Positions 1-35,807 of a DNA stretch of 35,807 nt are shown one piece after another. Position 1 is the stretch's first letter, and every line of letters begins with the position of its first letter. The notes beneath the pieces were generated by a model that worked only from the letters and a program-made list of their open reading frames with translations, was not told where the DNA came from and did no database searches. The DNA is from Cyanobacteria bacterium J069. Lineage in GTDB: Bacteria > Cyanobacteriota > Cyanobacteriia > Elainellales > Elainellaceae. The stretch lies in contig RFIF01000294.1 in NCBI GenBank assembly GCA_003695655.1, positions 1 through 35,807 of the forward strand. The letters are read 5' to 3'. A program made the position numbers and the translations under genes.

Positions 1-423
1 CTCAAAGGCGGCAACTTGTTCTAGCTGCTGAGTGAACTGATTGCTAATTAGGGTTGCGCTTTGATCATTTAGACGCAGCGTATTGGTCACGCCTAGAGGA
101 ACAAGCAACAGCAGAAAGATACCAAACAAAAGTGAAACCCAAGAGAGGAACTTGAGAACGGGTCGTTCCCACTTTCCACGAAACTGCATTTCACCAAAAA
201 AGATTAGTGCAGCCGCCAGGAGAGGAACAGGTACACGCTCTACAATGGCACCCATCGTTTCAAATTCCCAAACCGGATTGGTGAACCGGGGTGGGAACAG
301 AATCGTGAACAGATCGAGCGCAGTCAGAACTAGTAATCCATACCCAGCCCACCGCATCAGCACGGGTGAAAAGGGCTTACTCATGGGCGAAGGGGTAGGA
401 GATTCGGGCTGAGATTGGGTCAT
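1..423 (-). CDS. HpsJ-like membrane protein, cyanoexosortase-associated (C-terminus cut by window)
   Basis: The ORF track misses this gene because its stop lies beyond base 1. Read on the minus strand from ATG at 423 it stays open for 141 codons. It starts MTQSQPESPTPSP, then has a first membrane segment (WAGYGLLVLTALDLFTILF), a second near residues 58-70 (VPLLAAALIFFG), a short basic loop (RGKWERP) and a third (FLSWVSLLFGIFLLLLVPLG), followed by the start of a soluble Gln-rich region (SNQFTQQLEQVAAFE). This layout matches the HpsJ-like proteins that accompany cyanoexosortases. It is the third gene of the operon, 128 bp after the exosortase-associated protein. HpsJ was named for hormogonium polysaccharide loci. 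The exact role is unknown; a membrane partner in surface-protein sorting or polysaccharide export is inferred. The family call is moderately sure, the ORF itself is sure. Confidence 0.7.
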   Translation of the reverse strand, partial: MTQSQPESPTPSPMSKPFSPVLMRWAGYGLLVLTALDLFTILFPPRFTNPVWEFETMGAIVERVPVPLLAAALIFFGEMQFRGKWERPVLKFLSWVSLLFGIFLLLLVPLGVTNTLRLNDQSATLISNQFTQQLEQVAAFE

Positions 424-551
424 GGGATATTCTCCGATAAAGCATGTATTAACGATGTTTTTCATCAGCCTGGGCGATCGCCGTAGCGAGCCTCTCAGCG
501 ACGCCTATTTAGCATCCGGCTGAATGAGCGGGCTAGACCTTAAAGGCGGCT

Positions 552-1232
552 TTAAGGATCAGGAAACTGGGGCTGCCACCACTGATGCCAGTCGGCCCAG
601 ACGGCTTTGAGCTGTGGATAGATTTGTTCAGGGGAAGCCGATTGGAGCGGAGTAGACAGAACTGTCCACAGGCAGCGGCCATCGCGCAAAGTCTCCCGAC
701 CCAGCAACACAGGCAGTGCGCGCTCCGGTCGCAAATCAAGAGCATAGCGGTTCTGCATAAACTGGGCTTCGGTGACGGTGCTAGATCCCCGTGGGTTGAT
801 GCAACTGGTGAGATAGGCGTGGGTTTCGTCTGAGTAGATGCTGTAAAAGCCGCCAGCCTCATCCTGCTGAATAGTAGATGGGAAGGGAGCGGTGAGTGTC
901 GGCTTGCCATATTTCAGCAGTAAATTGCGAACGCTGGGGTCGGTGTTGACGAGATAGCGAATTTCTACGTCTAGTGGGCGATCGCCCTGCATATAGCGAT
1001 AGCTTCGCCCTGACCTCATTTCTGCCTGGGCCTTTTCAGGAATCGGTAGAACTGTTGAATACTGAGATTGCCAGCCAGGTAGTGGCACCGTTTCTGGGAA
1101 AGTGAACGAGACGGCTGCCCGCCCCACTGCTTCGGGAAATAGCAGCAGGCGTCCCAGCACAACCAGCACACCGCCAAAGGTCAGCGCCAGTAGTGGCAGC
1201 CGAAAGGATTTCGCAGTCAGATTTGCAGTCAT
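552..1232 (-). CDS. cyanoexosortase system-associated protein
   Basis: This is a 226-residue protein with one N-terminal membrane anchor (about residues 8-32, LPLLALTFGGVLVVLGRLLLF) and an extracytoplasmic remainder. The ORF track starts at 1271, but that ATG overlaps the upstream exosortase by 16 bases. The ATG at 1232, with AAGG just upstream, leaves a 23-base gap and places the membrane segment near the N-terminus. Size, topology and position directly behind an exosortase match the small system-associated proteins found with cyanoexosortase A. These are thought to help the exosortase act on PEP-CTERM substrates, somewhat like EpsI-type partners elsewhere; the mechanism is not known. No enzyme motif is visible. 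The call leans on genomic position as much as on sequence. Confidence 0.7.
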   Translation of the reverse strand: MTANLTAKSFRLPLLALTFGGVLVVLGRLLLFPEAVGRAAVSFTFPETVPLPGWQSQYSTVLPIPEKAQAEMRSGRSYRYMQGDRPLDVEIRYLVNTDPSVRNLLLKYGKPTLTAPFPSTIQQDEAGGFYSIYSDETHAYLTSCINPRGSSTVTEAQFMQNRYALDLRPERALPVLLGRETLRDGRCLWTVLSTPLQSASPEQIYPQLKAVWADWHQWWQPQFPDP

Positions 1233-1255
1233 GAACCTTGCAGTTGCAAAAAGAA

Positions 1256-2176
1256 CTATGGCTCTTGCCATTCAATCGGGTCATCTGGCAGCATTCCGCC
1301 TTCTGCCGGGTCATCCATGTCATCAGCCAATTCTGCCCAGTGCTCTGAGGCCTCTTGCCAGCGCAATAGCAACCAGCACGCTCCACCAAAAACCAGCACA
1401 GCAATCATTGAAAAGATCAGCGACCCCGTACCCTCATGCCAGTATTCAAAAGCCTCGGGACGAGAAGACGCGACCAAATATGCCATCAGAGACACGCGCA
1501 CCCCATTTACTCCAAACGCAATCAGCGCTGATAACATGACAGCCAGGATGCGGCGCAGCCAGCTCAGCGGAAACATCACCACAAACAGCCCCGCCAGCGA
1601 CAGCAGGTAAGTTATGCCCTCAATGCCAGAGCAGCCGGGATAGACCTCGACCGATCCAGTCGTGAGATGGATATTCACGCCGTCTCGCACTACCTCAAAC
1701 CCGCCATACCAAAGCAGTACCGTCGAAAATTTGGCAGTCCAGAGTGTGGGGTCAAACAAGGGTGGAAGGAAGACCTTGGGTGCACCCAAAAACAGAAGCA
1801 ATAATAGTTCTTGCCAGTACTGCTTCAGTCCTTTGAAGCCGGACGCCATCAGTGCTAACCCTAACCCAGCGGTTAGAGGGGCTAAGAGCATAAAGGCTTC
1901 ACCAGGGAGGGCCAGGCTGCGCAGCAGGACAAACGCCGTGAGCAGCGCCCCGACAAGGCTGGCAGCTATGCTGCTGTCAAACCGTAGGGTGTGCTGGCGA
2001 TCGCCCAACAGCGACGCCAGCGCTGCAAAAAAGAGAATGCTGCTGCCCAGCAAATCGACATTGTCGGCTCGCCAAACCAGGGTCAGGTGAATTGCGGCTA
2101 GCCCAGCAGCGATCGCCACTAGCCAAAACCGGAATTCTTTTACATGTCTGAATTCCAAAGATGGGAACGCTTTCAT
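1256..2176 (-). CDS. crtA: exosortase, probably cyanoexosortase A
   Basis: This is a polytopic membrane transpeptidase-like protein (306 residues) expected to recognise the C-terminal PEP-CTERM signal of exported proteins, cleave it and pass the protein on to the cell surface. At least seven hydrophobic segments are visible. The exosortase signature is complete: the Cys in VYPGCSGIEG (about residue 182), the Arg in NGVRVSLMA (about 227) and the His in YWHEGTGSLIF (about 247) form the proposed catalytic triad. The ORF track begins at a GTG at 2245; the ATG at 2176 (MKAFPSLEF) gives a more usual N-terminus, though neither start has a clear ribosome-binding site. The acidic C-terminal tail (ADDMDDPAEGG) is cytoplasmic by inference. 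It is the first gene of an operon with its associated protein and the HpsJ-like protein. The PEP-CTERM protein at 6219-7169 is a likely client. The subtype A assignment is inferred. The symbol is unrelated to carotenoid crtA. Confidence 0.85.
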   Translation of the reverse strand: MKAFPSLEFRHVKEFRFWLVAIAAGLAAIHLTLVWRADNVDLLGSSILFFAALASLLGDRQHTLRFDSSIAASLVGALLTAFVLLRSLALPGEAFMLLAPLTAGLGLALMASGFKGLKQYWQELLLLLFLGAPKVFLPPLFDPTLWTAKFSTVLLWYGGFEVVRDGVNIHLTTGSVEVYPGCSGIEGITYLLSLAGLFVVMFPLSWLRRILAVMLSALIAFGVNGVRVSLMAYLVASSRPEAFEYWHEGTGSLIFSMIAVLVFGGACWLLLRWQEASEHWAELADDMDDPAEGGMLPDDPIEWQEP

Positions 2177-2740
2177 ATAAACGGCTAGAGAGGATTCAGC
2201 GCACGATGCTAGTGTGCCCAGCCGCGATCGCTTCCTAACAGACACAACATTTGACGCAAATTACCCCAGAAAATCCTGTCTATTGCATCTAAATTGCATG
2301 TTTAAAGCACCAGTTTGCACAAGCAATTTGAAGGCATTGGTGAAAAATACGGTCAATTTGTGTCGGTACAACTTGCGGCATTCGATCATGTCTAAGCTCA
2401 GCACTACCTTTTCCACCCTGCAACCAAAAGCCACCAATCGTCTACCCATGGCTACTTCCAAAGCAGCTCTAATCCAGCGCAGCCAATAATTGTCTTCATC
2501 AGAGTGTCTTCCTCATTAAAGCCACACAAAACTTACACAGTTTAAGGAGAAAATGCACTGATTCAGCCCCTTTTACGAGCAGAAACTCGTACGTAATCTC
2601 CCGCTGTTTGTCCAGGTTTGGCAGATGTTACACCAAGTGTAGACAGTCATTGATCTTGCGATAAACCTACTGGTCTGGTTTTCTTAGTCTAGTTTTCTGT
2701 TGACTGTCGAACAGAGAACCTCAGGAATGGAGCTTGCTGG
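2177..2740. other. intergenic region between divergent exosortase operon and glycosyltransferase
   Basis: This 564-base spacer must hold the promoters of both divergent units. No convincing gene is present. Visible details are a perfect Shine-Dalgarno (AAGGAGA, 2544-2550) directly before a two-codon ORF (ATG CAC TGA at 2553), and a small inverted repeat TACAC-CAA-GTGTA near 2629-2641. A 33-codon ORF at 2388-2489 has no recognisable features. Confidence 0.5.
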
Positions 2741-3556
2741 ATGGACAGCGTTAAAATTCTGAACGTGCAAATTGATAACCTGTCAACACAGGAGTTGCTC
2801 GAAAAGCTCACCAGCGGAGTGGTTTACACTCCCAATGTGGATCACCTGGTAAAACTCCAAAAAGACCCATCCTTCTTTAAGGTCTATAGCGCTGCGGACT
2901 ATCGGGTTTGTGATAGCAAGATCTTGATGTATGTCTCCCGATTCTTGGGAGCACCCATCCAAGAAAAAATTTCTGGGTCAGATCTGTTTCCTGCGTTTTA
3001 CGAATATCACCGAGACAATCCCGATATTCGCATCTTTTTGCTAGGGGCAAAAGAAGGGGTTGCTGCCGCCGCCCAGCAGCAGATCAATCAGAAAGTGGGA
3101 CGCGATATTGTGGTGGCAACCCACTCTCCTACGTTTGGGTTTGAGAAAGACGAGCAGGAGTGCGATCGCATTCTCAGCCTGATTCGTGAGTCAGGCGCGA
3201 CAGTGCTCGCCGTGGGCGTAGGCGCACCCAAACAGGAGCTGTTCATCCATAAATATAAAGACCAATTGCCCAACATCAAAATCTTTTTGGCAATCGGGGC
3301 AACGATCGATTTTGAAGCTGGTAACGTCAAGCGATCGCCCAAGTGGGTCAGCGAAGCCGGACTGGAGTGGCTCTATCGCCTCACCTCAGAGCCAAAGCGG
3401 CTGTGGCGGCGCTATTTAATCGAAGATCCGCTGTTTTTCTGGCTGGTGCTACTCCAAAAACTGAACGTTTACACCAATCCCCTGAGGCAGACCTCAAGCG
3501 ATGCTCTGGAGCGGATGGATTACAGTAGTCCCCGTGAGGCTCTAGCAACCGAGTAG
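2741..3556 (+). CDS. WecG/TagA/CpsF family glycosyltransferase (GT26)
   Basis: This 271-residue enzyme transfers an N-acetylhexosamine-type sugar from UDP-sugar to a lipid-linked acceptor during exopolysaccharide or teichoic-acid-like synthesis. The signature region of the family is present: VYTPNVDHLVKLQ near residue 28, then IFLLGAKEGVA, TVLAVGVGAPKQE near residue 155-167, and FLAIGATIDFEAG followed by RSPKWVSEAGLEWLYRL. The length is normal for GT26. No signal peptide is seen; such enzymes associate with the inner membrane through the C-terminal part. A weak GGAG lies about 11 bases before the ATG. It is divergent from the exosortase operon, and exosortase loci in many bacteria sit beside polysaccharide genes, so a joint role in making surface matrix is a reasonable inference. 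Sugar and acceptor are unknown. Confidence 0.88.
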   Translation: MDSVKILNVQIDNLSTQELLEKLTSGVVYTPNVDHLVKLQKDPSFFKVYSAADYRVCDSKILMYVSRFLGAPIQEKISGSDLFPAFYEYHRDNPDIRIFLLGAKEGVAAAAQQQINQKVGRDIVVATHSPTFGFEKDEQECDRILSLIRESGATVLAVGVGAPKQELFIHKYKDQLPNIKIFLAIGATIDFEAGNVKRSPKWVSEAGLEWLYRLTSEPKRLWRRYLIEDPLFFWLVLLQKLNVYTNPLRQTSSDALERMDYSSPREALATE

Positions 3557-3601
3557 CCCTCCAGAAATACTGCTTCTTCCAGCAAAAAGCAAAACGCTAC
3601 A

Positions 3602-3632
3602 AAATCCTGCGCGGTGATGCTGTGCAGGATTT
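3602..3632. terminator. hairpin between convergent glycosyltransferase and helicase genes
   Basis: A perfect 9-bp inverted repeat, AAATCCTGC/GCAGGATTT with a 13-base loop, lies in the 118-base space between two convergent genes. The minus-strand side continues into TTTT, so it could end transcription of the helicase; the plus-strand side has only a short T run. Folding is clear, terminator function is inferred. Confidence 0.45.
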
Positions 3633-3674
3633 CGTCTATCCTGCCTCTTCCTCCTGCCCGCTGCTCCCAAATCA

Positions 3675-5168
3675 TTACCACTCGTCATCATCATCTGTAT
3701 GATAAGAACCTGACGGTTCAGCCGCTTTGCGGGTGGGCTGAAGAAACTTTTCGTAGGGGGATACCGTGGGCAAGAGTTCCAACTGGGGCGATCGCCCTCG
3801 TTCCGTCTTGACCCGACGGCGACGCGACACCCCTTCTTCGGTCGTTTCCTCCGCTACCACTTCATAGAGAATCGCCTGCTTGTCCCCGTCGCCTCGTCGC
3901 AGCACTCGCCCCAACCGCTGGATATATTCTCGGCTTGAACCAGTGCCCGACAGAATGATGGCAATGCGGGCATCCGGCACATCCACGCCCTCATTTAGCA
4001 CATGAGAAACTGCCAGGGTTTGATAGGTGCCTTCACGGAACTTTTGTAGAATATCGTGACGTTCTTTGACTGGGGTTTGATGAGTTAACGCTGGAATCAA
4101 GAACTCTTTGGAAATGCGGTAAACCGTGGCGTTGTCGTTAGTAAAGACAATCGTGCGATCGGGATAATGCTGTGACAGCAAGTCGGTGAGGACGCGCAGT
4201 TTTCCTTCAGTACCGAGGGCGATCGCCCTGGCTTCCCGGTGGGCTAGCATGGCGCGCCGTCCTGCTTGCGACTGGGCGCTGAGCCGCACAAACTGCTGCC
4301 ACCCTGACAGGCTACCCAGAAATACCTTATGCCGTTCGAGAAACGCATTACGGGTTTCGATCAAGCTTGTATAGCGATCGCGCTCCTGCTGCGACAGTTT
4401 TACCTTCACCTGCACAATCTCGTGGTGCGCCAGCGCATGACCCGAAAGCTCCTCTGCGGTGCGGCGATAGACCACTGGGCCCAGCAGGATGTCCAAATCC
4501 GCATGGCGACCGTCGCTGCGGTCTGGCGTGGCAGTTAGCCCCAGACGATACGGGGCGATCGCGTATTCAGCAATTACCCGGTTAAAATCGCTGGGCAGAT
4601 GGTGACACTCATCGCAGATCAGCAGCCCGTAGCGGTTGCCCAAAGACTCGGCGTGAATAGCGGCACTGTCGTAGGTGGCGATCAGGATCGAAGTGCGATC
4701 GCGCGATCCGCCCCCCAACAGCCCCACCTCCGCATCGGGAAACGCCGCCAGTAGGTGGGCATACCACTGGTGCATCAAATCCAGTGTCGGCACGGTGATC
4801 AGGGTGCTGCGCGGCGTTGTCTGCATCGCCATCTGCGCCAGATAGGTCTTGCCCGCCGCAGTCGGCAGCACCACGACGCCCTGTCGCCCTGCCGCTTGCC
4901 ACGCTGCCAGGGCTTCCTGCTGGTGTGGATAGGGCTGCCGCTCAAAGGCTGTATTCAGCGTAATTGGCTCAAACGCCTTGGCCTCGTCTGCAAACGCGGT
5001 TCCTTCTGCCCGCAGACGCTCCACCAGCGGACGATACTGAATCGCGGGCACCCGAAACCGCTCTACCCGGTCATCCCAAGTTGCAAAGTCTACCCAAGAC
5101 TTGCCCCGAGGCGGCGGGTGCAAAATCAGCGTGCCCCGATCAAATTTGAGGACGGGCGTGCGGGCCAT
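3675..5168 (-). CDS. DEAD/DEAH-box helicase, XPB/SSL2-like
   Basis: This is a superfamily 2 DNA/RNA helicase of 497 residues. Motif I is LPTAAGKTYLA, motif II is the variant DECH (LLICDECHHLPS), motif III is GLTATPDRSD, and the second RecA lobe carries IVFTNDN, the motif V region VLNEGVDVPDARIAII and motif VI QRLGRVLRRG. This order and spacing fit bacterial XPB-like helicases, which unwind DNA and are proposed to work in repair. The ORF track starts at 5306, but that would run through the tpiA start on the other strand; ATG at 5168 (MARTPVLKFDRG) fits the family N-terminus. The C-terminus is charged and acidic (YHTDDDDEW). It is divergent from tpiA with 112 bases between starts. The helicase class is certain, the cellular job is not. 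Confidence 0.85.
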   Translation of the reverse strand: MARTPVLKFDRGTLILHPPPRGKSWVDFATWDDRVERFRVPAIQYRPLVERLRAEGTAFADEAKAFEPITLNTAFERQPYPHQQEALAAWQAAGRQGVVVLPTAAGKTYLAQMAMQTTPRSTLITVPTLDLMHQWYAHLLAAFPDAEVGLLGGGSRDRTSILIATYDSAAIHAESLGNRYGLLICDECHHLPSDFNRVIAEYAIAPYRLGLTATPDRSDGRHADLDILLGPVVYRRTAEELSGHALAHHEIVQVKVKLSQQERDRYTSLIETRNAFLERHKVFLGSLSGWQQFVRLSAQSQAGRRAMLAHREARAIALGTEGKLRVLTDLLSQHYPDRTIVFTNDNATVYRISKEFLIPALTHQTPVKERHDILQKFREGTYQTLAVSHVLNEGVDVPDARIAIILSGTGSSREYIQRLGRVLRRGDGDKQAILYEVVAEETTEEGVSRRRRVKTERGRSPQLELLPTVSPYEKFLQPTRKAAEPSGSYHTDDDDEW

Positions 5169-5280
5169 GCAGTACGCTTGTTTTACCTGAGTGATCTGCC
5201 CGTATTGTACGTCAGAGACGCCATTCCGTTTTAGACTGGAGGATGCTCGGATAAATGTGCTGTTTTCAAAGAAGACACCT

Positions 5281-6006
5281 GTGCGCAAAAAGGTTATTGC
5301 TGGCAACTGGAAAATGTATAAAACCCAGTCAGAGGCTCAGGAGTTTCTGCAAGGGTTTTTGAAGCATCTGACGGAGACACCGGAGGATCGAGAAGTCGTT
5401 CTCTGTGTTCCTTATACCGATCTTTGGCTGCTGTCTAAAAACCTGCATGGAAGCCGAATTCGGCTGGGTGCGCAAAATATCCACTGGGCATCGGAAGGAG
5501 CCTATACTGGGGAGATCTCTGGCCCGATGCTGGCGGAAATTGGCGTGCGCTATGTAGTCGTGGGACATAGCGAACGCCGCCAGTACTTTGGCGAAACGGA
5601 CGACACAGTAAACCTGCGCCTCAAGGCGGCTCAAGAATTTGGGCTGACACCGATTCTCTGTGTGGGCGAAAGCAAGCAGCAGCGCACTACTGGGCAGACA
5701 GAGCCATTTATCTTTAACCAGCTTGAGAATGACCTGATTGAGGTTGATCAGTCTAACCTGGTGATAGCCTATGAGCCGATTTGGGCGATTGGCACGGGGG
5801 ATACCTGTGAGCCTGACGAAGCAAATCGTGTGATTGGCCTGATTCGCAAACAAATCGACAATCCCAATGTACCGATTCAATATGGTGGTTCTGTAAAACC
5901 TGACAACATTGATACCATCATGGCGCAGCCAGAGATTGACGGTGTTTTAGTGGGTGGGGCCAGCCTAGCGCCCGACAGCTTTGGGCGTATTGTAAACTTT
6001 CAGTAG
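5281..6006 (+). CDS. tpiA: triose-phosphate isomerase
   Basis: This enzyme interconverts dihydroxyacetone phosphate and glyceraldehyde 3-phosphate in glycolysis and the Calvin cycle (cytoplasm). It has 241 residues, normal for the family. The conserved N-terminus ([13 protein letters not shown]) sets the start at GTG 5281 rather than the ATG at 5191 in the ORF track; AAGAAG lies about 7 bases upstream. Active-site elements are intact: Asn and Lys of NWKMY, His of VVGHSERRQ, Glu of [13 protein letters not shown] (loop 6) and the phosphate-binding QYGGSV and GVLVGGASL. The gene ends 51 bases before a strong terminator and a MITE-like element. Confidence is very high. Confidence 0.97.
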
Positions 6007-6057
6007 TTTGTTTTGCTCCTACTTCTAGAATGACATCGCTTTTAGCATGGCATCGCG

Positions 6058-6092
6058 AAAAGAGAGCCAGAATGTTGCTCTGGCTCTCTTTT
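6058..6092 (+). terminator. Rho-independent terminator of tpiA (possibly bidirectional)
   Basis: A 13-bp perfect stem, AAAAGAGAGCCAG paired with CTGGCTCTCTTTT, encloses a 9-base loop and ends in a T run on either strand. It lies 51 bases past the tpiA stop, and by symmetry it could also stop transcripts coming from the PEP-CTERM gene. Confidence 0.85.
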
Positions 6093-6112
6093 GTGCGATT
6101 GATCAACAGGGA

Positions 6113-6205
6113 GGGCGTTGCTGAATGACGCTATGATTTCGTCGGATTGAGGACAGAGTCTCAAGGCTTTCAGAAACTATTTCATAGACCGATTCAGCAA
6201 CGCCC
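6113..6205. mobile_element. 93-bp MITE-like element with inverted ends and 5-bp target duplication
   Basis: The element begins GGGCGTTGCTGAAT and ends with its exact complement ATTCAGCAACGCCC (14 bp perfect). After four mismatched bases the two ends match again for six (CTATGA), giving an imperfect inverted repeat of about 24 bp. It is flanked on both sides by AGGGA (6108-6112 and 6206-6210), a perfect 5-bp direct repeat as left by transposition. It contains no ORF, so it would need a transposase in trans. It sits between the tpiA terminator and the end of the PEP-CTERM gene, 13 bases from that stop codon, so its hairpin could act as the 3' end of that transcript. The parent IS family is not assigned. 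Confidence 0.8.
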
Positions 6206-6218
6206 AGGGAGTATTAAC

Positions 6219-7169
6219 CTACGCTGAAGCTTCTTGCTTCTTGCGACGGCGACGAGTATACATTAGACCAGCGGCGATCGCCGTTCCAGCCATTGTGGTG
6301 GGTTCGGGCACTGCTGTAGAACCTGCCATCACAATGCCGTCATTGCCGCACTCTGCAAACAGGCTCGCCATGAAGTTGCCGACTGGCAACAGGCTGCGAT
6401 CGACGCTGAAACCAAACGTGTAATTACCTGTGGCGCTAAAGTTGCCGAAGTTCAACCCCAGTGCCCTGAAATCAGCAGCTCCTAACATGTTGATGCCGCC
6501 CAGATAGCTGCCCGACTTCATGTTGGTTTGAGCGGCCGTGTTGTAAGCAAAGTAGGAGTTGTTTGCATCCAAATCGCCCAGAGAAGCAGAACCACCGACT
6601 TTCGCAACTTCGGTCGTATGCTGCTGGTGGCTGCTATAGCCAGAGTTGACGTTGGTGAGGCTGTTGGTCGTGACGCCGCCATACAGCCCCAGCGGGCTGG
6701 TTCGAGTGGTTTTGGTGACTTTTGCCCTGCCCCTGCTGTCAATCGTGCGAGTTTCGGTCACGACCTTTACGTTGGTGTCGTTGGTGCTGTCAAACCGGAT
6801 GGCAAACAGGCTGCTCTGAGCCGCGTCGAAGCTGGCAGTGTTGGTGAAGTTCAATACCAAATCGCCGTAGCTGATCTTCTTATTTCGGGCACCATCCAGA
6901 TCGTAACCATTCAGGGACAGATTCGAGTTGATCGCAAAGACCACACGATCTTCTAAAACACGGAAGGCCATGCCAAAGAACTCAAAGTCGCTGTTTTGCC
7001 CGACGACCAAACGCTTGTTGGTAGCATCCCACTCTGTTCCGTCGTTGAACGAGTCGATTGCGTAGTTCCAGCCACCAACCTGAAATGCTTGGGCTTGGGA
7101 ACCGGTCAATGCCAGAACGCCCAGCGTAGCAGCGGTGCAGAGAAGAGTTTTGAATGCTTGCAGTTTCAT
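6219..7169 (-). CDS. PEP-CTERM sorting domain protein (exosortase-dependent surface protein)
   Basis: This is a 316-residue exported protein. The N-terminus is a Sec signal peptide (LLCTAATLGVLALTGSQAQA) with likely cleavage after AQA near residue 28. The mature part starts FQVGGWNYAIDSFNDG and is rich in Asn, Ser and Thr. The C-terminus has the tripartite exosortase signal: VPEPTT at about 287-292, a short hydrophobic stretch (AGTAIAAGLMY) and a basic tail (TRRRRKKQ). The mature domain resembles cyanobacterial exosortase-dependent families named XDD; XDD3 is my best guess and is unverified. It should be exported, cut by the exosortase encoded at 1256-2176 and placed on the cell surface. Its function is unknown. 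A MITE-like element lies 13 bases downstream. Confidence 0.9.
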   Translation of the reverse strand: MKLQAFKTLLCTAATLGVLALTGSQAQAFQVGGWNYAIDSFNDGTEWDATNKRLVVGQNSDFEFFGMAFRVLEDRVVFAINSNLSLNGYDLDGARNKKISYGDLVLNFTNTASFDAAQSSLFAIRFDSTNDTNVKVVTETRTIDSRGRAKVTKTTRTSPLGLYGGVTTNSLTNVNSGYSSHQQHTTEVAKVGGSASLGDLDANNSYFAYNTAAQTNMKSGSYLGGINMLGAADFRALGLNFGNFSATGNYTFGFSVDRSLLPVGNFMASLFAECGNDGIVMAGSTAVPEPTTMAGTAIAAGLMYTRRRRKKQEASA

Positions 7170-7747
7170 AGGTTAAAGAATGCCCTTGAGCACTAGTGTT
7201 TTTGGCAGCCTGTATTGCTGCACAGGCTATGCGAAACCAATCCTTCGCACCCTTGTATTTAGAATGCACGTTTAACCATGAAGAACGGGCTATATGTGAA
7301 GTGATTTTTAACGAAGCATCTGTTTTATTTTGTCCGGTTTCTTTGACCTTTCAAAGGTAAATTCACCAGCTTAAATTGGATTAACTGAGGGTTTGGCAAA
7401 GCATTCAATGATTTAAAGGAAATTACTGAGTTTGAGGGCGAGAACCTACCGAAAGAGGTTCCTCAAAAGCGGCTTAACGGATGAGTCAACCAGAATCGGC
7501 ATTAGTAATTATGCAGATTTTCGGGCGATCGCCTCTGTAAATCCCGCCTCTTAATAGCTGCGCTCAATATCTGCCTGGTAGGTGAGGAAAGACGATCCTG
7601 GAGCATCCTGAAAACCGAACCAGCTTAAAAAATCAATTCGATACAGTAGAAATGTCAGTAAGCCCCATAGGTCGAAGTAGCCCAGGGTCTGAAAACAACG
7701 CAACACTCACTGCAACGACTACTCAATATTTCAAGGAGATGAGCATT
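7170..7747. other. intergenic region between divergent PEP-CTERM and small heat-shock genes
   Basis: This is 578 bases with no credible gene. It must carry both promoters. A 6-bp hairpin (GAACCT/AGGTTC, 7442-7461) is the only clear structure. No CIRCE (TTAGCACTC-type) heat-shock operator was found. Confidence 0.5.
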
Positions 7748-8185
7748 ATGGCATTAGTTCATTGGGTTCCTTTCCGTGAATTAGAAACCTTGCAAAGAGA
7801 CATGAACGAACTGCTGGACGTTTTCAATATGGATGGCGATCGCAAACCGGGTGTTCGTTCAGTGCCCGCGATTGAACTGCAAGAAACGCCGGACGCCCTG
7901 GTATTAAAAGCCGAAATTCCGGGCGTGGATGCCAAGGATGTAGATATTCAGGTAACGGCTGATGCGGTGGCGATTAAGGGCGATCGCAAGTCGGAAGTCC
8001 ACACTGAAGAAAATGGCATCAAGCGTTCTGAGTTTCGCTATGGCAGCTTTAGCCGCGTGATTCCGCTGCCGACGCGCATCCAAAACGACAAGGTTGCAGC
8101 CGAATATAAGGACGGCATCTTGCATCTGACGCTGCCGAAGGTGGAAGCGGAAAAGAGTAAGGTTGTCAAAGTGACGCTCAACTAA
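7748..8185 (+). CDS. hspA: small heat-shock protein (Hsp20/alpha-crystallin)
   Basis: This is an ATP-independent chaperone that holds unfolding proteins; in cyanobacteria it also protects thylakoid membranes and phycobilisomes under heat stress. It has 145 residues. The N-terminus MALVHWVPFRELETLQRDMNEL is the usual cyanobacterial HspA arm. The alpha-crystallin domain runs from about residue 38 to 135 and includes AEIPGVDAKDVDIQV and the signature DGILHLTLPK. The ORF track starts at 7652, but AAGGAG at 7733-7738 sits 9 bases before ATG 7748 and directly abuts the ATG at 7739, which makes 7748 the best start. It is monocistronic, with a strong terminator 65 bases downstream. Confidence 0.92.
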   Translation: MALVHWVPFRELETLQRDMNELLDVFNMDGDRKPGVRSVPAIELQETPDALVLKAEIPGVDAKDVDIQVTADAVAIKGDRKSEVHTEENGIKRSEFRYGSFSRVIPLPTRIQNDKVAAEYKDGILHLTLPKVEAEKSKVVKVTLN

Positions 8186-8249
8186 GGTTTGACCCGTTGA
8201 GTCCTGCGTTTGCTTCCTGGAGTCACGCTGGTTTTTGAGCTAACCGTTG

Positions 8250-8281
8250 CCGCCATCTCTGTGGAGGTGGCGGTTTTTTTT
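8250..8281 (+). terminator. Rho-independent terminator of hspA
   Basis: A 10-bp stem, CCGCCATCTC with GAGGTGGCGG (one G-T pair), has a TGTG loop and is followed by eight T residues. It is a textbook intrinsic terminator on the plus strand. Confidence 0.9.
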
Positions 8282-8442
8282 GGGGCTGAGTGCTTTTGGT
8301 GTGGTTGAAGTGTGGCGATCGCGCTGCTTAAGATGAAGGGGTATCCAATTCTGGATTTCAGAGTGGTGACTTTGGATTGCCAGTCACAAGTCTAGTTTGT
8401 ACCTTCTGGCTCAACTCCAACTTATGCGGGAGACCTCAGCAG

Positions 8443-9045
8443 ATGAAGACAAAATTTTCCGATTGGGCGGCAGCGCTTTTGACCTTATCAGGAGTTGCAG
8501 GGGTAGTGCTGACTGGGCGATCGCCTGCCACGGCTGTGCAACTGGCGGACGGCACCGTGTATTTTGAACAGCCGCCCAGCTTGATCGACTATGCAACCAC
8601 CCGCACGACTACCTTTGCCCCCAATGCTACCTATTATTTCACCGTGTCTCTGCCGTCGAATGCCGGAGAACCCCTGGAGCGAGTGACCATTGAGCAGCGC
8701 GACAGCAGCACTCTTGCCCGTCGAGTTGATTACCGAGTTGACGCAACCTATGCTTTTGTGGGGACGCGCCAAAGCCAGGGCGATTCTCGGCGATCGCTGC
8801 CGCTGGGGACGGTGGCATACGATAGAGATACACAGGCGATCGCCATCACTTTTGACCCGCCCGTGCCGCCTGGAACCACCGCAACCGTGGCACTGCGCCC
8901 CCGGCGAAATCCTCAACTCGACGGCACCTATCTATTTAGAGTCGTCGCCTTTCCGCCAGCGCCAGAAAATGGCAGCGCCCACGGGCAGTTTCTCGGATTT
9001 GGGCGCTTGCGCTTTGATCGTCCTGAGTTTTTTCGATGGTGGTAG
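8443..9045 (+). CDS. DUF2808 domain exported protein
   Basis: This is a 200-residue protein of the cyanobacterial DUF2808 family, function unknown. The ORF track starts at a TTG at 8377; ATG at 8443 (MKTKFSDWAAALL), with GGGAG about 11 bases upstream, gives a proper signal peptide, LLTLSGVAGVVLTGRSPATA, probably cleaved near residue 30-34. The mature part has family features: VQLADGTVYFEQPPSL, a hydrophobic beta pattern YYFTVSLPSNAGEPLERVTI, then VAITFDPPVPPGTTATVALRPRRNP-like segments near residue 145-170 and a C-terminal GTYLFRVVAFPP. It is probably periplasmic or cell-surface. No operon partner; the gene stands between hspA and the convergent arsenosugar pair. Confidence 0.82.
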   Translation: MKTKFSDWAAALLTLSGVAGVVLTGRSPATAVQLADGTVYFEQPPSLIDYATTRTTTFAPNATYYFTVSLPSNAGEPLERVTIEQRDSSTLARRVDYRVDATYAFVGTRQSQGDSRRSLPLGTVAYDRDTQAIAITFDPPVPPGTTATVALRPRRNPQLDGTYLFRVVAFPPAPENGSAHGQFLGFGRLRFDRPEFFRWW

Positions 9046-9089
9046 TGCAGGGATCAGGTTCTAAGAGTCAGGTGTTAGAAAGCCTCTGC

Positions 9090-10244
9090 TTATTCAATTG
9101 AGCCGCCGCAAGAGCTGCCTGCTCCGGCCGTGCAGCCAAAGCAGTGCCGTGCTGTCACGATCTCCCGCTGAGCCAGCAGGTCAGGATGGAAGTCATGAAT
9201 CGTAGCAGGCTGACCATTGGGCAACTGCGCTGCTAGTTCCAGCATTTGGTTAAAGTCGCAGTCGAACAAACGCCCATCCCATGAAACCGATAGCGTATTG
9301 CGGCACATCAGACCGGCGATCGTGTCTGGATTGAACGAGTTCACCAGCACTTCCATATAGCGCTCCAGATTGCCCGACTGCTCCAGCCATTCCAGATAGC
9401 GTGAAATGGGCATATTGTTAAGCGCAATCAGGCGGTCAAATGTGATGCCATGATTTTTCAGCAGCCCGGCTTTCCATTCCTGCTCCATCTTGACTTGGCT
9501 GCCCGCGAGGAATGCGCCGACGGGATTAGACATGAGTGTTAGACGGCGGTTTGGGTCGCCCTGGCCATAGCCCGTCGCGTTGAGCCGACGCAGCGCCTCA
9601 ATTGACTTTTCAAACGTGCCGTCGCCGCGCTGGCTGTCAGTGCTGGATTTCCGATAGTGTGGGAGGGAGCAAACGACTTCGACTCCGCGCTCCGCCAGCC
9701 ATTCGGGCAAGTCTCTGAGGCTGGGAATTAGCAGCACCGTCAGGTTGCAGCGGTCGATCACATGCTTGCCTCGCTTGACGCACTCATCGACGAGATAGCG
9801 GAAGTGGGGATTGAGTTCGGGTGCGCCGCCTGTGATGTCTACCGTGTGGGCGGTGGTGTGATCCAGCGCCTGTAGACAGGCATCCACGGTTTTGCGGGAC
9901 ATGACTTCGCTGCGGTCGGGTCCAGCGTCTACATGGCAGTGGCGGCAAGTCATGTTGCAAAGCTTGCCAATGTTAATCTGAAAAATTTCTAGCTTAGCGG
10001 GCTGCAACGTTGGCCAGCCATGCTGCTGTAGCCGCTTGTCAAAGTCGCCGCGATCGCCCTTAAGTGGCACGGCGTTAAGCGTTTGAAGCTGCTGCTGCGG
10101 GTCTGTTAAGGGCGATCGCCGTTTGAGTAGCGAAGTTGTTGGCTTGGGCCCAGCGCTTTTGCTCTCCAGATCCAGGACTTGCGTAATTTGTGTAGCGGTG
10201 ATTTCAGGTGTTGCGGTATCCATTCGTTCAGTGTCTTCAAACAT
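9090..10244 (-). CDS. arsS: arsenosugar biosynthesis radical SAM protein ArsS
   Basis: This is a 384-residue radical S-adenosylmethionine enzyme. ArsS is thought to transfer a 5'-deoxyadenosyl group to dimethylarsenite as a step toward arsenosugars. The iron-sulfur motif CNMTCRHC (Cys 96, 100, 103) is intact, followed by the glycine-rich SAM contact VDITGGAPELNP. The C-terminal DUF3641-type half ends in the Cys-rich motif CFGCTAGAGSSCGG, typical of this family. The first ~80 residues form a variable extension. The start has GAGG about 12 bases upstream, and that site is doubled by a 14-bp tandem repeat. It is co-transcribed with the peroxidase-like gene upstream (27-base gap). No arsM methyltransferase is in the window. 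Confidence 0.9.
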   Translation of the reverse strand: MFEDTERMDTATPEITATQITQVLDLESKSAGPKPTTSLLKRRSPLTDPQQQLQTLNAVPLKGDRGDFDKRLQQHGWPTLQPAKLEIFQINIGKLCNMTCRHCHVDAGPDRSEVMSRKTVDACLQALDHTTAHTVDITGGAPELNPHFRYLVDECVKRGKHVIDRCNLTVLLIPSLRDLPEWLAERGVEVVCSLPHYRKSSTDSQRGDGTFEKSIEALRRLNATGYGQGDPNRRLTLMSNPVGAFLAGSQVKMEQEWKAGLLKNHGITFDRLIALNNMPISRYLEWLEQSGNLERYMEVLVNSFNPDTIAGLMCRNTLSVSWDGRLFDCDFNQMLELAAQLPNGQPATIHDFHPDLLAQREIVTARHCFGCTAGAGSSCGGSIE

Positions 10245-10245
10245 T

Positions 10246-10273
10246 GCAGATGTTGCCTCGCAGATGTTGCCTC
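10246..10273 (-). repeat. 14-bp perfect tandem duplication carrying the arsS ribosome-binding site
   Basis: On the minus strand GAGGCAACATCTGC is repeated twice without a gap. The first copy starts inside the stop codon of the upstream gene (TGA, 10274-10272) and the second ends one base before the arsS ATG. Each copy has a GAGG Shine-Dalgarno, so the site is duplicated. Confidence 0.9.
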
Positions 10274-10604
10274 ACATTGCCAGTTGCTTGACGTGGTCGA
10301 GCATCTGCATCCCATGCACGAGGGATGCACCACCCCGAATTGCGGTCGCCACATGAAGCGCCTCTGTCATCTGTTCCAAATCGGCTCCTTGCTGAAGACT
10401 TTCTTTGCTGTAGGCATCAATGCAGTAAGGACACTGCACGGTGTGGGCAACGGCCAGCGCGATTAGCGCTTTTTCGCGAGCCGACAGCGCGCCGTCGGCA
10501 AACACCGCCCCATAGTAATCAAAAAATTTCTTGGCTAGCTCAGGGTTGCCCTCTGCCACTTGACCAAAATTAGGGAGATGCTCAGGCTGATAGTAATGAC
10601 TCAT
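10272..10604 (-). CDS. arsenosugar biosynthesis-associated peroxidase-like protein (AhpD-like)
   Basis: This is a 110-residue single-domain protein of the AhpD/carboxymuconolactone decarboxylase fold. The redox motif CPYC (Cys 58 and 61, VQCPYCIDAYSKE) and the preceding AREKALIALAVAH helix are intact. The ORF track starts at TTG 10619; ATG 10604 (MSHYYQPEHLPNFG), with AAGAG 6 bases upstream, is the better start. This short N-terminus is typical of the variant found next to ArsS in arsenosugar clusters. It probably handles peroxide or thiol redox chemistry of arsenic compounds, but its real reaction is not established. It is the first gene of the two-gene operon with arsS. Confidence 0.85.
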   Translation of the reverse strand: MSHYYQPEHLPNFGQVAEGNPELAKKFFDYYGAVFADGALSAREKALIALAVAHTVQCPYCIDAYSKESLQQGADLEQMTEALHVATAIRGGASLVHGMQMLDHVKQLAM

Positions 10605-10936
10605 GGGAAACTCTTGCAAAATGAGGCAAAAAACTCAGACAAACCAGCCGCCAACTGCTTGCGAGAAACAGGCAAGCCGGCAGCAGTCAATGAACTGTGA
10701 GTTATTCTAACGAGTCCAATAGCCCAGCGCATTGATCTAATCAGACCAAGCTGAAACTGGGCTGAGAAATTCCTGAACCGAGCGTGAACTCAAAGTAGCC
10801 CTGCGGGGAATGCGATCGCCCATTGCGGCTTTTCAAAATAGACCTATAGCAATCGGGCGATCGCCCGAACCTGTTGAAGCAAGTCTTTTCTAAATTTACC
10901 CAGTTCGATCATTACTGCTGAGTTCAACCTATCCCG
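10605..10936. other. intergenic region between divergent arsenosugar operon and small membrane protein
   Basis: This is 332 bases without a gene. It includes a HIP1-centred perfect 16-bp palindrome, TCGGGCGATCGCCCGA (10853-10868), 68 bases before the next start. HIP1 sites are common here, so this need not be an operator. Confidence 0.5.
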
Positions 10937-11191
10937 ATGACAAATCCTTCTCCTCATAAATCGGCTCCCGAACGTGGCTCCATGATTGCCAACGGCGGCG
11001 GCAACGTCAACCAGGCTGGCGGCAACGTGACCACGACGACCACCACCAATTACAACTTTGTCTTTTTCATCATCGGACTCGTGGCATTGGGCGGGCTGGC
11101 CTGGGCGCTAAACCTCGGCAATATCCAAGGGGGCAACTCTGGCCAGACGACAGCTCCACCTGTCACCAGTCCAACTGCCTCGCCTGAGTAA
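10937..11191 (+). CDS. small single-pass membrane protein with N-x-x-Q-x-G-G motif
   Basis: I do not recognise a named family. The 84-residue protein has a polar N-terminus with a Gly/Asn-rich motif, NGGGNVNQAGGN, a run of six Thr, one membrane helix (about 40-58, FVFFIIGLVALGGLAWAL) and a Pro/Thr tail (APPVTSPTASPE). There is no signal peptide in the usual place and no good ribosome-binding site. The layout (short N-terminal Q-x-G-G motif, about ten residues, membrane helix, low-complexity tail) repeats in the next gene 96 bases downstream, so the two are probably related in function and may be co-transcribed. The Asn/Gln/Gly stretch is the kind that can self-associate, but this is speculation. 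It looks real from the shared motif; function unknown. Confidence 0.65.
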   Translation: MTNPSPHKSAPERGSMIANGGGNVNQAGGNVTTTTTTNYNFVFFIIGLVALGGLAWALNLGNIQGGNSGQTTAPPVTSPTASPE

Positions 11192-11287
11192 GCCTCACGC
11201 TTTAGAGAGCCTCATGCGATGTCAATTCGGCAAACTTACACAGCGCCAGGCCAATTCCGATCAAACCTAGCTTAGGAGAACTCAGCC

Positions 11288-11908
11288 ATGCTGACCAAGC
11301 CGCCGCAGCATGACCCCGCTGCGGCTCAGGTTGCCTACGCGGGCAAAAATCTGATTCAGGTCGGTGGAGATTACATCCGCTATATTCAGTTCAACTTCAA
11401 GACCGGGAACTGGGGCGTGGCGATCGCCAACCTCGCCATCCTCGGTCTAATTTTCTACGGTCTGGCGGAAGGCATCAACCGGGCTGCGTCAGTGGCGATC
11501 GCCCTAGTGCTACCTGAAACGAACCCAGAAACATTTTGCACCCGCTCAACCCAGCAAATCGAAACCCTGAACCGGGAACTGGATCAGCTCCGGCAAGATG
11601 TACGGGCAATTCCCGTGGTAACTGGCCCACCCGGCCCACAGGGTATCCCCGGAGAACCTGGCCCGCCTGGCCCGCCCGGTGCCGTCGGGCCGCCCGGCCC
11701 TAGAGGCGCACAAGGGCCCCCAGGCGGGCAGGTGATCATTCGAGAACCCGTGCCCTCATACCCTGAACGGCCCGATTTAGAGATGCCTGAACCATCTGAG
11801 CAGCCAGCGCCAGATTCCCAAACCGGGGCAGGCACTACGTCTCCCGGTGACCTCGTCACCAACCCGCCAGTTGTGGACATTCCCCGACGCGGCCCTTTAG
11901 TTCGCTGA
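11288..11908 (+). CDS. membrane protein with coiled coil and collagen-like Gly-X-Y stretch
   Basis: This 206-residue protein is of unknown function. The N-terminus has [16 protein letters not shown] (residues 20-35), sharing N-x-x-Q-x-G-G with the preceding gene; then a hydrophobic segment (about 43-60, [17 protein letters not shown]); a short helical, probably coiled-coil, region ([18 protein letters not shown], about 85-105); then about eleven collagen-like triplets from [12 protein letters not shown] to GAQGPPGG (about 112-147); and a Pro-rich polar tail. A coiled coil before a collagen stretch usually nucleates a triple helix, so a trimeric stalk anchored in the membrane is inferred. The start is supported by TAGGAGA upstream. 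Collagen-like genes can vary in repeat number between strains. There is no sorting signal or LPXTG. Confidence 0.75.
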
Positions 11909-11934
11909 CCTTCAACTTGAGACCTTCAACTTGA
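11907..11934 (+). repeat. 14-bp perfect tandem duplication at stop codon
   Basis: GACCTTCAACTTGA occurs twice in tandem. The first copy begins inside the TGA stop (11906-11908) of the collagen-like gene. Confidence 0.85.
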
Positions 11935-11949
11935 GCAGAAAATAGCTAC

Positions 11950-11990
11950 AAAAAACAGCCGTGCTATCAATGGAGACAGCGCGGCTATTT
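11950..11990 (-). terminator. intrinsic terminator of clpC
   Basis: On the minus strand a 9-bp stem (AGCCGCGCT with AGCACGGCT, one G-T pair) is followed by six T residues. It lies 34 bases past the clpC stop. It may also slow transcripts from the convergent collagen-like gene, but the plus-strand T run is poor. Confidence 0.8.
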
Positions 11991-12019
11991 CATCTAAGGA
12001 AATGAGAGGTTCTTAAACC

Positions 12020-14491
12020 TTATTCCGCAGACTGGGGTAGCAGTTCCCGCTTTTCACCAGAAACCACCTTCACCTGTCCGTCTTCACCCACGTCAACGAC
12101 CGCCACATCGCCATCCTTGACTCGACCGGAGAGAATTTCTTCGGCCAAAGAGTCTTCCAGGAGACGCATAATGGCACGACGCAGCGGACGAGCGCCGTAG
12201 CTGGGGTTATAGCCTTCTTCCACCAAGCGGTCTTTGAACTTCTCGGTGACCTCTAGCGTAATCCCCTGCTCTAACAGGCGACCCGACACCTCGCGCAACA
12301 AGATATCGCCAATCCGCTTGACCTCATCCTTCGTCAGTTGACGGAAGACGATGATTTCGTCCAGACGGTTGAGGAACTCTGGGCGGAAGTATTGCTTCAA
12401 CTCTTCGTTCACCAGGGAGCGGATGCGGTTGTATTGAGACTCGGCCAGGTCTTCCGAAGACAGGTCGAAGCCCAGACCACCGCCGCCCTTTTCGATCACC
12501 TTCGAACCGATGTTAGAAGTCATGATCAGCAAGGTGTTCTTAAAGTCCACCGTGCGACCCTTGGCATCGGTCAAGCGACCATCTTCCAGGATTTGCAGCA
12601 GCATGTTGAACACATCAGGGTGGGCTTTTTCGATTTCGTCGAACAGCACCACGGTATATGGGCGACGACGCACCGCTTCCGTGAGCTGTCCGCCTTCGTT
12701 GTAGCCGACATAGCCTGGCGGCGAACCGATCAACTTAGAAACGGTGTGCCGCTCCATGTATTCCGACATGTCGAGGCGAATCATCGCGTCTTCGGAACCG
12801 AAGAAGTACGCTGCCAGCGCCTTGGTTAGCTCAGTCTTACCAACCCCAGTGGGGCCAGAGAAGATAAAGCTGGCGATCGGGCGATTGGGGTTCTTTAGAC
12901 CAACGCGAGCGCGGCGGATGGCACGAGACACCGCTTTCACCGCTTCATCTTGACCGATGAGGCGATTATGCAGCGTATCTTCCATGTGGAGCAGCTTTTC
13001 GGATTCGCTTTCCGTCAGCTTGTTTACCGGAACACCCGTCCATGCAGCTACGATTTGGGCAATATCTTCTTCGGTAACGACCGGAGAATCTTCGCCACCT
13101 GTCGCTTCGCTCTGCTTAGACTGAACAATGGCGCGGATTTCGGCTCGCAGTTCCATTTCGCGATCGCGCAACTCGCCCGCCCGTTCAAAGTCCTGATTGC
13201 GAACCGCGTCGTCTTTTTCTTTCTGAACCTGGCGCAGCTCCTTATCTAGTTCCTTCGCGGCCGGAGGCATTTGCGAGTGGAACAGACGGACGCGAGAACC
13301 TGCTTCGTCGATCAGGTCGATGGCCTTATCGGGCAGGAAGCGGTCAGAAATATAGCGATCAGACAGTTTCGCGGCGGCTTCGAGCGCGGCGTCTGAGATT
13401 TTCAGCTTGTGGTGCTGTTCATAGCGATCGCGCAGCCCGCGCAAAATCTCGATCGTATCAATGACCGACGGTTCACCCACCATCACTGGCTGGAAGCGGC
13501 GTTCCAATGCGGCATCGCGCTCGATGTGCTTGCGATACTCATCCAGCGTCGTTGCACCAATGCACTGAAGTTCGCCCCGAGCCAGGGCAGGCTTCAGGAT
13601 ATTGGCAGCGTCGATCGCCCCCTCAGCGGCACCTGCGCCGATCAGAGTGTGGACTTCATCGATCACCAGGATGACGTTTCCAGCCTGGCGGATCTCGTCC
13701 ATGATTTTCTTGAGGCGTTCCTCAAACTCACCCCGATACTTGGTGCCAGCCACCAGTAAACCAATATCGAGCGTCACCACTCGTTTTTCTTCCAGGATGT
13801 CAGGAACGTCACCGCTGGAGATGCGCTGGGCTAACCCTTCGGCGATCGCCGTTTTGCCCACCCCCGGTTCCCCAATCAGCACTGGGTTGTTCTTAGTGCG
13901 GCGGCCCAGGATCTGGATGACCCGCTCGATCTCCTTCTGACGACCCACCACTGGATCAAGCTTGCCTTCCCCAGCCATCTGGGTCAGGTTGGAGCCGAAC
14001 TCGTCGAGCGTGGGGGTCTTGGTGCGTCCCTGGCTGCCGCCAGGCGTGACCTCCGCCGTTTCGCCCAGCATCCGAATGACCTGAGTGCGAACCTTAGAGA
14101 GATCAACGCCCAGGTTTTCTAGAACCCGGGCGGCCACACCTTCGCCTTCGCGAATCAGTCCCAAAAGGAGGTGTTCAGTTCCAATGTAGTTATGTCCGAG
14201 CTGGCGGGCCTCTTCGAGGGATAGCTCTAAAACTCGCTTGGCCCGTGGGGTGAAGGGAATCTCAACCGCCACAAAGCCCGACCCGCGACCGATGATCTTC
14301 TCAACTTCAATCCGAGCGTCCTTCAGGTTGACGCCCATCGACTTCAACACTTTGGCGGCGACGCCGGTCCCTTCTCCAATCAGACCTAGGAGGATCTGTT
14401 CAGTTCCTACAAAGTTGTGACCCAGGCGACGAGCTTCTTCCTGGGCAAGCATGATCACCTTAATGGCTTTCTCTGTGAAGCGTTCAAACAT
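12020..14491 (-). CDS. clpC: ATP-dependent Clp protease ATP-binding subunit ClpC
   Basis: This is a Hsp100/AAA+ unfoldase that feeds substrates to ClpP in the cytoplasm and is usually essential in cyanobacteria. It has 823 residues, normal size. The ORF track starts at 14626; the conserved N-terminus [20 protein letters not shown] fixes the start at ATG 14491. Domains: two Clp-N repeats (1-145), first AAA module with GEPGVGKT (207-214) and [11 protein letters not shown], a middle UVR-like segment ([17 protein letters not shown], about 425-445), second AAA module with GPTGVGKT (about 550) and [15 protein letters not shown], then the C-terminal D2-small domain with [10 protein letters not shown]. 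The UVR-bearing middle domain and the M-F-E-R-F start distinguish ClpC from ClpB. Downstream of rimI in the same direction, 167 bases apart, so it probably has its own promoter. Confidence 0.97.
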
Positions 14492-14658
14492 GGCAGTCTC
14501 TATCACCTGCTGCGTGCCGGTACTGCTGATTCTAGCATAGGGTAGGTGAATCCACCCGGCTGCCAGACGCAGACAGCCAGTCCGAAGGGTGAGCCTGATC
14601 CCGAGCGATCGCAACCCAAAAAGCAATAGGCATTTTTGCCACTCCGAAGGGGATCTTG

Positions 14659-15297
14659 CTAAGAAAAGATCCCTGTGTCAAGAGGTAGGGGCCGAAAGTC
14701 AGCCATATTTTGATCCAGCGTTAGCTGCCAATTCTGCTGGGAGTGGCGATCGCCCACCCATTTCCACCACATCCGCAGCGTTTCGCCAAACTCTTGATTC
14801 TGCAAGCCTTTGCGCCAGAGAATGAGCGCATCTTCTGTGGGGTTTTGATAGTAGCGCGGGCGCAACCCCACCTCTGCAAAGCCAAACTTGCGGTAGAGGG
14901 CGATCGCCTGTTGATTAGACGCCCTCACCTCCAGCGTCGCCCAAGACATTTCTCGCTGCCAGGCTGCCTGCATGAGTGCCGTCAGCAGCAGTTGCCCCAA
15001 CCCCCGCCCCCGCATTTGGGGTTGTACGGCCAAGATCGTGACATGCGCCTCTTCGAGAATCATCCACAAACAGGCAAGACCGATTAATCTGACCTCGGAT
15101 TCTAAAGGTAAGCATGGCTCTCTATCTGCTTCCTGCGACGGCTCAACCTGAGACAGTGCCAGCAGTATGCTGTTTGGGCTGTCAAGTTCTCGGCGGTAGC
15201 CGTCGGCAGCCCACATTCCCCCTAGGCACTGCTGATCGAGCATCACTGCTGCCGCAATTTGGTGGGGCTTTAGTTGTGACAGATGTATCGAATCCAT
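14659..15297 (-). CDS. rimI: ribosomal protein bS18 alanine N-acetyltransferase (RimI-like GNAT)
   Basis: This GNAT-fold enzyme is expected to acetylate the N-terminal alanine of ribosomal protein S18 using acetyl-CoA. It has 212 residues, longer than the usual ~150-170 because of an inserted loop ([20 protein letters not shown]) and a C-terminal extension of about 40 residues. The acetyl-CoA loop is [19 protein letters not shown] (residues ~91-109), followed by [21 protein letters not shown], a RimI hallmark. The N-terminus [23 protein letters not shown] also fits. Substrate cannot be told from sequence alone; other N-terminal acetyltransferases look alike. A GGGATCTT/AAGATCCC inverted repeat overlaps its stop codon. 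Confidence 0.8.
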
Positions 15298-15691
15298 GCA
15301 TGTCGCTTATGCAGAAAATCTATCTCCTCATTCCACAGGAAGAGCAGTGCCCAATTGTAAACTAGAAAAACTGGCATTTGATTTCACACCCACGTTCAAG
15401 CAGCCTTAGCAAGGCTCAACTATGTACTAGGCTCAACTATTACAAGTATCAGTTACCAGCTCAGCCGAGTGTTCAACGCCTCCTCGCTGAAATAACCCTA
15501 CTTAAATAAAGGGGATTCCATAAACGGGGATTTCTAAATAAAGATTTCCTGCTTTAAAGATTAAAGATTGCCCGCTTTAGCCCAACCCCCCGGCTTCTCC
15601 TGGCGATCCGCCGACAACCTGTGCTTCTGTAACTGCACGTCTGTATCTGCACTTTCTGCACTTCTGTAAATTACAAGGACAGTTCCGCCTG
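15298..15691. other. intergenic region between divergent rimI and lysA
   Basis: This is 394 bases with no gene. It contains repeated words: AGGCTCAACTAT twice near 15413-15441, and a degenerate TCTGTA-CTGCAC pattern near 15624-15665 just before lysA. It should hold promoters of both genes. Confidence 0.45.
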
Positions 15692-17125
15692 ATGGTTTCG
15701 ACTCCTGTGCCCGCCCTGGACAACTCTGGTCGCCAGTATTTACCCAACTTCGATACAGCGACCCCTTCGCCCAACCAATATCTGCTGCCGCTGACGGCTC
15801 GGAACAACGAGCATGACCATTTGGAAATTGGCGGCTGTGATGTCGCTACGCTGGTCGAACAATTCGGTTCTCCTCTCTATATATTGGACGAGGAAACCCT
15901 CCGCACTGCCTGCCGACAGTATCGAGACGCTTTTAGCAAATACTATCCGGGCGAGTCGCTGGTAATCTACGCCTCCAAAGCCTGGAACTGTCTGGCGGTG
16001 TGTGCGGTGGTGGCGAGTGAAGGGCTGGGGCTGGATGTGGTGTCTGGTGGCGAACTCTATACTGCTCTCCAGGCAGGGGTGCCCGCAGATACCATTTACC
16101 TGCATGGCAATAATAAGTCTGTGGAGGAGCTGGCACTTGCAGTCAGCGCGGGCTGCACGATTGTGGTGGATAACTGGCACGAACTCCAGAATCTGGTGGC
16201 GATCGCCGCTGACTCGGAAACCTCGGAAACCTCGGAAACTGCGGCTGCTCAGCCGATCCGCATCCTGCTACGTCTCACCCCCGGCATTGAGTGCCACACC
16301 CATGAATATATCCGTACTGGACACCTGGACAGCAAGTTTGGCTTTGATCCTGAGCAGTTGGATGAGGTATTTGCCTATGTGAGTCAGCAGCCTGCGCTTC
16401 TATGCGTGGGGCTTCATGCCCACATCGGTTCGCAAATCTTTGAGCTACAGGCCCATCAGGATTTGACGGGTGTAATGGTGCAGTGGTTGGCTAAAGCGAC
16501 GCAATACGGGCTGCCGATTAGCGAACTGGATATCGGCGGCGGTTTGGGCATCCGCTATACCGAGTCGGATGATCCCCCCAGCATTGATGAGTGGGTCAAA
16601 GTAGTTTGCGAAGGCATTATCCGCGCCTGTGAGCAGCAGGGTGTGGCGCTGCCCCGGCTCATTTCGGAGCCAGGGCGATCGCTCATTGGGCCCGCCTGTG
16701 TAACGGCCTATCGCATGGGTGGACAAAAAACGGTGCCTGGGATTCGTACCTACGTCACCGTAGACGGCGGCATGTCTGACAATCCCCGCCCCATTACTTA
16801 CCAATCGGTGTATCGGGCCCTGGTGGCCAACAAGCTGTCGGCTCCATTGACAGAGTCGGTGGCGATCGCTGGCAAGCACTGCGAATCGGGCGACATCGTG
16901 ATCAAGCAGGCACAAATCCCTGCGACGCAGCCCGGCGACGTGCTAGTGGTGATGGGCACGGGCGCATACAACTACAGCATGTCGTCCAATTACAATCGGT
17001 TGCCCCGCCCGGCGGCAGTGCTAGTCAACCAGGGCGACGCCAGCTTAATCTTGCAGCGCGAAACGGTCGAAGATCTGACCCGGCAAGATCGGCTGCCCGA
17101 ACGCCTGATACGCCGCGATGCTTAG
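15692..17125 (+). CDS. lysA: diaminopimelate decarboxylase
   Basis: This PLP enzyme converts meso-diaminopimelate to L-lysine, the last step of lysine synthesis; its substrate is also the peptidoglycan cross-linking residue. It has 477 residues, of fold type III (alanine racemase-like). The PLP lysine is Lys 96 in VIYASKAWNC. Other family elements: GLDVVSGGELYTAL, HGNNKSVEELALAV, GLHAHIGSQIF, LDIGGGLGIRY, ISEPGRSLIGPA, and the C-terminal GKHCESGD with the catalytic Cys and MGTGAYNYSMSSNYN. An N-terminal extension of about 45 residues precedes the domain. AAGGA lies about 13 bases before the ATG. An in-frame triple repeat (SETSETSET) sits in a surface loop near residue 176-184. Followed, after 780 bases, by cdaA and uppS; this gene order is common in cyanobacteria. 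Confidence 0.95.
   Translation: MVSTPVPALDNSGRQYLPNFDTATPSPNQYLLPLTARNNEHDHLEIGGCDVATLVEQFGSPLYILDEETLRTACRQYRDAFSKYYPGESLVIYASKAWNCLAVCAVVASEGLGLDVVSGGELYTALQAGVPADTIYLHGNNKSVEELALAVSAGCTIVVDNWHELQNLVAIAADSETSETSETAAAQPIRILLRLTPGIECHTHEYIRTGHLDSKFGFDPEQLDEVFAYVSQQPALLCVGLHAHIGSQIFELQAHQDLTGVMVQWLAKATQYGLPISELDIGGGLGIRYTESDDPPSIDEWVKVVCEGIIRACEQQGVALPRLISEPGRSLIGPACVTAYRMGGQKTVPGIRTYVTVDGGMSDNPRPITYQSVYRALVANKLSAPLTESVAIAGKHCESGDIVIKQAQIPATQPGDVLVVMGTGAYNYSMSSNYNRLPRPAAVLVNQGDASLILQRETVEDLTRQDRLPERLIRRDA
16214..16240 (+). repeat. 9-bp tandem repeat x3 inside lysA
   Basis: TCGGAAACC is repeated three times (last unit ends in T), coding for the Ser-Glu-Thr tripeptide repeat of LysA. It keeps the frame. 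Confidence 0.9.
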
Positions 17126-17230
17126 GCTGCTGCCAGGCATGACTGAGAACGACTTCGGAGCATATTCGGACTTGATGTTGGGAGTCAGTCCTGGCTATGA
17201 CTGTAGGCAAGACTGCTAGGCAGGTTAAGG

Positions 17231-17258
17231 AAACCAGAAACCAGAAACCACAAACCAG
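17231..17258 (+). repeat. heptamer tandem repeat AAACCAG x4
   Basis: Four consecutive 7-bp units read AAACCAG, AAACCAG, AAACCAC, AAACCAG. Heptameric short tandem repeats (STRR) are known from filamentous cyanobacteria. Confidence 0.85.
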
Positions 17259-17553
17259 ATTTACTGTCAGGCGCATTGCAGCGGCAGGGGCGATCGCGCT
17301 CAACCTGGGCGATCGCTCTCCGGAGTGGCTGGCAAACCCGTTGTATCAGGAAAAGGACGACCTGCTGGTTTGCCGATCCCATCCTTCACTCACTGGTTCT
17401 TCTGGCCTTTGCCCTCTTACAATAGGGGGTGCGTTCTGCCCTCACGTTCTGCCCTCAGTAGAACAAGCTTGTCGATGGCTAGGCAGGATGATCCTGCTGG
17501 TTCTGATGTTCACCTGTATTCTGGTCATCCCAAACGCCAGATAAAATCCGGTT

Positions 17554-17589
17554 GACTGGTTGCATGACTGGTTACATGACTAGTTACTT
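17554..17589 (+). repeat. 12-bp tandem repeat x3
   Basis: The units GACTGGTTGCAT, GACTGGTTACAT and GACTAGTTACTT follow each other without gap and differ by one to three bases. Confidence 0.75.
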
Positions 17590-17905
17590 TGTCTTTTTTG
17601 AATGCGGCGCACAGCGCTACGCCAAAAAATATAAAGATCGCCTAGCAATGAATCTGACGGCAAATCTGAGCGGGCGCAGGAGTAGACTTCCTGGCTTGGG
17701 GTTGACCTTTCACTCTCCAAAAAGTAGAACGGTTTGCGTGCCAGGATAATACTATGAGTCCTTGCGGGTATCTGTCTGAATGAGCTGGTTGCCAAACCAG
17801 GTTCCAGCTAAAAGCTCAAAGATACTCAAAGTGCATGTTTAAGCGCAGTCATGTCTGCCATCGCGGCAATTTATACGGGGCATAATGCCTAGCACCAAGT
17901 AACTG

Positions 17906-18850
17906 ATGGGATCTCTGCTGAAGCAATGGCTGACAAACCCTGACTGGACTCAGTCCTTGCTGCTGCACGGGATTGACGTTGTGTTGGTGCTGGTGTTGAC
18001 CTATATGGTGCTAGTGATTATTGGCGATCGCCGCACGCTCTGGATGGTCAGGGGACTCATCGTGCTGATGCTGGCCTCCGCCCTCAGCAAAGCCCTCACC
18101 CTCCAACTGCTGAGCTTTGTCCTCGAAAAACTGGTCATTGGCTCTGCCGTTGCCATGGCCTTCATGCTGCAAGCCGAGTTTCGGCGGCTGCTAGAGCAGC
18201 TAGGCCGGGGTGAAATCTGGCAACTGCTCAAGCCCGCCACCGAATCACTGCCTAAGTCTGACAGCGTTATTGACGAAATAGTCGATGCGGTTAAAGAGCT
18301 ATCTCAAAATCGCACAGGCGCACTGCTGATCTTGGAAACCAGTCGCCCGATTGATGAGCGTGATTTCTCGGTTCCTGGCGTCCGGCTTAATGCAGAAGTC
18401 TCCAAAGAACTCTTGCAAACGATTTTTCAAACCTCAACGCTGCTCCACGATGGCGCAGTCCTGATTCGGGGGTCGCGGCTGGCGGCCGCAGGTGTGATTT
18501 TGCCTTTGTCAGAGCGCAGCGCTTCCCGGCAGTTGGGCACCCGCCACCGAGCCGCAATGGGAATTACTGAGCGAGTGGAGCAATGCCTCTGTATAGTGGT
18601 ATCGGAAGAAACGGGTTCTATTTCTTTGGCAGAAGGCGGGATCTTAAACCGCCCGCTCACCAGCAGCAAATTGCGGGAACTGCTCCTCGCTCGGTTCTCT
18701 CAATCGGTAGAGCGCGAACCCGTTGCGCCGCAGTTGCGGAGTCTGGGCCGCCAATTTATCGACCGACTCAAGCCATTCTTGCCTCCCCCTTTTCGTGTTT
18801 CCAAGTCGGCTTCTCGGAGAAAAAATGACAGCAAAGCCAACCGTTCTTAG
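17906..18850 (+). CDS. cdaA: membrane-bound diadenylate cyclase CdaA
   Basis: This enzyme makes the second messenger c-di-AMP from two ATP. It has 314 residues. Three membrane helices fill the first ~90 residues ([45 protein letters not shown]). The DAC (DisA-N) domain follows, with the catalytic DGA motif (LLHDGAVLI, Asp 182) and the RHR motif (GTRHRAAMG, Arg 213-Arg 215), both intact. The C-terminal 50 residues are basic and variable ([17 protein letters not shown]). In cyanobacteria this is usually the only diadenylate cyclase and c-di-AMP is tied to osmotic and potassium balance and night survival. It overlaps the uppS start by 26 bases, so the two are translationally linked. No CdaR or GlmM gene is adjacent, unlike in Firmicutes. 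Confidence 0.94.
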
Positions 18851-19580
18851 AGACCTGCCCGCAGATTTGCAGCAGGAGCGTCTGCCCAAACATGTTGCTG
18901 TGATTATGGACGGCAACGGACGCTGGGCAAAACAGCGGGGCTTACCGCGCATCATGGGGCATCGGCGGGGCGTGGATACTCTCAAAGAACTGCTGCGCTG
19001 CTGCCGAGACTGGGGCATTGAGGCGCTGACCGCCTATGCCTTTTCGACGGAAAACTGGGGGCGTCCACTGGAAGAGGTGGACTTTTTAATGACCTTGTTT
19101 GAGCGAGTGCTGCGGCAGGAACTGCGAGAAATGATGGAAGAGCAGGTGCGGATTCGGTTTGTGGGCGATTTGTCCCGGTTGCCAGCGTCGCTGCGGTCTG
19201 AGATTGAACGCTCGATGGCAGAAACCAGCCAGAATCAAGGAATTCAGTTCTCTGTGGCCACGAACTATGGGGGGCGACAGGAGATTGTGCAGGCTTGTCG
19301 GGCGATCGCCATGCAGGTCGAGCAAGGCAAGCTGCACCCCGGAGAGATTGACGAAGCGCTGTTTTCTCAGCATCTTTATACCAAGGGGACGGGCGATCCT
19401 GACTTGCTGATTCGTACCAGCGGTGAGATGCGGATTAGCAACTTTTTGCTGTGGCAGATGGCCTACGCCGAGATGTATATCACCGATACGCTGTGGCCCG
19501 ACTTTGACCGGGCGGAGTTTCATCGGGCGCTGGTGGACTATCAACAGCGCGATCGCCGCTTCGGTCGCCTTTCCTCCTAA
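18825..19580 (+). CDS. uppS: isoprenyl transferase (undecaprenyl diphosphate synthase)
   Basis: This cis-prenyltransferase adds isopentenyl units to farnesyl diphosphate to build the lipid carrier for peptidoglycan and polysaccharide synthesis. It has 251 residues. The ORF track starts at 18723, within cdaA; ATG 18825, with GGAGA 5-9 bases upstream, fits the family N-terminus. Motifs: [18 protein letters not shown] (catalytic Asp 29), [36 protein letters not shown], and [26 protein letters not shown] with the C-terminal substrate-binding Arg and Glu residues. All key residues are intact. It overlaps cdaA by 26 bases. Confidence 0.96.
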
Positions 19581-19725
19581 AGCATGGTTCCAATTTTCCC
19601 AACAACCTCTTTACCTGTCCTGCCGGTCTTCTGCTGGTCTTTTTAGAGCGCTCATCGCTGACAAGATGCCCACCGGGGCGATTAATTGGTTTTGACTTGC
19701 AATCCCCTATTTCCTGGAGTGAACC

Positions 19726-20544
19726 ATGTCAAACTGGCGCGGAATGCTTGGACGATTCTGGACAGATGCAAACTGGCAACTGGTAGAAGTGCTGACGAAT
19801 CCAGCCAAGGTCACGCTGTTGTTTATGGCGTTGCTGGTGCTGCTGTGGGGATTGCCCCTGCTCATGCCTGTGTCAAAAAACTGGATTAAGCAACGAAAAT
19901 TTTTGAATCGAATGCTGATTTTGGTGCTGGTGCTGTATTGGCTAACGATTTCGCCCCTCGGCGCAGCCGCATTAACCTATCCCCTAACCACAGCCCTGCC
20001 GGCTGATTTGGGACAGCCCGCCGATGCGATTGTCGTGCTCACCCGCAACCGACGGGATGAGGGGCGGCGCTATGAAACAGCGATTGACCTGTATCTGCAA
20101 GGGCGATCGCCCCGCATTTTCGTGACCACGGAAGGGAATCTGGAAGATGCTGCAAACCTGCTGCAAGCGCGGGGCCTGCCGCTGTCAATCCTGAGTGCGA
20201 CGAACTGTGCCCGCACCACCAAGGATGAAGCCGAGACTGCCGCCACGATCCTGGGACCGCAGGGCGTCGAAACAATTATCTTAATTACAGATCCGGCTCA
20301 TCTGCGGCGAGCCACGCTGACCTTTGAAGGCTACGGGTTTGCAGTGATTCCCCATGCGGAGACAGCGCCCATTCCCGATGCCCGGCGATCGCTGCTGGCC
20401 CTGCGAGAATATCCAGCCCTGGTTAGCTATTTGCTGCTGGGTCGGTTTCGCCCCGAGTCTCCCAATGCGCTGAGAAACCCTGCCCCAGAGCAACTCGAAA
20501 AAGTTGAGGCGCGGGAGTGTGCGATCGCTCCATCCGCCAGTTGA
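19726..20544 (+). CDS. YdcF/SanA-like (DUF218) membrane protein
   Basis: This 272-residue protein has two N-terminal membrane segments (about 28-48, KVTLLFMALLVLLWGLPLLM; and 63-88, MLILVLVLYWLTISPLGAAAL), followed by a DUF218 domain. The domain begins PADAIVVLTRNRRDEGRRYETAIDLY and includes a conserved SATNCARTTKDEAE segment and VETIILITDPAHLRRATLTF. Family members (ElyC, SanA, YdcF) act in envelope integrity and the lipid carrier cycle in Escherichia coli; the reaction is unknown. The usual GG after IVVL is replaced by TR here. GGAG lies about 9 bases before the ATG. Downstream of uppS by 145 bases in the same direction, which fits an envelope role. Confidence 0.82.
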   Translation: MSNWRGMLGRFWTDANWQLVEVLTNPAKVTLLFMALLVLLWGLPLLMPVSKNWIKQRKFLNRMLILVLVLYWLTISPLGAAALTYPLTTALPADLGQPADAIVVLTRNRRDEGRRYETAIDLYLQGRSPRIFVTTEGNLEDAANLLQARGLPLSILSATNCARTTKDEAETAATILGPQGVETIILITDPAHLRRATLTFEGYGFAVIPHAETAPIPDARRSLLALREYPALVSYLLLGRFRPESPNALRNPAPEQLEKVEARECAIAPSAS

Positions 20545-20573
20545 GCCATCTAGAAACCCGCCTTTCAGCCAGG

Positions 20574-20879
20574 TTACGGCCCCACAAAGATCGCCTCATC
20601 CAGATCGCGGCGGCTCAAAGAATACTTGAATGATCGCAGCAGATCCTGTCCGTTGTCGCCAGCTCCGACATAGCGCACGGCGATCGAATCCACGTCCATC
20701 ACAATCTGTGCCTCCCACTGGGGGCGCTGCACATACCAGCAATGCAGATTGTCGCGGTCTTGCTGACACCCCTTAGAAACGAGCCATTGCTCAATCTCAG
20801 GCAGCGGGTGATTGTAAAGCGGCGTATCGGCGGGGGGGAGGGGCATGGGGTCGTGGATAGTGGGGTAATCAAGTGACAT
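20574..20879 (-). CDS. DUF3143 family protein
   Basis: This is a small soluble protein (101 residues) of a cyanobacterial/plastid family of unknown function. The family segment starts at about residue 19 (TPLYNHPLPEIEQWLVSKGC) and goes through LHCWYVQRPQWEAQIVMDVDSIAVRYVG to SFKYSLSRRDLDEAIFVGP at the C-terminus. The first 16 residues (MSLDYPTIHDPMPLPP) are variable; an internal ATG at 20846 is an alternative start. It lies 165 bases downstream of a J-domain gene on the same strand, an arrangement I recall from other cyanobacteria; the two proteins may work together. Confidence 0.8.
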   Translation of the reverse strand: MSLDYPTIHDPMPLPPADTPLYNHPLPEIEQWLVSKGCQQDRDNLHCWYVQRPQWEAQIVMDVDSIAVRYVGAGDNGQDLLRSFKYSLSRRDLDEAIFVGP

Positions 20880-21018
20880 AGGATGAGGAGAACTAAGGGA
20901 ATGAGGTGATGAGGCAATGGAGTGCCCAGGCGAATGGATGAGTGCTATGAGTGCTTTGGCTCTTTACATTATTCAAGCCAGCTATCGCGATTGGTGCGGT
21001 CTGTGCTGGTTGCTTGCT

Positions 21019-21044
21019 CTAGCTGTCTGGGCTAGCTGTCTGGG
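21019..21044 (+). repeat. 13-bp tandem duplication directly after the J-domain gene stop
   Basis: CTAGCTGTCTGGG occurs twice in tandem, with a third partial copy (CTAGCTGTC) at 21045-21053 that contains the J-domain gene stop codon. Confidence 0.85.
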
Positions 21045-21743
21045 CTAGCTGTCATCGCTGACGACTGCGGCATTGCCTTCTAGCTCGGTGGCTGCTGGGT
21101 CGGTGGCTGCTGGGTCGGTGGCTGCTGGGTCGATGGTGGGGAGCACAGGCGCAGTGGGTGTGGCGTTGGCATGGCGAATCATTTCTACCAGGCGCTCAGG
21201 TTTTAGACTGGCGACTGAAAGCTCGCCTGAAAACTCGCCCCGCGACACGCCCACCGCTAGCACCAGCAGCAGGCAGGCCACAAAGGTAACACCCAGAATA
21301 AACAGTGCAAATAGTTCTCCCCCAGACAGGGGGCGATCGCTGGGGTCAAGGTAGGCATTCGAGCGCTGTCGGTGGGCTTCAGACCCGGATCGGTTAAAAT
21401 CAGCCCGAGCCTGCATGACCGAGACACGGGAGTAGCCCAGCTTGAGGTCATAAACTGACCGCCGTTCTGGACTGCTGAGGGTGGCATAGGCCTCATTCAA
21501 GTCGTGAAACTTGGCAGTGGCAACGTCGGGCGGCAGTTCGGTCGTATCAGGGTGATAGAGCTTGCTCAAATCTCGATAGGCTCGACGGATCTCTTGCGCC
21601 GACGCCGTATAGCGCAGCCCCAAGACCGTGTAATAGTTCGCAGATTTTGATGTGAAATTGGTTGCATCGGGTGGTTGCCCTGGCACTGTCCGTCCTCCGA
21701 TTTTGGGAGCAGCCCCATCAATTTGAGGGCATTGGTTATGCAC
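21045..21743 (-). CDS. membrane-anchored J-domain protein
   Basis: This 232-residue DnaJ-type co-chaperone is predicted to stimulate Hsp70 (DnaK) at the membrane. The J domain covers about residues 36-100 with the intact HPD tripeptide (YHPDTT, 64-66) between helices II and III. There is no Gly/Phe-rich region or zinc finger, so it is a class III J protein. A single membrane helix follows at about 145-170 (LFALFILGVTFVACLLLVLAVG), then a tail with DPAAT three times. About 35 residues precede the J domain. The gene is upstream of and co-directional with the DUF3143 gene. Confidence 0.87.
   Translation of the reverse strand: MHNQCPQIDGAAPKIGGRTVPGQPPDATNFTSKSANYYTVLGLRYTASAQEIRRAYRDLSKLYHPDTTELPPDVATAKFHDLNEAYATLSSPERRSVYDLKLGYSRVSVMQARADFNRSGSEAHRQRSNAYLDPSDRPLSGGELFALFILGVTFVACLLLVLAVGVSRGEFSGELSVASLKPERLVEMIRHANATPTAPVLPTIDPAATDPAATDPAATELEGNAAVVSDDS
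21085..21129 (-). repeat. 15-bp tandem repeat x3 coding DPAAT
   Basis: TCGGTGGCTGCTGGG (plus strand) is repeated three times perfectly and codes for the DPAAT repeats near the C-terminus of the J-domain protein. Perfect DNA identity suggests recent expansion. Confidence 0.9.
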
Positions 21744-21829
21744 AACTAGCGCCGAGGTTGCGAAAGGTGCGTTTGCGGCTCACCTCAGGCGATCGCATTC
21801 TGATCATGCTCTTATATTTTTAATTAATT

Positions 21830-22951
21830 TTAACCAGATGTCTGGGCGATCGTGCCATGAGGAGTCTCTCGAAGCATTTCGCGAAACCACTGCTCTGTGC
21901 GATCGCCCATCTTTGGCATCGAGTAATAAGCCTCGGCCCGCCGTCGGCAGGCGGCGCGATCAATCTGCTCAATCTGGCGCACCGCCTGGATTAGCCCTGT
22001 GACCTGATCCGGTTCCACGAGCCATCCCGTTTCTCCATCCACGACGATCTCGGCTGGCCCACCCCGACGATAGGCAATCACAGGCACCCCGCAGGCCAGC
22101 GCCTCCACGGCCACATTGCCAAACGCCTCGACCCATTTCGGCGTCATCAGCAGGGCGCGACATCGCCCGAGTTCCTGCTGCAACTGCTCCGTCGCCAGAA
22201 ATCCGCGATAGTCTATTGGCGCAGTAGGGTAGCGCTGCTGAAGCTGCTGCCAGTAGTCTGGATCGGGCATTGCACCCCATACTGAGAGGGGGATTCCGGT
22301 TTGGGCGGAAACGGCGATCGCATCTTCCAGTCCCTTCTCCGGAGCCAGGCGACCCACCCAGCCCAGTCGATGATCCGGCTCCGCACAAAAGCCATAGCGA
22401 GACAGATCTAGCCCATTGCCCAGCACGCGAAACTGGTCGGCACAGGCAAACGTCTGCGCCTGAGCGTGGCTATGGGCTGCCAGCGTGCCGGGAAAGGCTG
22501 CCGCCACCTGCTGAATCGCGGCATCCATCGCCGCCGTCAGTGCCCCCATGCTGATCAAATGAGCGATCGGGCGCTGAAAAAACGGCGTCAGATACAGCGG
22601 CAGCCAGTCGTATGCAAAGTTTACCAGCAGGTCATAGTCATGTTGCACCTGGCGGGCGTAGTCCCACATGTAACCCAGCACCGACGCTGGGGGCATCACC
22701 ACGGGGTCGGTGTAGTGCTGATTTTGGGCGCTGGTTTGTAGCTTCCCGGCGATCGCCACAATCGGCACTTCCGAGGCATCTGGCAGTTGAGACCCCTCCG
22801 GCGCGACAATTCGCACCAAATGCCCCCGATTTGCTAGCTCTGTCGCCAGATTATAAAGCGTTAGCTCGACGCCGCCACCCAGCCCGGTGCCCAAGGGCGC
22901 AACCGGCGTCGAGAGCAGCAGCAGCCGCAGAGGAGAAGACGCAGAGGTCAT
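21830..22951 (-). CDS. family 4 glycosyltransferase
   Basis: This 373-residue GT-B enzyme lacks membrane segments. The N-terminal acceptor half begins LRLLLLSTPVAPLGTGLGGGVELTLYNLA with the GT4 glycine loop; the donor half has LGWVGRLAPEKGLEDAI and ends in the E-x7-E motif EAFGNVAVEALACGVPVIAYRRGGPAEIV. The donor and acceptor sugars cannot be told; such enzymes serve glycolipid, polysaccharide or sucrose-like pathways. Its ATG overlaps the ribF stop by four bases (ATGA), which implies translational coupling, although no functional link to flavin synthesis is evident. Confidence 0.87.
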   Translation of the reverse strand: MTSASSPLRLLLLSTPVAPLGTGLGGGVELTLYNLATELANRGHLVRIVAPEGSQLPDASEVPIVAIAGKLQTSAQNQHYTDPVVMPPASVLGYMWDYARQVQHDYDLLVNFAYDWLPLYLTPFFQRPIAHLISMGALTAAMDAAIQQVAAAFPGTLAAHSHAQAQTFACADQFRVLGNGLDLSRYGFCAEPDHRLGWVGRLAPEKGLEDAIAVSAQTGIPLSVWGAMPDPDYWQQLQQRYPTAPIDYRGFLATEQLQQELGRCRALLMTPKWVEAFGNVAVEALACGVPVIAYRRGGPAEIVVDGETGWLVEPDQVTGLIQAVRQIEQIDRAACRRRAEAYYSMPKMGDRTEQWFREMLRETPHGTIAQTSG

Positions 22952-23988
22952 AGCGGAGGCGTTTGGAGGTGCGATCGCGCATGGTCACAGTCTTGCTGAA
23001 TTTGAGCCTTGAGCGCATCGAGCGAGTCAAACTTTTGCTCGGGGCGGAGAAACGCCTCTAAGCTGACGATCAGCGTTTTGCCATAGAGGTCGCCCGCCCA
23101 ATCTAGCAGGTGAACCTCGATTTGGCGCTGGGTGCCGTCTACAGTGGGGCGATAGCCTACGTTCATCACGCCCGGCAGCGCCCGCAGAACCGGACTCTCC
23201 AGGTCGGCAGCCGAGTCGGGGCGAGGGGAACGGTCGAGTGCTGGAGTAGCGATGTTGTGGAGACTGACGCGCACAGCATAGACCCCTAGCTGGGGGAGAA
23301 ACTTTTCTGCGGGCAGGCGCAGGTTGGCGGTGGGAAACCCGAGCGATCGCCCTAGCTGTTGCCCCTGCACCACTTCGCCCACCAGCGTATAGGGCCGTCC
23401 TAGCAGCCGGGCGGCTGGCTGCACCTGTCCCTGCCGCAGATAGTCGCGGATGCCAGAACTGCTGACCCGTTCTCCGTCTAGCATATGCATGGGCACGACG
23501 TGAACCGGAATGTTGTATCCAGCAGCGATCGCCCGCAAATCCTGCGCGGTTCCCGCCCGTCGATGCCCAAAGCAAAAGTTTTCGCCGACGCTGATTTCTT
23601 GGGCGCTCAGCGATCGCACCAAAACCTGCTCGACAAAGTCCGCTGGGGAGAGGTTGGATAGCGCCTGGTCAAAGGGCAGCCGCACCAGTTGCTCGACCCC
23701 GATTTGGCTGAGCTGCATTACTTTTTCATCAAGCGGCGTCAGCAAATCGCGCCGCTTACCTGTAAAAAACTCACGCGGATGGGGATTAAACGTCACGACT
23801 GTCGGAATCAGCACCGAGGTGGGAGGCGGCGAAACCGCAAGCATATCCGCAGGCGTCGTCCGACACCGCTGAGCCGCAAGCCACACTGGCTCAATCACAG
23901 TTTGATGTCCTGAGTGAACGCCGTCAAAGTTTCCCAGGGCAACGACTGTCGGAGTTTTTACCGTCTCTAGGCAGGAAGTGATCCACAC
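22948..23988 (-). CDS. ribF: bifunctional riboflavin kinase/FAD synthetase
   Basis: This enzyme phosphorylates riboflavin to FMN and adenylates FMN to FAD. It has 346 residues. The N-terminal FAD synthetase half has ALGNFDGVHSGH (HxGH-like nucleotide motif) and VTFNPHPREFF; SSSGIRDYLRQG marks the end of that half. The C-terminal kinase half starts at LLGRPYTLVGEVVQGQQLGRSLGFPTANL with the PTAN motif and ends in AQIQQDCDHA. The start is GTG 23988 (VWITS); this N-terminus is usual in cyanobacterial RibF, where ATG is more common. A four-base overlap joins it to the GT4 gene. Confidence 0.95.
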   Translation of the reverse strand: MWITSCLETVKTPTVVALGNFDGVHSGHQTVIEPVWLAAQRCRTTPADMLAVSPPPTSVLIPTVVTFNPHPREFFTGKRRDLLTPLDEKVMQLSQIGVEQLVRLPFDQALSNLSPADFVEQVLVRSLSAQEISVGENFCFGHRRAGTAQDLRAIAAGYNIPVHVVPMHMLDGERVSSSGIRDYLRQGQVQPAARLLGRPYTLVGEVVQGQQLGRSLGFPTANLRLPAEKFLPQLGVYAVRVSLHNIATPALDRSPRPDSAADLESPVLRALPGVMNVGYRPTVDGTQRQIEVHLLDWAGDLYGKTLIVSLEAFLRPEQKFDSLDALKAQIQQDCDHARSHLQTPPL

Positions 23989-24038
23989 GCTTTACATTTT
24001 GACACAGAGTCAGACCCGCAGCGGGTGGAACCACGCCT

Positions 24039-24950
24039 TCAAGCAGAAATACTCGCTTCAGAGGCAGTCGGCTTGCCATCTGGCTTGCCGTCTGCGGCTT
24101 CTGCCAACACGTCAATCTCTAGCCCTTCATAAGCCACGATACTGTTGGCAAAACTCTTGCGGGCGTCTTCTTGCACCTGATCCATAAACTCGTCGCTATG
24201 CAGCGGGTCATGATGAAAAATCACCAGTTTTTTGACATTGGCAGCTTTAGCGACCTTGACCGCTTCCTGCCAGGTAGAATGTCCCCACTCCTTCTTGGGA
24301 GACTTTTCAGAGTAATATTCCTCGTCGGTATAGGTCGCGTCGTAAATCATGACGTCGGCGTTGCGGCAGAGCCATAAAACGTTCTCATCTAGCCGATCGG
24401 GAAAATGCTCTGTGTCCGTAATGTAAGCTACAGCGCGATCGCCCCAGTTGATCCGATAGCCCACCGACTCGCCAGGGTGATTCAGCAGGGCGTTTTCCAC
24501 CAGCACCTCACCGACCTGCACGGACTCGCCAATTTCCAAATCACAAAAGGACATATCTGCCCCCATAATTTGCAGCGGCACGGGGAAGTTGGGGTGGAGC
24601 ATCTGGTCATTGAGGCGCTGCTCAATGGTGGAACCGTTGGGGGCGATCGCCCCGTAAATATTGAATTTATTGCCCTTAACAAACGCAGGCACAAAGAACG
24701 GAAACCCTTGGATGTGATCCCAGTGGGAATGAGTGAAGAACATATTCACCCGTAGCGGCATCTCGCGCAGTAGGGACTGTCCCAACACTCTCAGACCAGT
24801 TCCGCCGTCAAAAATCAGCCGCTCCCCGGCTACCTGCATTTCCACACAGGAAGTGTTGCCGCCATAGCGCACCGTCTCTGCACCAGGACAGGCGATGCTG
24901 CCTCTCACGCCCCAGAAATGAATCGTAAACTGGTTTTTCACGCTAGACAT
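24039..24950 (-). CDS. MBL-fold metallohydrolase
   Basis: This 303-residue metallo-beta-lactamase fold protein binds two metal ions through HSHWDH (His 74, His 76, Asp 78, His 79), with further ligands likely in LNHPGESVGYR, ITDTEH and FHHDPLH. The N-terminal FTIHFWGVRGSIACPG and YGGNTSCVEM are typical of a cyanobacterial/proteobacterial subgroup related to RNase Z and cyclic-nucleotide phosphodiesterases. The natural substrate is not known. It ends 51 bases before ribF on the same strand and may be co-transcribed. Confidence 0.85.
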   Translation of the reverse strand: MSSVKNQFTIHFWGVRGSIACPGAETVRYGGNTSCVEMQVAGERLIFDGGTGLRVLGQSLLREMPLRVNMFFTHSHWDHIQGFPFFVPAFVKGNKFNIYGAIAPNGSTIEQRLNDQMLHPNFPVPLQIMGADMSFCDLEIGESVQVGEVLVENALLNHPGESVGYRINWGDRAVAYITDTEHFPDRLDENVLWLCRNADVMIYDATYTDEEYYSEKSPKKEWGHSTWQEAVKVAKAANVKKLVIFHHDPLHSDEFMDQVQEDARKSFANSIVAYEGLEIDVLAEAADGKPDGKPTASEASISA

Positions 24951-25827
24951 GTGTGGTTCTTACTGGACTGACATCGGCCCTGCCAAACAAGACCTTCGTT
25001 GCGTGCGCCTGCAATTGGGGTCTCCCTCCAAGCTGTTTAAGTGCGCTGCCTGTGATAGAGATCTTGTGACAGAAAACTCGTAAGAGCGCTAATCCTGAAG
25101 TGATCCGCAAACTACAAGCATGGTGTGCAAGTTCTGAAGCAAGGGTCAGAGACCAAACCAGCCTAGAATAACCCGCTGAAACAGACTCACCGTAACCAAG
25201 CGTTTCCAAGTAGTGTTGAGCCATCTGGAGGTAGAGGCTGGCTCAAAAACACCATTTACCAATCTATGCCCCATTGTAAAGGGGGAAAGACCGTCCGGTT
25301 GCATCCTTGTTCTAGAGTTCCCTATCAATCATGCCATCGCTCCAAAATCCGCGAGATTTTTTTGGTTACTTTTTGTCCACTAGCTTTTTGTCTACTCGTT
25401 GGGGTGACTAGTTTTAGTTTGGGTGACTAGTTTGGGTGACTAGTTTGGGTGACTCGGTTGGGAGCTATCCTGTGAGCCGCATGGATGAAGCGGCACAGGT
25501 TGAACTGCATCAAGACGAGCTGCATGGATTAAGCTACAACTTCCTATTTCATTTGGATGAGTCACCTTAGCATTACCCCAACTCCAAATACATGCTTTAA
25601 CAGAGACTTACCGGAGCGATCGCCCACCTTAGGAAGACTGGGCAACCCGCTATAACCTTAAGCGCCCTGAGCAGATCTGTCTAGAATCTAAATCCCCACA
25701 TGCGCCCTGGCATCCGCAATCGATGCAAAAAATTCAGACTTCTCTACTTTTTGAAATTTGCCTTAAGAACAATGCAATTTTCTGCCTAGAGCCGGGCGAT
25801 GCGGTAAGTCCCAGCATCCCCAGGTCT
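24951..25827. other. 877-base intergenic region, no gene
   Basis: This is the longest spacer in the window, between the MBL gene start and the end of surE. Its minus-strand ORFs (93 and 60 codons) have no family features. It holds a 13-bp GGGTGACTAGTTT repeat cluster (25402-25459). No tRNA-like or riboswitch-like structure was found by eye. Confidence 0.5.
25402..25459 (+). repeat. 13-bp repeat GGGTGACTAGTTT, four copies
   Basis: One copy (25402-25414) is separated by six bases from three tandem copies, 25421-25433, 25434-25446 and a divergent last one at 25447-25459 (GGGTGACTCGGTT). Confidence 0.85.
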
Positions 25828-26667
25828 TTATTCAACCGTTAAGGGCCAATCTCGGAGGTGATGCAACCCCTGAGCACAGGAGAGATTGTATTGCAGCGGC
25901 GTAATCGTGATGTAATGCAGGCGAATCGCTTGGACATCCGTCATCATCTGATTCAGCCAGGCCCCACTCGCCTCGCCCAGCTTGCTGGCAGAGGTGACCA
26001 CTAGCTCAAGATCTGGCTGAGGCACATCTTCCAACAGTTCCCCCGCTAGCCAATAGTAGGTTTTACCTCGCGGGTCAACGCGCTTTTCAAACTGGTCGAT
26101 GTATCGCCGCAGCCCTTGCCGCGTCACCGCAACGCCAGCTAGTTTTTCAGCGGGCACCGCCGGAACGTTGACATTCAGCAGCATGGGCTGGGGCAATGGA
26201 TTGGCCGCCAGATAGCTGACGAGCCGCTGAGCGAAGTTTGCGGCGGGCTGAAACTCCTGCGACGCGAAACTGGTGAGGCTGAACGCTATGCTAGTCAGAC
26301 CTTCGATGACCCCTTCCATCGCCGCCGAAACGGTGCCGGAATACAGCACGTCGGTTCCCAGGTTGGAGCCGTGGTTAATTCCAGACAGCACCATGTCGGG
26401 CGGGCTGTCGAGCAGCGCACCCAGCGCCAGCTTGACACAATCGGATGGAGTTCCAGAACAGGCCCAGGCTTTTACGCCTGGCTGAAAGACGCTGTCGATC
26501 TCTTCAGCACGAATGGGTTTGTGTAGGGTTAACCCGTGTCCGGTGGCCGATCGCTCTCGATCGGGGCATACAACAGTCACCTGATGCCCAGCCTGCGCCA
26601 GCGTATTTGCTAGTGTGCGAATGCCCAGGGAGAAAATGCCGTCATCGTTGCTGATTAAAAGATGCAT
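25828..26667 (-). CDS. surE: 5'/3'-nucleotidase SurE
   Basis: This metal-dependent phosphatase removes phosphate from nucleoside 5'- and 3'-monophosphates and acts in stationary-phase survival. It has 279 residues. The ORF track starts at TTG 26706; ATG 26667 ([15 protein letters not shown]) is clearly right because the catalytic SNDDG motif (Asp 8, Asp 9) lies at the extreme N-terminus in this family. Also visible: [17 protein letters not shown] and the metal/phosphate site [27 protein letters not shown]. It is divergent from pheS. Confidence 0.95.
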
Positions 26668-26782
26668 AGTGGTTTGGTAAGGTGAGAACCCATTCAGAAA
26701 TATCAAAGCGATTTGCTTGGCAATTCATTTCGCCATTCCTCTATTGTGAAGGGCTAACCTCGGTAAACTGGATGAGTAGTTA

Positions 26783-26807
26783 GGGATTAAGGGTTGGGGG
26801 TTAGGGG
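26783..26807 (+). repeat. G-rich tract, potential G-quadruplex
   Basis: Four G runs of 3, 3, 5 and 4 bases are separated by loops ATTAA, TT and TTA, which meets the usual G3+N1-7 rule. The same words return at 35476-35505 and, inverted, at 35719-35736. Confidence 0.75.
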
Positions 26808-26990
26808 TTAGGCTTTTGCACAAACGCGCTGAAAAGAGGCACTGAAAGAGGCCCTGAATGTCAAGGTGGCAGGAGGGGTGGCGATCGCTCTATTGCTCTT
26901 ACATTCTTCTAATTTCTACGTTCCTCGTAGTGGTGAGATTTTTCAAACTACAATCGCTCAGTGACGCGGCCTTCGATTAGGCATTTCGAC

Positions 26991-27022
26991 TATTCGATTC
27001 AGACATTATTCGATTCAGACAT
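26991..27022 (+). repeat. 16-bp tandem duplication upstream of pheS
   Basis: TATTCGATTCAGACAT is repeated twice exactly, followed by looser copies of the CAGACA word up to the pheS start. It probably lies in the 5' leader. Confidence 0.85.
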
Positions 27023-27055
27023 TTTGATCCAGACACTTTTCTTCCAGACACCAGT

Positions 27056-28057
27056 ATGACGACCCAGTTGGTAGAGCTAGAGACCCAGCTAACCGCATTA
27101 CAACAAGAAGCCGAGGGGGCGATCGCCGCAGCGACTTCCCTCGACGAGCTAGAACAGCTCCGCATTAAGTACCTGGGCAAAAAAGGCAGCCTGTCACAGG
27201 TGCTGGGCGGCATGGGGCGGCTAGAAGCAGCCGAGCGTCCTCGCATTGGGGCATTGGCCAACGACGTGAAAGAAGTCGTGCAAACCGGGCTAGAGCAAAA
27301 GCGCACGGCCCTGCAAGCCGCCCAGATCGAAGCCCAGCTAACCGCCGAAACGCTGGATGTGACGATGCCGGGCACCTATCGTCCCCAGGGGCGCAACCAC
27401 CCCCTCACCAGCACGATCGACCGCGCCCTCGATATTTTTGTAGGGCTGGGCTACACCGTGGCTCAAGGGCCAGAAATGGAAACCGACTACTATAACTTTG
27501 AGGCGCTGAATACCCCCCTCGACCACCCCGCGCGGGACATGCAGGACACCTTCTACCTACCGGATGGCAATCTCCTGCGCACCCACACTTCCTCGGTGCA
27601 GATCCGCTATATGGAAGCCAACGAGCCGCCCATCCGCGTGGCGGCTCCCGGCCGGGTCTATCGCCGCGACACGGTGGATGCGACCCATTCGGCGGTGTTT
27701 CACCAAATTGAGATTCTGGCTGTGGACGAGGGTCTGACCTTTACTGACCTGCGCGGCACGATCAAGATTTTTCTGGAGGAAATGTTTGGGGAGATTGAAG
27801 TGCGGTTCCGACCCAGCTTCTTTCCGTTTACCGAACCTTCAGCCGAAGTGGACGTGCGCTGGCGGGGTCGCTGGCTAGAGGTGCTGGGTTGCGGCATGGT
27901 CGATCCGAATGTGCTCAAGTCTGTGGGCTATGACCCTGAGATTTATACTGGTTTTGCGGCCGGGTTTGGGGTTGAACGGTTTGCGATGGTGCTGCACCAA
28001 ATGACCGACATCCGCGATCTCTACAAGAGCGACCTGCGCTTTCTGCGACAGTTTTAG
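27056..28057 (+). CDS. pheS: phenylalanine--tRNA ligase alpha subunit
   Basis: This is the catalytic subunit of the alpha2-beta2 class II synthetase that charges tRNA-Phe. It has 333 residues, normal size. The N-terminal coiled-coil arm (about 1-85) contains [19 protein letters not shown]. The catalytic core has motif 1 near [19 protein letters not shown], motif 2 [21 protein letters not shown] and motif 3 [17 protein letters not shown]. The substrate-recognition segment [18 protein letters not shown] is complete. pheT is not next to it, which is usual in cyanobacteria. Confidence 0.97.
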
Positions 28058-28171
28058 CACCGCAGCTTTAGTGCGACATTTATGGCGCGGCGGTTTGAGA
28101 AATTGGGCGTGAAAGTCGGCGACAAAATGTTACGTTTGTTGAAGCTGGGAGAGTGAGTTTCTAAGGTTGCT

Positions 28172-28672
28172 ATGCATTTATTTCGACCGTTCTTGGGTCT
28201 GGTTTTGGTGCTGTGTCTGGGGCTGATGGGGCTGCCGCAGGGGGCGATCGCCGCGAGTTCTGCCGCCATCCGTGCCTACGATGACGTAGAAGCAACCACG
28301 AAAAACTTTGCGGGCCAGCAGTTGATTCAGGCTGAGTTTGCCAATGCTCAACTGGATGGAGCCAACTTTAGCGGTGCCGACCTGCGGGGCGCAGTCTTCA
28401 ACGGCTCTACGCTCAAAGGGGCAAATCTGCAAGGTGCGGATCTGACCGATAGCATTGCCTACCTCAGCAACTTTGCAGGGGCCGATTTGAGCAATGCCGT
28501 GTTGACTTCTGCCATGCTGCTCAAGAGCAGCTTTAAGGGCGCAACGGTGGCAGGCGCTGACTTTACATTCGCCATGCTCGACCGAGATCAGGTGCTTCAG
28601 CTCTGCCAGATCGCAGACGGCGTTAACCCGGTGACGGGAGCCGACACCCGCGAATCACTGGGCTGTAAGTAA
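28172..28672 (+). CDS. exported pentapeptide-repeat protein, probably thylakoid-lumenal
   Basis: This 166-residue protein has a Sec signal peptide (LGLVLVLCLGLMGLPQGAIA, cleaved near residue 27). The mature part contains tandem A(D/N)LxX repeats, for example ANAQLDGANFSGADLRGAVF and ANLQGADLTD, which form a right-handed quadrilateral beta helix (about 50-130). A C-terminal non-repeat tail with two Cys (LCQIADGV and SLGCK) could form a disulfide. Such small lumenal pentapeptide proteins occur widely in cyanobacteria and chloroplasts; function unknown. It starts 114 bases after pheS and is convergent with the sensor gene, 30 bases apart. Confidence 0.87.
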   Translation: MHLFRPFLGLVLVLCLGLMGLPQGAIAASSAAIRAYDDVEATTKNFAGQQLIQAEFANAQLDGANFSGADLRGAVFNGSTLKGANLQGADLTDSIAYLSNFAGADLSNAVLTSAMLLKSSFKGATVAGADFTFAMLDRDQVLQLCQIADGVNPVTGADTRESLGCK

Positions 28673-28688
28673 ACTGGGCTATAAGTAA
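28657..28688 (+). repeat. 16-bp tandem duplication across the stop codon of the pentapeptide gene
   Basis: ACTGGGCTGTAAGTAA is followed at once by ACTGGGCTATAAGTAA (one mismatch). The first copy ends with the TAA stop of the gene. Confidence 0.85.
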
Positions 28689-28702
28689 AGCGACTTGCCC
28701 CC

Positions 28703-31700
28703 CTATTCCAGCAAGTCAGGCACCTGGCACAGTCGTTTGAGGTTACTGCGCGGCTGATTCTTTTGCAGGAATTGAGTCGCTGTGGCGGCATCCAGCGGCC
28801 GGCTGAAAAGGTAGCCCTGCATTTCCTCGCACTGGAGCGATCGCAGCTTTGCCAGTTGATCCACGGTTTCGACTCCTTCGGCCACGACGTTTAGATTGAG
28901 TCCCTGCCCCAGCGCCACAATTGCTGCGACGATCGCCGCATCATCTGGGTTTTCAATCACATCTTTGACGAAAGAGCGATCGATTTTCAGGGTGTGCAGC
29001 GGGAACTGTTTCAGGTAGCCCAGCGAAGAGTAGCCCGTGCCAAAGTCGTCCATGGCGATGCGGACGCCCATGAGCTGAAGCTCTTTGAGCAGTGTGGTCG
29101 TGAACTCGACATTCTGCATCGCGGCTGTTTCGGTGATTTCTAGCTCCAGGCAGGTGGGAGGCAAACCCGTTTCTGCCAGAATGCTGGCGATCGTACCCAC
29201 CAAGTTTGGCTGCTGAAACTGGCGAGCCGATAGATTCACCGCTACCCGCAGCGGGCCCAGACCAGCATCGAGCCAGTGCTTGTTTTGCAGGCAGGCCGTC
29301 CGCAGCGCCCAAGACCCAATCGGCACAATCAGCCCATTTTCTTCCGCCAGCCCGATAAAGGTCTGCGGTGAAATCAACCCAAGTTGGGGATGCGTCCAGC
29401 GCAGCAGCGCCTCCATCTGAATGATTTCTCCTGTGAGAATGTTTACCTGGGGCTGATAGTGGAGGGTAAATTCCTGGCGCTCCAGGGCGTAATGGAGGCT
29501 GCTGTCGAGAGCGAGGCGCTCTGTAGACTGGCTCGTAATCGCCGTGGTGTAAAACTGGTGATTGTTTCGCCCCTGTTCTTTGGCCAGATAGAGCGCCGCA
29601 TCGGCATTTTTTAGCAATGTCTGGGCATCGGTGCCATGTTCGGGAAAGAGGGCAATGCCCATGCTGCAAGTGATGTGTAGCTCATGGCGATCGACATAAA
29701 AAGTGGGGCGCAGCATTTCAGAAATGCGCTCGGCGATGCTGCGGGCATCCTGGGGCGACTTGAGGTTGGACAGCAGCAGGGTGAATTCGTCGCCGCCCCA
29801 GCGGGCGATTGTGTCTTCTTCGCGCAGGCAGCAGATCAAACGTTGGGTTGCTTGCTCCAACAGGCGATCGCCCACGGCATGGCCTAGGGTGTCGTTGATC
29901 GTTTTGAACCGGTCTAGATCCAAAAAGATCACGGCAAAGGCTTCGCGGCTGCGGCGGGCGCGGGAGAGCGTGAGATACAGGTGGCGGTTGAACATCATGC
30001 GGTTGGGCAGCCCCGTCAGCGCATCGTGAAATGCCTGATAGCGCATTTGCTCTTCGGTGCGCTGTCGTTTGATGGCTCCGCCCAGACTCGCGGCGATCGC
30101 CAGCAGGCTCGACTCTTCACTGGCCGACCACTGTCGCTCTGTGTTGCAGTCATCCAACCCGATAAATCCCCAAAACTCATCTTCGATAAAAATCGGCACC
30201 ATCATTGTGGCCAACACGTTTTCCTGTTGCAGGATGGCCTGCTCAGCCGCCGGAAAATCTCGCGTGATCCCCTGCACCGTCTTGCCCAGCATAAATTGCT
30301 CATACCAGCGGTTCAGCCCATAGGTTGCGTAGAGCTGGTTTTGCCACTGGGGCGAAGTCGGCGCTATCGACTGCTCAAACCATTCGTAGCGCACGCTCAT
30401 CGCCCGTACTCCCGTCATGATGTGGGGATGATTTTCGACTATAAACACGCGATCGACTTGGGTGGTCTGGCCCATGATGGCGATCGCCTGCGGAATTGCC
30501 ACGGACAAATCTTCGTAGGCCAGCAGGCAGTTTGTCGCTTTTGCAACGCCCTGTAACAGGTTGTCGCGCTTGAGCAGATCAATTTCGGCCCGCTTGCGCC
30601 GGGTAATGTTTTCAACAGTGCCCTCAAACCGGACAAGCTGACCCGTCGCATCGTAGAGCGCCCGGGCCGACTCGGAAATCCAGATGATGCTGCCATCCTT
30701 GCAATAAACCTCCGACTCAAAGCCTTGCACAGTGCCCAGCGTTAGCATCAACTGCACAAATTCGGCGCGGCGCTGCGGGTTCACATAGAGCTGATTTTGG
30801 ATGTCGGTTAGATTGGTTATCAGGTCGGCCGGCGAGTCATAGCCATAGAGCCTGGCCAGCATGGGATTGACCATCAAGTATTGGCCGTCGGGCGTGCTCT
30901 GAAAAATGCCTTCGACTGCGTTTTCAAAAATGCCCCGATATTTCGCCTCAGCCACTTGCAGGGCCTCGACTGCCCGCGCTTGCTCGATGGCGATGCCCGC
31001 CAGCGGAGCGGCAATTTCCAGGAGCGACCAGTCTGCGTCTGAGGGCAGGCGCGGCGTTGAGCTGTGAATGGCGATGCTTCCTAAGACACTGTCTTGGGAT
31101 GACAAGATTGGCACCGACCAGCAGGAGATCACTCCAAACTGATGGGCAAAGTCTCGATAGTCTGCCCAGAGGGGATCTTGGCGCACGTCTGCCGTAATCA
31201 CGGGCGATCGCCGATACATCGCTGTGCCGCAAGCGCCCACTTTTGGCCCAATGGTCAACCCTTTTAGCTGCTCCACATAGTCAGCCGGCAGCCCATTTGT
31301 AACGCCAGCACAGACTTGCTGCCCGTCAGCATCGAGCAGCAAGAGGGAACTGGATAGTCCGCCCGTCTGGGCTTCGATGACTTGTAGCAGCAGGCTCAGG
31401 GTTTCCGACAGATCCGCTCCGGTGGCAATTTTTTCGAGGACGCGCTTTTGTCCGGCCAGCAGATTTTCTGACTGCTTGCGCTCGGTAATGTCGCGGGAGA
31501 CGGCAATAATTTCTTGCACTTGCTCGGTCAGCGGATCACACAGCATTTTGCTGCGCGTTTCAAACCAAATGTAGTGACCGCTGGCGTGCCGAATTCGGTA
31601 GACCACGGGCACATGGCTCAGCAGAGGCGACGGAGACGAGGCCAATGGCTGGAAGCGATCGCCATCTTGAGGGTGCAATAAATCACAGAGCGATCGCCCC

Positions 31701-34228
31701 ACCAACTCCTCAGGCGCATAGCCCAACAGCGCCTGACAGGCCGGCGAAGCGTAGAGATAGGTGCCATCGGGCGCATGGCAGGAAATTAAATCTGTGGCGT
31801 GTTCGGCTAACAGCCGATAGCGACCCTCGCTCTGACGGAGGGCATCTGCCGTCTGGGCCCGCTCCAGGGCCAGCGAAATGGCTGCCGCCCCTGCCCTCAG
31901 CAGATCCACTTCCGCAGGTGTCCAGACCCGCGCCTCTACGCAGTTTGAAAAGCCAACAAAGCCAAAAAACTCACCGTTCACCATGAGCGGCAGCACCAGC
32001 AGGGACAGCACTCCCTGCGGTTCGAGCACGGCCCGCTCTGTAGCAGACAACTCCGCCACAATTCCTGTATAAGAGCGACCGGCGGACAGGACTTGCTGAA
32101 ACTGGGTGGAATAGTCCCGATAGGGCAATCCTTGCAGCAGCGGCCAGTCAATATTGGGCGCAATGCCCTCAGCGCACCACTCCTGCACATAGTGCATCCG
32201 CAGATTACCTGCTGCGTCGCAGCGATTCTCAAAGACATAGACCCGACTGGCTCCAGAAATTCGCCCCAGCCTTTCAGAAACTGCTGTGTAAATGTCGGCC
32301 TGGTTGTCCAACGAGAGCAATTGCTGCTGCAAGTCTACAAGTGTTGCCAAATATTGCTCCCGCAAGGCCAGCGCTTCTTCGGCCTGCTTGCGCTCGGTCG
32401 TGTCGTCGTAGGAGCCAAGAATGCCGATAATTTTGCCAGCCGCATCAAAAATGGGCACTTTGCTGGCATCCTGCCAAATTTCGCGACCGTCAGCCAGCAC
32501 TTTTTTGCGAACCATGTGCAGCTTTGCCTGCCCCGTTTCTAGCACTTGGCGATCGCTGATGACATATCGCTCTGCCTGATCCTCAGGCCACAGGTCATAG
32601 TCTGATTTGCCTAGTAGCTCATTGGGATCTTCTAGCCCTGCCGACCGCGCAAAGTGGCGATTGCCGCCCTGATACCGCAAGTTGCAGTCTTTCCAAAAAA
32701 CATGCTGGGGAATGTTGTCGAGAATCAGCCGCAAGAAGGCTTTTTGCTCTTCCAGGGCACGCTCGGTGCGCTTGCGGTGGGTGATGTTGCGCACGCTGAC
32801 GATAAAGGTTGGTTCGTCCACTTCCTGGAGAGATGACAAACCGCAGTCGGCTATCCGGGCTTCAAAGAATCGCTCCTCTTCGGCAAACAGCAGGCTGTAT
32901 TCCAGAGTTTGCACAATGCCGGTCTGGGCAGCCTGGGCGATCGCCAGCATCATCGACTGGGCAACGCGAGCGGGCAGCAGTTGATCAATCTGGCGGCCGA
33001 GCTGATCGCTCAAGGGTTGCACCAAATCTTCCTCTTGCTCTGCCTGGATATGTAAACAGGTGCCCTGTCGATCAACCAGAAACAGCATCTCTGGCAGCGC
33101 CCGTAGTAAGTTGCGGTTGATGGTTTCACTTTGGCGCAGGGCCTCTTCGGCCTGCTTGCGGTTGGTGATGTCTTCTACGATGCCAAAGGTAAACTGGAGC
33201 GCCCCAGCATCGTCTCGCACCGCACACACCGTTAGATTCGCCCAAAAAACTTCGCCCGTCTTGCGAATATAGCGCTTCTCAATTTGATAGTCATTGCGCC
33301 GCCCCTCCAGCAGTTCTTGCATTAAGGCCACGTCAGTCGCCAGGTCATCGGGATAGGTGTAGTCGGCAAACCTCATGCTGCAAAACTCTTCCCGGCTGTA
33401 TCCAAAGATTTGGGTCGAAGCGGGGTTAATGTCGATCACTCGCCCATCTAGGGCCGTCATGCCAACGCTGAGGTTGGTATGTTCAAACACCGCGCGAAAC
33501 CGAGCCTCGTTTTGCCGTAGCGCAACTTCGGTCTGATGAAGCTGCATTACCGTGCCCAACTGGGCGGCGATCGCCACCATCAGCCTCAGCAACTGCGGAT
33601 CTTGGGAACGAGACTCCTGGCTGCCAAAAACCAGTACCGCCAGCAGGCGATCGCCCACTATCACGGGCACCCCCAGCGCTAACCGGATTTCGGGATCTTG
33701 CCCAGCCGCTCCAGGCTCGATAGTAAGGGCGATCGACGTTGAGTCTGCCAAATCTGGCAGCGCAGGCTGCAATCTGAGGTCGGTCATCCATTCAGCCCGA
33801 CGACTGCGCCACACGCGCCCTGGCAGCGCAGGCCCCAAATTCCCCCTGAGATTAGACGCCAGACTGAGCAACGGCGTCTTTGCCTGGCAGCCCAGCTCCA
33901 TTGACCGTTCCAGGCACTCCTGCACCCAAGCAGCCGCACACCGAAGCCGCTCCTTTCCGTCTGCTGGCAACCAGCACTCGCCCAGCGCCCAGCCCGTAAC
34001 CTGGCAAATTTGCTGGAGGAGCTGACGCAGATGAGCGGCAAAATCCTCTGGACTCACATCCACTGTCCAGGTTCGCTGATCAAACAATCCTTCTAAAAGC
34101 TGTAAACCCTCCACGACCCCAGACCTCTCAAGCTCATCAGGGTCTGAGGTCTCCGGCACGCGATCCAACCCACCAGAAACATCCGTCTCACAGGTCACAC
34201 GCCGCGGTTGGTCAGGCATCAGCATCAT
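28703..34228 (-). CDS. multi-sensor GAF/PAS diguanylate cyclase/phosphodiesterase (GGDEF-EAL)
   Basis: This 1841-residue protein has no membrane segment and is expected to be a cytoplasmic c-di-GMP enzyme. Approximate order: GAF (55-235), PAS (240-365), PAS-like (365-490), PAS (495-620), GAF (625-800), PAS (805-925), GAF (930-1090), PAS (1095-1215), GAF (1225-1400), GGDEF (1410-1570), EAL (1580-1830). The GGDEF motif is intact (IARWGGDEFTLLLSN, about 1478) and so is the EAL motif (MEALLRW, about 1605), with supporting NLSARQF, MDDFGTGYSSLGYL, LKIDRSFV and VVAEGVET. Both synthesis and breakdown of c-di-GMP are thus possible; which dominates cannot be told. The first PAS has typical dimer linkers (ITNRKQAEEALRQSE), and similar linkers recur. 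None of the GAF domains shows a bilin-attachment Cys motif that I recognise. The gene stands alone. Confidence 0.93.
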   Translation of the reverse strand: MMLMPDQPRRVTCETDVSGGLDRVPETSDPDELERSGVVEGLQLLEGLFDQRTWTVDVSPEDFAAHLRQLLQQICQVTGWALGECWLPADGKERLRCAAAWVQECLERSMELGCQAKTPLLSLASNLRGNLGPALPGRVWRSRRAEWMTDLRLQPALPDLADSTSIALTIEPGAAGQDPEIRLALGVPVIVGDRLLAVLVFGSQESRSQDPQLLRLMVAIAAQLGTVMQLHQTEVALRQNEARFRAVFEHTNLSVGMTALDGRVIDINPASTQIFGYSREEFCSMRFADYTYPDDLATDVALMQELLEGRRNDYQIEKRYIRKTGEVFWANLTVCAVRDDAGALQFTFGIVEDITNRKQAEEALRQSETINRNLLRALPEMLFLVDRQGTCLHIQAEQEEDLVQPLSDQLGRQIDQLLPARVAQSMMLAIAQAAQTGIVQTLEYSLLFAEEERFFEARIADCGLSSLQEVDEPTFIVSVRNITHRKRTERALEEQKAFLRLILDNIPQHVFWKDCNLRYQGGNRHFARSAGLEDPNELLGKSDYDLWPEDQAERYVISDRQVLETGQAKLHMVRKKVLADGREIWQDASKVPIFDAAGKIIGILGSYDDTTERKQAEEALALREQYLATLVDLQQQLLSLDNQADIYTAVSERLGRISGASRVYVFENRCDAAGNLRMHYVQEWCAEGIAPNIDWPLLQGLPYRDYSTQFQQVLSAGRSYTGIVAELSATERAVLEPQGVLSLLVLPLMVNGEFFGFVGFSNCVEARVWTPAEVDLLRAGAAAISLALERAQTADALRQSEGRYRLLAEHATDLISCHAPDGTYLYASPACQALLGYAPEELVGRSLCDLLHPQDGDRFQPLASSPSPLLSHVPVVYRIRHASGHYIWFETRSKMLCDPLTEQVQEIIAVSRDITERKQSENLLAGQKRVLEKIATGADLSETLSLLLQVIEAQTGGLSSSLLLLDADGQQVCAGVTNGLPADYVEQLKGLTIGPKVGACGTAMYRRSPVITADVRQDPLWADYRDFAHQFGVISCWSVPILSSQDSVLGSIAIHSSTPRLPSDADWSLLEIAAPLAGIAIEQARAVEALQVAEAKYRGIFENAVEGIFQSTPDGQYLMVNPMLARLYGYDSPADLITNLTDIQNQLYVNPQRRAEFVQLMLTLGTVQGFESEVYCKDGSIIWISESARALYDATGQLVRFEGTVENITRRKRAEIDLLKRDNLLQGVAKATNCLLAYEDLSVAIPQAIAIMGQTTQVDRVFIVENHPHIMTGVRAMSVRYEWFEQSIAPTSPQWQNQLYATYGLNRWYEQFMLGKTVQGITRDFPAAEQAILQQENVLATMMVPIFIEDEFWGFIGLDDCNTERQWSASEESSLLAIAASLGGAIKRQRTEEQMRYQAFHDALTGLPNRMMFNRHLYLTLSRARRSREAFAVIFLDLDRFKTINDTLGHAVGDRLLEQATQRLICCLREEDTIARWGGDEFTLLLSNLKSPQDARSIAERISEMLRPTFYVDRHELHITCSMGIALFPEHGTDAQTLLKNADAALYLAKEQGRNNHQFYTTAITSQSTERLALDSSLHYALERQEFTLHYQPQVNILTGEIIQMEALLRWTHPQLGLISPQTFIGLAEENGLIVPIGSWALRTACLQNKHWLDAGLGPLRVAVNLSARQFQQPNLVGTIASILAETGLPPTCLELEITETAAMQNVEFTTTLLKELQLMGVRIAMDDFGTGYSSLGYLKQFPLHTLKIDRSFVKDVIENPDDAAIVAAIVALGQGLNLNVVAEGVETVDQLAKLRSLQCEEMQGYLFSRPLDAATATQFLQKNQPRSNLKRLCQVPDLLE

Positions 34229-34340
34229 AGAGTAAGACTGGGATAAGAAAGAAAGCTGCGGGATCTTGGTTTCAATAACTGGAACAATCTAAACAATCTG
34301 AACCTGCCGGACAGCAACCTGCACTTCCCACATTCTCTGT

Positions 34341-34380
34341 AAGAAGGCATGAAACGCAAAAAGAAGGCATGAAATGCAAA
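34341..34380 (+). repeat. 20-bp tandem duplication
   Basis: AAGAAGGCATGAAACGCAAA and AAGAAGGCATGAAATGCAAA follow each other with one mismatch. It is upstream of the sensor gene start. Confidence 0.85.
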
Positions 34381-34570
34381 ACAATGTGTGAAATGCTCGG
34401 TATGACCAAGCTCAAGATTGGAAATATATTCTTGATATAAAGTGAAAATAATGCAGCGCTAGTCTGCAAGCCTAACTAGAGCAAAAGCTATCCCGCAACG
34501 GAAATATTGCGGAGGGCGCTTATATTTAAGGGTTCACGATTATTACGTGCTCACTAAATTATTAAGTTTA

Positions 34571-34615
34571 TTCAGTGTTCACTAATTCAGTGTTCACTAA
34601 CTAAGTGTTCACCAA
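34571..34615 (+). repeat. 15-bp tandem repeat x3
   Basis: TTCAGTGTTCACTAA occurs twice exactly, then as CTAAGTGTTCACCAA. A related word (GTGCTCACTAA) lies just upstream at about 34547. Confidence 0.85.
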
Positions 34616-34851
34616 TTGTTTAATCGAATCGCAGTTCTATGGTGCATCATGCCATAGTTTTCCAGCTTCCAGCTTCCCTAATAGTAATATCATGATATGA
34701 TAGTGAAACGCTATGATTGACACCCGCAATCCATTGTTGCAACCAGGCAAAACTGAGTAAGGGAAACCAGCTAGAGAGCAAGAGGTAGAAATCCGAGGGC
34801 ATCACCTCTAAAGACCCCTGAAGACTTACGTAAAGATCTAAGAATAAGCAT

Positions 34852-35466
34852 CTAGGAAGAGCAGCGGACGGGGCCCAAATATTGCTTGAGAGAGGGGGAA
34901 AACACCTCGTAAATCAGCGTGATGGGATGGCCATGGTGCCAGAAAAGGTAGTGCCTGCCCCAAAAAGGCCCGGCTTCTCCAAAAGCCAGCTCCAGATTTG
35001 GGGAATGCCCAAAATAAATCCCCTGCACATCTCGATATAGTTCCGTCCGCAGCCGTGTCAGGTTCACCCAGATACCCAGCGAGCGGTTTTGCAAATACTC
35101 ATCTACATGCTCGGCATTCCACCAGGATGTGGCATAGGCGAGGCGCTGCCCTGAGGCAGTGCGCAACCAGACCTGTCGCCGCACTCGCGGTCCGGGCACC
35201 ACAGAAATCTGCTCAGGCGCGTAGTCGCCATCCATCCCGACCAGCGACATATCGATCACGTCCACCTCGGTCGGCTCGCCCGTTAGCAGTTGCAGGTGGC
35301 GCGTCGGCGATCCATCCCCCAGCAGCAGCATCTGCCAAGCTGGAGCCAACTGATGGTGTGGCAGTCCCTTTTGCACCATGTCTTCACCCCCCTGCCAGAG
35401 CGGGTCTAGGGCTTGCCAAGCGGTCGGCAAGGGTGGGCGTTGGGTCGGCTTGGTGGCTGGAGTCAA
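34852..35466 (-). CDS. chorismate lyase (cyanobacterial type)
   Basis: This 204-residue enzyme is expected to cleave chorismate to 4-hydroxybenzoate and pyruvate, the first committed step toward the plastoquinone ring in cyanobacteria. Family features: LQLLTGEPTEVDVIDM, PGPRVRRQVWLRTASGQRLAYATSWW near residues 90-115, SLGIWVNLTRLRTELYRDV and the C-terminal FGEAGPFWGRHYLFWHHGHPITLIYEVFSP with the conserved Gly-Arg-Arg/His region. The length is normal. No signal peptide. The start at ATG 35466 gives 15 or so extra residues of low complexity; an internal start is possible. It faces the G-rich tract at 35476-35505. Confidence 0.82.
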   Translation of the reverse strand: MTPATKPTQRPPLPTAWQALDPLWQGGEDMVQKGLPHHQLAPAWQMLLLGDGSPTRHLQLLTGEPTEVDVIDMSLVGMDGDYAPEQISVVPGPRVRRQVWLRTASGQRLAYATSWWNAEHVDEYLQNRSLGIWVNLTRLRTELYRDVQGIYFGHSPNLELAFGEAGPFWGRHYLFWHHGHPITLIYEVFSPSLKQYLGPVRCSS

Positions 35467-35807
35467 GGCTGGCTAGGGGTTAGGGGTTGGAAGTTAGGGG
35501 TTGGGCTAAAACTTGTGGAGTAAACTGCTTGGATGCCAATTCACTCGATCCTAATGTGCATGCCCTCACGATTCTGAGAAGCGGTAGAATGGCGATTTAC
35601 AAAACTTTAAGCTTGTATTTGCATCATAACGTGAATTCCGCCAGCAGTTAGGCCAGCGCTGGGCTGAAGCTGCTCCCGTTGGCATCAGCATTGCAGAAGA
35701 ATCCCCTGCAATTCCTGACCCCCAACCCCTAATCCCTTTAAAGGGCGCAGGGCTTACGCAGTTGAAACGAGTTTTATAGATTCTGGATGATTTTTCGCGG
35801 GCTGCGC
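35467..35807. other. 341-base right-end region, no gene seen
   Basis: No ORF with family features. Two G/C-rich motifs in opposite orientation (35476-35505 and 35719-35736) bracket about 210 bases. A gene may begin beyond the window. Confidence 0.4.
35476..35505 (+). repeat. G-rich tract, second copy of the quadruplex-capable motif
   Basis: The G runs 4, 4, 4 and 3 are separated by TTA, a 10-base loop and TT. The word TTAGGGGTTGG is shared with 26783-26807. It lies 10 bases before the chorismate lyase start codon on the opposite strand, so the leader is C-rich. Confidence 0.65.

Follow-up and report, generated by a model that had tools for sequence, protein, structure and literature searches.

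A 91-bp cyanobacterial MITE with IS1-family ends in the 3′ UTR of a PEP-CTERM protein gene

Introduction

Between two convergent genes of Cyanobacteria bacterium J069 lies a short palindromic stretch that ends in inverted repeats and is flanked by a direct repeat. Is this a mobile element or a hairpin that belongs to the 3′ UTR of one of the genes and, if it is mobile, which transposase moved it? The window analysed here is the whole stretch of 35,807 nucleotides from contig RFIF01000294.1 of assembly GCA_003695655.1, a draft of 4.6 Mb in 626 contigs that is 85.8% complete. One of the two genes encodes a PEP-CTERM protein, the other an enzyme that we take from its motifs to be triose-phosphate isomerase (tpi). 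The features are listed in Table 1.

Table 1. Features at the insertion site, in coordinates of the window.
Feature	Position	Strand	Evidence
Triose-phosphate isomerase (tpi) gene, convergent neighbour	5191..6006	+	ORF
Terminator-like hairpin between the convergent genes	6058..6096	either strand	15-pair stem, A4/T4 flanks, −29 kcal/mol, z −6.2
Target-site duplication, left copy, CAGGGAG	6107..6113	+	Single copy in same-genus relative
MITE	6114..6204	−	18 complete two-flank copies in the genome, 16 in one subfamily
Terminal inverted repeat GGCGTTGCTGAAT	6114..6126	+	Perfect inverted match of 6192-6204; IS1-family elements of relatives end likewise
Subterminal block CTATGA, inner matched arm	6131..6136	+	Pairs with 6182-6187
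Subterminal block CTATGA, other arm	6182..6187	−	Pairs with 6131..6136
Terminal inverted repeat GGCGTTGCTGAAT	6192..6204	−	Partner of 6114..6126
Target-site duplication, right copy, CAGGGAG	6205..6211	+	Direct repeat flanking the MITE
PEP-CTERM protein gene, 3′ UTR holds the insertion	6219..7169	−	ORF with C-terminal VPEPTTMAGTAIAAGLMYTRRRRK; 88% identical orthologue in same-genus genome

Results

Structure and boundaries of the element

The element comprises 91 bp and lies, in the orientation of its family, on the minus strand. Its terminal inverted repeats are perfect over 13 bp (GGCGTTGCTGAAT), and a second matched block, CTATGA/TCATAG, is found at columns 18-23 and 69-74; the extended ends read GGCGTTGCTGAATCGGTCTATGAAA and GGCGTTGCTGAATGACGCTATGATTTC. 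Across 18 family members, 92% of the cells in the subterminal arms are paired, and the ATGA of the CTATGA block has the same place in IS1-family ends. The order in the window is ...TGATCAA, CAGGGAG, GGCGTTGCTGAAT, 65 bp, ATTCAGCAACGCC, CAGGGAG, TATTAACC.... In other copies GGCGTTGC is preceded by any of the four bases. The ends proper are therefore GGCGTTGCTGAAT, with the 7-bp CAGGGAG as duplication. The element has no transposase gene; its longest open frame has 30 codons.

A sequence-only reading of the window had placed the element at 6113-6205, with perfect ends of 14 bp and AGGGA as a 5-bp direct repeat. It rightly saw a perfect inverted repeat and a flanking duplication, and its extension of the ends to about 24 bp agrees with the second block. 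However, one target base per side was counted into the element, so that the boundaries were one base out at each end and the duplication was too short and different in sequence. The distance to the stop codon of the PEP-CTERM gene (6219-6221), given there as 13 bases, is 14 bases.

Copies in the same genome

A BLAST search of the assembly with the 91-mer gave 26 matches. Eighteen of these are full 91-bp copies for which both flanks are present, namely the window copy and 17 others in unrelated surroundings, and the family thus has at least 18 copies in this genome. The main subfamily comprises 16 of them (pairwise identity 96.7-100%, mean 98.7%); the other two are identical to each other and about 88% like the main subfamily. 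Target duplications are perfect over 8 bp in 12 of the 18 and over 7 bp in two, the window copy and C477, while C182 has 6 bp, C475b has 8 bp with one mismatch (ACCTTACT/ACTTTACT) and two copies have none. There are also two longer variants, C322 (249 bp, with a perfect 8-bp duplication) and C407 (196 bp). The search for further copies of the end that the first reading had suggested thus found many. With the same 91 bp at 17 other complete sites in this genome, and 45 matches to the pattern versus three to the reversed pattern as control, the MITE is far above chance.

Most copies are intergenic. The copy in C350 lies within a gene that probably encodes a nucleotidyltransferase, and those in C182 and C475a are probable truncations close to the 3′ ends of genes; the names of genes around the copies are presumed from our reading of their sequences. 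A preference for convergent intergenic regions was considered and dropped, the numbers (about four convergent, six tandem and one divergent) being too small for such a claim. The right flank of one copy (L019, C118 from position 170 on) and the left flank of another (L028, C613 up to position 6809) have nine bases in common, GCATAAAAA, which would fit a single insertion whose two sides now lie apart, through either recombination between copies or a chimera in the assembly.

An empty site in the same genus

The orthologue of the PEP-CTERM gene is present in G001, a complete genome of the same genus. Past the stop codon, G001 reads ...TTCCCTGTTGATGAA..., with a single CCCTG and without the element, and this aligns with the joined flanks of the window (CTCCCTGTTGATCAA) after removal of the element and one duplication. 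A comparison with a close relative had been proposed from the sequence, and the site in this relative is indeed empty. The 91-mer had no match anywhere in G001. Either the element inserted here and its copies multiplied after G001 had branched off, or G001 has lost the family; the empty site favours the first alternative. Many copies, an empty site in the same genus and, as described below, IS elements of relatives with the same ends bear out the earlier reading as a MITE: the element is a genuine one, a further example of an already known type of mobile element.

Ends shared with IS1-family elements

Elements of the IS1 family are about 700-800 bp long, produce duplications of 8-9 bp and have a −1 frameshift that links two overlapping frames. 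A search for the IS1 transposase (PF03400) gave matches in 28 of the 36 genomes with family members. Four complete elements of relatives coincide with such matches and are flanked by perfect 8-bp duplications: L182 (754 bp, GAAATTGT), L183 (755 bp, TAGACGTA), L194 (744 bp, AGCAATAC) and L203 (754 bp, TGTTATAC). Their length and duplications are within the range of the IS1 family. One end of each is GGCGTTGCTGAATC, exactly or nearly, and the other is GGCGTTGCATAAT; ATGA is found about 20 bp in at either end. The first 23 bp of another element, L169 (754 bp), GGCGTTGCTGAATCAGTCTATGA, are identical to one end of the MITE copies in C102 and C248. The ORFs of L182, L169 and L104 scored 77-83 bits against DDE_Tnp_IS1 of Pfam (cut-off 24.1); two overlapping open frames are present in L182, L169, L173 and L203, a single frame in L104 and L168.

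The MITE thus resembles cyanobacterial IS1-family elements in the GGCGTTGCTGAAT motif, in the ATGA about 20 bp in and in the 8-bp target duplications, but it has only 91 bp and no transposase. Moreover, it has two CTGAAT-type ends, whereas full-length IS1 elements usually combine one such end with one of the CATAAT type, and no single full-length IS among the elements found matches it at both ends and in the subterminal sequence. The duplication of the window copy itself, 7 bp and not 8 bp, is a counterpoint to the IS1 model. Full-length IS elements with the same ends, a search for which had also been suggested from the sequence, are present in relatives but not in this assembly. Here no intact IS1 transposase was found, the sole match being a fragment with stops, and the CATAAT-type end has only one exact match, at a degraded site. 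The copies therefore appear to be orphans, if the draft is not simply lacking the parent; with 626 contigs and 85.8% completeness, the absence of the transposase is no proof.

This absence would also fit mobilisation by another IS family whose ends begin with GGC.TTG.TGAAT, such as the IS903 group of IS5, which has similar ends. However, the transposase-bearing elements with these ends encode an IS1-type transposase, and the dominant 8-bp duplication fits IS1-type elements. The genome has only three matches to DDE_Tnp_1 (IS4/IS5-type), one of them beside a different end, CTAAGTACAGGACA. Another IS family is therefore a very unlikely source of the transposase. The IS4-like element with the CTAAGTACAGGACA end adjoins a MITE end in C189 and was considered as a partner, but its ends differ and it merely interrupts the copy (L029 340-476, C189:4839-4975). 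This end was found at about ten contig ends, which points to a multi-copy IS4-like element that fragments the assembly.

We are highly confident in reading the MITE as a 91-bp non-autonomous insertion with IS1-family ends that an IS1-type transposase would have moved. Its copies, target duplications, empty site and ends in common with IS1 elements are observed; mobilisation in trans, by a transposase since lost or absent from the draft assembly, is inferred.

Distribution among Cyanobacteriia

The end, as GGCGTTGCTGAAT followed by C or G, is present in 194 of 390 sampled genomes of Cyanobacteriia, with up to 96 matches in one, and the reversed pattern is almost absent from the 390. A 4.9-Mb genome of the same family (G027) has 96 matches to GGCGTTGCTGAATS, a far larger expansion than in the genome of the window. 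The 91-bp lineage itself, with identities of 65-93% and mostly exactly 91 bp, was found in about seven GTDB families. Kaiparowitsia implicata has exact matches to one MITE end and copies with 8-bp duplications. A conjugative plasmid of Calothrix brevissima NIES-22 has an intergenic match (82% over 89 bp) with a degraded far end and no visible duplication. Phages and viral contigs gave no match to the MITE. The patchy distribution, together with the absence from the nearest relative, suggests that the lineage moved horizontally.

Other MITEs, of 112-208 bp, were seen in four further genomes (L116, L117, L118 and L121 in G285, G364, G367 and G337). They have the same end GGCGTTGCTGAATC, usually followed by AAGGTATGAA, perfect 8-bp duplications and unrelated interiors, so that several MITE families make independent use of this kind of IS1 end.

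It is tempting to speculate that one lineage of IS1-dependent MITEs with a nearly fixed length persisted in, and moved between, about seven cyanobacterial families, its 91 bp perhaps being kept because the transposase complex imposes a limit or because insertion is then frame-neutral (91 + 8 = 99); we regard this scenario as unlikely.

Tests for a function as RNA or protein

Rickettsia palindromic elements are in-frame peptide modules, and the 91-bp repeat might likewise be domesticated, either as an RNA element or as a peptide module that adds 33 codons (91 + 8 = 99 bp). Members 65-93% identical and mostly exactly 91 bp long in about seven families, and 19 of 22 members with an open frame +1, would be expected of such a selected repeat. 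However, the excess of open frames is not significant (P = 0.13): at least 19 of 22 members had frame +1 open in 13% of the runs of a tree-based simulation. The codon positions have no pattern that would fit the open frame. None of about 48 family copies is embedded in frame in a long ORF, and in most the frame is closed by a stop after no more than a few tens of codons. Nor is there covariation; the score for compensatory base changes, 0.125, compares with a mean of 0.131 after shuffling. The constant length was considered as a sign of selection and discarded, since variants of 79, 86, 90, 196 and 249 bp exist and the search favoured matches of the same length; that 91 + 8 equals 99 is noted as a coincidence to which we attach no meaning. 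Altogether, the covariation, frame and codon-position tests gave no sign of selection on the family as RNA or protein, and domestication is highly improbable. One possible short case of an in-frame copy was seen in G041 (L231 1425-1660), where frame +2 of a 91-bp copy is continuous with an SH3-like C-terminal stretch, QRDWVRLPNGGWISARYIEYL; this copy may be in frame within a short SH3-like remnant.

Effect on the PEP-CTERM gene

The sequence-only reading had proposed that the element can fold into a 3′ hairpin for the PEP-CTERM mRNA. In the 3′ UTR the MITE folds with −32.5 kcal/mol (z −4.6), or −35 kcal/mol (z about −5.0) in a second figure, and this strong fold results from its long inverted repeats, as with any such insertion. 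A terminator scan gave no intrinsic terminator in the MITE, and no T-run follows the element. The separate terminator-like hairpin (Table 1), which was there before, lies 18 bp beyond the MITE and could serve both tpi and the PEP-CTERM gene; in G001, without the MITE, this place is taken by a GC-rich hairpin of its own, AAAGCCCCGCAATGCGGGGCTTTC. A terminator derived from the MITE is therefore not needed, and a required or evolved role as 3′ hairpin is unsupported. Rfam gave no match to the MITE; its only two matches, weak, below threshold and attributable to chance, fell on the neighbouring hairpin.

That the 91 bp are a conserved regulatory or terminator hairpin native to this intergenic region is scarcely credible: the strong fold and the position 14 bases past the stop codon would be in line with it, but the empty site in the same-genus relative refutes it, and the same 91 bp at 17 other complete sites, the lack of a T-run and of a scanned terminator, the separate hairpin nearby, the lack of an Rfam match and a covariation no higher than in shuffles are all against it. 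As a mobile insertion, the MITE is most likely a neutral extension of the PEP-CTERM 3′ UTR, and its effect at this locus is probably nil.

Discussion

Nezha, a cyanobacterial MITE, reportedly has an ISNpu3-like element as parent. It resembles the MITE described here in being multi-copy and cyanobacterial (Zhou et al. 2008, as cited in PMC10969869). The MITE of Microcystis aeruginosa PCC 7806 is also mainly intergenic and forms a stem-loop, with tens of identical copies, but it has 187 bp and imperfect ends of 9 nt, which its authors assign to transposases of the ISL3 family (PMC11448079). The MITEs of Anabaena sp. 90 (77-541 bp; 132 intergenic, 15 interrupting ORFs) are alike in size range and placement, a likeness drawn from their description (PMC3542288). 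MITEs are thus already known in cyanobacteria (PMC3542288, PMC11448079, PMC10969869), and so are IS1-family elements, such as ISMae3 (PMC11448079). In the open literature, with ISfinder outside the search, we found no paper that prints this end or describes a cyanobacterial MITE derived from IS1. What is new here is the IS1-family parentage traced for an otherwise ordinary MITE.

According to our model, a DDE transposase of the IS1 type would bind in trans to the ends common to the MITE and IS1 elements, GGCGTTGCTGAAT together with the ATGA some 20 bp further inside, and would excise or copy the MITE and insert it with a target duplication of 7-9 bp, mostly 8 bp. The element has recently multiplied in this lineage to at least 18 copies. 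One of these entered the short 3′ UTR of the PEP-CTERM gene, between the stop codon and a terminator probably shared with tpi, where it is probably neutral.

A very common repeat end of cyanobacteria, present in about half of the sampled genomes, is hereby tied to the IS1 family. Many unannotated intergenic hairpins of cyanobacteria should therefore become recognisable as IS1-derived MITEs, and would then not be mistaken for regulatory RNA or terminators.
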